Part shown: positions 1-64,000 of the stretch, one piece after another
How positions within the stretch are numbered: position 1 is the first letter of the stretch
Layout of the letters: each line of letters opens with the position of its first letter
Source of the DNA: Blastococcus mobilis
GTDB lineage: Bacteria > Actinomycetota > Actinomycetes > Mycobacteriales > Geodermatophilaceae
Direction: 5' to 3'
Assembly (NCBI RefSeq): GCF_900188025.1
Contig: NZ_FZNO01000001.1
Span: 310,001 to 374,000 of the forward strand
DNA length: 64,000 nt
Notes under the pieces: model-generated
The model's input: only the letters and a program-made list of their open reading frames with translations
What the model was told of the DNA's origin: nothing
The model's database searches: none
Translations under genes and position numbers: made by a program

Positions 1-181
1 AGCTGCACCCCTCGGTGGCGTGCTCCAGGACGACGTCCAGGAAGTATCGGGCGTGCAGGCGCTTGCCCTGCAGCCGCCCCTGCATGTCGGTGATCGCGAC
101 GAGCACGGTGTCCACCTCGCCGTGGTCGACCAGGTGACGTACGTCCTCGACGGTGAGGGCGCCGTGCTCCCGCTCAGGCAA
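1..181 (-). CDS. Glutamine synthetase family protein (N-terminal part; cut by the window edge)
   Basis: Only the first 60 or so residues are in the window. They read LTVEDVRHLVDHGEVDTVLV followed by AITDMQGRLQGKR, the beta-grasp start of glutamine synthetases of the gamma-glutamylpolyamine or gamma-glutamylamide type. No ATG lies at a sensible place. The TTG at 179-181 overlaps the stop of the upstream permease by 8 bases, which suggests translational coupling. With the permease and the PuuD-like hydrolase next door, the likely role is ATP-dependent gamma-glutamylation of a polyamine or other amine rather than bulk ammonia assimilation; this is inferred from context. The catalytic domain lies outside the window. 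Confidence 0.82.
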   Translation of the reverse strand, partial: MPEREHGALTVEDVRHLVDHGEVDTVLVAITDMQGRLQGKRLHARYFLDVVLEHATEGCS

Positions 182-1727
182 GGCTTTCCAGCTCCCGCTC
201 CGCCGCGGCCAGCTCCTCCGGGGAGCCCTGCACCTTGGGTCCGGTGAACCAGCGGCGCGCGGACACCAGCCACCAGATGCCCGCGAACCCGAGGACGACG
301 AGCACCGCGACCGGCGTGTAGTTGAACGTCTCGGCCGTGACCGGGCTGACCTGGGGCAGCATGAACAGCACCGTGATGAAGGCGACCCAGACCACCGCGA
401 CGATGCCGATCGGCCGGCTCCACCGGCCCAGGTTCCACGGGCCAGCCTCGAAGGAATCGCCCTGGCGCAGCCGGAGGAAGGTCGGCAGCACGTAGGCGAT
501 GTAGAGGCCGATCACCGCGATCGAGGTGACGGCGGCGTACGCGGTGACGTTCCACAGGTAGGGGAGTCCGAGCAGGAAGGCGCCCCCCGCGGCCAGCCAG
601 ATGGCGTTGGTCGGCGTGCGGGTGCGCCCGTTGATCCGGTGCCAGAAGGACGAGCCGGGCAGTGCGCCGTCGCGGGAGAACGCGAAGATCATCCGTGAGT
701 TCGCCGTCACCGACGCCATCCCGCAGAACAGCTGCGCCCCGATGGCGATGAGCAGCAGGAGCTTGCCGCCGGTCACGCCGACCGCGTCGATGAAGATCTG
801 TGCGGGGGGCACGCCGGTGTCCGGTGCGGCCAGCGCGTTGTCGTAGCTCTGGATCGCGAAGGTGAGGCCGATGAGCAGCACCCACCCGGCGATCACGGAC
901 ACGACGACCGACATGACGATGCCGCGGGGGCCGGCGACCGACGCGGACCTGGTCTCCTCGGTCATGTGCGCCGAGGCGTCGTAGCCGGTGAGCGTGTACT
1001 GGGCGAGGAGCAGACCGATCAGCGCGACGTAGAGGCTCGACTGCCATCCGGTGTTGTTGACGAACTCGGTGAACACGAAGGACGCGGACTGGTGGTCATC
1101 GGGCACGAAGGCCAGCACGCCGACGATGACGGCCACGCCGACGACGTGCCACCAGACGCTGATGTCGTTGAGCAGCGCGACCACGCGCACGCCGAACTGG
1201 TTGAGCAGCCCGTGGACCAGCAGGATGATCCCGAAGAGCAGGATCGTGTGCCACGGCCGGGTGTCGAAGCCGAACTGCAGGTCGAGGAACGCGTTGAGGA
1301 AGAAGGCGGCGCCGAAGTCGATGCCGGCGGTCACCGCGACCTGGCCGAGGAAGTTGAACCAGCCGGTGAACCAGGACCACGCCGCGGAGTTCCGCTTGGC
1401 CAGCTTCGCCGCCCAGTAGTAGAGACCACCTGCCGTGGGGAAGCTGGAACAGACCTCGGCCATCGCCAGAGCCACGAACAGGGTCATCAGCCCGACGAGC
1501 GGCCAGCCCCAGACGATGACGGCCGGGCCACCGGTGTTCAGGCCGAAGCCGTACAGGGTCAGGCAGCCGGACAGGATCGAGATGATCGTGAACGAGACGG
1601 CGAAGTTGGAGAAGCCGGACATGTGCCGGGCGAGCTCCTGGGCGTAGCCCAGCTGGTGGAGCCGGTGGGTGTCGCTGTCGTGCCTCGCCGGCTCGTCGGC
1701 GCGGGTCGCGTGCTCGCTGGTGCTCAT
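174..1727 (-). CDS. APC-family amino acid/polyamine permease
   Basis: 517 residues with about twelve hydrophobic segments. After a hydrophilic start comes LARHMSGFSNFAVSFTIISI, then GGPAVIVWGWPLVG and FPTAGGLYYWAAKLA, typical of the amino acid/GABA/polyamine permeases of the APC superfamily. It imports an amine or amino acid across the cytoplasmic membrane. The ATG at 1727 has an AGG-type ribosome binding site just upstream; the open frame runs on upstream but that part is not permease-like. It lies between a glutamine synthetase homologue and a gamma-glutamyl-GABA hydrolase, so GABA, putrescine or a related amine is the probable substrate (inference). Confidence 0.92.
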   Translation of the reverse strand: MSTSEHATRADEPARHDSDTHRLHQLGYAQELARHMSGFSNFAVSFTIISILSGCLTLYGFGLNTGGPAVIVWGWPLVGLMTLFVALAMAEVCSSFPTAGGLYYWAAKLAKRNSAAWSWFTGWFNFLGQVAVTAGIDFGAAFFLNAFLDLQFGFDTRPWHTILLFGIILLVHGLLNQFGVRVVALLNDISVWWHVVGVAVIVGVLAFVPDDHQSASFVFTEFVNNTGWQSSLYVALIGLLLAQYTLTGYDASAHMTEETRSASVAGPRGIVMSVVVSVIAGWVLLIGLTFAIQSYDNALAAPDTGVPPAQIFIDAVGVTGGKLLLLIAIGAQLFCGMASVTANSRMIFAFSRDGALPGSSFWHRINGRTRTPTNAIWLAAGGAFLLGLPYLWNVTAYAAVTSIAVIGLYIAYVLPTFLRLRQGDSFEAGPWNLGRWSRPIGIVAVVWVAFITVLFMLPQVSPVTAETFNYTPVAVLVVLGFAGIWWLVSARRWFTGPKVQGSPEELAAAERELESLA

Positions 1728-1837
1728 GCGCGTCCTACCTTCAGGCGGCTCGCTGACCCAGTCGGGGGCCGGGGCTGGGACCCTAGGGCGGCGTGTCGAC
1801 GGTCCACAAGCAGTTGTGCTCGCAGTGAGCCCGGCCG

Positions 1838-2524
1838 TTACCTGGCCGCGTCCACGTGCGCGGCGAACAGCCGACGGTCGACGCCCACCTCGGGATGCCA
1901 CTGCACTCCGAGGCAGAAGCCCCGGCCGGGGGCCTCCACCGCCTCCACCACGCCGTCCTCGGCCCACGCCGAGGGGGTGAGGTCCGGAGCGATCCGGGCC
2001 AGCGCCTGGTGGTGATGACAGGCCACGGGTCCCGTCGGGCCGAGCAGGCGGTGCAGCGCGCTGCCGGGCTCGGTGCGCACCTCCCGCCGGTGGTACAGCC
2101 CGGCACCCGGGTCGTGGACGCCGGTGTCCTCGACGTCGGGGAGGTGCTGCACGAGGTCGCCGCCGAGGGCGACGTTGAGCAGTTGCATGCCCCGGCAGAT
2201 AGCCAGGACCGGCAGATCCCGGTCCAGCGCGGCCTGCAGCGCGGTGAGTTCGGACTCGTCCCGCTCGGGCCGCACGACGGTGGTGCGCGGCCCGGCCGCC
2301 TGGCCGTACCGAGCAGGGTCGACATCCGCCCCACCGGCCACGATCAGTCCGTCGAGTCGTGCGACCACCTCGGCGCTGATCGCGCCGGTCGGCAGGAGCA
2401 CCGGCTCGCCGCCGGCGCCGGCGACGGCGTCCGCGTACGACGCGGGCAGCAGGATCGCCGCCACGTCCCAGGTTCCCCAGCGTGCCTGCTCGCGATAGGT
2501 GGTGATGCCGATCAACGGGCGCAT
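1838..2524 (-). CDS. puuD: Gamma-glutamyl-gamma-aminobutyrate hydrolase (class I glutamine amidotransferase-like)
   Basis: 228 residues, the usual length of PuuD. The class I glutamine amidotransferase nucleophile elbow is LAICRGMQLL (Cys110), and the His/Glu of the triad are in GVQWHPE (His210, Glu212). The family hydrolyses gamma-glutamyl-GABA to glutamate and GABA, the last step of the gamma-glutamylated putrescine route. It is followed on the same strand by the permease and the glutamine synthetase homologue, so the three probably work together. Substrate assignment is by family and context. Confidence 0.88.
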   Translation of the reverse strand: MRPLIGITTYREQARWGTWDVAAILLPASYADAVAGAGGEPVLLPTGAISAEVVARLDGLIVAGGADVDPARYGQAAGPRTTVVRPERDESELTALQAALDRDLPVLAICRGMQLLNVALGGDLVQHLPDVEDTGVHDPGAGLYHRREVRTEPGSALHRLLGPTGPVACHHHQALARIAPDLTPSAWAEDGVVEAVEAPGRGFCLGVQWHPEVGVDRRLFAAHVDAAR

Positions 2525-2569
2525 ACGTCTTCCTGCCGTTGTCGCTGCCGGGCCGGTCTCCCCGCTCGC

Positions 2570-5029
2570 CTAGACGAACTCCGCTCGGCGCAGCCAGGAG
2601 AAGGCCGCCCAGCCCGGAAGGATCGGGAGCCAGAACGTGGCCAGGCGGTAGAGGAAGACGGCCGGGACGGCGATGGTGTGGTCCATTCCGGCGGCGACGA
2701 GACCCGCGATGACGGCAGCCTCCAGAGCGCCGAGGCCGCCGGGGGTGGGGGCGGCGGCCGCGATGGCCGAGCCCAGGAGGTAGACGGCACCCACGCTCGC
2801 GAGGCTCAGGTCTCCGCCGAAGGCGCGGGTGGACAGGTAGACGCAGAGGATGTAGCTCAGCGTGACCACGGCCGATCCGCCGAGCAGCAGCGCGAGCTTG
2901 CCGGGGCTGCGCAGGGCGTGGGCGACACCACCGATGGACCGGCGCAGCAACGGGAGCAGCCTCCGGGCGACGAGCCGACGGACGGTCGGAACAGCGAACA
3001 GGACGGCGGTCAGGGCGAGCACCGCCAGAACGCCCCATCCGAAGACCTGCGGGCGGGGCAGTCGGATGGAGTCGAAGACCGACCGGCCGGCCCAGAAGGC
3101 GAAGACGAGGAGCAGGAAGGCGTGCACGACGAAGCCGCCGATGGTGTTCAGGCCGACCCCCGACGTGGCCACCGCCAGGTCCACGCCGCTCTTCTGCAGG
3201 TAGCGGACGTTCAGCGCCATGCCGCCGAGGCCGGCCGGTGCCAGCTTGCTCGCGAACGAGGAGGCCAGCTGGGTGACGAACGTGGGCACCGGGCGCAGCC
3301 GCACCGGAACGGCTCCCGAGATGCTCAGCGCGGCGCCCACGTAGGTGAGCGCGGACATCGCCACGATGGGCGGCAACCAGGCCCAGTCGGCCTCGCGGAT
3401 GCGCTGGACCATGCCCGCCACGTCGCCGAGTTGCGGGACGAGCAGGTAGGTGATGGCAACCAGCATGACGCCGGTGACGATGGTTCTGGGGCCGATCCGG
3501 TCCAGGGCCACGAGCTCGGGCTCCGGCACCCCGCACCGGGTGGCCACCGTTGCGCGGAGCTGCCCGACCAGCTCCTTCCGCTGCTTCAGCGCCTCCCTCG
3601 TGGCGCCGCTGAACGTGTTGGGTTGCAGGCGGGGGAGCGAGGCGGCAACGGCCTCCGGTCCGAGTTCGGTGATCGCGGTGTCGACGACGGGGTCGACCCC
3701 CACCTGGAGTGCCAGCGCGACGAGGAGCTGGGCGGCATCGGCGTCGAGGAGTGCCTGGCCGGCGGCGACCTCGCTGAACCCGAAGTCGATGAGCCAGGGC
3801 GAGCCATCCCGGTCGAGGAGGATGTTGGCCCGGCGCAGGTCGCGGTGGGCGATGCGGTGCCGACGCAGGATGGCCACCTGCTGCCAGATCCCGCGCAGTA
3901 CCTCTTCGGTGACGGCCGCGTCGGGGACCCGATCCAGGGACGTCCCCTCGACGAGGTCGTAGGACAGGAGGATGGAGTCACGTCCCACCGTGGCGACGGC
4001 CCGCAGCCGCGGAGTGCGTGCAGCGACGTCGCGGGCCATCAGTGACACCAGTCCTTCGTGCTCCACGGTGCGGCGCAGCGAGGAGAACGGCCGTTCGTCA
4101 CCGACGTTCTTCAGCCGGATGAACCGGTAGGCCCGGAACAGCAGGTCCGCGGCTCGTTGGTCGGCACCGAGCACCTTGGCGAACACCCGGCTGCCGTCCT
4201 GCAGAGTGGCGAAGTAGGGAACCGAGCCGCGGGCGTCGACGGCGGCAGGCTCCAGTTCGACCACCGGAAGCCCGCTGCTGGTCAGCGCGGCGGCGATGGC
4301 GCAGCGGGTGGGCCGCCCACTGGGCCGGCCGAACATGAGCAGCGTCCCGGAGCCCGCGGCGACGCCGAGGACCAGCGCTACGGCGACCGTGGCCGGCAGA
4401 GTGATCGGCACCAGCAGTCGCAGCAGCGAGACCAGCGTCAGCATCACTGCGCCGGCACGCCGCCACCGGCGGGAGACGTGTGGCGCGAGGACCACGAACG
4501 AGGCCGCCGTGACGGCGATGCCGTCCACGGTCAGCGGGCTGTCGGCGCCGCCACGCTGGGCGACCTCCCGCATCAGGGCGTCCGGAGTCCCCCGGTCGAG
4601 CAGCCACTCGACCCCCCGCGAGAGCGACACCGCGAGCACGCCGCTGACGATCAGGTAGCCGACGAGCCGATAGCGCCGGATCACCAACGGGGTGAGCCAG
4701 GCCGCGGCGACCGACGCGAGCAGCAGCAGGGTCAGGAGCCCGGTCAGGATCCGTCCGACCTCCGGTGTCATGAAGGACAACCGCTGGAGGAGGTCGATCT
4801 CCAGCGACAGCACCGCGTCGCGCGACCAGCTGCCGAGGACGACCAGTAGCAGGGCGGCGAGAGTGAACACGACGGTGCGCAGCACGTCGCTGGGGGAGCG
4901 GACGTAACCGGTGATCAGTTCCTGGGATCGGATCCCCGGGTCGGCTACGGCGCCAGACTCCGCCGGGACGGCGGTCCTCAGGTCCATCGGTGCCGCGTCG
5001 GCCGCTTGCCGCAGGCCGCCGGTCCTCAT
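2570..5029 (-). CDS. Membrane protein fusing a protein-kinase-like domain to a UPF0104/MprF-type flippase domain
   Basis: About 819 residues. The N-terminal third has roughly five to six membrane helices. A cytoplasmic kinase-like domain follows, with HRDLRRANILLDRDG as catalytic loop and LIDFGFSE as the DFG metal-binding motif, both intact. The C-terminal third has about eight helices and matches the UPF0104/YbhN family (transmembrane part of lysyl-phosphatidylglycerol synthases), including the segment SSFASKLAPAGLGGMALNVR. The family is linked to lipid or polyprenyl-lipid translocation; what the kinase-like domain phosphorylates is unknown. The start is uncertain: ATG at 5029 is used, but GTG at 5068 and ATG at 4987 are in frame. 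The stop is UAG. Confidence 0.85.
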   Translation of the reverse strand: MRTGGLRQAADAAPMDLRTAVPAESGAVADPGIRSQELITGYVRSPSDVLRTVVFTLAALLLVVLGSWSRDAVLSLEIDLLQRLSFMTPEVGRILTGLLTLLLLASVAAAWLTPLVIRRYRLVGYLIVSGVLAVSLSRGVEWLLDRGTPDALMREVAQRGGADSPLTVDGIAVTAASFVVLAPHVSRRWRRAGAVMLTLVSLLRLLVPITLPATVAVALVLGVAAGSGTLLMFGRPSGRPTRCAIAAALTSSGLPVVELEPAAVDARGSVPYFATLQDGSRVFAKVLGADQRAADLLFRAYRFIRLKNVGDERPFSSLRRTVEHEGLVSLMARDVAARTPRLRAVATVGRDSILLSYDLVEGTSLDRVPDAAVTEEVLRGIWQQVAILRRHRIAHRDLRRANILLDRDGSPWLIDFGFSEVAAGQALLDADAAQLLVALALQVGVDPVVDTAITELGPEAVAASLPRLQPNTFSGATREALKQRKELVGQLRATVATRCGVPEPELVALDRIGPRTIVTGVMLVAITYLLVPQLGDVAGMVQRIREADWAWLPPIVAMSALTYVGAALSISGAVPVRLRPVPTFVTQLASSFASKLAPAGLGGMALNVRYLQKSGVDLAVATSGVGLNTIGGFVVHAFLLLVFAFWAGRSVFDSIRLPRPQVFGWGVLAVLALTAVLFAVPTVRRLVARRLLPLLRRSIGGVAHALRSPGKLALLLGGSAVVTLSYILCVYLSTRAFGGDLSLASVGAVYLLGSAIAAAAPTPGGLGALEAAVIAGLVAAGMDHTIAVPAVFLYRLATFWLPILPGWAAFSWLRRAEFV

Positions 5030-5367
5030 GTCGGCACCATGCGATCGCCTTCCTCCTCGGCCATCCACCGGGCGGCGCGGGACCTGTCCGTTCTCAGGGG
5101 ATCCGGTGCCCGGAGAGGGCAGATCCGGGGTGCGGACGGCGGCACGATTGAACGTCGGTCACCCGACCAGCGTCAACGCTCCGGGGCGCCGCCCGTCCGA
5201 GCAGGCGCCGGCCGGCACGCATCGGCCCGGGAGGCCGGTCAGTGGCTTCCGATGTCGACGGGCCTCGGGCGGGACGAGCAACCCTGGACCGGGCGGCGGC
5301 AGCTGGGCAAAATGCCGAGCCACGCCGACACGTCCGCGGAACCGACGCGGGAGGACGGGGGAGCCGC
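5030..5367. other. Intergenic region between divergent genes
   Basis: It holds the upstream regions of the leftward kinase/flippase gene and the rightward antiporter gene. The only clear signal is a purine-rich ribosome binding site (GGGGGAG) directly before 5368. No convincing gene, RNA or repeat was seen. Confidence 0.6.
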
Positions 5368-6582
5368 GTGGACGGTGCCGTCGGGGTCGACTCCCTCGTG
5401 GCTGTCGCCGCCGTGGCCCTGCTGGCACCGTTGGTCCTCGGGCTGGTGCCGCGGTTGCCGGTGCCGCAGGTCGTGCTGCTGCTCGTCGGCGGAACGCTGA
5501 TCGGCCCCCACGTGCTCGGTCTCGGCACGCCCGGCGACGTGCAGATCCTCGCCGACGTCGGGCTCGGGTTCGTGTTCCTGCTGGCCGGCTACGAGGTGGA
5601 GCTGTGGCTGTTCGGCCAGGACGCGGGCCGCCGGGCGGTCGCCGCCTGGTTCGCCTCACTCGCCCTCGCCCTCGGCGTCGTGGCGCTGCTCGCCGCCGCC
5701 GGGTTGGTCCGCGCCTTCGTGCCGGTGGCGCTCGGGCTGACGACGACCGCACTTGGAACGCTGCTGCCCGTGCTGCGGGAGAGGGCCCTGGTGAGCGGCC
5801 GGCTCGGGCGCTACCTGTTGGCCGCTGGGGCGGTGGGGGAGCTCTTCCCGGTCTTGGGGATCGCGGTGTTCCTCGGCACGCAGAGCCGGTTCACCGCTCT
5901 GGCGTCACTCGGAGGCGTCGCCGTCCTGGCGGTCGTGCTCGCCCTGGCTCGGCGTGTGGTGCAGCCCGGTGGCAGGCTGGCCACGGTCATCGAGCTCGGG
6001 CAGCACGAGACCGCGCAGATCACCCTGCGCGGGACGGTGCTGTTGCTGGTCGCGTTGATCGCCGTCACCGACCGCTTCCACCTCGATGCGGTGCTCGGCG
6101 CCTTCGTCGCCGGCGTCGTCCTCCGGCGTTGGGTGGGCCGGGCCGCACCAGTTCTCGAGCCGAAACTGGACGCCATCGCATACGGGTTCTTCATCCCGGT
6201 GTTCTTCGTGTACTCGGGCATGAGTCTGGACCTGCCCTCGATCGCCGAGGCACCGCTGCGGCTCTTGCTGTTCTTCGCGCTGCTGCTCGCTTGTCGCGGG
6301 CTGCCCGCACTGCTGGTCTACCGAGGAGCACTGACCGCGCGGCAACGCGTCCAGACTGCCCTGGTGACCGCAACGGCACTGCCGACGCTCGTGGCGCTGA
6401 CCGAGATCGGAACGCGCAACGGCACGATGCTGCGGGTGAACGCGGCGGCACTGGTCGGCGCGGGTGTGCTGACCGTGCTCGTCCTGCCGGCCCTGGCCGT
6501 GGCCCTCCACCGGCCTGACCGCACCGCAGCGTTCGGCTCGGCGACGGATGTGGGCGGCCCCCGACCCGCCCCGGCGGACTGA
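5368..6582 (+). CDS. Monovalent cation:proton antiporter (CPA2 family)
   Basis: 404 residues, about twelve membrane helices, no cytoplasmic RCK/TrkA-N domain. Family landmarks are the first helices ending LLVGGTLIGPHVLGL, the loop DVGLGFVFLLAGYEVEL and the pore-helix segment DAVLGAFVAGVVLRR. Such proteins exchange Na+ or K+ for protons at the cytoplasmic membrane. The GTG at 5368 is chosen because GGGGGAG lies five bases upstream; the frame is open further upstream, but that sequence is not hydrophobic and does not look like this family. Confidence 0.88.
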   Translation: MDGAVGVDSLVAVAAVALLAPLVLGLVPRLPVPQVVLLLVGGTLIGPHVLGLGTPGDVQILADVGLGFVFLLAGYEVELWLFGQDAGRRAVAAWFASLALALGVVALLAAAGLVRAFVPVALGLTTTALGTLLPVLRERALVSGRLGRYLLAAGAVGELFPVLGIAVFLGTQSRFTALASLGGVAVLAVVLALARRVVQPGGRLATVIELGQHETAQITLRGTVLLLVALIAVTDRFHLDAVLGAFVAGVVLRRWVGRAAPVLEPKLDAIAYGFFIPVFFVYSGMSLDLPSIAEAPLRLLLFFALLLACRGLPALLVYRGALTARQRVQTALVTATALPTLVALTEIGTRNGTMLRVNAAALVGAGVLTVLVLPALAVALHRPDRTAAFGSATDVGGPRPAPAD

Positions 6583-6834
6583 CGCCCGGCGCTGGGGGAG
6601 AGGGCGATGGAGGTGGCCCGGCCGTCCCGCCCGGACGGGTGTGACCCCACCGCTGTCGTTCCCGCCTGCCGCGCCGCTGCGCGCCGTCACGGGAGATCGA
6701 ACTGCCATCGCGATCAGGCGGAGGCACACAGGATCCGGCACGCCGGCGCATCGGCGTCAGCGCGGCCGCTGAAATGTCCGAGCCGAATCTGTGAAGCAGA
6801 ATGAAAGCTCTATCGCGGCGCCGGCGTGGCTACT

Positions 6835-6840
6835 TAACAT
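6835..6840 (+). promoter_or_regulatory. Putative -10 element of a leaderless transcript
   Basis: TAACAT stands six bases before the GTG at 6847, inside an AT-rich patch that is rare in this sequence. This spacing puts transcription start at or next to the start codon, the arrangement of leaderless actinobacterial mRNAs. No good -35 hexamer and no ribosome binding site is seen. Confidence 0.4.
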
Positions 6841-6846
6841 TTTGTC

Positions 6847-7581
6847 GTGCATGACTGGGATGCGGCCGCGGCCGATGCCCTTCACGACTGCAAGCAGGCC
6901 CTCGAGGAGCGGGACGTCGTGCGCTGGCTGCGCGAGGCGACCAGGGCGATGTGGCGGCCGAACGCCGAGCGCTACGAGCCCTCGCAACTGTTCGACACCC
7001 CGCGTGGTGTGGCTGCCCTGTCCCTGGAGAACCTGCGTGAGCGGATGCTGGCGGAGTACCGGGCGGCGTACTCACCGTGGCGGGCACGTGGTGTCCGGGT
7101 GACCGTTCCGCACGGGTCTCTGCTGATCGAGGTCGGTGACCTAGCCGTCCACGTCGTCAAGGCGCCCGGCGTGCAGATCCGCGAGCCGGAGTGGACGCAC
7201 TTCTTCTGGGACAGCAGCGCGACCCGACGTGGCGCCGCTGAACGCAACGGCTGGGCGAACGCCCTGCCGCCGCCTCCGATGGAGGGTCAGCTCGCCTTCG
7301 ACTTCGAGGTCATCCCGGCAGGAGGCCACCCCGCGTTCCGGGAGTTGTTCTTCGTCTGGGCCGGAGATGCCATTGGGCTCACGGCCGGCTGGCTGGGGTT
7401 GCCGCGACTGGGTCGGCCACGGTGGCTCGCCGTGACCCCACTGTGGCGGGATGACGTGGCCGACGGCGACGGGGCGGCGAGTGGCCTGCCCCGCCGCCCC
7501 ACGGGCGCCGCCTTCTCCGAGCGGGAGGCAGCCCGGCCCACCGTGGCGCTCAAGCGGCGGCCGGAGGAGACCGCGCGATGA
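6847..7581 (+). CDS. Hypothetical protein encoded just upstream of an Xre/ImmA-IrrE regulator
   Basis: 244 residues, soluble, no signal peptide or membrane segment. The only block that looks conserved is the middle, from HGSLLIEVGDLAVHVVKAPG to LAFDFEV. I do not recognise a named domain. The last codon and stop overlap the start of the next gene (ATGA at 7578-7581), so the two are translated together. Genes of this kind paired with an Xre-peptidase protein are often the partner, or the target, of that regulator, as in two-component toxin-antitoxin-like or stress units; that role is inference. GTG at 6847 is the start, with no Shine-Dalgarno sequence. Confidence 0.72.
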   Translation: MHDWDAAAADALHDCKQALEERDVVRWLREATRAMWRPNAERYEPSQLFDTPRGVAALSLENLRERMLAEYRAAYSPWRARGVRVTVPHGSLLIEVGDLAVHVVKAPGVQIREPEWTHFFWDSSATRRGAAERNGWANALPPPPMEGQLAFDFEVIPAGGHPAFRELFFVWAGDAIGLTAGWLGLPRLGRPRWLAVTPLWRDDVADGDGAASGLPRRPTGAAFSEREAARPTVALKRRPEETAR

Positions 7582-8714
7582 CCGATGGGTCGTCGCCGGG
7601 CGGCAGCAGACGCCGCCGCACGCCGGGGGTCGCTCACGACTTCGACGGCCGCCGGCTGGCGGTGGCCCGTCGCCTGCGCTGCATGCCGCGCTCCGAACTG
7701 GCGCGGCGCATCGAGGTGACCCCTTCCGCCGTGACGCAGTACGAGCGCGGTCTCAGCCGGCCCAGCACGAGCGTGCTCGCCCGGGTCAGCCTCACCCTGG
7801 GCATGCCGCAGGAGTTCTTCTCGCGCGGGCTGGACATCCCCGAGGTGCCCCGGTCGAGCGCGCACTTCCGCTCCCTGCGCAGCACCCCGGCCAACAGGCG
7901 CGAGCAGGCGCTCGCCTTCGGCGAACTGGCCCTGGGCGTGCTGGACGTGCTGGAGCAGTACGTCGATCTTCCCCCCGTCCGTCTCCCGTCGATCGACCTG
8001 CCGCCGGAGCCGTCCGAACAGGACGTCGCGGCCGCCGCGGCTCAGGCCCGGCGCGACCTGGCGGTCGGCACCGGCCCCGTCCCGAACGTCGTCCGCCTGC
8101 TGGAAGCACACGGCGTGCTCGTCGTCCGGCTACCGACGGAGGGCTTCGATCCCCGGGTGGACGCCTTCTCGTCGTCCGAGACGGCCTCCGGACGCCCCAT
8201 CGTGCTCATGTCCCCGCTGAAGGACGACAAGGCCAGGAGCCGCTTCGATGCCAGTCACGAACTCGGGCACCTGTTGATGCACGCCGGCGTCGAGCCGGGA
8301 TCACGAGTCATCGAATCGCAGGCGATGTCCTTCGCGGCTGAGTTCCTGATGCCCCGCGCCGAGATCGAGGCGAGCCTGCCGTCGCGGGTGGACTGGGAGA
8401 CCTTCCATGCGCTGAAGCGGCACTGGGGCGTCAGCCTCGCCGCCCTCGTCTACCGCGCGCACAAGCTCGGCCGACTGTCCGACCTGTCGTACCGTCGCGC
8501 CAACGAGCAGCTGAAGCAGTGGGGTCATCCCGAGCCGGGACCGCTGGGTCCCCCGGAGAGTCCCAGCGTCCTCGGCGCCGCTGCCGAACTGCTGGAGCAG
8601 AACGGAACCCACCTCGGCACGCTGGCTGCGGCGGCCCGCATCCCATTGGAATCGGCGCTCGCCGTCATCGCTGCGGGGCGGCCGGACAGACCACGGCTGA
8701 CCATCGACTGCTAG
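7578..8714 (+). CDS. Xre-type HTH / ImmA-IrrE family metallopeptidase regulator
   Basis: 378 residues. An Xre helix-turn-helix occupies residues about 25-75, with LARRIEVTPSAVTQYERGLS as the HTH core. An ImmA/IrrE (COG2856) zinc peptidase domain follows; SHELGHLLMHAG contains the HExxH motif (His227, Glu228, His231), and SFAAEFLMPRAEIE carries the third ligand region. Such proteins bind DNA and cleave a repressor, or themselves, on a signal. It is coupled to the upstream 244-residue gene by an ATGA overlap. The stop is UAG. Confidence 0.9.
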   Translation: MTDGSSPGGSRRRRTPGVAHDFDGRRLAVARRLRCMPRSELARRIEVTPSAVTQYERGLSRPSTSVLARVSLTLGMPQEFFSRGLDIPEVPRSSAHFRSLRSTPANRREQALAFGELALGVLDVLEQYVDLPPVRLPSIDLPPEPSEQDVAAAAAQARRDLAVGTGPVPNVVRLLEAHGVLVVRLPTEGFDPRVDAFSSSETASGRPIVLMSPLKDDKARSRFDASHELGHLLMHAGVEPGSRVIESQAMSFAAEFLMPRAEIEASLPSRVDWETFHALKRHWGVSLAALVYRAHKLGRLSDLSYRRANEQLKQWGHPEPGPLGPPESPSVLGAAAELLEQNGTHLGTLAAAARIPLESALAVIAAGRPDRPRLTIDC

Positions 8715-8897
8715 GCCGTCAGGCCGGCTGCCTCGGCTCCCGGTGCGCACGGCGCGTGCGGCGCCCTCGACCGGACCCCGTCGGCAGGAGTCGGTTCCGC
8801 CCACCTCGTCGCGGCCCGGGGCGCTGCGCACACGACCGGCTCGAACGGCGTCCGCACGTGGTGCGATGGAGCAGCGTGGACGCGGGAGGACGACACC

Positions 8898-9251
8898 ATG
8901 ACCCACGACGAATCCGCCGACCGCAGTGCCGTCGTGCCGTGGCGCGAGCCGTCTGTTCCACCGGCGCGGCGGCCGGGCGCGCTCAGGGCCGCGGCTCGCA
9001 CCCTCGAGCGTGCTCGTCCTGCGCGCGTCGCCGCGATGCTGCCGGCCGGACCACTGCTCGGCGCGTCCGCGATCGCCGTGTTTGCTGCGGTGGCGGGCAG
9101 GGCGATCCGGATCGCCACCGGCGCGGCCCGGCCCGCGAGGGAGCAGCCGCCGCGGAAGGCGGTGGCCCGCAGGCCATCACCGCCCGGCGCCGGCCCGGAC
9201 GTCCTGGTGACCTGGACGTCGGTCGAGATCCGGTGGACGTCGGGCCGCTGA
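8898..9251 (+). CDS. Small hypothetical protein with one possible membrane segment
   Basis: 117 residues. The ATG at 8898 has a good ribosome binding site (GGGAGGA, seven bases away), which is the main evidence that it is real. The centre (ARVAAMLPAGPLLGASAIAV) is a moderately hydrophobic stretch; the rest is basic and proline-rich. No family recognised. Confidence 0.55.
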   Translation: MTHDESADRSAVVPWREPSVPPARRPGALRAAARTLERARPARVAAMLPAGPLLGASAIAVFAAVAGRAIRIATGAARPAREQPPRKAVARRPSPPGAGPDVLVTWTSVEIRWTSGR

Positions 9252-9386
9252 CCGGCGGTCCGGAGACGGCGCCGCGATGTTCCCCGTCCGGGACCCTGGG
9301 GTCACGTGGTGTCCGGGAGGGTCGACCTGATCCGTGCGCCCAGGGCTCGACGCATCGGCGACGGGTGCGCTGTGGCAGGGCGCGGA

Positions 9387-9896
9387 TCAGGCGAGGATGC
9401 GGCGGCCGTGGACGTGGTCGGCGGCTTCGGCGGCGAGCAGGATCCGGCGGGCCGGACGGTAGTGGCCTTCCCGGAGGCTGCGCGCCTTCGCCGGGTCGCT
9501 GGTGGCCAGTTCGTCGGTGGCGGCCAGGTTGTGCTTGTTGTCCACCAGCTTCACCAGGCGGCCGAGCGGGTGGGCGGCAGCGCGGTGGATCAGGCCGGAC
9601 ATGTAGGGCTCGCCGCGGCGACGGGTGACTGCATCGATCGCTTCGACGACGATCTCGGGGACGTCGAGGGCGCGTAGCCGGTCGAGGTCGTAGCGGCGGG
9701 CCGGGTCGGGGTGGTCGCGCGTGTCTTCGATGATGTCGTGGAGCGCGCCGGCCATCTCCGCGTGCGCGCCGTACGGACGGAGCGCCTCGGCGATCGGCAA
9801 CAGGTGCGCGAGGTAGTAGTCGCGGCCTCGCTCGTCCACCTGGCCCTCGTGCGCCTGTAGTGCGAGCAGGTGCGCGTCGGGAACGGTGAACGGCAC
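9387..9896 (-). CDS. HD-domain hydrolase (small SpoT/MESH1-like)
   Basis: 169 residues. The motif AGALHDIIEDTRD matches the HD...ED metal site of the SpoT/RelA hydrolase domain, and LVKLVDNKHNLAA is the second conserved block (DxxxN) of that fold. It lacks a synthetase domain, TGS or ACT, so it would be a stand-alone phosphohydrolase, perhaps acting on ppGpp or a related nucleotide. The GTG start at 9896 has no Shine-Dalgarno sequence; a leaderless transcript is possible. Confidence 0.78.
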   Translation of the reverse strand: MPFTVPDAHLLALQAHEGQVDERGRDYYLAHLLPIAEALRPYGAHAEMAGALHDIIEDTRDHPDPARRYDLDRLRALDVPEIVVEAIDAVTRRRGEPYMSGLIHRAAAHPLGRLVKLVDNKHNLAATDELATSDPAKARSLREGHYRPARRILLAAEAADHVHGRRILA

Positions 9897-9904
9897 GACA
9901 GCAA

Positions 9905-10447
9905 GGCTAGGCAGTGTTGGCTGAGCAGTGTTCCGCCCGAGCGGCCCTTTCCAGCAGACCCCCGGCGCGCGGGTCCTGAGGGTTCACCGTCGCCGCGGGC
10001 AGGCGACGTGACATCGGTTCATAACGGGTGAGGCGCTGGATTGCTCAACTCCTCGTCTCCTCCCAGCCTCGGCGGGATGGTCAGCAGGCTGCTGGGGATA
10101 ACCCGGAGCTAGAACAACTGCGGCCGCACCGGGGGTGAGCCGTGGTGACCTCGCTGATTCAGGTCGCCGTCGACTTCCTCCTGGCGACGGCCCTGGAGAA
10201 GCATGACTCGAACGTTCGGTGGGAGAGCAGAGGAGGTCCGGCGCGCCCCCGGCCCGAAATCACCCGCGTCACCCGGCCCTCTCGCAAATGACGGTGACAG
10301 AGCCTTTCTCCGAGTAGTCGGTCATACACTCTCGGAGTTCACAAGGCGTGTTCGTGCCTCTTGTCGGTCTCAGCACTTCCGTATACGGTCGCGCCGACCC
10401 ATCAGGGTCGAAGCCGATCATGCGCGGGTGGAGATCGGGGGTTCGCT
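9905..10447. other. Intergenic region before the low-GC insert
   Basis: 540 bases without a credible gene. Short frames occur but none has a start site, family resemblance or a codon pattern to support it. It probably contains the left border of the low-GC insert and the promoter of the gene at 10448, but no direct repeat that would mark an attachment site was seen. Confidence 0.5.
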
Positions 10448-11695
10448 GTGTTGAGCGAGACTAAGCAGTTGTCTCCCCCGGAGCCACGAGGAAGACCGAC
10501 CAACGTCGCAGAATCTAGTCGGTTCAATCTTCTGGCTGTGCTTTCCATCCTGGGCGCCGGTTTGGTGGCGGCCATCGTATGCTTCGGCTTTCTGAGGTCC
10601 GAGGCCCTTGGGGAGACCCCGACGGGTTGGTCGCTCAGCGGAGCCGTCGCCGGGTTCCTCGCGGCGTCGGCTTTCGCTGGAGGGCTGTTCCGCGAACTGG
10701 AGAATTCCAGTGCCGGCGTGGAGAAGCTTCGCCAGCAGTACGACATGGAGAATCAGGAGCTCAGAAGAGTCAACAAGGAGCTCGAGCAAAAATTGATCCG
10801 CGGCGCACCGAAGCCCGAAGAGTTCGAGACGGAAGTCGACGAGCGGCAACGCCTGGTTCTGTCGCGACCTAAGGAGTGGGAGCCGGTCGGGGCCAGTGTC
10901 TTCGCTTTTCAGCGCCCGGAGCGACTGCTGCGCAAAGGTGATACTTTTCCGCCGTACGTCCGGGTCTCCTATGAGCCGATAACCGCTGCAACCCCTGATC
11001 CTGATGTCTACTACCGCGAGCTGCAGCAGCGATTCGAACGAGGACTAGGTTCGCGTGGTGGACCGTATCGCTCGGAGATCGTGGGCATCGGTGGTGAGCC
11101 TGCACCCATTCCCAGCCTCAAGCTCGTGGCGCGGACCTACGTCAAGACGGTGTTGCACCTGAATCTGCTGACAGGACAAGAGGAGAGAGTCCGTTCGATC
11201 GTGCGACTCGAGGACTTTGAAGCCCATGTGGCGACTCGCGTGAACAAGGTCCTCGGTGGGCGCGTTCCGTTTGGGAAGCTTGGTTGGGATCAACTCAGTC
11301 AGTGGCAGGACTTCCAGGTTCGGCTCAGGCAGGAAGTGCAGGACGAACTGGAAAGTGGTCGGCTCGAGTATGGGGACCTGGCTGGCTTCATCGAGGAGCG
11401 CGCAGGCACCGTGGCATCTCGTACGTCCACCGGAGAGGAGTCTGCCCCGGTGGGGCAGGCCTCGGATGCGGCAATGGACCAGGGTGCAGAGGCGGCGGAG
11501 AACATCACCGCCGCTGAAGAGGACATGCTTTCGGAGTCCGAGGAGGTCCTTCCTGTTGCGGAAATGTGGGTGTGCTGCTACCACCGGGGCCTCAGGAAGG
11601 TCTTCTTCTTTGAGTTCGCTGACAATTCTACCGATTACAGGAACTCCAGTGCCGTCTTCAACTCCGTCCTGCAGTCTGTTCGCTTCTTGTCGTAG
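10448..11695 (+). CDS. Membrane-anchored coiled-coil protein with a DcrB/PsbP-like domain
   Basis: 415 residues from GTG 10448 (GGGG seven bases upstream; TTG 10451 is an alternative). Two membrane helices sit near residues 27-50 (FNLLAVLSILGAGLVAAIVC) and 60-80, followed by a heptad-rich coiled coil to about residue 115. The soluble part starts LVLSRPKEWEPVG and ends FNSVLQSVRFLS, the pattern of DcrB/PsbP-fold (DUF1795-like) domains, though with a long insert between. The next gene encodes a plain copy of this fold. Base composition is clearly lower in GC than the flanks, and a broken integrase lies 600 bases downstream, so horizontal origin is likely. Function unknown. Confidence 0.75.
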   Translation: MLSETKQLSPPEPRGRPTNVAESSRFNLLAVLSILGAGLVAAIVCFGFLRSEALGETPTGWSLSGAVAGFLAASAFAGGLFRELENSSAGVEKLRQQYDMENQELRRVNKELEQKLIRGAPKPEEFETEVDERQRLVLSRPKEWEPVGASVFAFQRPERLLRKGDTFPPYVRVSYEPITAATPDPDVYYRELQQRFERGLGSRGGPYRSEIVGIGGEPAPIPSLKLVARTYVKTVLHLNLLTGQEERVRSIVRLEDFEAHVATRVNKVLGGRVPFGKLGWDQLSQWQDFQVRLRQEVQDELESGRLEYGDLAGFIEERAGTVASRTSTGEESAPVGQASDAAMDQGAEAAENITAAEEDMLSESEEVLPVAEMWVCCYHRGLRKVFFFEFADNSTDYRNSSAVFNSVLQSVRFLS

Positions 11696-11710
11696 CGGGA
11701 GGCTCCCTCG

Positions 11711-12166
11711 ATGTACCGATTTCGCCCGACCTTGGTAACCGATGTTCCCGACGGATGGCTCGTGAAGGAGTCGATTACGATTTTATCCCCGGACGGGCAG
11801 GCAAATGTAATCGCTTCGAGCGAGCCGCTGGACTCTGCGATCAACTCTGCAGAGTATGCACGGGAGCAAGGGGAACTGCTCGGTGAGAAGTTCCCAGGCT
11901 ACACCCAGCTGCACTACGCGCCCGTGGACGTGTTTGGCGGCCACCCTGGCTACTACAGGTCGTTTCAGTGGACTCCCCCGGACAACGTCCCGGTTTCGCA
12001 ATTCCAGTTGTATCTTGCCCGAAATAGCCGAGGGTACACCGCGACGGCGACGACGGGTCTGCGAAGCGCTCACATATACCAGGACATCCTCATCGCGATA
12101 CTTCGACAACTCTTCATATCGGAGGAGGACCTTATGGCAAATGATCCCTCCTCGGCTGGGCCGTAG
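11711..12166 (+). CDS. DcrB/DUF1795-like protein (PsbP fold)
   Basis: 151 residues, no signal peptide, no membrane helix. It starts RFRPTLVTDVPDGWLVKES and contains ILSPDGQANVIASSEPLDS, FGGHPGYYRSFQW and QFQLYLARNSRGYTATAT, the succession of strands seen in DcrB/DUF1795 proteins. Some relatives (EagR/EagT6) are chaperones of type VI secretion effectors; nothing here indicates such a system. GGGAGG lies about eight bases before the ATG. It follows the coiled-coil DcrB-like gene by 15 bases, so they form one unit. Low GC like its neighbour. Confidence 0.75.
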   Translation: MYRFRPTLVTDVPDGWLVKESITILSPDGQANVIASSEPLDSAINSAEYAREQGELLGEKFPGYTQLHYAPVDVFGGHPGYYRSFQWTPPDNVPVSQFQLYLARNSRGYTATATTGLRSAHIYQDILIAILRQLFISEEDLMANDPSSAGP

Positions 12167-12259
12167 AGGCTTCCGCCGACTGGTGGGATGGTCTAGCGGG
12201 ATGCCGGTACGCGCGATTCGAATGTCGAACACGCATCGGTAGCCGTGTGGCCATGGCCC

Positions 12260-12575
12260 CGTACGCGACTCGGGACTCGGGCTCAGCGACCTCGACGGCA
12301 CACCGGCACCCGAAGCGGTTACCCCACCGCTTCGTCGGGCACGTCGTCCCAGTGCGTGAAGCGCCGGGGGAGGAGCACCTGCCCGTAATTCGCCTGCATA
12401 CCTCGGCCACGCCCCACGTCACCCTGCTGCTCGCCGACTGCGTGCCGCGGTGGAGGTCGTCTCAGAGCGTCTGGGCTACCCGAGCGCCACCATCAATGCT
12501 CGCCGTCTACCAGCGCGTGTACCCCGATATGGGCCGCCGGACCGCCGACCGCTTCACCGCGCTCCTTCGAAGCCT
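12260..12575 (+). pseudogene. Remnant of a tyrosine-type integrase (C-terminal catalytic part, frameshifted)
   Basis: Read in one frame from 12307, the sequence gives VIRLHTSATPHVTLLLADCV; a shift of frame at about 12450 gives EVVSERLGYPSATIN; back in the first frame it gives AVYQRVYPDMGRRTADRF and TALLRS. Joined, these are the end of an actinophage/ICE integrase (normally RLHDLRHTHATLLL...VSERLGHAS...DVYQHVLPGM...AADR). The DLRH core with its catalytic Arg is lost, while the region of the nucleophilic Tyr is kept. No intact integrase or excisionase is present, so the element is dead. It explains the low-GC genes just upstream. Confidence 0.72.
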
Positions 12576-12785
12576 GATCCGAGGCGCGAATTATCACGCG
12601 AGTATCTCGAGGGCCGTTCAGGCGCGGACAAGGAAGCGCCCCGACTCCCTGGCTTGCAGGAATGTCGGGGCGGTGGAGTGCCCGAGGGGCGACACGCTGC
12701 ACACGCACGCGCGTCCGGTGGATCGGCCACTGCTGCGGCTCGGTTCCGTCTGTCGCTGGAGCGAGCGGACGCGGATAGTTGCCCG

Positions 12786-13274
12786 GTGCTCTCACGTCCG
12801 CTGTCGGTCGTCTTCGCGGTGCTCACCGGCCTCCTCGCCGGCGGCATGCTTCTGATCGAGGTGGTGCTCCTCCCGTTCTGGCGCAGCGCGCCCCCGGCCG
12901 ACTTCCGTGACTGGTTCGCGGCTCACTCCGGCCGGATCCGGAACCTCATGGTGCCGCTGGGGGCGAGCGCCGGCGTCCTCGGCGTCACCTCGGCGGTCGC
13001 GCAGCAGGTCGAGGGCCGTCGGAGTGCCCCGGTGTCCGCGGCGGCGGCGCTGGCCACGGCAGGCGTCATCGGGATCACGGTCACGGTGAACGAGCCGGCC
13101 AACCATCGGTTCACGTCGGGAACGTTGACGGACACGGAGACCGCGGCCCTCCTCAGCACTTGGGCGCGCTGGCATCACGCTCGAGTGGTCCTCGGTCTCG
13201 CAGCAACGGTCGGCGCGTGCGCAGCCCTGATCGAGACGCGCGTCCCGGCACGACGCTCCTGGCCCCGCGGCTGA
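12786..13274 (+). CDS. DUF1772 (anthrone oxygenase-like) membrane protein
   Basis: 162 residues from GTG 12786. There are four hydrophobic helices, starting VVFAVLTGLLAGGMLLIEVV. The central part, ADFRDWFAAHSGRIRNLMVP, and the later VNEPANHRF follow the pattern of the DUF1772/anthrone oxygenase-like family; members are small integral membrane proteins mostly of unknown role. The frame stays open upstream but that part crosses the integrase remnant and is not family-like. The gene ends three bases before the converging coiled-coil gene. Confidence 0.75.
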   Translation: MLSRPLSVVFAVLTGLLAGGMLLIEVVLLPFWRSAPPADFRDWFAAHSGRIRNLMVPLGASAGVLGVTSAVAQQVEGRRSAPVSAAAALATAGVIGITVTVNEPANHRFTSGTLTDTETAALLSTWARWHHARVVLGLAATVGACAALIETRVPARRSWPRG

Positions 13275-13277
13275 CCC

Positions 13278-14381
13278 TCACCGGTCACAGCGGGCCGCTC
13301 GACAGATCACCGCGCCCGGCCGCGCCGCCCTGACGCCAGGCGTGGGCGAGCCCGCCGATCCGGCGGACCACCAGGGCGCCCGCAGGGACCGGGACCGCCA
13401 CCCGGACCTCCCGAGGAGCGCGCGGAGGAGGCCGCCCAGCGGACCGCTCGTCGTACCGGTGACCTGTTCGGCCAGCAGCTCGACCTCCGCCCGGAGGGCG
13501 GATCGCCGGTGCTCGAGGGCGTCGAGCTGTGCCCGGAGGAAGTCGCACCGCGCCAGGAGGGACGCGGAGCGCGTTGCGGCGTCCCGGTCCAGGCGCTGCC
13601 GGGTCGCGGCCGCCTCGGCATCCGCCCGCCGCCGTTCCTCCCGTCCGGTGCTCAGCATCCGGACGACCTCGTCCCGGGCCTGCAGCCGGGCGGCGGACGC
13701 CTCCTGCACGCCCCGCCGCCGGATCTGCTCGGCATCCTTTGCGGCGCGCCGCTCGATCACCCGCACCGTCTCCAGCCGCGCCGCCGCCTCCGCGCGGGCC
13801 TCCCGGGCCGCTTGCTCGGCCTCGTCGAGGAGCCGGCCGGCCTCGGCGGTCATCTCCTCGACCACCCTGCCCGCCTCGCTCACCATCCGGTCCGCCTCGG
13901 CTCCGGCGTCGGCGATCACACGTTCCGCGTGGGCGACCATCGCCTGCGCCTCCGCGGAGGCAGCGGACCGGGTGGCCTCGGCCTCGGCTCTCATGCTGCC
14001 GGCTTCATCAGCCGCAGCGGCGAGCAGCGAGCCGATCCGCCGTGACATCCGGAGCATCTCCTCGCCTCCGGACGAGTGGGAGAGCAGCTCTCGGGCGTCC
14101 TCGAGATCGGCGCGCGTGCGCAGGTGACGCGCCACGAGGTGCTCGCGCTCGCGCTCGGCGGCGACGAGCTCGTCCTCCGCCCACTGGACGTAGGTGTCGA
14201 CCTGGAAGCGGTCGTAGCCGGCGACGGCACGGCGGAACATCGGAGCGGCCTCGAAGACGGTCGGCAGGTCACCGGACGCGTTGGGGCGCCTGCGGTCCAG
14301 ACGCTCCACCCCGAGTACCACCGCCTCGAATGCGCTCAATGGCGGGGCATCCCCGTCGTCGGTACGCACCTCGACCCTCAT
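13278..14381 (-). CDS. DivIVA-like coiled-coil protein
   Basis: 367 residues. Near residues 45-75, FRRAVAGYDRFQVDTYVQWA resembles the membrane-binding domain of DivIVA/Wag31 proteins, and about 250 residues of Ala/Glu/Arg-rich heptad coiled coil follow. Such proteins scaffold cell-pole or septum processes; the exact role here is unknown. The ATG at 14381 has GGGGAGG eight bases upstream and is preferred over the ATG at 14444. In the last 35 residues another frame reads more naturally (AGALVVRRIGGLAHAWRQGG), so a late frameshift is possible. Confidence 0.7.
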   Translation of the reverse strand: MRVEVRTDDGDAPPLSAFEAVVLGVERLDRRRPNASGDLPTVFEAAPMFRRAVAGYDRFQVDTYVQWAEDELVAAEREREHLVARHLRTRADLEDARELLSHSSGGEEMLRMSRRIGSLLAAAADEAGSMRAEAEATRSAASAEAQAMVAHAERVIADAGAEADRMVSEAGRVVEEMTAEAGRLLDEAEQAAREARAEAAARLETVRVIERRAAKDAEQIRRRGVQEASAARLQARDEVVRMLSTGREERRRADAEAAATRQRLDRDAATRSASLLARCDFLRAQLDALEHRRSALRAEVELLAEQVTGTTSGPLGGLLRALLGRSGWRSRSLRAPWWSAGSAGSPTPGVRAARPGAVICRAARCDR

Positions 14382-14605
14382 GCCAGCTGCCTCCCCACGC
14401 AGTTCGGATCCGAGGTCCCGGAACGCTACGGCGCCGGAACTCACCAGGAGCCGGATACGAGACGTGGGTCACTCGGAGGGGCGAGGGCGGCACGCCCGAT
14501 CCGGCGGCCAGTGCCCGGGGCGCTGCCCTGCGGAACCTCGCTCAGGGGGGTGAGACGGCGGGCGCCGGGCGACCGGGGGTCGGCGACGACGCGCACCCTT
14601 GTCGC

Positions 14606-14860
14606 ATGACGCAGGCCACCAGCCCGCCGCTTCCCGGCAGCATGACCGTGCCACCGCTGGCCGGCTGGGAGGTCATCCTGGCCGTGGTGGCACTTCTGGT
14701 CGCCGTCGCCGTCGTCTCTCTCGTCGTCCTGGCGGCCGGGGCGGCTGAGAACGGGCGGTCGGAGTGGCAGGCGTGGCTGGACGCGCGGTCGAGCAGGCAC
14801 AGCGATCCGGACGCCTGCGACCGATCCGCCGAGCTGGTCCGGCCCGAGCCGGGCGGGTGA
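14606..14860 (+). CDS. Small single-pass membrane protein
   Basis: 84 residues with one strong membrane helix (WEVILAVVALLVAVAVVSLV) and a charged C-terminal tail. ATG 14606 and ATG 14642 are both possible starts; neither has a clear ribosome binding site. No family recognised. Supported mainly by the clean helix and codon use. Confidence 0.45.
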   Translation: MTQATSPPLPGSMTVPPLAGWEVILAVVALLVAVAVVSLVVLAAGAAENGRSEWQAWLDARSSRHSDPDACDRSAELVRPEPGG

Positions 14861-14902
14861 CCGACGGCCCGGGAGACAGCGGCTCGAGGTCGGTGTCACG
14901 CG

Positions 14903-15172
14903 TCACGAGCCGGGTCGAGCAGCTGCAGCAGGACGGCCTCGCTCGACTGCAGGACGAGCCGTGCGAGCGTCTCGCCGCTGGAGCGCGGTCTCTGCGCGTG
15001 CGCCGCCCGTGGACAGGAGGATGGCGTACCGTCCATCCGGCGCGCTGTCCCCGAACAGTCGCCGCGGCTCCACGACGGAGTCGACCGCTGCGAGCAGGAG
15101 CTCGGATCCGCAGACGCGCAGCCAGGTCAAGACCTCCGGGCCGGCCGCGGGGTCCAGCGGGGGCAGCCTCAT
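14903..15172 (-). CDS. Small hypothetical protein, possibly frameshifted near its end
   Basis: 89 residues from the ATG at 15172 (MRLPPLDPAAGPEVLTWLRV). The first 55 residues look like a normal soluble protein. The last 35, rich in Ala and Arg, do not. In another frame the same DNA gives GETLARLVLQSSEAVLLQLL and DPARDA before a stop, a much more protein-like end. A one- or two-base indel near 15000 would explain this. No family recognised. Confidence 0.4.
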   Translation of the reverse strand: MRLPPLDPAAGPEVLTWLRVCGSELLLAAVDSVVEPRRLFGDSAPDGRYAILLSTGGARAETALQRRDARTARPAVERGRPAAAARPGS

Positions 15173-15356
15173 CGGCGTCCTCTCGTCGACGGGGGTGCCG
15201 CACCGGACGTCGGGGCGTGTGCCGGCGGGCGTCGATCGCGGACGCCAACGACGTAGGGCCCCGCTGGCCGAGGCCGTGACCGGCAAGGTGAGGTTGCCGG
15301 ATGCGGGGCCTCGCCGGCGCTGCAATGGGCCGACCCGGACCTGGACGACCGGTGGG

Positions 15357-15938
15357 TCAGTCCGCGACGAGGGTGCACCAGGACTCGGTGAGCAGGTTCA
15401 GCGTCTCGTCGCGGTCGACGTCCCAGCCGTGGCGCATCCACCGTCGCGACGCGAACTCGAGCTGGCCGAAGGCCAGCGTCCCGCGGACCCGGCGGGACGA
15501 CGGGGCGAAGCGGTCCGCGCGATCGAGCCCTTCGTGGATGTCGCCGATGGCGCTCTCGAACCAGTGGTCGATCGCTTCCTGGACCTCGGCGTCGGACGCC
15601 GCGCCCTCGTGCGCCGCCGTGATGTAGGGCTGGATCTCCGGCCACTGGTCGATCCTGCGCCCCAGCCAGGCGCGGATCTGGGCGCGCTCGCCCGAGGCCA
15701 CCACCTCGGCGAGGGACGGGTCATCCGAGGTCAGCATGGCGTTGACGTCGCTGATGAGTTCCTTCAGCAGCTGGGCCTTCGACGGGAAGTGCAGGTAGAA
15801 GGTTTGCCGCGTGGTGCCTGCGGCGGCCGCGATGTCGTCGATGGTCGTGGCCGCGTAGCCCTTGCTCGCGAACAGGCCCAGGCTCTCCTTGAGCAGGAGC
15901 TCACGGGTCATGCGCTTCTGGGCTTCGCGGAGCGTCAC
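15357..15938 (-). CDS. TetR-family transcriptional regulator
   Basis: 193 residues. The N-terminal HTH (residues about 10-60) reads GYAATTIDDIAAAAGTTRQT then FYLHFPSKAQLL, the TetR signature. The C-terminal ligand domain is unspecific. It is divergent from the P450 gene at 16472 with 530 bases between, so it is the obvious candidate regulator of the catabolic operon, and as a TetR protein would probably be a repressor released by a pathway compound (inference). GTG 15938 is used; ATG 15911 is an alternative. Confidence 0.9.
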   Translation of the reverse strand: MTLREAQKRMTRELLLKESLGLFASKGYAATTIDDIAAAAGTTRQTFYLHFPSKAQLLKELISDVNAMLTSDDPSLAEVVASGERAQIRAWLGRRIDQWPEIQPYITAAHEGAASDAEVQEAIDHWFESAIGDIHEGLDRADRFAPSSRRVRGTLAFGQLEFASRRWMRHGWDVDRDETLNLLTESWCTLVAD

Positions 15939-16471
15939 CGGTCAACCATAGGCCAGCCGGCCCGTCCGGCCCTGCGCTCGCAGGCGGGCCGGCGCCTGGG
16001 CGCCGGATCGAAACCGGGCGGCGTGCAGAATCGAAGCCGCGTTCCGATTGACAGCCCGTAAAGTGAGCGGACATGATGTCGGTCACCCTGTTGGCGCGGT
16101 CGCATTGGCCGCGTCCGAGGGCTGATCTCCCGGAGCTCGGACGGAGGAAGCGCAGCCACCGCGCTGCACCGCAGCACAACGAGCACGTCCGTCGATCGCC
16201 GGTCGTCGGCCGGTACGGCATCCCGTTCGCAGAGGAATGAGCCAGTGACACAGGAGCACCGACCGATGCACCCCGAGCCGCCCGGCGAGCTGGCGGACCC
16301 CGCTGCCCCGCCACCGCCCGCGCGCTCGCGGCGGCTTCCTGCAGCAGGGCCAGGCCGATCTGCCCATGGCGCTGGAGGGGTCAGAACACCAGTGAATGCG
16401 GCCGGAGCGGCTCGACATCGGAGCTGACGACCGGCAGTCCTGACAACGACGTCCAACTACCGAGGTGACTC
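15939..16471. other. Long intergenic region between the TetR gene and the P450 operon
   Basis: 530 bases with no credible gene. It should hold the promoters of both divergent units and the TetR operator, but I found no convincing palindrome to name as operator. The only promoter-like pair is listed separately at 16048-16077. Confidence 0.5.
16048..16077 (+). promoter_or_regulatory. Possible sigma-70-type promoter for the P450 operon
   Basis: TTGACA at 16048-16053 is a perfect -35 hexamer; 17-18 bases further is ACATGA/CATGAT as a weak -10. The distance to the P450 start would give a leader of about 390 bases, which is long, so this is a tentative call. Confidence 0.3.
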
Positions 16472-17641
16472 ATGTCCGTCCCGTCCTCCGACATCGACCT
16501 CTTCGCCGATGAGGTACTGCTCGACCCCTACCCCTACTACGCCCAGCTCCGCGAGCTCGGCGGGGTCGTGCACCTGCCGGCGAACGACGTCTACGCCCTC
16601 ACGCGGTACGACGTCATCCGCAACGCGCTCGGCGACCCGGACACCTTCTCGTCGCGATCGATCGGGTTCAACCCGATGGTCAACGAGGCGCTGCAGGGCA
16701 CCTCGCTCGCCTCGGACCCGCCGATCCACGCCCAGCTCCGTGCGACGTTGACCGAGAACCTGTCCCCCCGGGCGCTGCGGGGTCTGAAGACGCAGATGGA
16801 CGCCAAGGCCGCAGCCCTGGTCGACGCACTGGTCGCGCAGGGCTCCTTCGATGCCATCGACGCGCTCGCCCGCGCCTTCCCGCTCGAGGTCGTCGCCGAC
16901 CTGATCGGCTTCACCGGGCACGTGCGCGACAACATGCTCCGCTGGGGGCAGGCCGCCATGCAGGTCATCGGCCCGATGAACCAGCGGACCGCCGAGAACT
17001 TCCCCATCGCCGGCGAGCTCTACGGCTGGTGCTCCAGCGTCACTGCCGAGGACCTCGCGCCCGGCTCGGTGGGCCGCGGCATCTTCGATGCCGAGGCACG
17101 CGGCGACATCCCGCCCAACACCGCCGGCCACATCATCCACCAGTACCTCGGCGCCGGGGTCGACACGACGATCGCCGCGATCGGCAACATCGTCGCCCTC
17201 TTCGGGGCGCACCCCGAGCAGTTCGACCTGGTGCGGAAGGACCCCTCGCTCGTGCCGGCCGCCTTCGCCGAGGTGCTCCGCTTCTGGGCACCGATCCACG
17301 CCTGGGGTCGCTACGTCACGAAGGACGTGGAGATCGACGGCGCCACGGTGCCGGCCGGTTCTCAGGTCGCGATCCTCCTGGGTGCCGGCAACCGCGACCC
17401 GCGCCACTACGAGAACCCGGACGCCTTCCTGGTCGAGCGCAACCCCGTCGACCACCTGTCGTTCGGTTACGGGCCCCACGGCTGCGCCGGCCAGGGGCTG
17501 GCGCGACTCGAGGCGCACGCCGTGATCGAGGCACTCGTCGGCAGGGTCCAGCGCCTGGTCGTGGGCGAGGAGGTCCGCGTGCCGAGCAACATCACCCGGA
17601 GCATCGAGAAGCTCCCCGTCCTCGAGGTGGTGCCCGCGTGA
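16472..17641 (+). CDS. Cytochrome P450
   Basis: 389 residues, the size of soluble bacterial class I P450s. The heme-binding loop is FGYGPHGCAG (Cys338 the axial ligand), the oxygen-activating I-helix motif is AGVDTT (228-233), and the K-helix ExxR is EVLR (267-270). It hydroxylates or epoxidises a small hydrophobic substrate using electrons from the ferredoxin and reductase encoded next. GAGGTG precedes the ATG. The stop codon overlaps the ferredoxin start. First gene of a long same-strand run reaching 27884, probably one operon or nested operons. Substrate unknown. Confidence 0.95.
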   Translation: MSVPSSDIDLFADEVLLDPYPYYAQLRELGGVVHLPANDVYALTRYDVIRNALGDPDTFSSRSIGFNPMVNEALQGTSLASDPPIHAQLRATLTENLSPRALRGLKTQMDAKAAALVDALVAQGSFDAIDALARAFPLEVVADLIGFTGHVRDNMLRWGQAAMQVIGPMNQRTAENFPIAGELYGWCSSVTAEDLAPGSVGRGIFDAEARGDIPPNTAGHIIHQYLGAGVDTTIAAIGNIVALFGAHPEQFDLVRKDPSLVPAAFAEVLRFWAPIHAWGRYVTKDVEIDGATVPAGSQVAILLGAGNRDPRHYENPDAFLVERNPVDHLSFGYGPHGCAGQGLARLEAHAVIEALVGRVQRLVVGEEVRVPSNITRSIEKLPVLEVVPA

Positions 17642-17844
17642 AGATCGTCGCGGACCGGGACCGGTGCGAGGGACACGGTCTGTGTGCCGACACGGCGCCG
17701 GAGGTCTACGAGCTCGATGACGACGCCATCGTGGTCCTCCGCCACGAGGTCGTTCCTCCGGAGCTGGAGCGCAAGGCCGAGGCCGGGGCGCGGGTGTGCC
17801 CCGTCGCCGCGCTCCGTGTCGAGCAGCTGAGCGTCGAGGCATGA
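17638..17844 (+). CDS. 3Fe-4S-type ferredoxin, P450 electron carrier
   Basis: 68 residues. The cluster motif is CEGHGLC with His where a 4Fe-4S protein has Cys, and the distal Cys is in ARVCPVAAL. This is the one-cluster 3Fe-4S ferredoxin found beside actinobacterial P450s. GTG 17638 overlaps the P450 stop, and the gene's own stop overlaps the reductase start in an ATGA, so the three are translated as a unit. Confidence 0.92.
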   Translation: MKIVADRDRCEGHGLCADTAPEVYELDDDAIVVLRHEVVPPELERKAEAGARVCPVAALRVEQLSVEA

Positions 17845-18992
17845 GCCTGCGCCAGGTCGTCGTCGTCGGTGGCTCCATCGCGGCGTTGACCGCGGTGGAG
17901 ATGCTGCGGATGGAGGAGTTCGACGGCCGGATCACCGTGCTCAGCGACGAAGAGGTGCCGCCGTACACCCGGGTGCCGCTGTCGAAGGGGGTGCTCGCCG
18001 GCACCGAGTCGATCGACGACATCGTCCTCGCGCCGCTCTCGGACGACGTCGACCTGCGCCTGCGGACGCCCGCGACGGCGCTGGACATCGAGGCGCAGGT
18101 CGTGCACACCCCCGCCGGGCCCGTGCGCTACGACGGTCTGGTCATCGCCACCGGCGCCCGCGCCCGCCGCCTGGGCGGCCCGGATCAGGTCGAGCGGGTG
18201 CTGCGCTCCCACGACGACTGCGTTCGCCTGCGCGACGACCTGGCCGCCGCCTCCTCCGTGATCATCGTGGGCGGCGGGTTCCTCGGCATGGAGGTCGCCT
18301 CCACCGCCCGCGCTCTGGGCAAGGACGTCACCGTCGTCGACCTCGCCCCGCCGCTGGACCGGCTGCTGGGCACCGTCGTGGGCGGCCGCGTGCGGTCGGT
18401 GGCCACGCAGGCCGGGGTCCGCATCGTCGTGACCGACGGCGGCGTCCGGCTGCTCGGCGCCCCCACTCCCACCGGGGTGGAACTGGTCGACGGCACGCAT
18501 CTGGAGGCCGACCTGGTCGTCTCGGCGGTGGGGGACGTGCCCAACGTCGAGTGGCTCGCCGGCTCCGGGGTGCAGTTGCACGGCGGGGTCGTCGTCGACC
18601 ATCACTGCCGGGTCGCTCCCAACGTCGTCGCAGCCGGCGACGTCACCGTGATGAGCCAGGGGAACGGGGACCTGACCCGCTCCCCGCACTGGACCAACGC
18701 CGTCGACCAGGCACGCGCAGCCATCCGGGCGCTGCTGCACGGGGACGAGGCCGCGCCGTACCGGCCGTCGCAGTACTGCTGGACCGAGCAGTTCGGGCTC
18801 GACGTCAAGCTGGTCGGCGACCTCGACCCGCAGGGTGAGCCCACCGTGCTCGACGGCTCGCTCGAGCAGGGGTCGGCCCTGCTGGCCTGGCCCGACGCCA
18901 CCGCGCCGCGCACCGTCATCGCGCTCAACCACCACACCCCGCCCGCGAAGCTCAAGCGCCTCCTGCGGCCGACGGCCCAGGCACGCGCATGA
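17841..18992 (+). CDS. NAD(P)H:ferredoxin reductase (FAD, rubredoxin/putidaredoxin reductase type)
   Basis: 383 residues. The FAD-binding motif is VVVVGGSIAALTAVEML (a GxxxA variant of GxGxxG), the conserved YTRVPLSK follows near residue 45, the NAD(P)-binding motif is VIIVGGGFLGMEVAS near 145, and the second FAD motif is VAPNVVAAGDV. It passes electrons from NAD(P)H to the ferredoxin just upstream. The start is coupled to the ferredoxin stop. Length and domain order are normal for the family. Confidence 0.93.
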   Translation: MSLRQVVVVGGSIAALTAVEMLRMEEFDGRITVLSDEEVPPYTRVPLSKGVLAGTESIDDIVLAPLSDDVDLRLRTPATALDIEAQVVHTPAGPVRYDGLVIATGARARRLGGPDQVERVLRSHDDCVRLRDDLAAASSVIIVGGGFLGMEVASTARALGKDVTVVDLAPPLDRLLGTVVGGRVRSVATQAGVRIVVTDGGVRLLGAPTPTGVELVDGTHLEADLVVSAVGDVPNVEWLAGSGVQLHGGVVVDHHCRVAPNVVAAGDVTVMSQGNGDLTRSPHWTNAVDQARAAIRALLHGDEAAPYRPSQYCWTEQFGLDVKLVGDLDPQGEPTVLDGSLEQGSALLAWPDATAPRTVIALNHHTPPAKLKRLLRPTAQARA

Positions 18993-19015
18993 ACACGACC
19001 GATCCGTCCCCGCTC

Positions 19016-19070
19016 GGCCCCGCTGCAGGGTCCCGCCGCGAGCTTGGGAGCGGCGGGGGGCAGCGGGGCC
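19016..19070 (+). other. Strong nested hairpin between the P450 system and the phosphotriesterase-like genes
   Basis: The outer arms GGCCCCGCTGC (19016-19026) and GCAGCGGGGCC (19060-19070) are perfect complements. Inside, CCCGCCGC (19032-19039) and GCGGCGGG (19050-19057) pair as well. No T-run follows, so it is not a classical terminator; attenuation, RNA processing or segmental stability within the operon are possible. Its presence argues that the next gene starts at 19100 and not at the ATG overlapping the reductase stop. Confidence 0.7.
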
Positions 19071-19099
19071 CTTCCACACTCGAGAGGACCTCTGCACCG

Positions 19100-20077
19100 A
19101 TGAAGGTCACGAGCCCGACCGTCAACACGGTCCTCGGCCCCGTGCCCGCCGACGACCTGGGGGTGGTCTCGGTCCACGAGGCCCTGCTCTCCGTGGTCCC
19201 GGGCGCCGAACACGCGTACGACATCACCCTCGACCGCGCGGAGATCTTCGAGATCCTGGCGAAGAAGCTGACCGACTTCCGCAACGCCGGTGGACAGACG
19301 ATCGTCGACAGCACGGGCATGTTTCACGGCCGCGACCTGCGGCTGTACGAGGCGCTCTCCCGCTCGACCGGCGTGCACATCGTCGCCTCGACCGGCATGG
19401 GCCCGGAGGAGAACCTCGGCGGCTACTTCCTCACGCCGCAGACCAACCCGCCGACCCCATGGCCGGCGGAGCGGTTCGCCGACCTCTTCGGCAAGGAGGT
19501 CACCGAGGGCATGGTGGTCCCGCGCGTGGAGCGGCGTGGAGCCGCCGGCCTGGTCGCCACCACCGCGACGCGCGGGGGCATGACGCCCACCGACGAGAGC
19601 CTGTTCCGCGGGGCCGCCCGTGCGGCGCTGGCCACCGGTGTCCCGGTCTCGATCCGCTACGGGGTCGACGCCGTCACCGAGCTGCAGCTGGTCCTGGACG
19701 AGGGGCTGCCTGCGGACCGCGTCGTCGTCGGCGACCTCGACCGGACCGAGGCCGTCGCAGCCGGCTGGCCCACGGCCGTCGCCGAGCGCGGCGCCTTCGT
19801 AGCCGTCGACCACGTCGGCCGCAACGACGACGACGCCTTCATCCGGGACGCCGAGCGCGCCGCGCTCGTGGCCGAGCTCGTCGCGGCGGGTCAAGTCGAC
19901 CGGGTCCTCCTGTCCAGCAACGCCGTCGGCGTGGCCAAGGGGCACCCCGCGTACGAGCTGCCCTACGCGCACGTGCAGACCGCATTCGCCCCGCTCCTCG
20001 CCTCGCACGGCGTCGCCGACGGGGACATCCAGCAGATCCTGGTCGCCAATCCGCGCGCCCTGCTCACTGTGCGCTGA
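19100..20077 (+). CDS. Phosphotriesterase-family paralogue with lost metal ligands (probable pseudoenzyme)
   Basis: 325 residues from ATG 19100 (GAGAGGA about ten bases upstream); an in-frame ATG at 18989 overlaps the reductase stop but would translate the hairpin. It aligns along its whole length with the next gene, sharing VNTVLGPV near the start, TGVHIVA and ARAAL.TGVP. At the metal-binding positions it has HEA for HEH, Thr for the bridging Lys, Arg for the first later His, Asp for the second, and Asn for the final Asp. Only one His remains, so catalysis of the usual kind looks impossible. It may be a structural or regulatory partner of the active copy. Reading frame and composition are intact, so it is not a decaying gene. 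Confidence 0.88.
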   Translation: MKVTSPTVNTVLGPVPADDLGVVSVHEALLSVVPGAEHAYDITLDRAEIFEILAKKLTDFRNAGGQTIVDSTGMFHGRDLRLYEALSRSTGVHIVASTGMGPEENLGGYFLTPQTNPPTPWPAERFADLFGKEVTEGMVVPRVERRGAAGLVATTATRGGMTPTDESLFRGAARAALATGVPVSIRYGVDAVTELQLVLDEGLPADRVVVGDLDRTEAVAAGWPTAVAERGAFVAVDHVGRNDDDAFIRDAERAALVAELVAAGQVDRVLLSSNAVGVAKGHPAYELPYAHVQTAFAPLLASHGVADGDIQQILVANPRALLTVR

Positions 20078-20099
20078 GCCCTCAGGAGAGAGGCAGAAC

Positions 20100-21068
20100 A
20101 TGTCCCGCGTCAACACCGTCCTGGGCCCGGTCGCGGCCGCGGAGCTCGGCTTCGTCGCCGTCCACGAGCACATCGGTTACGGCATGCCCGGCTCGGAGCT
20201 CGACACACAGTGGTGGAAGACCCCCGAGCAGCGCTACGAGGAGACCGTCCCGAAGCTGCGCCGGTTCGCCGAGTACAGCAGGGGTTACGGCGGCTGCACG
20301 TTCGTCGACGCCACCGGCATCTGCAACGGCCGCGACGTCGACTACTACCAGTCGCTCTCGGCGAAGACCGGGGTGCACATCGTCGCGGCCACCGGTTTCG
20401 TCGGCGGCGACACCGCGCTGCGGTTCTTCGCCGAGGCCAGCGTCGACTACCTCATGCGCCAGTTCGTGCACGAGATCACCGTCGGCATCGGCAACACCGG
20501 TGGCAAGGCCGGGATCATCAAGGTCGGCGTGAGCCGCGGCTTCCGCATGAAGGAGCTCGACCTGCGCATCTACCGCGCAGCGGCGCGCGCCGCGCTGCTC
20601 ACCGGGGTGCCGATCTTCACCCACCTCGCCGTCGACGTGGAGCCGGCGCTCGCCGTCTTCGCCGAGGAGGGCCTGCCGCTGGACCGCGTGCTGTTCGGGC
20701 ACGCCGACGACGGCGTCAGCCAGGGCAAGGTGAACGAGAAGGCGATCCTCGGCGGGGGTGGCCGGATCGGCTTCGACACCTTCGGCTACGACCTCGAGCT
20801 GCCCGACCCGCCGTTCTGGGGCCGGCACCGCCGCGAGCGCCTCGAGCACTTCCTCCGCCTGATCCACGAGGGCCACCTCGACCAGGTGCTCGCCTCCGCC
20901 GACGCCAACTGCAGCCCGCTCGGGTGGCCCGGCGTCAAGGGCCACACCGTCAACTACATCTACGAGCAGCTGATCCCCGACCTGCGGCAGGAGGGGATCG
21001 ACGAGGCCACGATCCACCGGATCTTCGTCGAGAACCCCGCCGACTTCCTGACCCTCACCACGAACTGA
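20100..21068 (+). CDS. Phosphotriesterase-family metal-dependent hydrolase (possible lactonase/esterase)
   Basis: 322 residues. The binuclear metal site is complete: AVHEHIGYG (HxH), IIKVGVSRG (bridging carboxylated Lys), PIFTHLAVD (His), LFGHADD (His) and ASADANCSP (Asp). Members hydrolyse phosphotriesters, lactones or related esters in the cytoplasm. An AGGAGAG site precedes the ATG. It follows the metal-ligand-less paralogue by 22 bases, so the two arose by tandem duplication. In this operon a lactone or ester produced by oxygenases is a reasonable substrate (inference). Confidence 0.92.
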   Translation: MSRVNTVLGPVAAAELGFVAVHEHIGYGMPGSELDTQWWKTPEQRYEETVPKLRRFAEYSRGYGGCTFVDATGICNGRDVDYYQSLSAKTGVHIVAATGFVGGDTALRFFAEASVDYLMRQFVHEITVGIGNTGGKAGIIKVGVSRGFRMKELDLRIYRAAARAALLTGVPIFTHLAVDVEPALAVFAEEGLPLDRVLFGHADDGVSQGKVNEKAILGGGGRIGFDTFGYDLELPDPPFWGRHRRERLEHFLRLIHEGHLDQVLASADANCSPLGWPGVKGHTVNYIYEQLIPDLRQEGIDEATIHRIFVENPADFLTLTTN

Positions 21069-21081
21069 GAGAAGCACAGCC

Positions 21082-22200
21082 ATGGACATCACGAACCTGA
21101 AGATCGCCGTCGTGGGTGCGGGGTACGGCGGCGCCGCGGTGGCCAAGGGCCTCAGCCTTCAGGGCGCCGACGTCACCGTGTACGAGCAGGCGAGCGAGAT
21201 CCACGAGGTCGGCGCCGGCATCGGCCTGCGCCCGTCGACCATGGACCTCTTCCGCCGATGGGGCATCTTCGACGCGATCGCGAAGGTGAGCTCGCCGAGC
21301 GACTACTTCGAGATCCTCACCGCCACCGGCGACCCGATCGCGAAGGATTCGTGGCCGGGCATGGACGACTTCGAGGTGAAGACCCACACCCACCTCATCC
21401 ACCGCGGCGACTTCATCGACGCCCTCACCGGCGTGCTGCCCGAGGGCATGGTCCGCCTGGGCCACAAGCTGGAGAGCATCGAGGACCGCGGGGCCGGCGC
21501 CGTCCTGCGCTTCACCAACGGCGCGACGGTCGAGGCCGACCTGGTGATCGGTGCCGACGGCATCAAGTCGACGGTGCGCAAGCAGCTGTTCAGCGCGCAG
21601 GAGCCGGTGTTCTCCGGCGAGCACGCCTACCGCGTGGTGATCTCCGCCGACGACGCGTGCGGGATGGTCACCGACGACAACCTGCGGATGTACATCGGCC
21701 GGGGCACCAAGGTCTACCTGCTCCCGCTGCGCCACCGCAACGGGTTGTCCTTCGACGTCACCGCTCTCGACCCGGACAGCACCTGGAACCCGACGGTCAC
21801 CAAGGACGACCTCCTGGCGAAGGTGGAGGGCTTCGACGAGCGGATCGTGAACATCGCCCGCGACCTCGACATGGACAAGGTCAACGTCCGCGCGGTCTAC
21901 GACATCGACCCGGTCGACACCTGGCACACCGACTCCGTGGTCCTCATGGGCGACTCGGCGCACGCGATGCTGCACCACCAGGGTCAGGGCGCGAACTCGG
22001 CGATCATGGACGCCGGCGCCCTCGCCGACGCGCTGGTGGAGGCCGACTCCGTACCGGCGGCGCTGGCCCTGTTCCAGGCGACCCGCAAGCCGGTCACCGA
22101 CGAGCTGCAGCGCATCTCGCGGCACGGGTGGACCGAGGACGAGCTCGAGGACGTCTTCCCCGGTCAGAAGCCCGCCGCCCAGCAGCCTTCGGCGCACTGA
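21082..22200 (+). CDS. FAD-dependent aromatic monooxygenase (salicylate hydroxylase-like)
   Basis: 372 residues, single-component class A flavoprotein. The dinucleotide motif is IAVVGAGYGGAAVAKGLSL, the middle fingerprint is EADLVIGADGIKSTVR and the FAD-ribityl motif is SVVLMGDSAHAMLHHQGQGA. Relatives hydroxylate salicylate, 3- or 6-hydroxylated pyridines and similar rings with NAD(P)H. It sits 13 bases after the phosphotriesterase-family gene. The ring substrate cannot be named from the sequence. Confidence 0.92.
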   Translation: MDITNLKIAVVGAGYGGAAVAKGLSLQGADVTVYEQASEIHEVGAGIGLRPSTMDLFRRWGIFDAIAKVSSPSDYFEILTATGDPIAKDSWPGMDDFEVKTHTHLIHRGDFIDALTGVLPEGMVRLGHKLESIEDRGAGAVLRFTNGATVEADLVIGADGIKSTVRKQLFSAQEPVFSGEHAYRVVISADDACGMVTDDNLRMYIGRGTKVYLLPLRHRNGLSFDVTALDPDSTWNPTVTKDDLLAKVEGFDERIVNIARDLDMDKVNVRAVYDIDPVDTWHTDSVVLMGDSAHAMLHHQGQGANSAIMDAGALADALVEADSVPAALALFQATRKPVTDELQRISRHGWTEDELEDVFPGQKPAAQQPSAH

Positions 22201-22216
22201 CCGAGGAGATCGAGGC

Positions 22217-23140
22217 ATGACACTGCATCCCGAGATCGCCAAGGCGCTCGCCCATCTGCCCGCGCCGCCCCCGGGTTCACTCGATCCGGTCGCCATGCGC
22301 GCCGGCGAGGAGGCGCAGGTACCGCCCGTCGAGCAGCGGCTGCCGTTGCACGCGGTCGAGGACACCACCGCGCAGACGCCGGCGGGCGAGGTGCCGGTGC
22401 GCATCTACACGCCGGTCGAGGCCGACTCCTACGGGCTGCTCGTGTACTTCCACGGCGGCGCCTTCTTCCTCGGCAGCCTGGAGACGCACGACCACGTCGC
22501 GCGGTCCCTGGCGAAGGAGACCGGCAAGAAGGTCGTCTCCGTCGGATTCCGTCGGGCGCCCGAGGCGGCGTTCCCGGCCGGCCTGCAGGACTGCTACGGA
22601 GTCGTCCGGTGGGCTCAGGAGTTCGGCGACGACCTGCGGTGGGACGGCCGGACCCTCGCGGTCGCCGGGGACAGCTCGGGTGGCACCTTCGTCGCCGCGG
22701 TCGCCGCGATGGCCCATGACGACGGATTCGACCGCATCACGCACCAGGTGCTGTTCTACCCGTCCCTCGACCTGGACTTCGACGTCGACCGGTACGCCTC
22801 CCTGCGGGAGAACGCCGAGGGGTACGGCCTCGAAACGGCCGGGCTGAAGCCGTTCAACGCCTTCTACCTCGACAGCGGCGCCGACCCCGCAGATCCGCTC
22901 GTCTCGCCCATCAAGCGCGCGGACCTGACCGGCCTGCCCCCGGCGCTGATCATCACCGGCCAGTACGACCCGATGCGGGACGAGGGCGAGCTCTACGGCC
23001 GGCGGCTGCAGGAGGCCGGCGTGGACGCGACGGTCAGCCGGTACGCCGGCGCCGGCCACGGGTTCGTGCAGCACTTCTCCTGGATCCCGGAGTACTACCG
23101 GGCCTTCCAGGAGACGGCTGCCTTCCTGAACAGGCGCTGA
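22217..23140 (+). CDS. HSL-family alpha/beta-hydrolase (esterase)
   Basis: 307 residues. The oxyanion-hole motif HGGAFFLGS, the nucleophile elbow AGDSSGGTF (Ser about 153), the acid in QYDPMRDEG and the base in GHGFVQH are all in place, as in hormone-sensitive-lipase-type (family IV) esterases. It cleaves a carboxylic ester, probably of a pathway intermediate. It lies 16 bases after the monooxygenase and 5 before the next gene, so it is co-transcribed. Confidence 0.93.
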   Translation: MTLHPEIAKALAHLPAPPPGSLDPVAMRAGEEAQVPPVEQRLPLHAVEDTTAQTPAGEVPVRIYTPVEADSYGLLVYFHGGAFFLGSLETHDHVARSLAKETGKKVVSVGFRRAPEAAFPAGLQDCYGVVRWAQEFGDDLRWDGRTLAVAGDSSGGTFVAAVAAMAHDDGFDRITHQVLFYPSLDLDFDVDRYASLRENAEGYGLETAGLKPFNAFYLDSGADPADPLVSPIKRADLTGLPPALIITGQYDPMRDEGELYGRRLQEAGVDATVSRYAGAGHGFVQHFSWIPEYYRAFQETAAFLNRR

Positions 23141-23145
23141 GCGCG

Positions 23146-24081
23146 GTGGCGGTGCAGATCCACCCCCTGGTCTCGCCCTGGGGCCGGTTCGGGCTCTACA
23201 GCTTCTTCATCGACGCGCCGGAGCCCGCCGTCGTCGACACGGGGGTGGCCTCGTCGCCCGCCGAGGGGATGGCCCCGGCGCTGGCGGCGCTCGGTCGCCG
23301 CATCGAGGACGTCCGCTGGATCCTCCTGACCCACGGGCACATCGACCACGTCGGCGGCGCGCACGCATTGTGGGAGCTCACCGGCCGGCGCGCGCAGGTG
23401 GTGATCGGCGAGGCCGATGCACCTCTGCTGCGCTCGCGCCGCGCCCACGTGCAGAACTACCTGGACGTGCGCGCGCGCTACCTGCACGACCGCGAGGCCG
23501 AGGCGAAGCAGGCGGCGATGGCGGCCGGCGCCATCTCCGGTGAGATGGAGCCGTCCGTGCTCCTTCGCGGCGGCGAGACGCTGTCCCTCGGCGGGGACGT
23601 CACCGTCTCGGTGCACGGCATCCCGGGCCACACGCCCGGGTCGGTCGCCTACGTCGTCGACGGTCAGGACGACGTGTTCGTCGGCGATGCCGTGCAGGTG
23701 CACGGGGCCGCCAACGGGTTCCCCGGCTACGAGGACCCGCGCTCCTACCGTGCGAGCCTCGAGCACCTGCGCGACGTCGTCCGTCCGCAGCACCTGTACC
23801 TGGGGCACCCGTACCGGACGGCCGACGGCGTGCCCTACGGCGTCGAACTCGACCGCGAGCAGGCGCGCCACGCGCTCCAGCAGAGCCTCGACATCGAGGC
23901 CCGCGTCGCCGACGCCGCCACCCGGTACCTGCGGGACGGGCTGCAGGAGACCGACTCGGCGTACTCGCCGTTCGCCCGGGTCGCCGAGGAGCTCGGGTAC
24001 ACGGGCGATCCCACGCTCGAACCGTCCCCGTTCTTCACGACGCTGCACGGCTACCGCGCGCAGCTCGACCAGACGTCCTGA
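23146..24081 (+). CDS. Metallo-beta-lactamase-fold hydrolase
   Basis: 311 residues from a GTG five bases after the esterase stop. Zinc motif LLTHGHIDHVGG (HxHxDH, His63-His68), then GIPGHTPGSVAYV and DVFVGDAVQVHG for the further His and Asp ligands, and LYLGHPYRT for the last His. Proteins of this shape include lactonases, glyoxalase II-like thioesterases and arylsulfatase-like enzymes. It has an extra C-terminal helical part of about 90 residues. It probably hydrolyses an ester, lactone or thioester in the pathway. Confidence 0.9.
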   Translation: MAVQIHPLVSPWGRFGLYSFFIDAPEPAVVDTGVASSPAEGMAPALAALGRRIEDVRWILLTHGHIDHVGGAHALWELTGRRAQVVIGEADAPLLRSRRAHVQNYLDVRARYLHDREAEAKQAAMAAGAISGEMEPSVLLRGGETLSLGGDVTVSVHGIPGHTPGSVAYVVDGQDDVFVGDAVQVHGAANGFPGYEDPRSYRASLEHLRDVVRPQHLYLGHPYRTADGVPYGVELDREQARHALQQSLDIEARVADAATRYLRDGLQETDSAYSPFARVAEELGYTGDPTLEPSPFFTTLHGYRAQLDQTS

Positions 24082-24110
24082 TCCATCCACGCGAAGGAGC
24101 ACCGCACTTC

Positions 24111-25841
24111 ATGGCCGACATCCGCCAGGTCCAGGCCGGCACGCAGACGATCGCCGTCCGCAAGGACCTGCGGGTCCCGATGCGCGACGGCGTCACCCTG
24201 GCCGCCGACGCCTACTCCGGCGTCGAGGACAAGCCGCGCCCGGCCCTGGTCGCGCTCAGCCCGTACGGGAAGGAGCTGCAGGCCCTCGCCCTGACCATGC
24301 CGCCGCAGCGCCGTCCCAGCCCCATGTGGGACGGGTGCATCGAGGCCGGTGACATCGCCCGCGTGGTCGGCGAGGACTACGTCCACGTCATCGGTGACCT
24401 CCGCGGCTCCGGCGCCTCCGAGGGTGAGCACATCGGCAACTACAACGCCGGGGGCGTCCCACTCGGGCAGGACGCGTACGACGTCATCGAGTGGGTGGCC
24501 GAGCAGCCCTGGTGCGACGGCAACGTCGGCATGATCGGCATCTCCTACTACGGCTCGATGCAGGTCCTCGCCGCCGCCGAGCGCCCGCCGTCTCTGAAGG
24601 CGATCTTCGTCTCCGGCGGCCACTTCGACTTCTACGAGACCACGTACCACGGCGGCGTCATGTGGTTCATGCCGCGCGCCGCCCGCGAGGGCCGCGGTGG
24701 CGACTCCGGCTGGGCCTTCACCGACCGCATCACGTCGCGGATGCTCGAGACGTACTCCGCGGAGGAGGTCGAGAAGCGGGTCGCCGAACGCCTGCAGGAC
24801 CCGGACGTCGCGGCCTGGCCGAACCTCGTCCACGTGCTCCACTACCCGAAGCACCACGAGGCCTGGTTCGACATCGTCCTCAACGACCTCGACGGCGAGT
24901 GGTACGAGGAGCGCAACCCGATCAACCTCGCCCGGAACATCGACATCCCGGTCTACCTCCAGATCGACCAGGGCCGCGGCTGGACGGTGGACGGTCACAT
25001 CGAGTTGTTCGAGACCCTCACCGGCCCCAAGAAGCTGGTCATCGGCTCGTACCCCCCGATGCAGTCGCGCCCCTGGGTCGAGGAGCACGACGAGATGTTC
25101 CGCTGGTACGAGTACTGGCTCAAGGGCGTCGACAACGGGATCATGGACGAGCCCGCCGTGAGCGTCTTCGTGGAGGGCTCGCGCGAGGTGGTCACCGCCG
25201 AGCAGTGGCCGCCGAAGGACGTCGAGTACCGGTCGCTGTACCTGCGTCCGCGCGGCAAGCTCTCCGCGGAGCCGGAGCTGCTGGGCCCCGAGCACGCCGC
25301 GCCGGAGGGCTTCTACCAGGCGCCGCTGACGGTGACCGACAAGGTGGAGATCCTCAGCTGGAGCACCGCGCCGTTCGAGGAGGCCACCGAGCTCATCGGC
25401 ACCGGTGCCGCGCACCTGTTCGCCGAGATCGACCAGCCGGACACCAACTTCATCCTCCGGCTGTGGGACGCCGCTCCGAACGGGAAGCGCCAGCTGATCA
25501 CCACCGGCTACCTGAAGGCGTCGCACCGGGAGCTGGACGATCGGACGACGGAGGGCAACCCGTACCACCCGCACACCCGGGCCGTGCCGGTGGAGCCGGG
25601 GAAGATCGAGGAGTACGTGCTGCGCCTCTACCCGTTCGCGAGCACGTTCCGGCCGGGTCACCGCCTGGTGGTGGAGCTGTCCAACGACGAGCCGCTGGCC
25701 GACGCCCACAACGCGCTGCTGCCGCCGGACGCCTTCCACCTGCCGGTGGGCCGGCCCGTCACCCACAAGATCTACCGCGACGCCCTCCACCACTCCCGCC
25801 TCGTGCTGCCGTTCACGAGGCGTGCGGCCGAGGTGGGATAG
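24111..25841 (+). CDS. CocE/NonD-family serine hydrolase (X-Pro dipeptidyl-peptidase fold)
   Basis: 576 residues. The nucleophile elbow GMIGISYYGSMQ carries Ser about 145, preceded by GDLRGSGASEGE, the signature of CocE-type hydrolases. After the alpha/beta core (with a helical cap near 200-330) comes a C-terminal jelly-roll domain from about residue 400 (YVLRLYPFASTFRPGHRLVV). The family includes cocaine esterase, antibiotic acylases and X-Pro dipeptidases. No signal peptide, so cytoplasmic. AAGGAG precedes the ATG; 29 bases follow the MBL gene. It ends in UAG. Confidence 0.93.
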   Translation: MADIRQVQAGTQTIAVRKDLRVPMRDGVTLAADAYSGVEDKPRPALVALSPYGKELQALALTMPPQRRPSPMWDGCIEAGDIARVVGEDYVHVIGDLRGSGASEGEHIGNYNAGGVPLGQDAYDVIEWVAEQPWCDGNVGMIGISYYGSMQVLAAAERPPSLKAIFVSGGHFDFYETTYHGGVMWFMPRAAREGRGGDSGWAFTDRITSRMLETYSAEEVEKRVAERLQDPDVAAWPNLVHVLHYPKHHEAWFDIVLNDLDGEWYEERNPINLARNIDIPVYLQIDQGRGWTVDGHIELFETLTGPKKLVIGSYPPMQSRPWVEEHDEMFRWYEYWLKGVDNGIMDEPAVSVFVEGSREVVTAEQWPPKDVEYRSLYLRPRGKLSAEPELLGPEHAAPEGFYQAPLTVTDKVEILSWSTAPFEEATELIGTGAAHLFAEIDQPDTNFILRLWDAAPNGKRQLITTGYLKASHRELDDRTTEGNPYHPHTRAVPVEPGKIEEYVLRLYPFASTFRPGHRLVVELSNDEPLADAHNALLPPDAFHLPVGRPVTHKIYRDALHHSRLVLPFTRRAAEVG

Positions 25842-25956
25842 CAGAAGCCCAGCGCGTCCGCCGCGCCGATCGCGGGCGCACGTCCGGCGAGTGATGGAGG
25901 CACGAGGACGTGCGTCCGCCGGACGGAGCCTGCCGTCGAGGACGCGGTCACGCGGC

Positions 25957-27375
25957 ATGGGGGCTACCGTCGGCTGCGTGCGGCTCCCGGACGGACTCGT
26001 CGCGGTGGTCAAGCGCGACTGTCCTACCTGCGTGCTGGTCGAGCCGGTCCTGCGGGCGCTCGGTGCGGCCGTCTGGTGCCAGGACGACGCGGCCTGGTTC
26101 GACGGCGACGACACCAACCTCGAGCTGTCCTACCGGCTGGGGATCGAGACGGTGCCGACCCTGCTGCGCGTCCGGGCCGGGGTGGAGACCGCGAGGGTCG
26201 TCGGCTGGAGCCGCGAGCAGTGGGAGCAGCTCACCGGCGTGTCCGGGCTCGGCCCGGCGCTGCCCGACCACCGGCCCGGCTGCGGCTCGCTCTCGGTCGA
26301 CCCGTTCCGGATCGACGGACTCGAGGCCCGCTACGGCGTCAGCGGGCTGAGCAGCCGGCGAGTGGAGCTCGCCGACGCCGAGGACGAGCACGAGGCGCTG
26401 TTCGACCGCGGCTGGACCGACGGGCTGCCCGTGGTGCCGCCGACGCCCGAGCGGGTGCTGCGCATGCTGCGCGGGACGACGCGGGACCCGCGGGAGGTGG
26501 TGGCCGTCGTGCCGCCCGACCTCGTGGAGTGCACCGTGGAGAAGGTCGCCGTCAACGCGGTGATGGCCGGCTGCCTGCCGGAGTACCTGCCTGTCGTACT
26601 GGCCGCGCTCGAGGCCGCGACGTCGGAGGAGTTCGCGCTGCACGGGCTCCTCGCGACCACGCACTTCGCAGGGCCGGTGGTCATCGTCAACGGGCCGGTC
26701 GCGGCGCGGATCGGCATGAACAGCGGGGTGAACGCCCTCGGCCAGGGCAACCGCGCGAACGCGACGATCGGACGCGCGCTCCAGCTCGTCGTGCGCAACG
26801 TCGGCGGCGGCCGGCCAGGGGAGGTCGACCGGGCGGCCATGGGCAATCCGGGCAAGTACACCTTCTGCTTCGCCGAGCGGGAGGAGGACAGCCCGTTCCC
26901 GCCGCTCGCGGCCGACCGCGGTGTCGCCGGAGACGCGGTCACGGTGGTCGCCGGGTCGGGGGTGCAGCCGGTGGTGGACCAGCTCAGCCGCGACCCGGAG
27001 TCGCTGGCTCGCACGTTGGCGGCCTGCCTCCGGGTGAACGCACACCCCAAGCTGCCGGTGGCTTGGGATGCGCTGCTCGTCGTCTCGCCCGAGCACGGGA
27101 GGGTGTTCCGCGAGGCCGGGTGGGACCGTGGACGTCTCCTGGCCGAGCTGGAGCGCCTGCTCCTGCTGCCCGCTGCCGAGCTGGTCCGCGGTGCCGGTGG
27201 CATGGCCGAGGGGGTGCCGGACTCCATGGCGGGCCGAGAGCTACCCAAGTTCCGGCCGGGTGGCCTGCTCGTGGCTCACGCCGGCGGTCCGGCGGGCTTG
27301 TTCAGCGCGATCGTCGGCGGTTGGGTCGGCGGGGAGACGGGCAGCGTTCCCGTGACACGAGAGGTGCGCACATGA
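25957..27375 (+). CDS. Thioredoxin-domain protein fused to a large unrecognised domain; partner of the UGSC selenoprotein
   Basis: About 472 residues. Residues about 10-95 form a thioredoxin-like fold with the redox motif RDCPTCVLVEP and a cis-Pro loop (ETVPTLLRV). The remaining 350 residues carry GWTDGLPVVPPTPERVLRML, GPVVIVNGPVAARIG and GMNSGVNALGQGNRANATIG; I cannot name this domain. The gene ends ATGA with the start of the selenoprotein gene, so the two are translated together; a thiol-selenol redox relay is a natural idea, but inferred. The start is uncertain: ATG 25957 is used, with in-frame GTG/ATG at 25891-25894 and GTG 25978 as alternatives. Confidence 0.82.
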   Translation: MGATVGCVRLPDGLVAVVKRDCPTCVLVEPVLRALGAAVWCQDDAAWFDGDDTNLELSYRLGIETVPTLLRVRAGVETARVVGWSREQWEQLTGVSGLGPALPDHRPGCGSLSVDPFRIDGLEARYGVSGLSSRRVELADAEDEHEALFDRGWTDGLPVVPPTPERVLRMLRGTTRDPREVVAVVPPDLVECTVEKVAVNAVMAGCLPEYLPVVLAALEAATSEEFALHGLLATTHFAGPVVIVNGPVAARIGMNSGVNALGQGNRANATIGRALQLVVRNVGGGRPGEVDRAAMGNPGKYTFCFAEREEDSPFPPLAADRGVAGDAVTVVAGSGVQPVVDQLSRDPESLARTLAACLRVNAHPKLPVAWDALLVVSPEHGRVFREAGWDRGRLLAELERLLLLPAAELVRGAGGMAEGVPDSMAGRELPKFRPGGLLVAHAGGPAGLFSAIVGGWVGGETGSVPVTREVRT

Positions 27376-27884
27376 GAACGGTGCTGGACCCCACCGGGGA
27401 GCGGCAGGCACCCGGCCGTGCGCTCCTGCCCCGTCCGGTCGCGCTGGAAGGGCGCACCGTCGGTCTGCTCGACATCAGCAAGGCCCGCGGCGACGTCGTC
27501 CTCGACCGGCTGGAGCAGCTGCTGACCGCGGACGGTGCTCACGTGCGCCGGTACCGCAAGCCGACGTTCGCCCGTCCCGCCCCGGTGGACCTGCGGCACG
27601 AGATCGCCGAGCAGTGCGAGGTGGTCATCGAGGCGCTCGCCGATTAGGGCTCCTGCACGTCGTGCAGTGTGCACGACATCGCCGACCTGGAGCGCCGCGG
27701 CGTGGTGGCCCTCTTCCTCGCCAGCGAGGCCTTCGCCGAGGCCGCGCGGCTGCAGGGCGAGGCGCTCGGCTTCCCCGCCCCGTTCGTACTCGTGCCCCAC
27801 CCGGTCCAGGACCGGACCGACGACGAGCTCCGCACCATCGCGGAGCGTGTCTACCCCGACGTGGTCGCCGCGCTGACCGCGTGA
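27372..27884 (+). CDS. UGSC-family selenoprotein read through an in-frame UAG (selenocysteine at codon 92)
   Basis: Reading from ATG 27372, codon 92 (27645-27647) is TAG; the same frame continues for 78 codons to TGA at 27882-27884, giving a 170-residue protein. Around the TAG the protein reads EALAD-U-GSCTSCSVHDIAD, the motif after which the UGSC (seleno)protein family is named. Neither half is family-like alone: the motif straddles the stop. A hairpin that could act as bSECIS lies 11 bases downstream of the TAG. The start overlaps the stop of the thioredoxin-domain gene (ATGA). The usual Sec codon is UGA; UAG use was reported for Geodermatophilus and Blastococcus (Mukai et al. 2016, from memory). 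Enzymatic role unknown; GSCTSC suggests selenol/thiol chemistry. A decayed gene is the main alternative, but the conserved second half argues against it. Confidence 0.85.
27659..27677 (+). promoter_or_regulatory. bSECIS-like hairpin for UAG recoding
   Basis: GTCGTGCA (27659-27666) and TGCACGAC (27670-27677) pair perfectly over eight base pairs around a GTG loop (or seven pairs with loop AGTGT). It begins after exactly 11 bases following the UAG, the spacing known for the minimal E. coli bSECIS, and the loop contains the GU that SelB contacts there. A competing stem, CTGCAC/GTGCAG (27653-27667), overlaps it. Codons through it still encode the conserved SCSVHD segment, as a bacterial SECIS must allow. 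Confidence 0.7.
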
Positions 27885-28014
27885 GCGGGCCTCGCGCTCC
27901 TCGCCCCGGCCCTGGTGTCGCCGTCCCAGTGCTGCAGGGTGGGGGCGGCGGCGATGAGGCCGGGATGAGCGCTCGCCGTCTCGTGGCGCGCAGCGGATCG
28001 GGCGCGGGTGACCG

Positions 28015-29943
28015 CTACCGGGCGTCGGTCAGGACGCCGGACAGGAAGTCGGCCAGCTCCTCGTGCCCGTCCAGGGGGAGCACGTGGGCGACGTACTGGT
28101 CCGGTCGGACGACGACCATGCAGCCCGTCTCCCGGTCGATCCCGCGCAGGTCGAAGACGTCGTCGCCCGCCGGGTCGGGGCAGAAGACCTTCTCGTAGTC
28201 GATCAGCCCGAACGTGCCCTTCCTCGGGAGCAGGACCGGCGGCATCGCCTCGACGGCCAGGTCCCGGTGGTTCTGCTGGAAGACGGCGCGGACGTCGATG
28301 AGCGAGTCCGGGTCGGCCCCGGCCGGGGTGTGCCGGGTGATCGGAGACTTCTCCGACCCCAGGAAGTCGCACAGTGCGCGGGCTCCGGAGTCCAGGCTGG
28401 TCGGGTCGCTCCGGTCGGCGAAGACGTAGATGCGCCAGGCGCCGTCGGCCCGGGCGGCGTGGCCCAGCTGCACGGGCTTGGCGTCGGCCAGCCGCACGAC
28501 CGGGGCCGAGTGGAAGCGCATCCCGACGGGGAAGCCCTCCGCGAGGTGCTGGAACTGGGTCCCAGCGGTGATGACCGACGGTGCGTACCTGGTGGCGACG
28601 CCGGCGGTGAAGCGACCCTGGGCGGCGAAGTACCGCTGGAACTCGGCCGGGTCGACGCCCTCGCCCTCCTCCTCACCGGACTCCTTCGGCGGGGCGCTGA
28701 ACATGCGGGCGAACTCGCGGTCGAAGTCGATGAGCTCCTGGGCGATCACCTGGCGCTCCGCGGAGTAGGTGTCCAGCAGTTCCGGCCGGGCGGTGCCCCG
28801 CAGGACGGCGCCCAGCTTCCAGCCGAGGTTCCAGGCGTCGGCCATCGACACGTTCATGCCCTGGCCGGCCTTGGCGCTGTGCGTGTGGCAGGCATCGCCG
28901 GCGATGAACACGCGGGGGACGCGCGAGCCGGTCTCCTCGGCCGGCACGTCGTCGAACTTGTCGCACAGTCGCTGGCCGATCTCGTACACCGACCACCACC
29001 CGACGTCCTTCACCTCGAGGGTGTACGGGTGCAGGACGCGGTTGGCCACCGCCGCGAGCTTCTCCGGCGTGACGCTCCTGTTGTCGAGCATCTCCCGGTC
29101 GCTGACCTGGTCCAGCTCGATGTAGAGCCGGACCAGGTAGCCGCCCTCCCGCGGGATGATGAGGAGGTTGCCCTGGTTCGCCGACAGGATCGCCGACTTG
29201 AGCCGGATGTCCGGGAAGTCGGTCACCGCCAGGACGTCCATGACGCCCCACGACTGGTTCATCGGGTCCCCGACGAGCTCACGGCCGATCGCCGACCGCA
29301 CGCCGCTGCGCGACCCGTCGCATCCGACGACGTACTTGGCGCGGACCGTGGAGGTCCGGCCGGTCTCCTGGAAGTTCTCCAGGTGCTGCAGCGTGACGGT
29401 GACCGGGTGCTCCGCCGAGCTGTCCGAGTCGATGGTGAGCCCGCTGGCGTGGAGGCCGTAGAAGGGTTCCAGCCGGCTGGCGGAGCGCTCCATGTGGTCG
29501 CGCAGGTAGGCGAGCATGCGCGCCTGGTTGACGATGACGTGGGGGAACTCCGACAGCCCGTCCTCGACGTCCTGGATCCGCCCGGTGCGGGTGATCCGGG
29601 TCCGGTCCTCCGGGTCCGGTCGCCAGAAGGAGACCTCGTTGACCCAGTAGCCCTCGGCGACGAGCTGGTCGGCCAGGCCGAACGCCTCGAACATCTCCAC
29701 GGTGCGGCAGGCGACCCCGTCGGCCTGGCCCACCTCGAGCGGACCGTCCCGGCGGTCGATGACCATCGTCCTGATGTCGGGGAAGTTGGCCAGCTGGGCG
29801 GCCAGGACGAGGCCCGCCGGACCGCACCCGACGATCAGGACGTCGACCTCGTCGGGCAGGCCGTCCGGCCGGTCCGCGACGGAGGGGTGCGGCTCCTCGA
29901 TGAAGGGGTCGCCCGGCCGGTATCCGTTGAGGTAGAACTGCAC
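28015..29943 (-). CDS. FAD-binding aromatic monooxygenase (phenol 2-monooxygenase / 3-hydroxybenzoate 4-monooxygenase type)
   Basis: 642 residues. The start QFYLNGYRPGDP and the order of motifs are those of MobA/phenol-hydroxylase enzymes: VDVLIVGCGPAGLVLAAQLA (FAD), VVGCDGSRSGVRSAIG (GD/DG fingerprint), RVFIAGDACHTHSAKAGQG (FAD ribityl), and a C-terminal thioredoxin-like domain from about 470 typical of phenol hydroxylases. It ortho-hydroxylates a phenolic ring with NAD(P)H. GTG 29943 is chosen since AGGGAAA lies just before it and the family begins at this point. It diverges from the IclR gene, its likely regulator. The stop is UAG. Confidence 0.92.
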   Translation of the reverse strand: MQFYLNGYRPGDPFIEEPHPSVADRPDGLPDEVDVLIVGCGPAGLVLAAQLANFPDIRTMVIDRRDGPLEVGQADGVACRTVEMFEAFGLADQLVAEGYWVNEVSFWRPDPEDRTRITRTGRIQDVEDGLSEFPHVIVNQARMLAYLRDHMERSASRLEPFYGLHASGLTIDSDSSAEHPVTVTLQHLENFQETGRTSTVRAKYVVGCDGSRSGVRSAIGRELVGDPMNQSWGVMDVLAVTDFPDIRLKSAILSANQGNLLIIPREGGYLVRLYIELDQVSDREMLDNRSVTPEKLAAVANRVLHPYTLEVKDVGWWSVYEIGQRLCDKFDDVPAEETGSRVPRVFIAGDACHTHSAKAGQGMNVSMADAWNLGWKLGAVLRGTARPELLDTYSAERQVIAQELIDFDREFARMFSAPPKESGEEEGEGVDPAEFQRYFAAQGRFTAGVATRYAPSVITAGTQFQHLAEGFPVGMRFHSAPVVRLADAKPVQLGHAARADGAWRIYVFADRSDPTSLDSGARALCDFLGSEKSPITRHTPAGADPDSLIDVRAVFQQNHRDLAVEAMPPVLLPRKGTFGLIDYEKVFCPDPAGDDVFDLRGIDRETGCMVVVRPDQYVAHVLPLDGHEELADFLSGVLTDAR

Positions 29944-30002
29944 GCTCGTTTCCCTGCCATCCGCGGCCACAGTGTCTGTCGAGTCCTGACGGTGCCCGAC
30001 TT

Positions 30003-30032
30003 ACTGCAGGAAGGGATAGGCTTTTCTGTAGT
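30003..30032. promoter_or_regulatory. Candidate IclR operator (imperfect palindrome)
   Basis: ACTGCAGGAA (30003-30012) and TTTTCTGTAGT (30022-30032) form an inverted repeat with about eight of ten positions matching. It lies between the divergent monooxygenase and IclR genes and touches the IclR start codon, a place suited to autoregulation and control of the monooxygenase. Confidence 0.4.
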
Positions 30033-30792
30033 GAAGAATCGACCGGCGTACGCGATCACCTCCGTCGACTCCGCCCTGCTGCTGGCGAGCCTGCTGCAGC
30101 AGGAAGGGGCGATGCGGGTGACCGACGTCGCCGCGCGCCTGGGGGTCTCGGTGTCGACGGCGCACCGGCTGCTGGGCATGCTCGTCTACCGGGACTTCGC
30201 GGAGCAGCTGCCGGACCGCCGGTACGCCCCCGGCCCCGTCCTGCGTCGTGGTGCGCAGCAGCAGGCGTCGGTCACCACCTTGCGCGAGGTCGCCCTGCCG
30301 CACCTGCGGCGGCTGGTCGATGCGGTGGGGGAGACGGCCAACGCGATGGTCCTGGCCGGCTCGGACGTCCGCTTCGTGGCGACGGTCGAGTGCGATCAGA
30401 TCCTGCGGGTGGGCGACCGCACCGGCCGGACGCTTCCGGCGCATCTCAGCTCGGGCGGCAAGGCGGTGCTGGCCACGCTGGACGACGCGCAGCTCGCCGC
30501 TTCCTTCGAACCCCTGGACGCAGCCACTGCGGCAAGGCTGGACCGGGAGCTGCGCACCATCCGGCGTCGCGGGTTCGCGGTCAACGACCAGGAGACCGAG
30601 GCCGGTCTGACCGCCGTGGGGGTCGCCGTCCCGCCTGCGGGCGGGTTCACCGGTGCCGCGCTCTCCCTGGCCGCGCCCTCGGCGCGGTACTCCCGCGGTC
30701 GGTTGCCGGTCTGGGCGAGCGCGCTGGCCGAGGCTGCCGGCGCCATCGCCCGTGACCTCAGCGAGGGCCCCTCAGGGGAAGGGAAGACGTAG
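30031..30792 (+). CDS. IclR-family transcriptional regulator
   Basis: 253 residues from GTG 30031. The winged HTH is at residues about 8-65 (GAMRVTDVAARLGVSVSTAH, RLLGMLVYRDF). The effector domain has LSSGGKAVLATL, the IclR effector-binding signature, and GFAVNDQETEAGLTAVGVAV. IclR proteins often control aromatic catabolism; the divergent aromatic monooxygenase is the obvious target. An AGGAAGGGATAGG stretch precedes the start. It marks the right end of the catabolic island. Confidence 0.92.
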   Translation: MKNRPAYAITSVDSALLLASLLQQEGAMRVTDVAARLGVSVSTAHRLLGMLVYRDFAEQLPDRRYAPGPVLRRGAQQQASVTTLREVALPHLRRLVDAVGETANAMVLAGSDVRFVATVECDQILRVGDRTGRTLPAHLSSGGKAVLATLDDAQLAASFEPLDAATAARLDRELRTIRRRGFAVNDQETEAGLTAVGVAVPPAGGFTGAALSLAAPSARYSRGRLPVWASALAEAAGAIARDLSEGPSGEGKT

Positions 30793-30811
30793 GTCGCTCA
30801 ACACCATGGCA

Positions 30812-30845
30812 GCGGCCGCGTGGTGGTCGGCCACGGGGCGGCCGC
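30812..30845. terminator. Hairpin between convergent genes, probable bidirectional terminator
   Basis: GCGGCCG-CGTGG (30812-30823) pairs with CCACG...CGGCCGC (30831-30845) around a seven-base loop with a three-base bulge. It is placed between the converging ends of the IclR gene and the phospholipase D gene. No T-run, as is common for GC-rich actinobacterial terminators. Confidence 0.5.
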
Positions 30846-30860
30846 GCCGTCGAGCGCGGT

Positions 30861-33059
30861 TCAGTACATCCGGCGCAGCCGCATGCTGAGTGGCCGGCCA
30901 TCGGGGTCGAGGGCGGACCGGTAGAGGGGGTCGGCGAGCCAGCGACGCCAGATCGGCAGGTGTGGAGCGGGGGCGGGCGTCCAGTGCCGGCGCAGTCGGC
31001 CGGGGGGACGAGGTCCTCTGGGCGCGTGGTGCCAGTCGTCGAGGGCGGCCGCGCTGGCGCGGACGGTGGCGGCGGCTCGGTCGGGGTCGAGCAGGTCGTC
31101 GTCGGAGTCGGTGGCGAGGTGCTCGCGCAGCATCTGCAGGCGCAGTTGCCGGGCGAAGTGCCGGGCGCCGTCGCCCAGGCCGCCGGGATCGCGTGGTTCC
31201 CGGTCGTCGCGTCGTTCGTCGACGACCGCTGCGGCCAGTTCGCTGTCGTGCGTCCAGGATCGGACGTTGAAGTTGTCGCTGCCCACGGCGGCCCACACGT
31301 CGTCGATGATGCAGATCTTGGCGTGGACGTAGATCGGCCGTCCGGTCGCGTTCTCCACGTCGAGGACCTGCACCCGGTCGCCGCCGGCGTGATGGACCAT
31401 CGCCAGCGCCTCGGCATGGCCGTGGCGCGCGGAGGTGCGGTAGGACGAGCCGTCCTGGTCGGGATGGCGGGGGACGACGGCGATCAGGTGCAACCGGGGA
31501 GCGCGCCGCAAGGCCGCGGCGAAGACCCGGGCGACGTCGACCGACCACAGGTACTGGTCCTCGATGTAGACCAGCCGCTGCGCCCGGACCAGCGCCTTGG
31601 CATAGGCACGGGCGATGCTGCGCTCGCCGCGTGGCGCGAACGGGTACGCCGGCCGGCGCCAGGGGTAGGTGCGCAGCAGCTGCACCGCACAGGTGCCCGC
31701 GGCCGGAGGGTCCTCGGCGGGCTCGGGCAGCGGACGGGCAGTGCGGTCCAGGCCGTGCAGCCGGTCGGGCAGGACGTGCCAGGGCAGCCGCACCAGAGCA
31801 GCCGGATCTCTCCAGCGCTCCCGGAACACCTCCTCGGCGTCGCGGACGACCGGTCCGCGCAGCTCCAGCTGCACGTCGTGCCACGGCACGGTGGGGCCGT
31901 AGACGGATGCGAACGAGGTGCTCTGCGGATCACCGTGATGGGCGGCGTCGTCGCCGCGGCTGTACGCCAGGTCGATCCCGCCCAGGAACGCGACGTCCCG
32001 GCCCGGATGGTCACGGTGGCGCACGACGACCAGCTTCTGGTGATGACTGCCGCGGCTGCGGATCCGCATGTCGAGCAGGATCTGGCCACCTGCTGCCCGC
32101 AGCGCGGCCGCGAGCTGACGGTTCTCCCGGGCCGAGTACGTCAGCTCGCTGGCGTGCGAGCGCCACAGGAGTCCCCGCACCAGCGCTCCACGGGAGGCCG
32201 CCGCGCTCAGCAGCTCGCCCACGGTGCGACCCGTCGTGGTCAGCCGTTCGTCGCTGTCGGCGCGCCAGCCCAGCAGGAGGACCAGATCTCCCGCCTCGGT
32301 GGCGTCGAGCTGCTCGGCCAGAACGGGGAAGTACGACCGGCCGTGCACGAGAGCGCGCACGGCATTGCCCGCGGTGAAGGGCCGCAGCCGGGTGGCGTCG
32401 TTGCCGCGCCCGGTCCCGCTGAGCAGCCAGTCCTCTGGTCCGCGACCGGCCGGCCGCCCCAACCCCAGCGCGTTCTGCAGCGGGGGCAGCAGTTCCTCGG
32501 CGTTGGGCGCCCGGACGACCGGCGCGCCGCCGGGCTCCGGCACCGGCGGCACCGCATCGATCGCGCCACCGAAATCGATCGCGGCGACCGAGCGCAGCGC
32601 GATCGCGGCGACACGACCCGGATGGTGGCGGGCGAGCTCGTCGAACAGGTCGGGGTCGTCCTGTCCGTCATCGCCGATGAGCACCCACCGGCGGTCAGGG
32701 TCGTCGGCCAGCAGATCGCGGAGCACGCGCAGTTTGCCGGCTCGGCTGCCGCGGAACAGGCGGCGGGGGAACCGGCCGGGTCCGGTCAGGTGCAGTGATC
32801 CCGGCGGGTGGGCCCCATCGCGGAGCAAGGTCGCCAGTGGACGCCGAGCCGTCTCGGGCAGGGCGCTGATGTAGTGCACCGGGCAACCTGGCGCGCTGGC
32901 GCGGAGTGCCTGCAGCAGTCCGGACATGCCCAGCACCGAGCGGCGGTCCCAGCTCCGGTGGACGAGCAGGCCATGCAGCCGGCGGGCCACGGCGCGCAAC
33001 GACACGAACGGCAGCTCCCCGTCGAGGTCGTAGACCGCACCGAGGTGGTGGTCAGCCAC
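30861..33059 (-). CDS. App1-type phosphatase domain fused to a phospholipase D-family protein
   Basis: 732 residues. The first 160 resemble the DUF2183/App1 phosphatidate phosphatase (HAD-like) domain: VYDLDGELPF keeps the DxD, SALPETARRPLATLL is the conserved Ser block and KLRVLRDLL with WVLIGDDGQDDPDLFDELA is the Lys and acidic block. The rest is a phospholipase D with two HKD-type motifs, HHQKLVVVRHRD (339-350) and YVHAKICIIDD (577-587). Both lipid-handling activities would sit in one chain; phosphatidic acid made by PLD is the App1 substrate, so a relay is imaginable. GTG 33059 is the start; no signal peptide. Confidence 0.85.
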   Translation of the reverse strand: MADHHLGAVYDLDGELPFVSLRAVARRLHGLLVHRSWDRRSVLGMSGLLQALRASAPGCPVHYISALPETARRPLATLLRDGAHPPGSLHLTGPGRFPRRLFRGSRAGKLRVLRDLLADDPDRRWVLIGDDGQDDPDLFDELARHHPGRVAAIALRSVAAIDFGGAIDAVPPVPEPGGAPVVRAPNAEELLPPLQNALGLGRPAGRGPEDWLLSGTGRGNDATRLRPFTAGNAVRALVHGRSYFPVLAEQLDATEAGDLVLLLGWRADSDERLTTTGRTVGELLSAAASRGALVRGLLWRSHASELTYSARENRQLAAALRAAGGQILLDMRIRSRGSHHQKLVVVRHRDHPGRDVAFLGGIDLAYSRGDDAAHHGDPQSTSFASVYGPTVPWHDVQLELRGPVVRDAEEVFRERWRDPAALVRLPWHVLPDRLHGLDRTARPLPEPAEDPPAAGTCAVQLLRTYPWRRPAYPFAPRGERSIARAYAKALVRAQRLVYIEDQYLWSVDVARVFAAALRRAPRLHLIAVVPRHPDQDGSSYRTSARHGHAEALAMVHHAGGDRVQVLDVENATGRPIYVHAKICIIDDVWAAVGSDNFNVRSWTHDSELAAAVVDERRDDREPRDPGGLGDGARHFARQLRLQMLREHLATDSDDDLLDPDRAAATVRASAAALDDWHHAPRGPRPPGRLRRHWTPAPAPHLPIWRRWLADPLYRSALDPDGRPLSMRLRRMY

Positions 33060-33272
33060 GGATCGAGCCGGCGGTCGTCGTTCGGTCCCCGGGCCGGCGA
33101 TCCGCCGACCGCACGCGGGCCGGGGACGTCATGCCCCACCCAACCCCAGAGTTGCCCCGCGAGCCACCTGTGCCGGACGGCGATGGGCCATCCCGGACAG
33201 CCGGTCGCCGGGCGCCGCTGACCCCGGGAGACGGGGAGCGCCCGGAACCCGGAGACTGCCCTCGTGGCCCTG

Positions 33273-35660
33273 TCAGGGGCTGTCGCCGTCCCCGTCCGGT
33301 CGGAGGGGGCGACTCGGGGACCGTGGGGACGGGGACTCAGAAGACGAGCTGGGCAGGCGCCGGTCGGGGCACACGTGGCTCAGGAGGGAGTGAGGTGCTC
33401 CTTCCCCTGACAGGGCGGTCTGCCGCAGCTCCTCCCGCGGGGCGGCCGTGGTGCGAATGCGTCGGCTGGGCCAGCTCGCCGTCCGCCCGAGCAGGGTCAG
33501 CACAGCGGGGGTGAGCACGGGGCGCACGAGAAAGGTGTCGAGGAGCAGGCCCACGGTCATCGTGAACGCCAGCTGCAGGAAGGGGCCGAGCGGGATGATG
33601 GCCAGCATCGCGAAGGTCGCCGCCAGGATGATCCCGGCAGCGCTGATCGCGCGACCGGTGGCCGGCATGGCCACGGCGATGGCCCGGCTCAGCGGATGGT
33701 GGGCGGCCGCTCGCCAGATCGAGCCCACCGCGAACACGTTGTAGTCGGACCCGAGGGCCAGCAGCAGCACCGCGGCGACGAACGGGACGTAGAAGGTCAA
33801 CCCGGACGCGCCGAGCAGACCCTGGAAGACCAGGACCGACAGGCCGAGCGCTGCGGCGACGCCCAGGGCGCTGGCGGCCAGCAGTGCCACGGGCGCTACG
33901 AGGGCGCGGAGATACACCACGAGGATGACCAGCTCCACGGCCAGTACCGCGACCAGGGTGACCCAGAGGTCCTCGCGGGTCAGCTCGGTCAGCTCGGCGG
34001 CGATCGCGGTCTGCCCGGTCACCGCCACGCCGGCGTTCTCGACGCCCGCCTCGGCCAGCAGGGCCGGCAAGCGCTCCTGCAGCAGCGTCAGGTCGGCGAT
34101 GGCCGGCGCGGTCAGCGGGTCGCTGTCGAAGACCACGACGAACCGGGCCGCATCCCCGTCGCGGGAGAAGACGATCCCGAACTCCTGGGGCAGCGGGTTC
34201 TGGGCCGGCCCCAGGACCTGGGCGACCCCGGGCTGGGCGCGGATCGCCTCCTGCAGCCGGTCGAGCGCCGCGCGCTGCTCGGCGACGTCGGGCCCCTCCA
34301 CCAGCACCTCGGTCGGCGCGACGATCCCTCCGACACCGGAGGCGTCGAGCACCTGGGCGCCCTGGCGCACCGGATCGTCCGGGGGCAGCCCCGCAGTGAA
34401 CGAGACGTCCAGCCGGATGAACAGCAACGGCACGGCGGCGAGGGCCAGCAGCGCCACGCCGAGCACGGTCGCCACGGTGGCACCCCTCCGGTCGGCGACC
34501 GTGCGGATCAGCCGCCCGGGCTGCGCGGGCGCCTCTGCCGGAGGGGGCACCTGGCGGATCCGGCGAGGGGCGAAGAGCGCGGATCCGAGGATGGCCAGCA
34601 GCGCCGGGACGAGGGTCAGCGAGACGAGGACCCCGAGCAGGACCGTCAGCGCCAGGGCCGGCCCGAACGCCCGGAACAGCACGAAGTCCGCCGCGAGCAG
34701 TGCTGCCGTCCCACCGGCGACGGTGAGGCCGGCCACCGCGATGAGGGGGCCTTCGGCAGCGGACATGCGCCACGCCGCCTCGTGCCGGTGCAGGCCCCGC
34801 TCGAGCTGCTGACGGAAGCCGTAGAACAACAGCACGCAGTAGTCGGTGACGACACCGATGAACAGGGCCGCCGTCAAGGGCCGCAGCTGGTCGGGCAGCA
34901 CGAAACCGAGCGCCCCGGCCGCGACGGTCAACAACCGGTACGCCACCAGGAAACCGAGCGCGACCACGACGAGCACCACGAGGGGAGCCACCAGGGAACG
35001 GAAGACCAGCGCCACCACCCCGGTGATCAGCAAGAGGGTCGCGATCTCGAAGACGCCCAGCCGCGACCTGAGGTAGTCGGCCTGCTGCACCTGCGCGGGG
35101 AGCAGCCCGGTGACGTAGGTCTGCACGCCGGGCTGGTCGAAGTGCGCGGCGTACTCGTGCGCCAACTCCACCGTGTCGTCCAGCGAGGTGCCAGGGGAGA
35201 CGTAGAGATAGCTGACCGCGGTGTCCGGACTGGCGGTCGGGATCGGCACCGCCGCGAGGATGTGACCGCCTCCCGAGGGGACCTGCCCGTCGAGCGTCGC
35301 CCGCGTGTGGGACAGCGCCCACAGAGCGGCGTCGAGGCGGGTGAGGAGGGCCAGGCCGTTCGGGTCGTGCACCACGACCGCCGTCTGCGACAACACCGGC
35401 ACGGCGAACTGGGCCAGCGACCGCTGCTGCACCTCGACGGCCTCGCTGTCGGCCGGGAGGAGGCTGCCGACGTCCCCTCCACCACCTCCTCCTCCGGCGG
35501 GAGGAGGGACGAGGACGACCCAAAGCGCAGCGGTCACCCACGCGAGCACGACGAGCCAGCGCCCGGAGACCAGGACCCCGCGCACGACGCGGCCGGGGCC
35601 CCGGGGCGGGCGTCCTGGCGACGTGGATGCCGGCCCGACATCAGCCCGCGACGACACCAC
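33273..35660 (-). CDS. MMPL-family (RND) membrane transporter
   Basis: 795 residues in the RND layout: one helix near 30-50, an extracytoplasmic domain (to about 190), five or six helices, a second extracytoplasmic domain (about 400-530) and six helices. FIGVVTDYCVLLFYGFRQQL and LALGSDYNVFAVGSIW are the two helix-4-type segments with the conserved Asp-Tyr pairs of MmpL proteins that carry the proton relay. Actinobacterial MMPL proteins export lipids or small molecules to the cell envelope; the substrate is unknown. The last 60 residues are hydrophilic and low-complexity (SSSSESPSPRSPSR). Confidence 0.9.
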   Translation of the reverse strand: MVSSRADVGPASTSPGRPPRGPGRVVRGVLVSGRWLVVLAWVTAALWVVLVPPPAGGGGGGGDVGSLLPADSEAVEVQQRSLAQFAVPVLSQTAVVVHDPNGLALLTRLDAALWALSHTRATLDGQVPSGGGHILAAVPIPTASPDTAVSYLYVSPGTSLDDTVELAHEYAAHFDQPGVQTYVTGLLPAQVQQADYLRSRLGVFEIATLLLITGVVALVFRSLVAPLVVLVVVALGFLVAYRLLTVAAGALGFVLPDQLRPLTAALFIGVVTDYCVLLFYGFRQQLERGLHRHEAAWRMSAAEGPLIAVAGLTVAGGTAALLAADFVLFRAFGPALALTVLLGVLVSLTLVPALLAILGSALFAPRRIRQVPPPAEAPAQPGRLIRTVADRRGATVATVLGVALLALAAVPLLFIRLDVSFTAGLPPDDPVRQGAQVLDASGVGGIVAPTEVLVEGPDVAEQRAALDRLQEAIRAQPGVAQVLGPAQNPLPQEFGIVFSRDGDAARFVVVFDSDPLTAPAIADLTLLQERLPALLAEAGVENAGVAVTGQTAIAAELTELTREDLWVTLVAVLAVELVILVVYLRALVAPVALLAASALGVAAALGLSVLVFQGLLGASGLTFYVPFVAAVLLLALGSDYNVFAVGSIWRAAAHHPLSRAIAVAMPATGRAISAAGIILAATFAMLAIIPLGPFLQLAFTMTVGLLLDTFLVRPVLTPAVLTLLGRTASWPSRRIRTTAAPREELRQTALSGEGAPHSLLSHVCPDRRLPSSSSESPSPRSPSRPLRPDGDGDSP

Positions 35661-35807
35661 GGCCTCCCGGGGGGCGCCGGACCGGAGTGGCTCTCCGCAC
35701 TGCAGGCTAGGCCGGGACGTCGGCTGCCGCAGCGCGGGATGCCCCGAGGGCCGACGCAGCGATCCCGCGGTCCGGCGTGGCTGCCCACCGGCTCGACCGG
35801 GACCAGG

Positions 35808-36509
35808 TCAGACGGGCCCGGTGGCCACCCTGGCGGCGAGCAGACCGAGGCTGTTGCTTCCCAGGTGCGCCCCGAGGGGGGCGAGCAGGCTGCCGCTGCG
35901 CTGCCGCAGCCACCCGAGCAGCAGTCCGCCGACTCCCGTCGCGACGACGACGCCGGCCACCGCCGCAGCGCCTGACCGCGGTGACATCCCCAGCGATCCG
36001 GGCAGCCGGGCCGCGGACGCGTGCCACAGCCCGAAGACCGCGGCGGTGACGGCGACCGCCGACCTGGGCCCGAGCACCCGGCCGGCCAGGGCGAGCAGGA
36101 CGCCGCGGAAGGCCACCTCCTCGCTCACCACGGTGCCCAGGGGGATCAGCACCAGCGCCCGCAGGGCGAGGTCGCCGACCGCCATCGCCCCGACGCGCGG
36201 GTCGTCGAGCAGGAGCCGCCACGCGGGCACGGCGATCAGGACGCCGTAGCCGGTGGCGGCGACGGCCAGGGCGGCGCTGCCCCACCGGGCGCCGGAGCTC
36301 CAGCTCGGGCGGCCCAGGCCGAGCTCGGTCCAGCTCATCCCGCCCGCACGCGCGGCCAGCACCAGCGCCGAGACGGCGGCGACGTTGGCGGCGGTACGCA
36401 CTCCCGGGGCCGACGGCAGGGTCGGGACGACGAGGTTGCTCCAGGCGAGCAACCCGGCCGACGTCCCGGCCAAGGGCAGCCAGCGCCGCAGGCGCGCCGC
36501 TCGCGTCAC
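35808..36509 (-). CDS. CPBP-family intramembrane glutamic endopeptidase (CAAX-protease-like)
   Basis: 233 residues with about seven membrane helices. The CPBP/Abi motifs are VVSEEVAFRGVLL (EExxxR), FGLWHA (FxxxH) and LGAHLGSNSLGLL (HxxxN). The family cleaves substrates inside the membrane or acts in bacteriocin self-protection. GTG 36509 overlaps the stop of the upstream hydrolase gene (GTGA), so they are co-translated. Confidence 0.88.
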   Translation of the reverse strand: MTRAARLRRWLPLAGTSAGLLAWSNLVVPTLPSAPGVRTAANVAAVSALVLAARAGGMSWTELGLGRPSWSSGARWGSAALAVAATGYGVLIAVPAWRLLLDDPRVGAMAVGDLALRALVLIPLGTVVSEEVAFRGVLLALAGRVLGPRSAVAVTAAVFGLWHASAARLPGSLGMSPRSGAAAVAGVVVATGVGGLLLGWLRQRSGSLLAPLGAHLGSNSLGLLAARVATGPV

Positions 36510-38293
36510 GGGCCGAGGACGGCGGCGACGCGGGCGGTGTCCGCGTCGGTCCAGCCGTCCGGGGCGGCGACCGCCGCCCACCCGTCGAGGATGAGGTCGT
36601 CGTAGTTGTGCCCGTGCCCGTCGGGCACCGACTGGGCGTGCGTCAGGTCGGCGGTCACCTGCCAGAAGGTGACGACGGGATACCAGCTCATGGCCGGTGA
36701 GACGTCGTCGCCGCGCGGTTCGACCAGCCAGTCGGGACGGCGGAGCAACAGGTCCGGGGACCACCACACGATGGGATCGGAGGGATGCTGCAGATAGAGC
36801 ACCCGCGGCTGGACCCACGGCGTGGGCGGCTGGGGCAGCTCCGCCTCGTCCCCGGCGAACCGCACCACCAGCCCGTCGGAGTACACCGGCTGCACCGCCC
36901 GTGTTCCGGGGTCACGCCGCTCCACCAGCGCCGACCAGACCTCGTTGGAGTTCGGCGGCCCGACCCACAGCACGCCGTCGGCCTGGGCCCGGATGTCGGC
37001 CAGCGAGCTGAACGCGGCCTCCGAACCCTGCGAACCGAGGCTCTCGCCGTAGACCAGCAGCCGCGGGCGGTCTCCCTCGGGCAGCTGGTCGACCCGGGCG
37101 TGCACCGCGTCGAAGAGGAGCCGGCCGGCCTGCTCGGCACGGGAGCGGTCGACCAGGAAGGACAGCCAGCTGGGCAGGTAGGAGTACTGCATGGACACGA
37201 CGGCGGTGTCCCCGCCGTACATCAGCTCCACGGCGCTGGGCGCCGTGTCGTTCACCCAGCCGCTGCCGGTCGAGGTCGCCACCAGCAGCACCGACCGATC
37301 GAAGGCGCCGGTGCGCTCCAGCTCGGCCACGGCCAGGTTCGCCCGCTCCTGCGGCGTCGGCGCGCTCTGCAACCCCACGTAGACCCGGACCGGTTCCCGC
37401 GCAGTGCCCGCCGCCGCCGCGTCGAGCTCCTCCGGCGTCCGGCCGCCGGCGACGAACCGTCGGCCCTCCCGGCCCAAGGTGTCCCACGGCACCAGTGACG
37501 CCGGCGAACCCGAGCGGGCCTCCGTGCGCGGCTGCTCGACCCCTTCGAACGTCTCGTCATTGGCGGCGCTGAACGCGGAGTCGGCCACCGTCAGGGCACG
37601 CTGCAGCAGGACGTCGTCGACGAGGGAGGCGACCAGGAAGGTCACCAGGACCGCGCCGAGCACCGACGCCATCCGTGGCGGCAGCCGGACCCACCGCCGC
37701 AGCAGCCGCGCCACCAGGCGGTAGAGGGCCCGCACGCCCCGGGCCAGCGCGAGCAGCAAGGCAGCCACGAGCAGCAGGACCGGTCCGGCGCGCAGCCAGC
37801 CGGTGGTGGTGGTCCGGTCGATGCCCACGAGCGTGGCGATCTCCCGCTGCCACTGGGCGGACACCAGCAGCATGGCCACCACGACCGCCGGGATCGCCAG
37901 CAGCAGCGCGGCCCAGGCCCAGGCGGTCGCCCGCGCCGGCAGCCGACGCCGGAGCCTGTCCTGGAGCCGCCTCCACCGGGCCGAGCGACGCAGTGCCCAG
38001 GCCAGGACGACCCCGGCCCCGTAACCCGCGGCCGCGGAGATGCCCGAGACCACCCCCTGGAACAGCCAGTCCCGGGGCAGCAGCGACGGCGTCATCGCCA
38101 GCACCGCGAACGCCGTCCCCAGCAGGAGACCGGCCGGGTGCAGCCGTAGCCAGCGGCGGCCGGGCCGGTCGAGCAGGCCCCGGGCGCGGCCGTGCCGAGC
38201 GACCGCGGTGGCACCGCCGGCCGCAGCCGGGCCGGACGGGGCAGGCCCGACCGACGGGTGCAGGCCGTTGCGCCGGCCGGGAGCGGGGGTCAT
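36506..38293 (-). CDS. Membrane alpha/beta-hydrolase family protein
   Basis: 595 residues. The N-terminal 230 residues have about five membrane helices; the C-terminal half is an alpha/beta-hydrolase with LLVYGESLGSQGSEAAF as nucleophile elbow (GxSxG) and a His late in the chain (GHGHNYDDL). This two-part build is that of the Abhydrolase_9 type with its own N-terminal membrane domain. ATG 38293 overlaps the original stop of mnhG (ATGA). Because mnhG has lost frame, the open frame now runs from mnhG straight into this gene. Confidence 0.85.
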   Translation of the reverse strand: MTPAPGRRNGLHPSVGPAPSGPAAAGGATAVARHGRARGLLDRPGRRWLRLHPAGLLLGTAFAVLAMTPSLLPRDWLFQGVVSGISAAAGYGAGVVLAWALRRSARWRRLQDRLRRRLPARATAWAWAALLLAIPAVVVAMLLVSAQWQREIATLVGIDRTTTTGWLRAGPVLLLVAALLLALARGVRALYRLVARLLRRWVRLPPRMASVLGAVLVTFLVASLVDDVLLQRALTVADSAFSAANDETFEGVEQPRTEARSGSPASLVPWDTLGREGRRFVAGGRTPEELDAAAAGTAREPVRVYVGLQSAPTPQERANLAVAELERTGAFDRSVLLVATSTGSGWVNDTAPSAVELMYGGDTAVVSMQYSYLPSWLSFLVDRSRAEQAGRLLFDAVHARVDQLPEGDRPRLLVYGESLGSQGSEAAFSSLADIRAQADGVLWVGPPNSNEVWSALVERRDPGTRAVQPVYSDGLVVRFAGDEAELPQPPTPWVQPRVLYLQHPSDPIVWWSPDLLLRRPDWLVEPRGDDVSPAMSWYPVVTFWQVTADLTHAQSVPDGHGHNYDDLILDGWAAVAAPDGWTDADTARVAAVLGP

Positions 38294-38611
38294 CGCTCGG
38301 GCTGCGGACCGGCGGCCGCAGGTCCTGGCCGGCTGCGGAGGTACGCCGCTCGCGCGATCGCGTTGCTGGAGGCGGGTGAGGTGACGGCGACGAAGGCGAC
38401 CGAGAACGGCGAACGTGATGATGGCGGCGTTCTCGGTGGCGACCGACGACGCCAGGACGGCGATCACGCCCGGACCGGTGGCCAGGCCCTGAGCGTGCAG
38501 CTGGTTGTGGGTGCCGGTCAGGCGCAGCAGGCCGAAGAGGCTGATGGTGATCAGGAGCAGACCGATGACCAGCAGCGCTCCGCCGACGACGTCCAGCAGC
38601 AGGGAGATCAC
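38290..38611 (-). pseudogene. mnhG: Mrp Na+/H+ antiporter subunit G, frameshifted
   Basis: From GTG 38611 (GTGA overlap with mnhF) the first 70 residues are a good MnhG: LLRLTGTHNQLHAQGLATGP and ENAAIITFAVL. At about 38400 the frame is lost. One base fewer restores VAFVAVTSPASSNAIARAAY and a stop at 38290-38292 that overlaps the next start (ATGA), exactly the arrangement seen between the other genes. In the frame as read, mnhG is fused in phase to the alpha/beta-hydrolase. Either a sequencing error, a recent mutation or a true fusion. The subunit completes the seven-part antiporter. Confidence 0.78.
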
Positions 38612-38877
38612 TCGAACGGCCCTCCGGATGCGAGGTACCGCGCCGCGGCGACGGTGGCGACGAAGGAGAACAACGAGAGAGCGACGGCGGCGTCGAAGTA
38701 GTAGGGCACGTCTCGCGAGTAGGCGAGCAGCGCGAGCAGGCAGACGACGAGCACGGAGAGGGTGTCCAGGGCGACGATCCGCTGGAAGACGTCGCGGGCA
38801 CGCAGCAGCACGAGTCCGCCGGCCACGAGCAGTCCGGTGACCCAGGCAAGGCCGATCGTCGTCAGGATGCCGATCAC
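38608..38877 (-). CDS. mnhF: Mrp Na+/H+ antiporter subunit F
   Basis: 89 residues, three membrane helices, with VLLRARDVFQRIVALDTLSV as the family's conserved loop. GTG 38877 overlaps the mnhE stop, and the gene's stop overlaps the mnhG start. MnhF is a small membrane subunit of the Mrp antiporter. Confidence 0.9.
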   Translation of the reverse strand: MIGILTTIGLAWVTGLLVAGGLVLLRARDVFQRIVALDTLSVLVVCLLALLAYSRDVPYYFDAAVALSLFSFVATVAAARYLASGGPFE

Positions 38878-39374
38878 GGGAAGACCCGGGCCTGGCGGCG
38901 CTCGTAGGAGCGCAGTTGCGCGCGACGGACCGCTTCGGGGTCGCGAGCGTCGGGCACGTGCAGGATCAGCTCCCCGCGGGCGTCGTCGACCTCCACCACG
39001 ACGCTGCCGGGTGCCAGCCCGACGCGAATTCCCCACGCGGCCGCGGAGGACGGCGCGTCTCGCCGGATCGGGACCGTGACGAGGCCGGGCGCCGGTAGAC
39101 GGCCGCGCAGGCAGTAGCCGGCGACCTGCCAGCTCTCCCGGACCATGTCGACGACGGTGCCGCCGATCAGGGCGGCTACCCCGGTCACCCCGCGGCCCGA
39201 GGTGGCGTCCGGTGACCGGGACCGGACGGAGGCGGGGGGACCGATCCTCCGTCCTGCTGCCACCAGGAGCGCCGCGAGCAGCACCCCGATCATGATGTCG
39301 CCCGGTGCCAGGCTGGTCAGCGCCAGCAGGTAGACGACGGTCAGGGCCGTGACGCGAACGAGGACGGTGGTCAT
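38874..39374 (-). CDS. mnhE: Mrp Na+/H+ antiporter subunit E
   Basis: 166 residues, two to three N-terminal helices and a cytoplasmic domain. VDMVRESWQVAGYCL and APGSVVVEVDDARGELILHV match the MnhE family (LTPGTV..E...G...VH). ATG 39374 overlaps the mnhD stop (ATGA). Confidence 0.9.
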   Translation of the reverse strand: MTTVLVRVTALTVVYLLALTSLAPGDIMIGVLLAALLVAAGRRIGPPASVRSRSPDATSGRGVTGVAALIGGTVVDMVRESWQVAGYCLRGRLPAPGLVTVPIRRDAPSSAAAWGIRVGLAPGSVVVEVDDARGELILHVPDARDPEAVRRAQLRSYERRQARVFP

Positions 39375-40753
39375 CCACTCTCCCTGGCGAACAGGTCGGC
39401 GGCTTGCTGGCTGAGCTGCCACAGCGGCTCGGCCCACAGGCCGAGGGCGAGGACGAGAAGAGCGAGGACGGCGACGAGCGCGCGACGGGGGAGCGGGCTC
39501 ACCGTGGTACCGGCTGCCGGGTCGCTGCGCCAGAACTGCCGCTGGTAGTTCATGAACATGTAGAGCAAGGAGAGGGCGCTGCCGACGAGCAACAGGACGA
39601 CGAGTGCGGGGCTGCCCGCGGCGACTCCGGTGCGGAACAGCGTCAGCTTGCCCACGAACCCCGCCGCCGGCGGGACGCCGGCCACGCTGAGCGCACCGAC
39701 CACGAAGGCGCCGGCGACCAGCGGCCCGCGCAGGCCCGCGGTCAGGAAGAGGAGGGCCTTGTTCAGCGCGTTGACCACGCTGTAGAAGACCGCCGCGGCG
39801 AGTCCGACCGGCCCGCCGACGCCCACGGCGACGAGGACGTAGCCCACCTGTCCGATGGCGGAGTAGGCCAGGAGCTCGGCCGTGTCCCCGCGGGACACGG
39901 CCAGGACGCCGCCGTAGACGATCGATGCGGCCCCCAGGACGACGAGCGCGGTGGCCGCCATGCGCAGCTGGGCGGGGAAGATCCCGGCGCCGAAGCGGAT
40001 CAGCCCGTACCCGCCGATGTTGGCCACCGCGCCGCTCAGGATGGCTGCGACCGCCGGCCGGCTGCCGGCGTACACCGTCGGCAGCCAGAAGTGGAACGGG
40101 AAGAGGCCCAGCTTGGTGCTGAAGGCGACGAAGAAGCCGACCGCCACGAGCAGGCCGGCGTTGGCTCCGGCCCGGAGCACCCCGTCCGCGACGTCGGCCA
40201 TCGCCAGCGACCCGGTGATCCGGTAGGTGCCCGCCACGGAGAGCAGGAAGATGAACGACCCCAGCAGGTTGACCGCGGCGAAGACCAGCGCTGCGCGAAG
40301 CTGACGCGGCCGGCCGCCGTAGGCGGCGAGCGCGTAGGAGGCGGTCATCGCGACTTCGAAGAAGACGTAGAAGTTGAACACGTCCCCGGTGAGGAACAGC
40401 CCCGTCAGCCCGGCGGCGAGCAGCACCACCAGGCCCGGGAAGCTTCGGGCGCGGGGGCCGGGGATCGCCTCGTGGGCCGCGGCGACCAGCAGGACCAGTT
40501 GCGAGACGACGGCGAAGGTGGCACCCAGCGCGTCGGCCCGCAGCACGATGCCCACGCCGGCCGGCCAGCCCCCCGTGACCAGCTGTACCGGTCCCGCGGA
40601 GGCCACCCTGACGGTGAGCGCGACCAGGAGCACCAGGCCCACCGCCAGCACGGCCACGGCCGACCAGGCGAGTGGACGGCGACGCCCGTCCAGCCCGACG
40701 AGCAGCGCCCCGGCGACCCAGGGGACCAGCAGGACCGTGGCCAGCAAGGTCAC
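39371..40753 (-). CDS. mnhD: Mrp Na+/H+ antiporter subunit D
   Basis: 460 residues, about fourteen helices, homologous to the NuoN/NuoM proton-pumping subunits of complex I. Key parts are TGDVFNFYVFFEVAMTASYA (conserved Glu), FSTKLGLFPFHFWLPTVYAG (conserved Lys and His) and LAYSAIGQVGYV. Starts at GTG 40753, inside the first copy of the 77-bp tandem repeat edge, and is thus parted from mnhC by 150 bases, unlike the other genes of the operon, which overlap. Confidence 0.93.
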   Translation of the reverse strand: MTLLATVLLVPWVAGALLVGLDGRRRPLAWSAVAVLAVGLVLLVALTVRVASAGPVQLVTGGWPAGVGIVLRADALGATFAVVSQLVLLVAAAHEAIPGPRARSFPGLVVLLAAGLTGLFLTGDVFNFYVFFEVAMTASYALAAYGGRPRQLRAALVFAAVNLLGSFIFLLSVAGTYRITGSLAMADVADGVLRAGANAGLLVAVGFFVAFSTKLGLFPFHFWLPTVYAGSRPAVAAILSGAVANIGGYGLIRFGAGIFPAQLRMAATALVVLGAASIVYGGVLAVSRGDTAELLAYSAIGQVGYVLVAVGVGGPVGLAAAVFYSVVNALNKALLFLTAGLRGPLVAGAFVVGALSVAGVPPAAGFVGKLTLFRTGVAAGSPALVVLLLVGSALSLLYMFMNYQRQFWRSDPAAGTTVSPLPRRALVAVLALLVLALGLWAEPLWQLSQQAADLFARESG

Positions 40754-40901
40754 GGGTCCGCCTCGCCGGCGCTCGGCGGCCCCGCGACCCCGGGTGCTGT
40801 CTGTCTGCGTGACCTCGCGAGCTCGGTCACGGGTCCGCCTCGCCGGCGCTCGGCGGCCCCGCGACCCCGGGTGCTGTCTCCCTGCGTGACCTCGCGAGCT
40901 C
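40748..40901. repeat. 77-bp tandem duplication in the mnhC-mnhD gap
   Basis: Two head-to-tail copies, 40748-40824 and 40825-40901, identical but for two neighbouring bases (CTGTCTGTCTG against CTGTCTCCCTG); GGTCAC then begins a third time at 40902. The repeat carries the palindrome GTGACC-TCGCGAGCTC-GGTCAC at 40809-40830 and 40886-40907, which looks like an intergenic REP-type element. Confidence 0.9.
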
Positions 40902-40903
40902 GG

Positions 40904-41290
40904 TCACGTGGCCTCGTCCCGGTCCCGTTGTCGGTCCGGCTCGAGCCGGCTCTCGTGCTGCGCCTCCTGCGCTGCCAGCTCGTCGTGTCGCGCCGTGCGC
41001 AGGACCACGGTGAGGCGGTGGACCAGTGCGAGCAGCAGCGCCAGCGTGGCCAGCCCGATGACCAGCGCGGTCAACGCCAGCGCCTGCGGGACCGGGTCGC
41101 TGACCGGCTCGTTCGGCTCCGGTGAGATGGGGGCCCGTCCCCGGGTCAGGCCGGAGGCGATCAAGGTCAGGGTGGCTGCCTGGGAGATCAGTGCGATGCC
41201 CCCGACGACCCGGAACAGATCGCGGTGGAGCAGCAGGTACGCCCCGCAGCCGAACAGAACTGCGGCGCCGGTGGCGAAGGCGAGGTTCAC
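40904..41290 (-). CDS. mnhC: Mrp Na+/H+ antiporter subunit C
   Basis: 128 residues, three helices, NuoK-like. GAAVLFGCGAYLLLHRDLFR and ALALTALVIGLATLALLLAL are the conserved helices, the latter with the family TAIVI-type motif. GTG 41290 overlaps the mnhB stop. The end is a charged tail. Confidence 0.9.
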   Translation of the reverse strand: MNLAFATGAAVLFGCGAYLLLHRDLFRVVGGIALISQAATLTLIASGLTRGRAPISPEPNEPVSDPVPQALALTALVIGLATLALLLALVHRLTVVLRTARHDELAAQEAQHESRLEPDRQRDRDEAT

Positions 41291-41781
41291 GGTCGCCGTC
41301 CTCCCGTCGGTGCGTCGTCCACCGGGGGCACGGCCAGGTCCTCGGCCACGCCCTTCAACCCGGCGAGCTGGTGCAGCAGGACGGTGAGGACGCCGACGAC
41401 GAGCAGGAACAGCCCCAGGTCGAACAGCAGGGGAGTGAACAGCTCCAGCGAGCCGACCGTGGCGACATGCGCTCCGGGCTCCGGGAGATGGCTGAAGATC
41501 GGCTCGCCGGAGAGCAACGGGAAGAAGCCCGTGCCGAGGCACAGCAGAAGACCGGTGATCATCAGCCGCGGTGCGTACCGCAGGAAGGGCAGGGCCAGCT
41601 CCGCGGCGGACGCCCCGAGCGCGACGTAGAACAGGGCGAGGCCGAGGGCGACGACCACTCCGGCGGCGAAGCCGTCACCGACGTCGGTGTAGCCCTTGAC
41701 GATGAGACTGATCGCGACCACCACGCTCGGTCCCCACAGGAGCCGGGCCACGACCTGCGCGACGACATACGGTCGGCTCAC
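41287..41781 (-). CDS. mnhB: Mrp Na+/H+ antiporter subunit B
   Basis: 164 residues, four helices. VKGYTDVGDGFAAGVVVALG is the MnhB signature (GHnxPGGGFxxG-like). GTG 41781 overlaps the mnhA stop by four bases. Confidence 0.9.
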   Translation of the reverse strand: MSRPYVVAQVVARLLWGPSVVVAISLIVKGYTDVGDGFAAGVVVALGLALFYVALGASAAELALPFLRYAPRLMITGLLLCLGTGFFPLLSGEPIFSHLPEPGAHVATVGSLELFTPLLFDLGLFLLVVGVLTVLLHQLAGLKGVAEDLAVPPVDDAPTGGRRP

Positions 41782-44123
41782 CAGAGCCTGCCTTTCCGCA
41801 CCAGCGTCGCCACCCCGACCACGGCGATGAGCAGGACGGTGATCTCGGCGAGGGTGTCCAGTCCCCGGAAGTCGGTGATGGTCACGGTGACGACGTCCTG
41901 GCCGTGGGCCTCGGGGGTTCGCCGGATGAGCTCCTCGGCCAGGCCGGGGGTGACATCGGGCTCGGAGAGGAAACCCCAGATGCCGGCCAGGGCCGCCAGA
42001 CCGGCGACCCCCGCGGCCAGCGGATTCCGCCATCGGGCACCCCTGAGGGGCGCCTCGGCGCCGACGTCGACGTGCAGGTGGCCTGGGCGCGCCGCGGATG
42101 CTGCACGGGGCAGCCGGGCGAGCGCGGCCAGGAAGACCAGGGTGATCATCGTCTCGACGACGACAGCGACCAGGGCGACGTCCGGGGCGCTGTTGAGCGC
42201 GTAGACGGCGGCCAGCGCGAAGCCCACGACGGACAGGGCGAGCACCATCCCCAGCCTGGTGCCGGCCCGGGCGGTCACGCACGCGGCGACGAGGACCAGG
42301 CCGAGCAGGGGCAGGATGAGCCAGTCGCTGCCGGCCGGCGAACCGACCGCATAGGCCCCCACGGTGGGCGTGGCGGCGAACGCCAGCGCCATGAGCAGGC
42401 CGGCCGGCACGAGGACCGCCGCCACGCTGCTGCGAAGGTCGAGGACCTCGCGGGCGTGGAGCGCTCCGGACAGCCGGAACGACGCGCGGAGCAGTCGGGT
42501 GTAGATCCGCTGGGGCCCGATCCGATCACCGGCTCGCGCGAGCGCCAGCGACCCTGCGCGCGCTGTGCCCGGGAAGACCAGCACCAGGACGCCCAGCGCC
42601 CATGCCGACAGCGCCATGAGGTTGGCCGGTCTGGCGTCGAGGTGGTACCCGGGGGAGACGTCGACGGGTGCCGCGTTCGTGACGCTGCCCGCGTCGGCGG
42701 CCAGTCCCGCGAAGAGCTGCGGGACCACGCCCACCAGCACGCTGGCCACGGCGAGCACGGTGATCGGCGCGGTGAGCAGCCGGGGGACCGGGGACGGGTC
42801 CGTCCGCGGCCGACCGAGGAACAACAGCATCCAGAATCGGCCGATGTAGGCCAGGGTGAGGCCGGCGGCCAGCACGGCGATCACCGTGGTCACCGATCCG
42901 GCACCGTGCGCGGCCTCGAAGAACAGCTCGTCCTTGAAGAAGCCGGCGGTCAGCGGCAGTCCGGCGAGGTTGGCGGCCGCCACTCCCGCGGCCGCTGCCA
43001 GCAGTGGGGACCGCCGCCCCAGGCCGCCCAGGCGGGACAACCGGTCCTGCCCGGTCGCCATCGTGACCGCGCCGGCGGTCATGAAGAGCGCGCTCTTGGC
43101 GATGCCGTGAGCGAGGACGTAGAAGGCAGCCGCGCCGCTGGCGGTCGCGCCGCCGATGCCGTACAGCACGACCACGTACCCGTACTGGGAGATCGTGGAG
43201 TAGGCGAGCACCTGCTTCAGCACGTCCTGGCTGAGCGCCAGCACACCACCGACGACGATCGACGCCGTCCCGACGACCAGCAGACCGGTCAGCACCGCGT
43301 CGCTGCGGGCCAGCAGCGGGTGCACTCGGCCGAGGAGGAGAACCCCAGCGGCGACCATCGCCGCCGAGTGCAGGTAGGCCGAGACCGGCGTCGGCGCGGC
43401 CATCGCCCGGGGCAGCCAGAAGTGCAGGGGCACCTGAGCGCTCTTGCCCAGCCCCGCGACGGCCAGCAGCGCGGCCGCGACGGTCGTCGTCGTGCCGCTG
43501 TCCACGCGATCGACCAGCTCCGGGATGGAGAAGGTCCCGTACTCGGCGTACAGCAGCACGGCGGCGATCAGCAGCGCGACGGCGCTGACCACGGTCACCA
43601 GCAGCGCCATGAGCGCGGCCCGGTGGGCCTGCTGCTCATCCCGGTCGAAGCCGATGAGGAAGTAGGAACAGACCGCCGTCACGTCGAAGAAGAGGAACAG
43701 CAGGACGAGGTCCTGCGCCGTCGCCAGTCCCACCATGGCCGCGGCGAACAACGCCATCCACGGCCAGAACCGCCACCGCTCCGCCGTCGCTCGCTCCTGG
43801 TGGGCCAGGTGGAGGGACAGGTAGGCGGTCCCGTAGGCGAACACGAGGACCCCGATGCCGGTGGCGAGCAGGGCGTACAGCGCGCCGAGCCCGTCCAGGG
43901 CGAAGCTCAGTCGCAGATCCAGCGAGGGCATCCAGGGCCAGTCCGACGACGCGCCGCCCTGCAGCCAGCCCACCAGACACACGACGAAGCCGGCGGCCGC
44001 CAGCGCGCAGGACGCCCATCCCTGCCGGTCGCCGGACCGGCTCGCACGTCGTGTCGGAGCCGGTGGAGCGCTGGACTCGGGGGCCGTCGCGAGGTTCTCG
44101 TGGCCGGCCGGAACGTCTCCCAC
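41778..44123 (-). CDS. mnhA: Mrp Na+/H+ antiporter subunit A
   Basis: 781 residues, about twenty helices. The NuoL-like part has FFDVTAVCSYFLIGFDRDEQ, GLGKSAQVPLHFWLPRAMAA and LAYSTISQYGYVVVLYGIGG with the conserved Glu/Lys/His proton-path residues; the C-terminal 200 residues correspond to the MbhE/MnhB-like extension. First gene of the complete mnhABCDEFG set, which exchanges cytoplasmic Na+ for external protons and serves alkali and salt tolerance. GTG 44123 is preferred because GGGAGG lies five bases upstream; GTG 44129 is in frame. Confidence 0.93.
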   Translation of the reverse strand: MGDVPAGHENLATAPESSAPPAPTRRASRSGDRQGWASCALAAAGFVVCLVGWLQGGASSDWPWMPSLDLRLSFALDGLGALYALLATGIGVLVFAYGTAYLSLHLAHQERATAERWRFWPWMALFAAAMVGLATAQDLVLLFLFFDVTAVCSYFLIGFDRDEQQAHRAALMALLVTVVSAVALLIAAVLLYAEYGTFSIPELVDRVDSGTTTTVAAALLAVAGLGKSAQVPLHFWLPRAMAAPTPVSAYLHSAAMVAAGVLLLGRVHPLLARSDAVLTGLLVVGTASIVVGGVLALSQDVLKQVLAYSTISQYGYVVVLYGIGGATASGAAAFYVLAHGIAKSALFMTAGAVTMATGQDRLSRLGGLGRRSPLLAAAAGVAAANLAGLPLTAGFFKDELFFEAAHGAGSVTTVIAVLAAGLTLAYIGRFWMLLFLGRPRTDPSPVPRLLTAPITVLAVASVLVGVVPQLFAGLAADAGSVTNAAPVDVSPGYHLDARPANLMALSAWALGVLVLVFPGTARAGSLALARAGDRIGPQRIYTRLLRASFRLSGALHAREVLDLRSSVAAVLVPAGLLMALAFAATPTVGAYAVGSPAGSDWLILPLLGLVLVAACVTARAGTRLGMVLALSVVGFALAAVYALNSAPDVALVAVVVETMITLVFLAALARLPRAASAARPGHLHVDVGAEAPLRGARWRNPLAAGVAGLAALAGIWGFLSEPDVTPGLAEELIRRTPEAHGQDVVTVTITDFRGLDTLAEITVLLIAVVGVATLVRKGRLW

Positions 44124-44217
44124 GGCCACCTCCCGAGAGGAACGAGCCCTGGCGAACGATGCGGTGATCCCGGTTCGAGGCGGCCATCCGCCGGTGAACG
44201 CCGGAGTTCGCCTACAG

Positions 44218-44247
44218 ACAGCACGACGCTAGCCCGTGTCGTGCTGT
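44218..44247. promoter_or_regulatory. Perfect 10-bp inverted repeat upstream of mnhA
   Basis: ACAGCACGAC and GTCGTGCTGT, exact complements, separated by ten bases. It stands about 95 bases upstream of mnhA and 145 upstream of the divergent HdeD-like gene. Arm length and position fit an operator for a dimeric regulator; a leader hairpin is the alternative. Confidence 0.5.
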
Positions 44248-44391
44248 GCGGCATGGCCTGACCGATCCGCGCAGACGGTGATGCTCGGGGTCCCGACCGT
44301 CACCGTGCCGGCCTCCTCGACCACGCAGCAGGTGTCTCGTCGACGCAGTGGGTAAGCACGGTGATCGGACGCTTCACCGAGGGGGAACGGG

Positions 44392-44961
44392 ATGAGCGAC
44401 ATCGTGGTTGCGCGTCGGCGCAGCGGATGGGACATCGTGCTCGGCGTGCTGCTGGTCATCGCCGGGCTGGTGATACTGGCCCACGTCGTCTGGGCGACGG
44501 CGGTGTCGGTGATCTTCCTCGGCTGGTTGGGGTTGGTCGGCGGCGTCGTCCTGATCATCGCGGCGTTCTTCCAGCTCGGCCGGGGCGGTTTCTGGGCCAC
44601 CGCGCTCAGCGGCGGGCTGCTGCTGGTGCTCGGGCTGATGATGCTGCGCAACCCGGCAGTGGCGGCGTTGACGCTCACGCTCGTCGCCGGGGCGCTGTTC
44701 CTGGCCGGGGGGATCGTGCGGCTGATCGCCGCATTCGCGCCCGACGCGCCGCGCGCGGCGCTGCTGCTCAGCGGCGTGGTCGGGCTGGTCCTGGGCCTGA
44801 TCGTCCTGTTCAACGTGTTCGAGGCGACGCTGACCCTGCTCGGTATCCTGCTCGGGGTACAGGCGTTGACCGACGGCATCATGCTTCTGCTGTTCGGCCG
44901 GCTCCAGGTGAGCCGGCGATCCGATCTCGACGGCGCGACCGGAGCAGCTCGGCAAGGGTGA
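44392..44961 (+). CDS. HdeD-family (DUF308) membrane protein
   Basis: 189 residues with six membrane helices in three pairs, e.g. DIVLGVLLVIAGLVILAHVV and GVVGLVLGLIVLFN, and the duplicated G-rich pattern of the HdeD/DUF308 family, linked in enterobacteria to acid resistance. A GGGGGAACGG site precedes the ATG. It is divergent from the Mrp operon. Confidence 0.85.
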   Translation: MSDIVVARRRSGWDIVLGVLLVIAGLVILAHVVWATAVSVIFLGWLGLVGGVVLIIAAFFQLGRGGFWATALSGGLLLVLGLMMLRNPAVAALTLTLVAGALFLAGGIVRLIAAFAPDAPRAALLLSGVVGLVLGLIVLFNVFEATLTLLGILLGVQALTDGIMLLLFGRLQVSRRSDLDGATGAARQG

Positions 44962-45003
44962 GCCCGGCCACCGCACCGACGTCGGCAATTCAGGGAGCAG
45001 CGG

Positions 45004-45549
45004 ATGCGGCAGGCAAGAAGCGTGCAGAGGTCTCGTCGTCGGGCCGTGCTGGGCAGCGTGCTGATCACTGCGGCGGTCGTCCTGACCGGATGCGGCGACG
45101 ACGAGCAGCCCGTGCGGGTCGGGGGCCCCGGCGTCGAGGCCTCGGTGGGAGACATGGAGCTGCGCAACATCCGGCTGGACAACCCGCCCCCTGGGGGATA
45201 CGAGGTCGGGTCGGCCGCGCTGCTGGGTGTGGCGATGGTCAACACCGGCGACGAGGAGGATCAGCTGGTCGGGGTGTCCGGGCCTGACTTCACCGCGGTG
45301 CTGGTGGACGAGAACCCGGCCACCAGCAACCCGGCGGTGACCATCCCGGCCGACCAGACGGTCTTCACCGACGGGCCCGAGGGGCCGGTGCTCGTGTTGG
45401 CGGGGATCGACGAGACGCTGCTCAGCTCCGAGGCCCTGCCGGTCACCTTCACCTTCGAGCGGGCCGGCGAGGTCACCGTGGACGCCCCGGTCAGCGCCCC
45501 CTTGCGGCTGACCCTCGACCGGTTCCTGCGCGAGCAGGCGGCGGACTGA
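45004..45549 (+). CDS. Lipoprotein, Cu-chaperone-like size, function unknown
   Basis: 181 residues. A twin-Arg-like basic start (RSRRRAVLG) is followed by a hydrophobic stretch and the lipobox VVLTGC, so the mature protein is lipid-anchored at the outer face of the membrane. The mature part (MELRNIRLDNPPPGGYEVGS, AALLGVAMVNTGDEEDQLVG) resembles the beta-sandwich of actinobacterial lipoproteins of the PCu(A)C-like type, but without the Met/His copper ligands. GGGAG precedes the ATG. Confidence 0.82.
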   Translation: MRQARSVQRSRRRAVLGSVLITAAVVLTGCGDDEQPVRVGGPGVEASVGDMELRNIRLDNPPPGGYEVGSAALLGVAMVNTGDEEDQLVGVSGPDFTAVLVDENPATSNPAVTIPADQTVFTDGPEGPVLVLAGIDETLLSSEALPVTFTFERAGEVTVDAPVSAPLRLTLDRFLREQAAD

Positions 45550-45566
45550 CAGCGAGGGTACGGCCG

Positions 45567-46925
45567 TCAGGGCTGCGCAGGCCCCGAGGAGCCGGCCGGG
45601 TACTCCAGCAGCGGCACCTCACCGGCGGCCCAGGCGGCGAGGACCGGCTCGACGATCCGCCAGCTCTCCTCGGCCTCGACGTCGCTGATCGACAGGGTGG
45701 TGCTGCCGGCCAGCAGCTCGCGGAGGAGGACCCCGTACGCGGGCAGCTCCTGGCGGGGAAGCGCCGCCTGCAGCACCTCGCGCTCGAGGTCGAAGGGATC
45801 GCCGGCGCCGTTGAGGTTGATCTCGAGGTCGATCCCGTCCGGATCGAAGCGCAGCCGCAGCACGTCGGGCTCGGGCTGGTCGTCGCCGAAGGGGAGGTGG
45901 GGAACCGGCTTGAAGTGGACCGCGATCTCCTGGCGGTCGCTGCCCAGCGCCTTGCCGGTGCGCAGCCGGAAGGGGACGCCGGCCCAACGCCAGTTGTCGA
46001 CGGTGACGGTGAACTCGGCGTAGGTCTCGGTGCCCCGGGAGGGGTCGACGCCGTCCTCGGCGGTGTAGTCGGGTAGCTGCCGGCCCGCGACGGTGCCGGC
46101 GGTGTAGCGGCCGCGCACCGTGTCGCGGGCCAGGTCAGCTGGGGGGCGGACCGCGCGGAGGACGTCGGCCTTGCGCGCGGGGAGGGAGGTGTCGTCGATG
46201 GCGTGCGGCGGGTCCATCGCCACCAGCGCCAGCAGCTGCAGCAGGTGGTTCTGCAGCATGTCGCGCAACGCGCCGGCGGTGTCGTAGTAGCCGGCCCGCC
46301 CCTCCAGACCGAGCGTCTCGTCGAAGACGATCTCGACCCGCTCGACGTGGCCGGCGTTCCAGACCGGCTCGAAGATCCTGTTGGCGAAGCGCAGCCCGAG
46401 GAGGTTGAGCACCGTCTGCATGGCGAGGAAGTGGTCGATGCGGAAGACGGCCTCCTCGGGCACCAGCCGGCGCAGGACCTCGTTGAGTGCCCGGGCGTCG
46501 GCCCGGTCGCGGCCGAAGGGCTTCTCCACGACCACCTGCGCGCCCTCGGGCAGCCCCACCTCGACCAGCGCTTCGAGGGTGGGGTGGAAGACCGTGTTGG
46601 GCAGGGCCAGGTAGACGATCGGCACGCCGGGGAGCCCGTCCAGGGCGGCGCGCAGCTGACCGGCGTCGGTGACGTCGCCGCGGCGGTACCGCAGACAGCT
46701 GATCAGGCGCTCCCGGGCCCGCTCGTCGACCTCCGCGGCGTGCGCGGCGAGCCGGCCGCGGGCCCAGTCGCGGTAGCCGTCGTCGTCCCAGTCCTCCGTG
46801 CCGACCGCCCGCACCTCGACGTCGTGGGGGAACGCACCGGTGGCCACGAGAGAGGCCAGGGACGGCAGCAGCAGCCGGCCGGTCAGGTCGCCGGTACCGC
46901 CGAGCACCGCCAGCGAGCGCCTCAC
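45567..46925 (-). CDS. zwf: Glucose-6-phosphate dehydrogenase
   Basis: 452 residues. The NADP-binding start is SLAVLGGTGDLTGRLLLPSL; VVVEKPFGRD is the conserved EKPxG loop and FRIDHFLAMQTVLNLLGLRF holds the active-site RIDH(Y/F)L motif, with Phe in place of the usual Tyr and AMQ in place of GKE. The loss of the conserved Lys of the RIDHYLGKE stretch is unusual and suggests a divergent member. Converts glucose-6-phosphate to 6-phosphogluconolactone. GTG 46925 overlaps the stop of the GH15 gene. Confidence 0.85.
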   Translation of the reverse strand: MRRSLAVLGGTGDLTGRLLLPSLASLVATGAFPHDVEVRAVGTEDWDDDGYRDWARGRLAAHAAEVDERARERLISCLRYRRGDVTDAGQLRAALDGLPGVPIVYLALPNTVFHPTLEALVEVGLPEGAQVVVEKPFGRDRADARALNEVLRRLVPEEAVFRIDHFLAMQTVLNLLGLRFANRIFEPVWNAGHVERVEIVFDETLGLEGRAGYYDTAGALRDMLQNHLLQLLALVAMDPPHAIDDTSLPARKADVLRAVRPPADLARDTVRGRYTAGTVAGRQLPDYTAEDGVDPSRGTETYAEFTVTVDNWRWAGVPFRLRTGKALGSDRQEIAVHFKPVPHLPFGDDQPEPDVLRLRFDPDGIDLEINLNGAGDPFDLEREVLQAALPRQELPAYGVLLRELLAGSTTLSISDVEAEESWRIVEPVLAAWAAGEVPLLEYPAGSSGPAQP

Positions 46926-48763
46926 CGCCGCGCCTTCTCCGCGCGCGCCAGCGCCCAGCCGCTGGAGATGACCCCGACGTGGCTGAAGGCCTGCGGGAAG
47001 TTGCCGAGGAACGCGCCGGTGGACGGGTCGATCTCCTCGGCCAGCAGCCCCAGCTCGGTGGCCCGGCCGCACAGCGACGCGTACAGCTCGTGGGCCTCGT
47101 CGAGGCGGCCCTGGCCGGTCAGGTTGTCGACCAGCCAGAAGCTGCACAGCAGGAACGCGCCCTCATCCCCGGCCAGCCCGTCGGAGGACTCGGCGGGCAG
47201 ATAGCGGTAGAGCAGGCCGTTCCCGGCGTCGAGGACGCGGCGCACGGCCTCGGTGGTGGACACCATTCGCGGGTCGTCGGCGGCGACCACCCGGCGCAGT
47301 GGCAGGGCCAGGAGCGATCCGTCGAGCCCCCCGCGGCCCTCGCCGTCCACCGAGAGGTGCTCGGTGAAGGTCCTCCGGTCCGGGTCCCACGCCTGCTCCA
47401 GGAGGGCGGCCCGCATCCGGTCGGCCGCCGCCTGCCAGCGGGCCCGCGGATGGGACAGGCCGCAGAGATCGCCGATGCGCAGCGCCCGGTCGACGGCGAC
47501 GTGGCACATCGCCACCGAGTACGTGAACGGGCGACCGGTGTCGCGGATCTCCCAGATGCCGTGGTCCGGCGTGTTCCAGCGCTCGATGGCCTGCTCCGTG
47601 AGGATCCGCAGCACGCGCCACAGGTGCTCCTCGACCGTGCCGCCGGAGCGCACCCACTGGTAGGCGACGTCGAGCAGCTCGCCGTAGACGTCGTGCTGCT
47701 GCTGGTGCGCGGCGCCGTTGCCCCAGCGCACCGGGCCCGAACCCCGGTAGCCGGACAGCGCGACGTCCTGCCATTCGGTGACCGGTCGGCCGCCGTCGAG
47801 GGCGTACATGATGCTGACCCGCTGGTCGCGCTCGGCGTTGGTGAGCGTCCAGGCGAGGAACGCCTCCGACTCGGTGTGCATGCCGATGCGGCGCAGGGCG
47901 TAGGTGGAGAAGGCCGCGTCGCGGACCCAGGTGTAGCGGTAGTCCCAGTTGCGCTCCCCGCCGATCTGCTCGGGCAGCGAGGAGGTGGCGGCGGCCACGA
48001 TGGCGCCGGTCGCGGCGTGGTCGAGCAGCTTGAGGGTCAGCGCCGAGCGCCGGACCAGGGCCTGCTGCGGCCCCTCGTAACTCAACCGCTGCGCCCAGCG
48101 GCGCCACGCCTGCGCCGTCCGGTCGACCAGCTCCACCGGGTCGGTGCGGTGCAGGATCCGGGTGTTGCCCGACCAGTGCAGCGACACGGTCAGCCGCTCA
48201 CCGGCGGCCAGGGTCGTCCGGCCTCCGAGGGACCCGTCGCGACCGACCGTGAGCTCGGCGGAGCACCACAGCACCAGGTGCAGCTCCGGCCGGGTGGCCC
48301 AGTGGATCCGCCAGCCACCGCCCTCCCGGGTGACCTGCACCCGGTCGAAGGGCGTCAGGCGGACGTCCACCTCCACCGACCCGCTGAGGACCCGCGCCAC
48401 CCGCAGCAGTTCGCCGCGCCCGGGCGACACGAGCTCAGCGAGGTCGGCTCCCGAGCGCAGCGTCATGCAGTCGGTCAGCTCCAGCACCCCCTCGGGCCCG
48501 CGCAGCTCGGTGACCAGGACACCGGTGTCCTCCACGTAGCGCTGCCCGGCCTCGCGCAGGTCGACCGGGCGGATGGTCAGGTGGCCACCGCGCACGGGGT
48601 CGAGCAGCCCGGCCAGGAAGGGCCGGCTGTCGAACTCGGGCAGGCACAGCCAGGGGATCGAGCCGTCGCGGGCGACCAGCGCGCAGGTGGCGCCGTCCCC
48701 GATGATCCCGTGGTCCTCGATGGGCAGGTACCCGTCGATGCGGGTCAGCGGTCGGGTCGGCAC
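46922..48763 (-). CDS. Glycoside hydrolase family 15 protein (glucoamylase/trehalase-like)
   Basis: 613 residues. An N-terminal beta-sandwich domain (IEDHGIIGDGATCALVARDG, SIPWLCLPEFDS) is followed by an (alpha/alpha)6 barrel with GGERNWDYRYTWVRDAAFST and LYRYLPAESSDGLAGDEGAF, the two acidic motifs of GH15. Actinobacterial members hydrolyse trehalose or alpha-glucans. No signal peptide, so cytoplasmic. Its coupling to a G6PD gene suggests that released glucose is fed to the pentose phosphate path. Confidence 0.92.
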   Translation of the reverse strand: MPTRPLTRIDGYLPIEDHGIIGDGATCALVARDGSIPWLCLPEFDSRPFLAGLLDPVRGGHLTIRPVDLREAGQRYVEDTGVLVTELRGPEGVLELTDCMTLRSGADLAELVSPGRGELLRVARVLSGSVEVDVRLTPFDRVQVTREGGGWRIHWATRPELHLVLWCSAELTVGRDGSLGGRTTLAAGERLTVSLHWSGNTRILHRTDPVELVDRTAQAWRRWAQRLSYEGPQQALVRRSALTLKLLDHAATGAIVAAATSSLPEQIGGERNWDYRYTWVRDAAFSTYALRRIGMHTESEAFLAWTLTNAERDQRVSIMYALDGGRPVTEWQDVALSGYRGSGPVRWGNGAAHQQQHDVYGELLDVAYQWVRSGGTVEEHLWRVLRILTEQAIERWNTPDHGIWEIRDTGRPFTYSVAMCHVAVDRALRIGDLCGLSHPRARWQAAADRMRAALLEQAWDPDRRTFTEHLSVDGEGRGGLDGSLLALPLRRVVAADDPRMVSTTEAVRRVLDAGNGLLYRYLPAESSDGLAGDEGAFLLCSFWLVDNLTGQGRLDEAHELYASLCGRATELGLLAEEIDPSTGAFLGNFPQAFSHVGVISSGWALARAEKARR

Positions 48764-49110
48764 GGCGCTCCGGTCCTGGCATCGGGATCTGGGTCGCCCG
48801 TCTGTCTGCCCCCCGCCCGACTTCCTCAACCCCGCGGCCAGCACAGGTGTCGACCGCTGTGCATCATGCGTGGAGCGCTCCCGGGGCCGGTGGGCCAGCG
48901 CTGCATCACCTACGCGCCGCGCCCGGTGGCCGTGGTCCGTCCGTCCCGGGCCACCAACCGCTCCCGGTCCGACGGCGGCGGAATACCCCATGACCTGACG
49001 GGTACGTGGCCCTCCGGCACGGCACGGCCTCGCCGCTGGCCGACGGGTTCACGGCACCGACAGCGCGAGCCGGCAGGCCGCCTGCCCGACGACGGCCCGC
49101 CCAGTGCGTG
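48764..49110. other. Intergenic region with no gene seen
   Basis: About 350 bases upstream of the GH15 gene and before the gene remnants. No supported coding frame, repeat or RNA was found. It should hold the promoter of the GH15-zwf unit. Confidence 0.5.
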
Positions 49111-49116
49111 GCCCCC

Positions 49117-49225
49117 ATGTCGGTCGATCGCGAGGCCGTGTCCGGGCGCCCGGTCGAGGATGAGATCGACAGCGCACTGGCCGACCAGTCCATCAAGCAG
49201 TTCATCGATCCGAGTGACATCGCGG
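49117..49225 (+). pseudogene. Fragment of a short-chain dehydrogenase (C-terminal piece)
   Basis: The frame reads SGRPVEDEIDSALADQSIKQ then FIDPSDIAA. This resembles the stretch before the C-terminus of SDR-family oxidoreductases (..NQSIKRFVDPxDIAALAVFLAS..). It stops being SDR-like at DIAA and runs into a fragment of another gene. No start or Rossmann part is present. Confidence 0.45.
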
Positions 49226-49640
49226 CACCCGCAGCACGATCCTCGGCGCCATCGAACGGATCGTCCGCGCGGAGTGCCAGGCGTCGGGCAGCCGCCGTGA
49301 GCCGGAGTTCGAGCTGTTCCCGCTGACCGACAACGACGAGGCTGCCACCAGCCGGGTGGAGTCGGGGTTCGCGACGTTCTTCGGGGAGCGGGCCGGACCG
49401 GTGGGACAGCAGTCGGCCAGCGAGGGCTTCAGCGACCTGCCCACCGCGCTGGGCGCGCCCTCCACGTACTGGTTCATCGGAGGCATCGACGCGGACCGCT
49501 ACGCCGAGGCCGAGCGGTCCGGCCGAGTCACCCAGGACATCCCGGTGAACCACTCCGCCACCTTCGCCCCGGTCATCCAGCCGACGTTGGACACGGGCAC
49601 CCAGGCGCTCGTCGTCGCGGCTCTGGCCTGGCTGGCCGCC
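49215..49640 (+). pseudogene. Fragment of an M20-family amidohydrolase (3' end only)
   Basis: In one frame: LGAIERIVRAECQASGS, PEFELFPLTDNDEAATSRV, FFGERAGPVGQQSASEGFSD and PSTYWFIGGIDADRYAEAE, then PVNHSATFAPVIQPTLDTG. These are the last 130 residues of an M20D aminoacylase/amidohydrolase (the SEDFS metal-ligand motif reads SEGFS, so the ligand is lost). The N-terminal two thirds are absent. The normal end is overrun by an octamer repeat. Confidence 0.7.
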
Positions 49641-49664
49641 TGGCCGCCTGGCCGCCTGGCCGCC
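49633..49664 (+). repeat. Octanucleotide tandem repeat (TGGCCGCC x4)
   Basis: Four perfect copies of TGGCCGCC at the end of the M20 fragment. Each unit changes the frame by two, so slippage here would alter the C-terminus and may have removed the original stop. Confidence 0.9.
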
Positions 49665-49695
49665 GGGCCGTCGGAGAGCCACGTCCCGGGAGAGG

Positions 49696-50331
49696 TCAGC
49701 CGTCCTTGGCGGGGGGGCTGCCGGGCGGGACGGGCGCGTTCACGTCGAAGTGGACGCCGACCATGCGGATGACGAAGCACAGGGCAGCGGCGCCGCCCGT
49801 GGCGATCGGCCCCCGGATCCCGAGCAGTTCGGCGATGACGACGGCGGTGGCGCCGATGAGCGCCGGAACGGCGTAGAGCCCACTGCTGAGCACCGACGGG
49901 ACCCGGCCGGTGAGCACGTCGCGGAGCGTGCCGCCGCCGACCGCCGTGATCGTGCCGACGATGATGGCCTGCGCGGGGCCGAAGCCGAGCCCGGCCGCCT
50001 TGAGGGCGCCGGTGACGGCGAACAGGCTCAGCCCGGCGGCGTCCAGGACGTTGATCGCCCGGTTGATCCGTTCCAGCCGATGCCCGGCGAAGAACACGAT
50101 CAGCCCCCCGCTGGCTGCCACGGCCAGGTAGCGCCAGTCGAGGAAGGTGGCCGGGGGCAGGCTGTCGAGGAAGATGTCGCGGATGGCGCCGCCGCCGAGC
50201 GCGGTGATCATGCCGAGGGTGACGACGCCGACGATGTCGAGCCGGGTGGCGCGCAGGGCCGTCAGGGCACCGTTGAGCGCGAAGGCGAACGTGCCGACGA
50301 GGTCGAAGATCAACAGCGCCGTGGTCGCCAT
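49696..50331 (-). CDS. TRIC-type cation channel / UPF0126 membrane protein
   Basis: 211 residues, seven helices in two repeated halves. FAFALNGALTALRATRLDIVG with GMITALGGGAIRDIFLD, then FAVTGALKAA with TITAVGGGTLRDVLTGRVP, are the paired GGGxxRD repeats of the prokaryotic TRIC family, potassium-permeable trimers. The ATG at 50331 has GGGAGGAA upstream. Confidence 0.88.
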   Translation of the reverse strand: MATTALLIFDLVGTFAFALNGALTALRATRLDIVGVVTLGMITALGGGAIRDIFLDSLPPATFLDWRYLAVAASGGLIVFFAGHRLERINRAINVLDAAGLSLFAVTGALKAAGLGFGPAQAIIVGTITAVGGGTLRDVLTGRVPSVLSSGLYAVPALIGATAVVIAELLGIRGPIATGGAAALCFVIRMVGVHFDVNAPVPPGSPPAKDG

Positions 50332-50604
50332 GGGTCGACTCGTTCCTCCCTGCGGGGTCACTCGGGACGTCACGTGGGTGGTGGGGCCGCAGCGGCCCTG
50401 TGCGGGGGTACCTCCGCCCACACCGACGGTCTCTGTCACGCCGGTGTCCAGACGAGAGCTTCTCAGAAGGAGTGAACCGCGCCTGCGGCAGCACGGCGGC
50501 CGCGCCTCTCGGGTCTCGGGCCGGAGGGGGGTCGGGGAGGTGCCGGCGACCTGACGTCGGGGACGCCGGCCCTGGACGGGCGTGCGAAGGCTCGTTCGCT
50601 CCCC

Positions 50605-52899
50605 TCAGCTGTGCTGCTCCGGTGAGCCGGCGTCACGTCGACGACCGGCCGGTTCCTTCGCGCCGAGATCGCGGGCGAGGCCTGTGACGGCTGCATCCAG
50701 ACGGCGGAGAGTGTGTATGGCGATGAGTTCCCGGCTGCCCGGCTCCTCCGCCCCATCGTGATCGACCCGCCTTCCGCCCTCCTCCGGCGATCGGGCGCGC
50801 AGGGCCTGCTCGGCCCGGTCCAGGAGGTCATCAGCCGGTGACACGGTCGCGGTCCGGCCCGCGATGAGATCACCCAGCGCGGCGATGTTCTCCTGGACGT
50901 GCCGGGCCGCGGCGTCCAGGTCGTCCTGCACCGCGGCCCGGGTGTGGGACGGCGCGGGCCGGGCGCTGATGCCGGCGAGCGTGCGGGCGTAGTGGCTGCA
51001 GTTGGTCAGCACCTCCAGGGCCCGACGGGCACCGTGCCGCCCGCCCAGCCCTGTGACGCCGCTCGTCATCGGCGCGGCGACGGTCCGCAGCCGGTGGAGC
51101 CGCCGGGTGAGCTCGGCGGTCTGTTCCGTCAGTGGCGGGGAGCTCTCCTTGCCCAGGGGGCTGCCCGCCGCGCTCCCGACCAGGTCGGCAAGGGTGGCGG
51201 TGAAGTCGCGGGCGGCGCCGCGGGCGAGCTCTGCCGTGCTGCTGGGCAGCACCACGAGCGCCACCAGTACACCGATGGTGGCCCCCACGGCGGTCTCCTG
51301 GAACCGGTCGACCAGGACGTCGACGCTGAACTCCCCGAGGAGGCCGTAGACCAGCGCCAGGAGGACGGTGCTGAAGAAGACCGACACGGCGTAGCCGGCC
51401 TGCATGAAGAAGAGCGTCAGGTAGAACGCCGCCACGACCAGCACCAAGGACGCGACGGTGTCGCCGCGGACGGCGGTGGCGAGCACGACACCCGCAGCCA
51501 GGCCGAGCACCGTCCCGAGCAGGCGCTGCCAACCCCTGGCCAGGGTCTGCCCGCTCGACTCGGTCCCGAGGAAGATCACGAGCGCGGAGATGAATGCCCA
51601 GTACCACCGCGTGGCCGACAGCAGATTGCCGGCGACGATCGCCAGTGAGGTGGCGACGCCGACCTGGATGGCCCGTCGGGTGCTCGGCCCCAGCCGAGTC
51701 GGCACGGTGTCCGGCGACTCCTCACCCGCCGGTCGCTCCATGTTCTTCGGCCGCTCGTCGACCGTCTCTTTCTCCCCCGCGCTGACGGGGCCGTCACCGA
51801 TCCCGGTCCGGTCGGCGGGAGAAGCGGCCAGGAGGTGCAGCTGGACCACTGCGCCGGCCGTCTCGTGGAGCGCGAGCGCGAGGCGTCGCACGTCCTCGGT
51901 CGCGTCCCCGTCCTCGGTGCTCGGCGAGCCCGGGTCGATGTCCAGCACCCCCGCCGCCCGTCGGCCGGCCGCCGTCAGATCGACGGGGTTGGTCGCGGTC
52001 TGCAGTTCGGTCCCCACCGCCTCGAGCGCGTCGTGCAGGCGGGCGCGGACGGCCGGCGAGATCTCCTCGACCGTGGCGGCCACCCGTTCGGCGGAGGAGC
52101 CGAGGCGCTCGGCGGCCAGCTCGGCGTCGAAGACGACGCGAAGGAGCTGCTCCACGTCGACGTCCAGCGGTCGACCGGTGTCGTCGCGATGCTGGGTGAG
52201 CTGGCCGTGGACCGTCAGCGCCGTCTCGTTCAGCCGAGCACTTCGGGTGCGTAGCCGGCCGAGCAGTCGCTCGTCCGCTCGTCCGGCGCGGACGGCGTCG
52301 TCCACCGCGTCCACGACCGCGCCGACGCGCACCTGGAAGGCGGCGAGCGTGCGCGGGAGCACTCGGTCGGGCCGGTCGAGGAGGACGGACCCCAGGACGA
52401 GGTGGCCGGTGCCCGCGCCGACCGCGACCGCAGTGACCAACCACGGCAGCTGACCCGGGGGTGGACCGACGACGAGTGCTGCGAAGTAGGCCAGGAGAGC
52501 GCCTGTGCCCAGTACCGTCCCGCGGGAGCCGAACCGTTGGACGTAGAAGGCCATGGTCGAGACCAGAACCAGCCCGAGCCCCCCGGCCAGCCGGTGCGGC
52601 GCCAGTAGCGCGCCGGCGGAGAGCGTCGTGGCGGCGACCGCCACCAGCAGGACGGTCGTGAACCGCCGGTGACGGGGATCGAGGTCGGGTGGTGAGAGAG
52701 CAGGGGCCATGGCGACCAGCGCGCCGACCATCACGCCGGACGACGGCTGCCCGGCGACCGCGGCCAGCAACGCCAGGACGGCCAGCACGACCGCCAGGGC
52801 GACCGTCGTCCGTCCGGCGGAGCGCAGGCGGATGAGCCCGGGGTCAGCGCCGAGCAGCCGTCCCCAGGCGCGTTCGGCGAGCATTCTCAGCCGGTGCAC
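50605..52899 (-). CDS. FUSC-family membrane protein (aromatic acid exporter-like)
   Basis: 764 residues: six helices, a cytoplasmic helical domain (about 170-390), six more helices (from WYWAFISALVIFLGTESSGQ) and a C-terminal helical domain. Two membrane halves of this kind define the FUSC family (YccS/AaeB). Members export aromatic carboxylic acids or similar compounds. GTG 52899 is the start. Confidence 0.85.
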   Translation of the reverse strand: MHRLRMLAERAWGRLLGADPGLIRLRSAGRTTVALAVVLAVLALLAAVAGQPSSGVMVGALVAMAPALSPPDLDPRHRRFTTVLLVAVAATTLSAGALLAPHRLAGGLGLVLVSTMAFYVQRFGSRGTVLGTGALLAYFAALVVGPPPGQLPWLVTAVAVGAGTGHLVLGSVLLDRPDRVLPRTLAAFQVRVGAVVDAVDDAVRAGRADERLLGRLRTRSARLNETALTVHGQLTQHRDDTGRPLDVDVEQLLRVVFDAELAAERLGSSAERVAATVEEISPAVRARLHDALEAVGTELQTATNPVDLTAAGRRAAGVLDIDPGSPSTEDGDATEDVRRLALALHETAGAVVQLHLLAASPADRTGIGDGPVSAGEKETVDERPKNMERPAGEESPDTVPTRLGPSTRRAIQVGVATSLAIVAGNLLSATRWYWAFISALVIFLGTESSGQTLARGWQRLLGTVLGLAAGVVLATAVRGDTVASLVLVVAAFYLTLFFMQAGYAVSVFFSTVLLALVYGLLGEFSVDVLVDRFQETAVGATIGVLVALVVLPSSTAELARGAARDFTATLADLVGSAAGSPLGKESSPPLTEQTAELTRRLHRLRTVAAPMTSGVTGLGGRHGARRALEVLTNCSHYARTLAGISARPAPSHTRAAVQDDLDAAARHVQENIAALGDLIAGRTATVSPADDLLDRAEQALRARSPEEGGRRVDHDGAEEPGSRELIAIHTLRRLDAAVTGLARDLGAKEPAGRRRDAGSPEQHS

Positions 52900-53224
52900 G
52901 ACTCATCCTCCGGTGCACAGTGTCCGGCGTCCTCACCCCCGCGGACGTCCGCGAGTCCGCGGACATCGGTCCGAGCGCCACGACTCGCGGGAGGCTGCCG
53001 CTCAGGGGCCGGCTGATGCTGCCGCCACACCCGTCCGCGGCTGGGGACGCTGGTCGGGTTCGGCCCGTCACCAGCTGAGCACGGAATCGACGGTCCTGCC
53101 AGCGGACCCGTTGGGCCGTCAGCCGACAGTCCGTGCCTGGGGAGGAGCGCCCCGGGTAGACGCTCCGGCGAGCAGACGGCCGGGAGCGACGGGCGCGACT
53201 ACCTGGCGCGTGCGCGGGCCGCGA
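52900..53224. other. Intergenic region with no gene seen
   Basis: About 325 bases. No supported gene, RNA or repeat. Likely contains the promoter of the leftward FUSC gene. Confidence 0.5.
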
Positions 53225-53422
53225 TCACGCGCGGACGGCCGCCTTGGCGCGGAGCTCGACCAGTGCGTCCAGGAACGCCTCCGAGGAGGTCCCGAACGGC
53301 TGGATCACGTCCTCCAACACCTGCAGGGGCACACGGGCACGGATCGCGACGGTGGCCTGCTGGAGCCACTCGCCGGCCTCGGGGCCCTCGCAGCGGCCAC
53401 GAGCCCGCTCAACGTGTCGCAT
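53225..53422 (-). CDS. Possible small hypothetical protein or gene remnant
   Basis: 65 residues from ATG 53422 with a weak GGAG site. It ends VLEDVIQPFGTSSEAFLDAL then VELRAKAAVRA, which looks protein-like and helical. The same frame stays open upstream for another 50 codons (LRCGEHPELIEPNPPYALFD) without a start, so this may be the tail of a broken gene. No family recognised. Confidence 0.3.
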   Translation of the reverse strand: MRHVERARGRCEGPEAGEWLQQATVAIRARVPLQVLEDVIQPFGTSSEAFLDALVELRAKAAVRA

Positions 53423-54019
53423 TCGCTCCGCCGTCCCAGCAGACCGGGCGAGGAGCTGCTGCTGGACATGGTCACCGCCTGGCGGGTCGAAGAGCGCGTA
53501 CGGCGGGTTCGGCTCGATCAGCTCCGGGTGCTCGCCGCAGCGCAGGACGGTCGGCCGACGTCGATCATCCCGCCGCGATCAGCGACAGAGCGCTTCGCGT
53601 GCGCGTGCGGAGGTCCGGGTCCTTCATCGGACGTCCCCTCGGTGGGGCGGTCGTCGCGGGCCCCCGCGACGCGGCTCACCGGTCGCAGGACTGACGGAGA
53701 CGAGAGTCTCTCTCGCCAGACGTCCACCAACAGCCCCGTGGCCGCCGGCGCGAGAAGTCCCCGGCGTCCGGGTCGCCGTCACGCTGTGTCGTCGTCCGAT
53801 CGGTGTGGCGTCGGCCGGGTCATCCGCTCCGGCCGCGCAACCGTCGTCGAATGCCGGTCCGAGTGGGTGGGGCAGGTGGCGCATCCACCCGAGACGTCGT
53901 CACTGCCGCCCCTGCACCCCCTCGACCCGGTCCCACGGGGGTACCGGCGTCCGTCGGATTTCTCCGCCGGGACGGCGGAAGAGCCCCCAATTCGACAACG
54001 GGTACCTACGCTTTCCGGC
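53423..54019. other. Intergenic region, possibly with gene debris
   Basis: About 600 bases. Frames on both strands are open in places but none has both a start site and a recognisable protein. The last 15 bases hold a -10-like TACGCT before the GTG at 54020. Confidence 0.4.
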
Positions 54020-54139
54020 GTGGGCAACATCGGTAAGGAAGTCCGCCGCATCGAGGTTCTGCCAGTGCCGGAGCCGACGCGGGAGCCGGCTCCGCCGGAG
54101 CGACCCGAGCCGCATCGGGAACCGGCCCCTACGAGGTAG
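54020..54139 (+). CDS. 39-residue conserved-type actinobacterial small protein
   Basis: The peptide starts MGNIGKEVRRIEVLPVPEP and continues with Pro/Glu/Arg repeats. Tiny proteins with the GNIGK...IE..P start and a Pro-Glu tail recur ahead of hypothetical genes in actinobacteria (from memory). There is no ribosome binding site; TACGCT stands a few bases before the GTG, so a leaderless transcript is likely. The next gene begins five bases after its UAG stop, so it may serve as a leader peptide that carries translation into that gene. Confidence 0.65.
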   Translation: MGNIGKEVRRIEVLPVPEPTREPAPPERPEPHREPAPTR

Positions 54140-54144
54140 CTGCG

Positions 54145-54972
54145 GTGGATCCCTACGGTGGCTTCGAGCCACAGGTAGGCGAGGTCAGGGCACTGCGCAC
54201 CTTCCGGATCGGTCCGGACGGTGCCCTGTACCCCTTGTTCTCGAACGAGCACTGGGTCGACGGCACGAACACCGCGCGCTGCTTGCGCAAGGACAGCGAG
54301 CCGCATCGCAGCCCGGATCCGGACTGCACCTGCGGCTTCTACGCCTTCGGCGCGGAGGAGTCGGTCGGCGAGCACCCACGCAGCCGCCATGTCCTCGCGG
54401 TGGTCGCCTGCTGGGGCCGGATCATCGCGGGAACCCGTGGTCTGCGGGCCGAGCACTGCCGGATCGAGGCACTGTGGCTGTCGGCCGCTGTGCCGGCGGA
54501 TCTCGCCGCGCTGGTCACCCGGAACCATCCCTCGGTGGTCGTCCATCGGGACAGGTCCCGGATGCTGGCCGACCACCCGCCGACCGGCCTGGACTGCTAT
54601 GAGCGGCCCGCACGGTGGAGGGGCCGCCCCGCCGGACGTCTGTGGTGGTTGGCCGCCCTCACGGCGGCCGCCCTGAGCGTGCTCCCTTCCGAATGGCTGG
54701 GTGGAACGCGCAGCGCCGCGGTGCTGTGGGTCGTGCTCGGAGTCGCCTTCGGGTTGGGCGCGCTGCCCCTCGCCCGCCGGGGGACCGACGACGACAGCCC
54801 GGGTCGACGCCTGCTCTGCCTGGGAACCTCGATGTGGCTCTTCGCGTCCTTCCTGGGTCCCTTCGGTCTGGTGTTCGTGCGGTTGCCCTTGCTGCAGGCC
54901 GCTTCGATCGCCGGGCTCCAGCACCTGTGCCTGCTGCTCGAAGGGCGGCGCATACCGGCCAAGATCGGCTGA
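54145..54972 (+). CDS. Hypothetical protein with a Cys-motif domain and C-terminal membrane helices
   Basis: 275 residues. The N-terminal half has EVRALRTFRIGPDGALYPLF and CLRKDSEPHRSPDPDCTCGF then YAF; this W/H...CxCG(F/L)YA pattern is shared by many unnamed actinobacterial proteins. The C-terminal 110 residues contain four hydrophobic helices (RLWWLAALTAAALSVLPSEW first). GTG 54145 follows the 39-residue gene by five bases. No function can be assigned. Confidence 0.75.
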   Translation: MDPYGGFEPQVGEVRALRTFRIGPDGALYPLFSNEHWVDGTNTARCLRKDSEPHRSPDPDCTCGFYAFGAEESVGEHPRSRHVLAVVACWGRIIAGTRGLRAEHCRIEALWLSAAVPADLAALVTRNHPSVVVHRDRSRMLADHPPTGLDCYERPARWRGRPAGRLWWLAALTAAALSVLPSEWLGGTRSAAVLWVVLGVAFGLGALPLARRGTDDDSPGRRLLCLGTSMWLFASFLGPFGLVFVRLPLLQAASIAGLQHLCLLLEGRRIPAKIG

Positions 54973-55029
54973 CGGCACGCCGTCCGGTCGGTTGCGTTCG
55001 CCGATGCCCCGAGAGAACGCCGTCCCGCT

Positions 55030-55938
55030 TCAGATGGTGGCGCCGGTCGCCGTCTGTCCACGGGAGCGGGGGGAGCGGCTGAGGAAGTCGTCGGCGATCT
55101 GGTCGAAGGTCGCCCACCGGACGCCGTCATGACCGTTGATGTGCTCGACGAGCCGTTCCAGCATCAACAGCACCTGAGGGTGCCCGGAGACGTCGGGGTG
55201 GATGGTCATCGTGAAGACCCCGTAGTCCATCTCGCGATACACCCAGTCGAACTGGTCGCGCCACATCTGCTCGATGTCCCGTGGGTTGACGAAGCCGTGG
55301 CTGTTCGGGCTGGCCTTGACGAACATCATCGGCGGCAGGTCGTCGAGATACCAGTTGGCCGGGATCTCGACGAGGTCGGTCTCGTCCCCGCGGACCAGCG
55401 GCTTCATCCAGCTGTCCGCCGGCGCCGAGTAATCGATCTTCGTCCAGGAGTCGCCCACCCGGACGTAGTAGGGCTCGAAGTCACGGTGCATGAGCGAGTG
55501 GTCGTACTTGATCCCGCGGTCGAGCAGCAGTTCGTTCGTGACCGGGCTGAACTCCCACCACGGGGCGACGTAGCCGGTGGGGCGCCGCCCTGCCCGCTTC
55601 TCGATGAGCTCGATGCAGCGATCGAGCACGGCCTGCTCCTGCTCACGGCTCATCGCAATGGGGTTCTCGTGGCTGTAGCCGTGGACGCCGATCTCGTGCC
55701 CGGCCGCGACGCACGCGTCGAACTGCTCCGGAAAGGTCTCGATCGAGTGCCCCGGCCAGAAGAACGTCTGCGTCATGCCGTTGCGCCGGAAGAGCTCGAC
55801 GATGCGGGGCACGCCGACCTCGCCCGCGAACACCCCCCGTGAGATGTCGTCCGGGGAGTTCTCCCCGCCGTACGAGCCCAGCCACCCGCCGACGGCGTCG
55901 ATGTCGACGCCGAACGCCACGAAGATCTCCTTGCTCAT
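55030..55938 (-). CDS. Polysaccharide deacetylase-family protein (PuuE/allantoinase-like)
   Basis: 302 residues. The NodB-type metal site is present in the modified form of the cytoplasmic subfamily: [24 protein letters not shown] (HxxxH) and [11 protein letters not shown]. The late [14 protein letters not shown] holds the C-terminal His. Such members deacetylate or deaminate small compounds rather than secreted polysaccharide, and there is no signal peptide. GGAAGGAG precedes the ATG. Confidence 0.88.
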
Positions 55939-55990
55939 CGCTGTCGTGCTCCTTCCTGGTGGGGTCGCCCCCGGCCGGGGCGGCGGGGTG

Positions 55991-56962
55991 TCAGACGGCG
56001 AGCCGGTCGACCACGACGCGGTGCGGGTCGTCGGGTGCCACGGCGAGGGCGGCGGCCAGCAGGAGCCGCCCCTGCCACGGGCTGAGGTCATGGGCGAACA
56101 GGGCACCGGCCCGTGCCAGGTCCGCTCCGCCACCGCCGGTGTAGAGGGGCACCACCGGACCGGACTGCACCCGGGAGCAGACGAGCACGGGGATGCCGTT
56201 GCCGACGAGTTCCTCGGTGGCCTCGGCGACCGCCGGGCTCACGTTCCCGGCGCCGAAGGCCTCGAGCACCAGTCCGGCCGCGCCCGCGGCCGCCGCGGCG
56301 TGCATCAGGGTTCCGTCCACGCCCAGGTAGCAGGCCACGACGTCCACGCGCGGCAGGTCGGCGGCCAGATCGAGCGGCAGTGCCGCCGGGCGGGCGCGGC
56401 GGCCCAGGGGGAGGACGGACCCAGCGGCCAGGCGCAGCACCGGGCCTCTGCCGGGAGCCGCGAAGGCCCCGCTGCGGAGCGTGTCGACCTTCCGCACGCC
56501 CTGGGCGGCGAAGACCAGCCCGTCGAAGCAGAGCAGGGCACCGAGGTCCCGGGCAGCGGGGGAGGCGGCGGCCCGGAGGGCATCGGCGAGGTTGGCGGGG
56601 CCGTCGGGAGCCGCGGCGTCGAACGGTCGTTGTGCCCCGGTGAAGACGATCGGGCGCGGGTCGTCGTGGACGAGATCGGCGAGGTACACCGACTCCTCCA
56701 TCGTGTCGGTGCCGTGTGTGACGACGACGCCGTCCACGCCCGACGCCAGGCAGCGGCGCGCCTCCGTCACCAGAGCCCGGAGGTCGGCTGTCGTCAACGC
56801 GAAGCTGCCGACGGTGCCGAGGTCGCTCGTCGACACGGTCAATCCGGGAAGTGACCCGGCCGCGGCGAGCAGGTCCGTGGCCGGGGTGACGGCGGCGAGC
56901 CCGTCCGGACCCTGCCGGCTGGCGATCGTGCCCCCCGTGGCCAGCAGATGGACCCGTCGCAC
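55991..56962 (-). CDS. L-asparaginase (type I/II family)
   Basis: 323 residues from GTG 56962, with AGAAGGAGG four to five bases before it. The two catalytic threonine motifs are [12 protein letters not shown] and [32 protein letters not shown] is also typical. It hydrolyses asparagine to aspartate and ammonia, in the cytoplasm since no signal peptide is present. It is 52 bases ahead of the deacetylase gene on the same strand. Confidence 0.92.
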
Positions 56963-57138
56963 GCGACCTCCTTCTCGGAAGGACACAGCCATGAGGCGAC
57001 GACGTGCCCGCAGTGCTGTCTTCCTCTTGTCTCGGCGACCGGACCCTGGCAGCCCACCCGCACCTCGAGCGGGAGGGCGGAACGCTCATCACAGCTCGTC
57101 GAGGGGGTTCCGGTGGCGGGTGACTCCGCGGATCGGGC

Positions 57139-57309
57139 CTACTTGAAGACGTCCTTGATCTTCTCGGCTGCCTGCTTGATGTTGCCTCTGCTCCGTTCGG
57201 CCCTGCCTTCGGCCTCGAGGTCGGGGTCATCGGTGGCGCGGCCGAGGGCCTCCTTGCTCCTGCCGCGCAGCTCCTCGGCCTTGTTCTTCATCTTGTCCTC
57301 AGCGCTCAT
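57139..57309 (-). CDS. CsbD-family stress protein
   Basis: 56 residues, MSAEDKMKNKAEELRGRSKE onward, ending AEKIKDVFK. Charged, helical, repeated K/E-A pattern of CsbD-like proteins, commonly under general stress control. The stop is UAG. Confidence 0.9.
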   Translation of the reverse strand: MSAEDKMKNKAEELRGRSKEALGRATDDPDLEAEGRAERSRGNIKQAAEKIKDVFK

Positions 57310-57394
57310 GGACCTGCCTTACCCGTATCGGCGGCCGGACACCCCGGGTAGCTCACGGGTCCGGCGACGGCCGGCCTGACGACCCCGCAGCGGG

Positions 57395-57583
57395 TCACCT
57401 CTCGGTGGATCGGGCGGTGCGGTCAGCCTCGGCGGAGTGCACGGCCTCATCGCGGCTGAGGAACGGCCCTGCGGTGCGGCCGTCGGCGCGGCACGTCCAC
57501 CTGTAGCCATCGGAGGTCTGCTCGATGAGGTAGCCGTCCGGGTCGGCTGGCCCGTGGCCGGGGAGTTCGAACGGGTCGGTCAT
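57395..57583 (-). CDS. Small hypothetical protein coupled to the glycerophosphodiesterase gene
   Basis: 62 residues: GYLIEQTSDGYRWTCRADGR then TAGPFLSRDEAVHSAEADR. A short beta-rich then helical protein of a kind common in actinobacteria (DxxGF.W.C...G...GPF.SRDEAV). Its ATG overlaps the stop of the preceding gene (ATGA), which supports it. Confidence 0.65.
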   Translation of the reverse strand: MTDPFELPGHGPADPDGYLIEQTSDGYRWTCRADGRTAGPFLSRDEAVHSAEADRTARSTER

Positions 57584-58878
57584 GTGAACACCAGACTCTT
57601 GAAGCGCACCCCGGCGAAGGCGCTGCCGAGGTGCACGACGGGGACAGGTCGGTAGGTGGCGTCCGCGACGGTCACGGTCTCGGCGACGGAGCCCGCGCGA
57701 GTGAAGTGAAGGGCCGAGTCGGTGACGGTGACCCGGAGCGCCACGTAGGTGCCCATCGTCAAGGCGGCTCCTCCGGTCGAGGATGCCAGCGCGGTGGCAA
57801 CGCCCTCGGCGACCCGATCGACGTGCAGGTTGCCGTCTCCGCGCAGGACGAAGAGGTAGCCGTTGGCGCCGGGCGACGATCCGGACGGCGGTCGGTACGG
57901 GTGGTCATCGGTGCTCAGGAAGATCCACCCGCAGCAGGTGCGGCTGTCGGCGCGGGTCTCGTCCAGGCGCAGGTCGAGGTGCAGCGTGAAGGCGTCCGGG
58001 TCCGGCGGTGCCAGGAAGCCCATGAGCGTGGACCCGGCGGTGTCGGAGCGGTCGAAGCCCCAGGATGAGTCGTCCTGGTAGAACCGGCCGCGGCTGGTGT
58101 CCGCCAGCATCCCGGGCAGCCAGACCTGGTGGGCGAAGAGGTCCGACGTGCGGCGCGCCGCGTCCCCCGCGATGTAGACCGGGTCGTCGGAGAAGATCGC
58201 GTCCACGCCGGCGGCGATGAGGGCATCCCGCTGGTGTCGCCGGTTGACCGTGTGGCAGGCCACCTTGATTCCTGCGGCGTGCGCCTGTCTGCACAGCGTG
58301 GAGGTGACGCGGCCTGCCTCCGGGCCGATCCAGCCGATGCCCTCGGCAGTGGCCACGGCGACGTCGGTGCTGCCCAGCCAGATGACCCCCCACCCCCGCG
58401 AGCGCGCCAGCCGGCAGTCGGCGAGCGCGAAGGACTGGAGCAGCACGGACGCCGGCCTGATCCCGCGTCGATCGAGCGCGTCGATCATGGGGCCCATCGC
58501 GTCGCTGCTCTTGGCCTCGACGCACAGGAGCACGCGGTTGCCGAACTCGGTGAGCACTTCGTCGAACAGCGGGGGGCGCAGCCCGTCGGGCCATCCTCCG
58601 CCGAGGGTGGCCGAGGCGTCGATGTCGAGCTGTTTCCAGGAGACCGACGTGTGATCGGCGACGTTGCCGCTCGAGGTGGTCATGCGGTCGACGGTGCCGT
58701 CGTGCATGACGCCGAGGCCGCCGTCGGCGAGTGTCGACACGTCCTGCTCGATGACCGGTAGACCCTGGCCCACCGCAACCCGGTAGCCCTCCATCGTGTG
58801 CTCGGGCACCTGCAGGGCCCCGCCGCGGTGGGCGATGACGAAGGGCCGGCTCAGGTCGGCGAAGTCCACGGGTGACAC
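57580..58878 (-). CDS. Glycerophosphodiester phosphodiesterase with a C-terminal beta domain
   Basis: 432 residues. The GDPD barrel has PFVIAHRGGALQVPEHTMEG (HRG...PE(N/H)T), EQDVSTLADGGLGVMHDGTV (ExD...HD) and the end AGVDAIFSDDP. From about residue 240 comes a lectin-like beta domain (FTLHLDLRLDETRADSRTCC, GANGYLFVLRGDGNLHVD). Hydrolyses glycerophosphodiesters to glycerol-3-phosphate and alcohol. No signal peptide from GTG 58878; GTG 58869 is equally possible. Confidence 0.88.
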   Translation of the reverse strand: MSPVDFADLSRPFVIAHRGGALQVPEHTMEGYRVAVGQGLPVIEQDVSTLADGGLGVMHDGTVDRMTTSSGNVADHTSVSWKQLDIDASATLGGGWPDGLRPPLFDEVLTEFGNRVLLCVEAKSSDAMGPMIDALDRRGIRPASVLLQSFALADCRLARSRGWGVIWLGSTDVAVATAEGIGWIGPEAGRVTSTLCRQAHAAGIKVACHTVNRRHQRDALIAAGVDAIFSDDPVYIAGDAARRTSDLFAHQVWLPGMLADTSRGRFYQDDSSWGFDRSDTAGSTLMGFLAPPDPDAFTLHLDLRLDETRADSRTCCGWIFLSTDDHPYRPPSGSSPGANGYLFVLRGDGNLHVDRVAEGVATALASSTGGAALTMGTYVALRVTVTDSALHFTRAGSVAETVTVADATYRPVPVVHLGSAFAGVRFKSLVFT

Positions 58879-58972
58879 TAAGCCCGTGGCCCAGGGCGCG
58901 CGGCCACACCGTTCACCGGACGCCGACGCGCATCGCTCCTCCTCAGCTGCACACTGTGCCAGCGTGGGCCCC

Positions 58973-60073
58973 ATGGCGTCGGCGACGCGCTCCCCACTGC
59001 ACTCCTGGACCACCGTCCTCCCGGCCGTGGCGTTGGTGGCGCTGGCCGCCACGTGGGGCCGGACGCTGCCCCCGGTGCTCGTCGTCGTGGTGGCGCTGGT
59101 CCTGGCCGGGGTGGTGCTCGCCGCGGTGCACCATGCCGAAGTGGTGGCCCATCGGGTCGGTGAGCCCTTCGGCTCCCTGGTGCTCGCGGTCGCGGTCACG
59201 GTCATCGAAGTGGCGCTCATCGTCACCCTGATGGTGTCCGGCGGGCCGGAGACGGCGTCCCTGGCGCGGGACACCGTCTTCGCGGCGGTGATGATCACGT
59301 GCAACGGCATCGTCGGGCTGTCGTTGCTGCTGGGCGCCCTGCGCTACGGGTTGGCCGTCTTCAACGCCGAAGGCAGCGGGGCGGCGCTGGCCACCGTCAC
59401 GACCGTCGCCACGCTGAGCCTGGTGCTCCCGACCTTCACCACCAGCCGCCCGGGCCCGCAGTTCTCCCCGGCGCAGCTGGCCTTCGCCGCGGTCGCCTCA
59501 CTCGTGCTGTACGCGGCCTTCGTCCTCACCCAGACGGTTCGCCACCGCGACTTCTTCCTGCCCGTGCCCACGCCGGGGACGGTCGACTCGCCGGAGGAGC
59601 ACGCCGATCCCCCCACGGGTCGAGCGACGGCCGCCAGCCTGCTTCTGCTGCTGATCGCGCTGGTCGGCGTCGTCGGGCTGGCGAAGGTGGAGTCGCCGGC
59701 CATCGAGGCCGGTGTCGCTGCGGTGGGCTTCCCCCCGTCGTTCGTCGGTGTCGTCATCGCCCTGCTGGTCCTGCTGCCCGAGACGCTCGCCGCAGGGCGG
59801 GCCGCGCTGCGCAACCGCCTGCAGATCAGCCTGAACCTGGCCTTCGGCTCGGCGGTGGCCAGCATCGGCCTGACCATCCCCGCCATCGCCATCGCGTCCA
59901 TCTGGCTGGAAGGCCCCCTGCTGCTGGGACTCGGGTCCACGCAGATGGTCCTGCTGGCAGTCACGGTCGTCGTCGCTGCTCTGACCGTGGTGCCGGGCCG
60001 CGCGACCCGGCTGCAGGGCGTCGTGCACCTGGTACTGCTGGCCGGCTTCCTCTTCCTGGCCGTCAGCCCCTGA
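58973..60073 (+). CDS. Calcium:proton antiporter (ChaA type)
   Basis: 366 residues, eleven helices. GEPFGSLVLAVAVTVIEVAL and LVLLPETLAAGRAALRNRLQ, each carrying a conserved membrane Glu, are the two alpha-repeat segments of the CaCA family; the central hydrophilic loop has PEEHADPP. ATG 58973 is used; GTG 58964 in frame could be a leaderless start. Divergent from the GDPD gene. Confidence 0.9.
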   Translation: MASATRSPLHSWTTVLPAVALVALAATWGRTLPPVLVVVVALVLAGVVLAAVHHAEVVAHRVGEPFGSLVLAVAVTVIEVALIVTLMVSGGPETASLARDTVFAAVMITCNGIVGLSLLLGALRYGLAVFNAEGSGAALATVTTVATLSLVLPTFTTSRPGPQFSPAQLAFAAVASLVLYAAFVLTQTVRHRDFFLPVPTPGTVDSPEEHADPPTGRATAASLLLLLIALVGVVGLAKVESPAIEAGVAAVGFPPSFVGVVIALLVLLPETLAAGRAALRNRLQISLNLAFGSAVASIGLTIPAIAIASIWLEGPLLLGLGSTQMVLLAVTVVVAALTVVPGRATRLQGVVHLVLLAGFLFLAVSP

Positions 60074-60253
60074 CCCGGGTCAGGGGGCGCCGACGGAGGT
60101 GGGCGGGGCCCGCGCGACCCGCATCAGGGTGGCCGCCGCACACCGGCCGCCGGCTGGGCCCGGACGGGTCGCCTGCGGTGGTCAGCATCACCGCCGAGAC
60201 CGGTGCCCGGCCGGTGGGATGTGAGACCGTAGGCGTGAGTCCACGATGAGACT

Positions 60254-60296
60254 CCCGGACGAGCAGCGCCGTACCCGGACAGCGACAAGACGGCGT
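60254..60296 (+). promoter_or_regulatory. Guanidine-III riboswitch
   Basis: The DNA matches the published guanidine-III aptamer almost base for base: CCGGACGAG, GCGCCGTACCCGG, then GACAAGACGGCG. P1 forms between CCGG (60255-60258) and CCGG (60275-60278), P2 between GCGCCGT (60266-60272) and ACGGCG (60290-60295), giving the H-type pseudoknot. The AGGAG site of the SMR gene begins only six bases after it, so guanidine binding would free or block ribosome access. Confidence 0.9.
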
Positions 60297-60311
60297 CTCC
60301 AGGAGACACCC

Positions 60312-60626
60312 GTGTACTGGCTCGTGCTCATCATCTCCGGCGTCCTCGAAGCCGTGTGGGCGACCGCGCTCAGCAAGTCCGAGGGCCTCACCCGCTTGGC
60401 GCCGACCGTCGTCTTCCTGACCGCCCTGGCCGCCAGCATGGCCGGCCTCGCCTACGCGATGCGTGGCCTCCCGGTCGGCACTGCCTACGCCGTCTGGGTG
60501 GGCATCGGCGCCGCTCTGACCGCCGGCTACGCCATGTGGTCCGGACAGGAGCCGGTGTCGGTGTTGCGGGTGTTCCTGCTCCTGGGCATCGTCGGCTGCG
60601 TCATCGGCCTCAAGGTCACGCACTGA
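60312..60626 (+). CDS. gdx: SMR-family guanidinium exporter (Gdx/SugE type)
   Basis: 104 residues, four membrane helices. WLVLIISGVLEAVWATALSK holds the essential Glu of SMR transporters (about residue 13), with the Gdx-type KSEG after it; GTAYAVWVGIGAALTAGYAM is the second signature. Works as an antiparallel dimer exchanging guanidinium for protons. GTG 60312 has AGGAG seven bases upstream. The riboswitch in front makes guanidinium, not quaternary ammonium, the likely substrate. Confidence 0.93.
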   Translation: MYWLVLIISGVLEAVWATALSKSEGLTRLAPTVVFLTALAASMAGLAYAMRGLPVGTAYAVWVGIGAALTAGYAMWSGQEPVSVLRVFLLLGIVGCVIGLKVTH

Positions 60627-60791
60627 CGCACCGGGCACGTCCGGCACGACCAGCTCCTGGCGCGAGCAGCGGTCGGCACGAGCACCCCCTGGCAGTCGAG
60701 GCCACCATGGCAGCCACGTCGGCGGGAGCCGCACGTGACCAGCCGTCCCGAGAACGCCTGCACGCCGGCGACCTCGGCGAGGCGAGGCGGT

Positions 60792-61853
60792 TCACTGCGC
60801 GGATTCGCGCCCATCGCCCGGGGGTGGGCACTCGCCGCCGGCAGGCGGCGCAGCGGACGGAGCCCGGCCGAACAGTGCGGCCAGCGCCGCGTCGGAAGCG
60901 GCCAGCGCGGTCCGGTCGAAGGTGCTGCTGGAGGCGACCAGCTCGGCGGCCCCGGTGCGGTCGAGCAGCTCGGCGAGCCGGTGCTCCACCTGGGCCGGGG
61001 TGCCGGCGATCGCCGCTGCCGCGGTCTGCTCGAGGTACTGCTGCTGGCGGGGGGTGCGGGCGGCGGCCCGGATGGCGGCCACCGGCTCCAGCGCCGGGAA
61101 CACCCCGGTGGTGCGGGCCTGGGCCATCGCCCACGCCTCGGGCAGCAGCAGGTCAGCGGCCTCCGCGGCGGTGTCGGCGACCAGCACGTCGAGGCTGATC
61201 GCCACCCGCGGCTCCGGCTGCTGCGCGGAGGGCCGGAAGGCGCGTCGGTAGCCGGCCAGCGCCTCCAGTCCCGCCTCCGGGTCGCCGGCCACCCCCAGCA
61301 GCGGGCCGCCGAGGATGACCGGCAGCCCCAGCTCGGCCGCGACCTGCAGGCCGTGCCCCGTGGCCAGCACGTGCAGCGGCACCGCGCCGACCGGCTGCGG
61401 GTGCACGGTGGTCTCCGCCGTCCCGGTCAGGAACCCGCGCAGTTCGGCGAGGTCGGCGGCGAAGTCCCGGTCGGTCTCCCGCAGCGCCCGACGCACCGGC
61501 GGTGTGAAGCCGGGGGAGCGGCCCAGCCCCAGGTCGACCCGGCCGGGGGCGAAGGCGGACAGCGTGGCGAACTGCTCGGCGACCACCAGTGGCTGGTGGT
61601 GCGGCAGCATCACGCCGGCCGAGCCGAGCCGGATGGTCGTCGTCCGGCCGGCGATGGCGGCCAGCAGCACCGCCGGGGCAGCGCCCGCGACTCCGGGCAC
61701 CCCGTGGTGCTCGGCGACCCAGAACCGGCCGAACCCGAGCTGTTCGGCGTGGGCCGCGCGCGCGACGGTGCCGCTGAGCGCCGCGGCGTCGGGTTCGCCC
61801 AGCCGGGTGCGGGACCGGTCCAGCAGGGAGAGCCGCAGCTCCACGTCGACCAC
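60792..61853 (-). CDS. Luciferase-like (LLM) flavin-dependent oxidoreductase
   Basis: 353 residues, TIM barrel. LGFGRFWVAEHHGVPGVAG, IRLGSAGVMLPHHQPLVVAE and PGRVDLGLGRSPGF are the standard blocks of MsnO8-type LLM oxidoreductases, which use FMNH2 or F420. GTG 61853 has GGAG seven bases upstream. The substrate is unknown. Confidence 0.9.
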   Translation of the reverse strand: MVDVELRLSLLDRSRTRLGEPDAAALSGTVARAAHAEQLGFGRFWVAEHHGVPGVAGAAPAVLLAAIAGRTTTIRLGSAGVMLPHHQPLVVAEQFATLSAFAPGRVDLGLGRSPGFTPPVRRALRETDRDFAADLAELRGFLTGTAETTVHPQPVGAVPLHVLATGHGLQVAAELGLPVILGGPLLGVAGDPEAGLEALAGYRRAFRPSAQQPEPRVAISLDVLVADTAAEAADLLLPEAWAMAQARTTGVFPALEPVAAIRAAARTPRQQQYLEQTAAAAIAGTPAQVEHRLAELLDRTGAAELVASSSTFDRTALAASDAALAALFGRAPSAAPPAGGECPPPGDGRESAQ

Positions 61854-62044
61854 GGCAGCTCCAGCGCCGTCCGGCCGGCGGCTGTTCCATCGGCGGAGGT
61901 GGCGTTGCCCCCCAGACCCCGGACGCGCGCTTCGTCCCGACTCCAGAGATCCGCTGTGCTGGCCGTACGCCGCCGTCGACACCGTGCACCGAGCAGCCAC
62001 TCCCGGCGACGACAACAGTCGTAGCGAATCGCGGCCCGGATCCT

Positions 62045-62770
62045 CTAGTGCTGCCGAGCCCGGCCACGCAGGGCTCGCTGGGCGGCAGCGGCCAGGCCGA
62101 TGCCCACCACGGCGGCGGCTGAGGGCTTCGGTGACCATCGCAGCGCGGCGACGGCCGGGCCGGGAGGTGCGTCCCGCGGCGGATCGGACTCACGACCCGG
62201 TGCTCTCGTCGCCGGCTCCGGCGAGGGCTTGGCGAAGGTATCGAGCATTCCGGGGACGAAGGCCGCCATGTCCTGCGGACCTCTGCTCGTGGTGAGGTTG
62301 CCGTCCCGGACGAGGTCCTGATCGAGCCAGGTGGCACCGGCGTTCACCAGGTCGTCGCGGATCCCGGGCCAGGAGGTCAGGGTCCGTCCGTCCAAGAGCC
62401 CCGCCGATGCGAGGACCCACGGTCCGTGGCACAGGGTGGCGATGGGCTTGTCAGTCGCGGCGAACGCGCGGACGAACGCCCGTGCCGGGGCGGACTGCCG
62501 GAGCAGGTCAGGATTGATGAAGCCGCCGGGGAGGAGCAGACCGTCGTAGTCCCGGGGGCTTGCTTCGCTGATCGTCTTGTCCACGCCGACCCGCCTGGCC
62601 GGCACGTGCAGGTTCACCCCACGGATGCGTCCGCGCCGTAGGGACACGACGTCGACCTTCGCGCCGGCCCGCTTCAGGGCTCGCAGGGGAAGGGTCAGCT
62701 CCACCTTCTCGAAGCCGTCGGCCGCCAGGGCGGCGATCCGGCGGCCCTCGAGCGGGCGTCTGGTGGACAT
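62045..62770 (-). CDS. DJ-1/PfpI-family protein with a C-terminal extension
   Basis: 241 residues. The DJ-1/PfpI domain covers residues 1-180: IAALAADGFEKVELTLPLRA, LLLPGGFINPDLLR and PIATLCHGPWVLASAG with the nucleophile Cys. A Pro-rich linker and a short hydrophobic segment (AAVVGIGLAAAAQRAL) follow, which could anchor it to the membrane. GGAGG precedes the ATG. Members include proteases, glyoxalases and chaperones. Stop is UAG. Confidence 0.9.
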   Translation of the reverse strand: MSTRRPLEGRRIAALAADGFEKVELTLPLRALKRAGAKVDVVSLRRGRIRGVNLHVPARRVGVDKTISEASPRDYDGLLLPGGFINPDLLRQSAPARAFVRAFAATDKPIATLCHGPWVLASAGLLDGRTLTSWPGIRDDLVNAGATWLDQDLVRDGNLTTSRGPQDMAAFVPGMLDTFAKPSPEPATRAPGRESDPPRDAPPGPAVAALRWSPKPSAAAVVGIGLAAAAQRALRGRARQH

Positions 62771-62948
62771 GGTGTCCTCCTGTCGCTTCGATCGCGGCGC
62801 GGGGACGGCGGGACCGTCCCCGGCGGCGGAAGTCTCGGCCGGAGCGCCATCAGTACCTGGCGTGCTGCCCAGCCGTCAGCGGCTACCCACACTCCACCGC
62901 CGGACACGTTGCCGGGTGTATCCGTGCACGAGGAACCGCTCCGGCTCC

Positions 62949-64000
62949 TCAGTCGTCCTGGGACTCCAGGATCTGCTGGATGTGCGCCAGAGCTGTCGCC
63001 AGTTCGCGGAAGCTGGTGCTCAGCGGCGAGAGGCCGACTCGAAGACCGCGGGCCGGCCGGAAGTCCGGGATGATGCCCCGACGCCACAGCTCGTCGACGA
63101 CCGACTTCATCGCGTCGTGCTCGAGGGTGACGTGCCCCGCCCGGTGCTCGGCGTCGCGAGGCGAGGCGACGACGACCCCGAGCGGGGCGAGGACCTTGTC
63201 GGCGACCGCGATCGCGTAGTCGGTGAGCAGGACCGACTTGTTCCGGATGGCCGGCATGCCGGCCCGCTCGATCAGCGCCAGCATGTCCTCGATCGGGATC
63301 ATCGACAGGATCGGCGGGGTGCCGCTGAGGAAGCGCCGGATGCCCGACGCGGGGACGTAGTCCGGGCCCATGGCGAACGGCTCGGCGTGGCCCATCCAGC
63401 CCGTGATCGGCTGCGCCAGCTCCTCGTGGAGCCGCTGGGCGACGTAGCCGTAGGCGGGCGCGCCCGGTCCACCGTTGAGGAACTTGTAGCTGCAGCCCAC
63501 GGCGAGATCGACAGCGGCGGCGTCCAGTTGCACGTCGACGACGCCGGCGGAGTGGCAGAGGTCCCACAGCACGAGGGCGCCGGCCCGGTGCGCCGCGGCT
63601 GTGATCCCCGGCAGGTCGGCGATGTAGGCGGACTTGTAGGCCACGTGACTGAGCACGAGGAGCGCCGTCCGGTCGCCCAGCAGCGCGTCGACCTCGGCTC
63701 GCTGCACGCCTGTCGCCGGGTCGGGCTCGATCCACCGGATCGTCCGTCCGGTCTCCGCGGCGATCGAGGCGAGGATGAAGCGGTCGGTCGGGAAGTTCTC
63801 GGTGTCGGCGACGATCTCGGAGCGCTCGGGCCGGGCGTCGACCGCTGCGCGGATGAGCTTGTAGAGCATGACGGTGGTGGAGTCGCCCACGACCGTCTGC
63901 CCCGGGGAAGCCCCGAGGACCGCGCGCCCGATGAGGTCGCCCACGGCCGTCGGACGGTCCATCCAGGACTCGTCCCAGGCGCGGATCAGACGCTCGCCCC
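62949..64000 (-). CDS. kynU: Kynureninase (N-terminus beyond the window)
   Basis: About 350 C-terminal residues; the frame is open to the window edge, so the start lies outside. VGDSTTVMLYKLIRAAVDAR binds PLP phosphate, LVLWDLCHSAG has the PLP-ring Asp, and AVGCSYKFLNGGPGAPAYGY contains the Schiff-base Lys. Cleaves kynurenine to anthranilate and alanine in tryptophan breakdown. Confidence 0.92.
   Translation of the reverse strand, partial: GERLIRAWDESWMDRPTAVGDLIGRAVLGASPGQTVVGDSTTVMLYKLIRAAVDARPERSEIVADTENFPTDRFILASIAAETGRTIRWIEPDPATGVQRAEVDALLGDRTALLVLSHVAYKSAYIADLPGITAAAHRAGALVLWDLCHSAGVVDVQLDAAAVDLAVGCSYKFLNGGPGAPAYGYVAQRLHEELAQPITGWMGHAEPFAMGPDYVPASGIRRFLSGTPPILSMIPIEDMLALIERAGMPAIRNKSVLLTDYAIAVADKVLAPLGVVVASPRDAEHRAGHVTLEHDAMKSVVDELWRRGIIPDFRPARGLRVGLSPLSTSFRELATALAHIQQILESQDD

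Follow-up and report, generated by a model that had tools for sequence, protein, structure and literature searches.

Three Geodermatophilaceae genomes have been described to carry a selenocysteine (Sec) tRNA with the anticodon CUA (Santesmasses et al., 2017; PMC5330540). In that paper, Mukai et al. (2016; doi 10.1002/anie.201511657) are credited with FDH and UGSC-motif selenoproteins of matching codon, and the paper itself adds an AhpC in which Sec is specified by TAG (PMC5330540). In a recent review, UGA is still the only codon given for the insertion of Sec in bacteria (PMC13188914).

Here, we analysed a window of 64,000 nucleotides of Blastococcus mobilis, whose 5.09 Mb genome belongs to the same family, in a genus group that also holds B. 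tunisiensis and B. litoris. A preliminary description of the window had proposed a selenoprotein gene with UAG as Sec codon and had credited such use to Geodermatophilus and Blastococcus (Mukai et al., 2016). This attribution was right (PMC5330540). The proposal is correct. It is also known in kind, since UAG-encoded Sec in UGSC proteins of the Geodermatophilaceae is already in print (PMC5330540). Our results provide very strong evidence that a soil-type actinobacterium reads one particular UAG as Sec in a small redox protein. The 2016 work of Mukai and colleagues reportedly includes 75Se or mass-spectrometric confirmation.

The UGSC gene and its in-frame TAG

The UGSC-family gene lies on the forward strand at 27372-27884 and encodes 170 amino acids. 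Its frame opens with ATG at 27372, contains a single in-frame TAG at codon 92 (27645-27647), and then stays open until the TGA at 27882-27884. Codons 92-95 read UAG-GSC, which places the TAG exactly at the Sec position of a motif that in this family consists of Sec or Cys followed by G-S-C, as the preliminary description had pointed out; Cys95 and Cys98 follow. When the TAG is translated as U or C, the product matches Pfam family PF24696 (UGSC; E 3e-45, 154.9 bits against a cut-off of 25) over residues 3-169, and thus on both flanks of the TAG. The same product also matches NCBIfam NF041046 (E 6.7e-44, 149.5 bits, cut-off 125).

We scanned the two strands of the window for TAG, TGA or TAA codons that are in frame and have coding-type composition on each flank. 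Two sites emerged, the TAG at 27645 and a TAG at 52252 that we took for a presumed false positive. Because the whole window yields just this one further site, the in-frame TAG of the UGSC gene is not a matter of chance.

Alternatively, the gene might be a pseudogene cut at codon 91 by a nonsense mutation, or the TAG might be a sequencing error. TAG is an ordinary stop codon in this genome, and the release factor RF1 is present, as this explanation would have it. Yet it is extremely improbable. The same codon is TAG in dozens of independently sequenced relatives, which dismisses a sequencing error at 27645-27647, while outgroup orthologues have TGA at this codon and never a random sense codon. 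Moreover, purifying selection persists 3' of the TAG. Over the 78 codons past the TAG, the window and B. tunisiensis differ at 4, 2 and 22 sites of the first, second and third codon position, respectively. Judged from these sequences, the 78 codons are under frame-preserving selection. Together with the profile match beyond the TAG, the third-position bias bears out the earlier claim that the frame runs on through 78 conserved-looking codons to a TGA. Likewise, the expectation of U or C at codon 92 in UGSC homologues was borne out by Sec codons, TGA or TAG, at that site.

Selenocysteine machinery

A single tRNA-Sec was found in the window genome (67 bits). Its anticodon is CUA, and it is flanked by selA, selB and a divergent selD. 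Here, selB was identified by profile, and selA and selD were recognised from the open reading frames beside it. A codon-cognate tRNASec, SelA, SelB and SelD are thus all encoded in the genome, which is the set of components that the preliminary description had proposed to look for. RF1 was found as well. A scan of named selenoprotein families revealed a second UGSC gene (contig C48) and an FDH-alpha gene (contig C61, ahead of the residues HSATVPG), each with one in-frame TAG at its Sec site, so that tRNASec(CUA) occurs together with UAG Sec sites in two UGSC genes and FDH-alpha. Among the AhpC-type proteins searched in this genome, none had an in-frame stop, and no Sec-containing AhpC was found.

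The gene of the window is therefore almost certainly a UGSC selenoprotein gene, in which the active-site Sec is specified by UAG and delivered by way of tRNASec(CUA), SelB and a hairpin. SelA and SelD would make Sec-tRNASec on a tRNASec whose anticodon has turned into CUA. SelB, bound to a hairpin just 3' of the codon, would bring this Sec-tRNASec to the UAG in competition with RF1, and UAGs without such a hairpin would keep ending translation. The gene, its codon, the hairpin, the tRNA, SelA, SelB, SelD, RF1 and the co-variation of the codon with lineage and anticodon can all be seen at the level of sequence, from which we infer Sec insertion in this strain itself.

The UAG might instead be decoded as pyrrolysine, since ARAGORN labels the CUA tRNA as tRNA-Pyl. 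This label follows the anticodon, however, and the tRNA fits the tRNA-Sec model over all 91 positions, with selA, selB and selD adjoining. It has a long variable arm, in contrast to tRNAPyl, in which this arm measures 3 nt (PMC7609411). Homologues have Sec or Cys at the site. Decoding as pyrrolysine is therefore highly implausible.

SECIS hairpin

Downstream of the Sec codon, at 27659-27677 on the forward strand, comparative pairing points to a SECIS hairpin, GUCGUGCA-GUG-UGCACGAC. It has 8 bp and a loop of 3 nt that begins with GU and lies 19-21 nt after the UAG. Across 89 orthologous sequences (32 unique sequences with TAG and 57 with TGA), the synonymous sites of codons +4 to +10 past the Sec codon are nearly frozen. 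The codons ACG TCG TGC AGT GTG and GAC are essentially invariant in both groups, and third positions on either side of the hairpin codons vary. The invariant AGT accounts for 1.9% of Ser codons.

In UGSC paralogues, which have other amino acids here, the pairing is kept via compensatory changes, with four pairs changed on both sides, and 96% of the hairpin cells are paired compared to 85% in shuffles. A pairing-conserved hairpin shortly 3' of the Sec codon is thus present. In a single-sequence test, its stability relative to shuffles was not unusual (z -0.4 to -1.2); the support for the hairpin is comparative. One orthologue with TGA (L054) equals the TAG orthologues nucleotide for nucleotide in the hairpin region, except for the Sec codon. 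Together with the frozen hairpin codons, this indicates that codon and anticodon were switched and the hairpin was left unchanged.

UAG as a stop codon

A third possibility is that UAG has been reassigned to Sec altogether and no longer serves as a stop. In line with this, UAG is a minor stop codon of the genome: in a composition-selected sample, TAG ended 6 of 48 genes and UGA the other 42. Against it, RF1 is present, the SECIS hairpin has been retained, and two genes near the UGSC gene terminate in TAG (24111-25841 and 28015-29970). Furthermore, the UGSC orthologues of B. capsensis and Blastococcus sp. TF02-09 (L044 and L051) use TAG as Sec codon and terminator within one gene. In L044, the Sec codon is at 3274 and the TAG stop at 3517-3519. 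The chance of complete reassignment is therefore minimal. RF1, the TAG-ended neighbours and the orthologues with dual use argue for recoding through SECIS and SelB. In other words, UAG is recoded to Sec depending on its context, just as UGA is in other organisms. With UGA as terminator of 42 of the 48 sampled genes, one might suggest that the move of Sec to the rarer UAG has lessened interference with termination.

Codons and anticodons in relatives

UGSC genes in 115 genomes of the family had either one TAG or no in-frame stop, and none had TGA. The stop-less genes that were read have Cys codons. Wherever a named genome of Geodermatophilus or Blastococcus was found, its UGSC orthologue had TAG, and B. 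litoris GP-S2-8, from the tool-defined genus of the window genome, has an identical UGSC locus. The remaining loci of the orthologous clade (n=57), mostly actinobacterial, have TGA at the same codon. In FDH-alpha genes of the family, TAG was also found among the matches listed; one FDH-alpha fragment among these matches (G080) has a TGA 3' of the expected Sec site. Some UGSC relatives (G031:C11:449600-450500, G032, G067 and G073; L171-L174) have Cys, in the motif CAGC or CGAC, and apparently constitute separate subfamilies.

A tRNA-Sec was present in 111 of the 115 genomes. ARAGORN and direct reading gave 51 anticodons, of which 43 were CUA and 8 were UCA. Of the tRNAs with UCA, seven belong to three genera consisting of MAGs only (g5-g7; genomes G067, G069-G071 and G073-G075), and the eighth is an extra copy in Geodermatophilus sp. 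LHW52908 (G059). Since the MAG genera keep UCA, the codon switch falls inside the family as grouped by the tool. When 396 genomes from the phylum were searched with a strict pattern for tRNASec(CUA), the window genome alone was matched; the pattern is too strict to rule out other carriers.

In a tree of the orthologous clade, independent conversions of TGA to TAG looked likely. We dropped the idea of multiple origins, because a single origin is compatible with the AU test (p 0.174).

Geodermatophilus sp. LHW52908 has its UCA tRNASec (G059:C17:1173-1263; 81.8 bits; L121, L183, L189) beside a CUA one, and a single SelB. A crude scan of the contig bearing the UCA tRNASec found no UGA selenoprotein. 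We consider it rather unlikely that the UGA-to-UAG switch, which lies inside the family and left the SECIS untouched, is caught midway in this strain, which would then read both codons as Sec with one SelB. In a genome of genus g11, a single contig carries two CUA tRNASec genes together with two genes for SelB (G110:C255:162092-162183 and 221048-221139).

Partner gene and protein function

Immediately 5' of the UGSC gene, on the same strand, lies a partner gene (25822-27375, conserved from about 25963), which encodes an N-terminal thioredoxin-like domain with the motif CPTC and, after it, an uncharacterised domain of large size. The TGA of the partner gene and the ATG of the UGSC gene overlap (ATGA, 27372-27375). 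A partner homologue directly precedes the UGSC gene at all 22 loci with TAG and at 51 of the 58 with TGA; the other neighbours in the window are not conserved beside UGSC in the compared loci. The partner protein matched no Pfam family above the cut-off. Its structural model (pLDDT 69.5) showed weak matches to class I fumarate hydratase, which rest on this poor model.

In the AlphaFold2 model of the UGSC protein (pLDDT 88.8), alpha and beta elements alternate, and the fold weakly resembles flavodoxin-like proteins (TM-scores at most about 0.5). Sec92 is predicted between a strand (residues 84-90) and a helix (93-108), with Cys95 one turn further. The model, alpha/beta and flavodoxin-like, does not support the Trx-like fold guessed for UGSC proteins in the GOS paper of 2008 (PMC2398784). 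No family of known reaction was matched above cut-off. Most likely, the UGSC protein would be a selenol-based reductase that is re-reduced by, or works with, the upstream thioredoxin-domain partner.

The NCBIfam models of glycine/sarcosine reductase selenoprotein B were tried on 26 members of the UGSC family and gave weak matches at the Sec motif for 19-21 of them (best E 1.3e-4), which suggests that UGSC may be distantly akin to selenoprotein B (GrdB/GrdF). The window protein itself scored 11 bits, far below the cut-offs of 602 or 800, and is thus not a GrdB-type protein by these profiles. No GrdB turned up when Actinomycetes were searched, although such a search is no proof of absence.

Comparison with known systems

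Selenoproteins of the Geodermatophilaceae are likely to be missed, because gene callers truncate the genes and tRNA finders mislabel tRNASec as tRNAPyl. For one locus (L001, 1501-1596), ARAGORN calls the CUA tRNASec a tRNA-Pyl, a probable source of misannotation across the family.

In comparison with GrdB and GrdF, to which UGSC is weakly linked by the profile matches at the Sec motif, the UGSC protein has about 170 amino acids and is encoded beside a thioredoxin-domain partner. The UGA-encoded UGSC selenoproteins of the GOS metagenome (PMC2398784) share the family, the UxxC motif and the hairpin sequence with our gene, but here the Sec codon is UAG.

The UAG-Sec systems of Geodermatophilus and Blastococcus resemble ours in bacterial family, in tRNASec(CUA), and in a UGSC-motif protein and FDH with UAG. 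B. saxobsidens DD2 differs by its Sec-AhpC, of which none was found in the window genome. To these published systems, our study adds another genome, with two UGSC genes, and evidence that the SECIS stayed unchanged and that UAG serves in two roles. Further additions are the family-wide census, the MAG genera retaining UCA, the constancy of the hairpin across the switch, the conserved partner gene and the weak link to GrdB. The family offers a clean natural case in which the Sec codon moved between stop codons while the RNA signal stayed the same, so that codon identity is separable from SECIS recognition.

Follow-up and report, generated by a model that had tools for sequence, protein, structure and literature searches.

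A predicted bacterial SECIS element directly downstream of an in-frame UAG codon in a UGSC-family gene of Blastococcus mobilis

Members of the Geodermatophilaceae possess a selenocysteine tRNA (tRNASec) with the anticodon CUA, and UAG-coded formate dehydrogenase (FDH) and UGSC selenoproteins of this family were reported in reference 56 of PMC5330540, a paper that itself adds an AhpC with a UAG codon and a predicted bacterial SECIS (bSECIS). Selenoproteins containing the U-G-S-C motif form a described family (PMC2398784; NF041046, PF24696). The bSECIS consensus model (PMC13188914, Fig. 2), written for UGA, specifies an apical loop of 3-9 nt, an upper stem of 4-16 bp, a distance of 16-37 nt from selenocysteine (Sec) codon to apical loop, and a minimum free energy of -7.5 kcal/mol or lower. 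In the Escherichia coli fdhF element, the hairpin follows its UGA after 11 nt; its stem contains a bulged U, and its loop, GGUC, is 4 nt long. Reference 56, which we take to be Mukai et al. 2016, reportedly included 75Se labelling in Geodermatophilus and Blastococcus.

The window analyzed here (the whole 64,000-nt stretch of Blastococcus mobilis DNA) contains a further gene of this kind, in which an ATG is followed by 91 codons and an in-frame TAG and, if the TAG is read, the frame continues to a TGA (Table 1). The TAG falls exactly at the U of the U-G-S-C motif in the read-through protein, whose 170 residues match the family profiles PF24696 (E 3e-45) and NF041046 (E 6.7e-44); since these Pfam and NCBIfam profiles span the read-through protein, the regions before and after the TAG belong to a single conserved family, the same as that of the described UGSC selenoproteins, with UAG here in place of UGA. 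We read the hairpin that follows the TAG as a bacterial SECIS directing Sec insertion at this codon, with a probability of roughly 0.95. An ordinary stop, arising in a pseudogene or by sequencing error and leaving a relic or separate gene downstream, would be suggested by nothing but the stop itself and by an ORF with its own GTG start (27669-27884) among the mechanically listed reading frames; against it, 72 genes from tens of genomes each contain exactly one stop, always TAG and always at the Sec position, and the family profile crosses it, so that we give this explanation almost no weight.

Table 1. Features of the UGSC-family locus (positions in the window)
Feature	Position	Strand	Remarks
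Upstream ORF	25822..27375	+	overlaps the UGSC start as ATGA (27372-27375); possible operon partner
UGSC-family selenoprotein gene (predicted)	27372..27884	+	171 codons including stop TGA 27882-27884; putative Sec = codon 92; TAG taken as read through
In-frame TAG (putative Sec codon)	27645-27647	+	from sequence; in alignments, at the position that is Sec or Cys in UGSC homologues
Spacer GGCTCCTGCAC	27648..27658	+	11 nt between UAG and stem, from sequence; same length in UGSC genes (TAG and TGA) and in this genome's TAG-coded FDH
Putative bSECIS hairpin GUCGUGCA-GUG-UGCACGAC	27659..27677; loop 27667-27669	+	8 perfect pairs, 3-nt loop beginning GU
Overlapping alternative stem CUGCAC-GUC-GUGCAG	27653..27667	+	-6.5 kcal/mol; mutually exclusive with the SECIS hairpin

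The ORF preceding the UGSC gene has a CPTC motif and a weak thioredoxin-like match (PF13098, E 0.0011, below the curated cut-off), and its product is a possible redox partner of the UGSC protein. The genome's second UGSC gene (G000 C48:111854-112345; L009) contains one TAG and a hairpin, GUCGUGGA GUU UCCAUGAC. Elsewhere in the window, positions 60234-60299 match the Guanidine-III riboswitch (58 bits).

An initial annotation of this DNA had proposed a bSECIS-like hairpin at 27648-27677, with a perfect 8-bp stem and GUG loop, 11 bases from the UAG, GU in the loop, and a location within the codons of a conserved protein segment. All of this is borne out by the sequence; the range itself is numerically right, although it takes in the spacer, the hairpin proper beginning only at 27659. 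The annotation had also suggested comparison with a bSECIS model, and on all four sequence-level points the hairpin agrees with the consensus: a 3-nt loop on an 8-bp stem, an apical loop beginning with G (GU in all 72 TAG-coded homologues), 19 nt (11 + 8) from UAG to apical loop, and a folding energy of -10.9 kcal/mol. The in-frame TAG just ahead of the hairpin corresponds to the U of U-G-S-C, and the genome has a tRNASec(CUA); the recoded codon is UAG rather than the UGA for which the model was written. The E. coli fdhF element shares the 11-nt spacing and the GU in the loop, but differs in its UGA, bulge and larger loop from the perfect stem and 3-nt loop found here, and its stem is weaker (17-mer, -4.2 kcal/mol). 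Judged by sequence, the hairpin appears to be a bSECIS that departs from the E. coli shape in its details. The energy of the isolated 19-mer was equalled by none of 200 shuffles, whereas folding of the 71-nt context was ordinary (z -1.14; 26 of 200 shuffles as good); energy alone is thus no proof in DNA this GC-rich, and the in-context value, not being significant, was dropped as evidence.

A second, overlapping palindrome noted in the initial annotation is real as sequence, but a function for it found no support. Its inner five pairs can form in all 36 TAG genes encoding the GSCTSCS peptide and in none of the 36 others; because it is present only where Cys codons flank and is not conserved across subfamilies, the alternative stem was rejected as a functional element, and is most simply seen as a by-product of these codons.

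UGSC genes were found in 54 of 112 genomes of the family, and the initial annotation had set its proposal against two outcomes, a stem not conserved among Sec-coding orthologues and a stem equally conserved in those coding for Cys. Neither was observed. The apical 6 bp and the GU loop at +11 are present in 72/72 aligned TAG-coded genes, and all 8 pairs in 59; the remaining 13, from subfamilies D and E, retain 6 bp in register but lack the two basal pairs there, further pairs forming only beyond a bulged A. Among TGA-coded homologues, drawn from further families within the order and from the phylum at large (2 of 46 rows, being wrong-frame hits, were left out), the apical 6 bp with GU occurs in about 36 of 44 and the full 8 bp with GU in 31 of about 44; these sequences, like the TAG-coded ones, are related, so that the counts are not independent events. 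The apical stem with GU loop is found in 0 of about 35 Cys homologues, an imperfect control since most of these are paralogues in which this segment has different residues.

The same geometry recurs in a protein unrelated to UGSC. The FDH alpha subunit encoded on contig 61 of this genome, found with TIGR01553, has a UAG at its Sec site, followed after 11 nt by the 8-bp hairpin GGUGCCCG-GUC-UGGGUGCC, and 28 of 29 relatives across the family have 8 bp; TIGR01591 was set aside as an FDH model, its matches in UAG genomes having no internal stop. A covariance model (R1) trained on the two families together was run over the whole genome and scored the window site at 53.2 bits, the UGSC gene on contig 48 at 45.7 and the FDH at 38.8, with the next match at 24.8 bits (L306), so that only three sites stand clear genome-wide. 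Because R1 contains the sequences of these three genes, their scores are high by construction, and it is the gap to the remainder that matters; weak matches, including L306 and L315, were discarded for want of a credible coding context around their TAG. In one other genome (G079 C12; L271), the FDH match begins at a TGA that lies shortly beyond where Sec normally occurs, and the typical TAGCACTC context is absent from the strand searched; this FDH is perhaps broken or misassembled.

The machinery for such recoding is encoded in the same genome (5.09 Mb). A tRNASec on contig 65 (Rfam tRNA-Sec, 67 bits, above cut-off), with the anticodon loop CUCUAAA and hence the anticodon CUA, matching the UAG codon, is immediately followed by selA (TIGR00474, 1.3e-125) and selB (TIGR00475, 2.1e-85), with selD (TIGR00476, 2e-115) divergent at this locus. 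As in the Geodermatophilaceae system described in PMC5330540, tRNASec(CUA), selA, selB and selD are thus combined with in-frame UAG codons in two UGSC genes and one FDH; there is no difference in principle, only another genome. ARAGORN labels the CUA tRNASec (L001 1501-1596) tRNA-Pyl on account of its anticodon, and annotation pipelines may mislabel such genes likewise. Pyrrolysine at the UAG, to which that label and the CUA anticodon would point, is nonetheless scarcely credible, given the Rfam assignment, the adjoining selA, selB and selD genes, and the TGA or Cys found at this site in homologues. RF1 is present, and in a crude prediction of 46 genes UAG is the terminator of 7; as UAG is still a stop, a local signal is needed, and the codon is recoded locally rather than reassigned. 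Conservation, the contrast with Cys homologues, and this cognate machinery all support interpreting the hairpin as a bSECIS.

Because the hairpin shares its bases with a conserved stretch of the protein-coding sequence, its stem is partly enforced by the protein, and it could in principle be a mere by-product of codons for this stretch (peptide GSCTSCSVHD) in GC-rich DNA, with tRNASec(CUA) reading UAG without it. For this protein, 8 bp would be expected with a probability of 1.3-2.2%, which is not negligible, and one Cys homologue (L011) retains a 6-bp stem, without GU. With protein and local codon usage fixed, however, 8 pairs and a GU loop together have a probability of 0.0012 at the exact site (about 0.001 to 0.002 for subfamilies A-C). 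The loop serine is encoded by AGU, which accounts for 2.9% of serine codons, in 107 of 108 Sec genes, and by UCG or AGC, never AGU, in the nine Cys homologues with Ser at this position (Fisher p 1e-12, relatedness ignored). Compensatory changes, which the initial annotation had proposed looking for in related UAG genes, do occur: base-pair exchanges that are synonymous on both sides are present in UGSC genes (L160 and L172), and doubly synonymous pairs are found in FDH genes encoding HSATVPGLGA (GGTGCCCG/TGGGTGCC vs CGTGCCCG/TGGGTGCG) and HSATVPGLGT (GGTCCCCG/TGGGGACC vs CGTCCCCG/TGGGGACG). Covariation in an alignment of UGSC and FDH genes (A1) is 0.630, compared with 0.235 after shuffling and no more than 0.157 when partners are slid, and the pooling of two gene families inflates the first of these scores; the hairpin of subfamily A is nearly invariant, and covariation there comes from the other subfamilies and FDH. 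Together with the identical geometry over a different peptide in FDH, and with RF1 and a UAG that still terminates, these observations leave a coding by-product very improbable, if somewhat less so than an ordinary stop or pyrrolysine.

If the hairpin is a SECIS, the UAG would enter the ribosomal A site during translation of the UGSC mRNA, the hairpin lying 11 nt further 3'; SelB, loaded with Sec-tRNASec(CUA), would bind the GU loop and upper stem, and would deliver selenocysteine at the UAG in competition with RF1. The outcome would be a 170-residue UGSC protein, presumably with a redox function, rather than a 91-residue stub. The hairpin itself would have been inherited from UGA-using ancestors of the lineage, the only changes being those of the codon and the tRNA anticodon.

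The distribution of codons and anticodons is consistent with such a history. Among UGSC homologues, TAG is seen only in the Geodermatophilaceae, and a scan of contigs returned 108 TGA and 11 TAG sites, all 11 from contigs named Geodermatophilus or Blastococcus; as the scan pattern fixed the hairpin sequence, it shows codon by taxon, not hairpin conservation. The anticodon is CUA in 24 tRNASec genes of the family, that of this genome included, and UCA in three genera (g5, g6 and g7; 7 genomes; L178-L183, L186), a distribution that locates the change of anticodon within the family. FDH fragments from two g7 genomes have UGA and a 7-bp GUC hairpin whose loop lies 19 nt from the codon. The simplest reading, which we infer from these sequences, would be a UGA-to-UAG switch within the family that left the SECIS in place.

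One genome of the family (G058) has two tRNASec genes (C17:1173-1263, L177/L288; C11:15836-15927), the former with the anticodon UCA and situated in a transposase-rich stretch of lower GC content, while its UGSC and FDH genes are both UAG-coded; dual decoding or an inactive acquired copy is possible. A bolder proposal would be that codon identity and SECIS-SelB recognition have been uncoupled in nature, UAG having replaced UGA as the Sec codon without any change in the hairpins of at least two unrelated selenoproteins, and that G058, with an apparently acquired tRNASec(UCA) beside its native tRNASec, could decode two stops as Sec simultaneously; we hold this as a speculation with the odds well against it.

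UAG-coded Sec in Geodermatophilaceae (UGSC, FDH and AhpC) is already in the literature, and the site at 27645 is a further case. What is possibly novel is that UGA and UAG are followed by one and the same hairpin, and that the anticodon switched inside the family; in the accessible literature we found no comparison of the UGSC and FDH hairpins of UAG lineages with those of UGA lineages. The value added here lies in this comparative evidence and in a hairpin unchanged across a codon switch. Natural stop-codon switches are few, and UAG-Sec recoding is among them; the family offers a clean comparison, with the same protein and hairpin coupled to UGA outside it and UAG inside, and with UCA in g5-g7 and CUA in the others examined, so that it becomes testable in which order anticodon, codons and SelB changed. 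A short SECIS with a 3-nt loop could, in addition, serve UAG-based selenoprotein engineering.

Follow-up and report, generated by a model that had tools for sequence, protein, structure and literature searches.

The window is the whole stretch of DNA analysed here, 64,000 nucleotides (64 kb) of contig NZ_FZNO01000001.1 of Blastococcus mobilis, and coordinates count from its first letter. Near its end, on the forward strand, a match to Rfam family RF01763 (Guanidine-III) at 60234-60299 lies just before a gene for a small transporter of the SMR family. The match scores 58 bits where the cut-off is 36 (cmscan of the 64 kb, E 2.2e-9) and spans positions 1-67 of the 67-position model; RF01763 is the sole Rfam family above its gathering threshold anywhere in the window. 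The features of the locus are as follows.

60225-60230, + strand: candidate -10 element GACCGT, preceded by TGTGA (predicted with a loose hexamer rule)
60237-60254, + strand: P1 hairpin, strands 60237-60241 and 60250-60254 (letters, RF01763 alignment and fold)
60255-60263, + strand: CCGGACGAG, comprising pseudoknot strand 1 (60255-60258) and then the third strand (RF01763 alignment)
60255-60258 and 60275-60278, + strand: pseudoknot CCGG/CCGG (letters and RF01763 alignment)
60266-60296, + strand: P2 hairpin, strands 60266-60272 and 60290-60296, the last pair being G-U (letters and alignment)
60290-60313, + strand: proposed alternative hairpin, ACGG 60290-60293 with CCGU 60310-60313 and GUCUC 60295-60299 with GAGAC 60303-60307 (folding)
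60301-60305, + strand: ribosome binding site AGGAG, 6 nt before the GTG (letters)
60312-60626, + strand: SMR transporter gene of the predicted Gdx (guanidinium exporter) subtype, 104 aa, GTG start (Pfam and solved relatives)

The stretches conserved in RF01763, CCCGGACGAG, CCGUACCCGG and CAGCGACAAGACGG, are all intact in the alignment, and the loop of P2 contains the second pseudoknot strand (60275-60278). In our mapping to the numbering of the Thermobifida fusca aptamer (PMC5696562), the ligand-contact bases C6 and G7 correspond to 60260 and 60261, and G17 to 60271. By that mapping the conserved core, the three contact bases and the CCGG/CCGG pseudoknot described in the available parts of PMC5696562 are all present at 60255-60289, so that the window shares with RF01763 and the T. 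fusca structure 5NWQ the P1 helix, the Rfam core, the pseudoknot, P2 and the pocket bases. It differs from T. fusca in two details reported in the same excerpts: bases 10 and 11 of the third strand are C and A instead of the G and U of the described triples, and AGGAG lies 4 nt past P2, as against 16 nt from the end of the aptamer to the ribosome binding site. The minimum free energy of the aptamer is ordinary (z -0.61; 54 of 200 shuffles are equally good), as computed by a folding method that is blind to pseudoknots, and the case is therefore carried by the covariance model and by conservation.

A sequence-only reading had called a guanidine-III riboswitch on this strand at 60254-60626 and had proposed a covariance-model search as a check. 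The class, strand and position are borne out by the full-length match, which clears its cut-off, and by the conserved core; the end of that range is the end of the stop codon (60626), and its start leaves out P1. Judged by its letters, the feature is an ordinary, well-formed member of a class whose link to SMR genes and spread among actinobacteria have already been published (PMC2864571 and PMC12186494, in the portions available). The class, also called ykkC-III, was first reported upstream of emrE-type genes, according to the accessible text of PMC2864571, and here likewise it precedes an SMR gene. No second copy of RF01763 was found in the genome (5.09 Mb in 88 contigs), and no guanidine-I riboswitch was found in it at E ≤ 0.001.

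The aptamer is followed by the ribosome binding site of the SMR gene, as the earlier reading had it, and the GTG start codon (60312-60314) lies 12 nt past the aptamer, a position that agrees with the start in relatives. The 104-residue product matches PF00893 (SMR) with 70.3 bits against a Pfam cut-off of 23.7. Its nearest solved chain is Gdx-Clo (6wk5, E 6.7e-20), followed by the near copy 8vxu (E 2.5e-19), and EmrE structures rank behind (E 7.3e-8 and weaker). The alignment to Gdx-Clo covers residues 1-103, and by our count on the translation E13, W16, S42, Y59 and W62 are all in place in the window protein and common to both. These residues are named for guanidinium binding and for the split between Gdx and Qac subtypes in the available sections of PMC7695847, which give W at position 16 for Gdx and Gly or Ala for Qac. 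Unlike Gdx-Clo, the window protein is actinobacterial, begins with GTG and has its transport predicted from sequence. The best score among the 21 NCBIfam models listed is that of the SugE model NF008512, at 91.3 bits; this is below the equivalog cut-off of 126, a curated naming threshold and no defining trait of Gdx. The residue tests support assignment of the gene to the Gdx type, with guanidinium export as its predicted function. It had been claimed that the aptamer fixes this function. Linkage and the Gdx residues together support export, but linkage alone cannot fix what a transporter carries; what the aptamer gives this SMR gene is a specific and testable predicted function.

The pairing of aptamer and exporter recurs in relatives. 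Among the matches listed, the 80 nearest SMR relatives include 76 with an aptamer just upstream; 68 of these calls rest on our motif pattern, and 8 of the remaining 12 were made by Rfam. The four left comprise one locus just under the cut-off of 36 (L091, 35.2 bits) and three with no RF01763 match at cut-off (L078, L096 and L123). At L091, from Gordonibacter, the pseudoknot strands in the segment before the SMR gene (1912-1978) are CCTG and CAGG instead of CCGG and CCGG; as the pairing is kept, this may be a divergent form of guanidine-III. The aptamer of Gordonia effusa (L093, 1904-1991; 46.6 bits) carries about 20 extra nucleotides between the second CCGG and GACAAGACGG.

Of 112 genomes searched in the family, 79 carry RF01763 at E ≤ 0.001, 78 of them with scores over the cut-off; in a draw of 396 genomes from the phylum the figures are 51 and 42. 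The window's own genome is counted in both sets, and both searches used stricter filters, under which weak matches are lost. When 25 family genomes were searched for both aptamer and protein, 15 had the aptamer (the window's own included), and in all 15 an SMR gene 66-99% identical to that of the window starts 9-17 nt after it. Among the ten family genomes without the aptamer, five had no SMR match, and the others had matches of 47% identity at best; half of the ten assemblies are less than 85% complete, and for two (G074 and G075) absence of the aptamer means absence from the family-wide list of matches. The window locus thus adds one case to an association of aptamer and exporter that its family often shows. 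In another genome of the same order (L032), a guanidine-I riboswitch (1279-1382, - strand) and a guanidine-III riboswitch (1501-1566, + strand) stand back to back, the + side leading to an agmatinase/guanidinase-like frame (1577-2728) and the - side to a sodium:solute-symporter-like frame starting at 1254, both named from their translations.

If the candidate -10 element GACCGT upstream of P1 is used, transcription would begin roughly where P1 does. Our loose rule, which favours NANNNT, puts the top-scoring hexamer 6-8 nt ahead of P1 in 87 of 107 leaders, a raw count, and by eye GTGA or GTGC stands before many of these hexamers. A strict consensus scan found no classical sigma-70 promoter in 60050-60800. 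No intrinsic terminator was found in the same interval either, which makes a platform acting by transcription termination unlikely.

We favour control of translation. The guanidine-III riboswitch would turn on synthesis of the Gdx-type SMR exporter when guanidinium is high, a reading to which we assign a probability of about 0.93; this figure covers the class, the gene and the ON-type control, and excludes the particular step by which the Shine-Dalgarno (SD) sequence may be hidden. Following published work on the class, guanidinium would bind and lock the pseudoknot and P2 triplex, upon which the ribosome binding site would be freed. According to the available parts of PMC5696562, G7, G17 and C6 hold the ligand within a pseudoknot that has a triple helix at P2; in the authors' view, competing structures are destabilised on binding and the ribosome binding site is thereby exposed, a step described there as "less well established".

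For this step we consider a hairpin in which, in the absence of ligand, 60290-60299 would be wholly or partly paired with 60303-60313. It would cover AGGAG and reach two bases into the GTG, and P2, once stabilised by ligand, would reclaim its 3' strand from it; we put this at somewhat under even odds. It had been suggested that the expression platform is no more than the short gap from P2 to AGGAG. That gap is indeed 4 nt, and in the present model the platform may extend further on both sides, the 3' strand of P2 pairing into the start codon.

In the window itself the signal for this alternative hairpin is modest. The segment 60290-60320 folds at -9.5 kcal/mol (z -0.96; 33 of 200 shuffles are equally good) and a shorter segment at -10.0 kcal/mol (z -1.65), and with the P2 strand removed the fold of the leader drops to -1.5 kcal/mol. 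When the window's P2 strand is paired with leaders as a duplex, 57% of leaders do as well as or better than its own. The free fold of 60236-60350 hides AGGAG (60303-60306 unpaired at 0.01-0.03), as a shared-strand model wants. With P1 and P2 imposed on the same segment and the pseudoknot strands held out, the coding region takes over as pairing partner and AGGAG remains mostly paired (60302-60306 unpaired at 0.02-0.15), and the fold thus gives no release of the SD sequence. In the window the inner SD hairpin can form alongside a P2 of five pairs, so that strict either-or switching is unsupported. The energies favour the P2 state, at -13.5 against -10.0, and over 108 leaders by a mean of -7.3 kcal/mol, with the alternative hairpin within 4 kcal/mol of the P2 state in 30 of the 108; all of these values are rough, the constraint being unenforced in some rows of the energy comparisons.

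The comparison across leaders was made on 140 loci, of which 116 fit the motif pattern, with the window as the 117th; 112 have a start codon, giving 108 distinct leaders. The 24 loci missed by the pattern were left out, and since 21 of them (8 + 13) have an RF01763 match at cut-off, the set is biased toward consensus-like sequences. The pattern hit at L078 (4 mismatches, on the other strand) is false and lies outside the 108, and at least four loci with an evidently wrong start codon (L033, L109, L122 and L125) were kept in the counts. Kinship and composition were partly controlled, a subset of 37 mutually dissimilar leaders being analysed alongside the full set.

Against dinucleotide shuffles, the stretch that begins with the 3' strand of P2 and ends at the start codon has a mean z of -1.02 (sem 0.14) in the 108 leaders, with z below -1 in 49% and about half above, and a mean of -1.36 (sem 0.25) in the 37. 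The corresponding means for controls are +0.35 for ORF starts, +0.19 for the part of the leader past P2 by itself and -0.01 (n=107) for sequence further upstream. When halves were swapped between loci, the observed mean was reached in 2, 1 and 12 of 5000 trials for sets of 108, 37 and 13 leaders, respectively. Shuffling just those nucleotides that separate the SD sequence from the start codon costs a mean of 1.41 kcal/mol (sem 0.27), the real leader beating the shuffle mean in only 68 of 108; for the dissimilar leaders the cost is 2.28 kcal/mol (sem 0.53), with 27 of 37 beating it. The P2 strand makes at least three pairs with the final 11 nt in 90 of 108 leaders, compared with 55 (sd 5) after shuffling, and in 32 of the 37, compared with 18 (sd 3). 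Some loci (L103, L108 and L140) have no such hairpin. In 83 of 108 leaders, 16-19 nt separate the end of the ACG motif and the start codon. GTC stands directly before the start codon in 49 of 108 leaders and in 41 of 890 control frames, an enrichment that is given little weight because the control frames were chosen mechanically and many may be spurious.

These comparisons make it conceivable, though in our estimate not quite an even bet, that the actinobacterial platform is a recurring hairpin between the P2 3' strand (GACGGC...) and the bases before the start, often GUC-AUG. One RNA strand would then serve both the ligand-bound aptamer and the SD-hiding form, a model we advance equally tentatively. 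Sherlock and Breaker 2017, reportedly the paper that defined guanidine-III, lies outside the literature searched; no hairpin between the P2 strand and the start codon was found in the available text of the papers within it, and no newness is claimed for one. If true, a shared-strand platform would supply the release of the ribosome binding site by ligand that the structural paper leaves less well established. Against it counts the in-line probing of Huang et al., read in the accessible parts of PMC5696562 as showing P1 and P2 paired both with and without guanidine.

The strongest competing account gives the aptamer its main effect through mRNA stability: with the transcript starting at P1, the pseudoknot, once bound by ligand, would sit at the 5' end and block scanning by RNase E, and hiding of the SD sequence would be secondary. 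Such protection is stated for guanidine-III in the available portion of a review that cites Richards and Belasco 2021 (PMC12186494), and it would suit both a 5' end at P1, as set by the candidate -10 element, and a fold in which the imposed aptamer leaves the SD sequence paired. It leaves unexplained the narrow spacing of the start codon (16-19 nt) and the SD hairpin signal across leaders, and we consider it unlikely as the main mode of action, while noting that it is compatible with ligand-induced translation of the exporter.

Less probable again is that the SD sequence is hidden by CUCC at the junction of the P1 3' strand and the pseudoknot (60252-60255). This motif is complementary to GGAG, and in a swap test of P1-strand:leader duplexes a value as low as the observed one came up in 14 of 1000 permutations; the corresponding signal for the P2 strand is stronger, however, at 1 of 1000. 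In the window neither of the two duplexes stands out: its P1 strand is served at least equally well by 77% of leaders, compared with the 57% given above for its P2 strand. Hiding by the P1 strand was rejected as weaker than hiding by the P2 strand across relatives.

A chance look-alike or a decayed, functionless aptamer, to which only the unremarkable folding energy lends itself, is extremely improbable given the score and E value of the match, the intact core, the presence of RF01763 in 79 of 112 family genomes and the linked exporter gene in 15 of 15 inspected.

The genome holds one other SMR match (L141), 43% identical over residues 1-102 and with F at position 16. It was considered as a second riboswitch target and rejected, as its locus has no Rfam match at the gathering threshold and position 16 is F instead of W. 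On inspection, its leader (1441-1500) is rich in palindromes and a TetR-like frame lies downstream; it looks like a repressor-controlled gene. Elsewhere in the window, a kynureninase-like gene occupies 62949-63998 on the - strand; its frame is cut by the window end, and it matches TIGR01814 with 207.6 bits, under the cut-off of 246.4.
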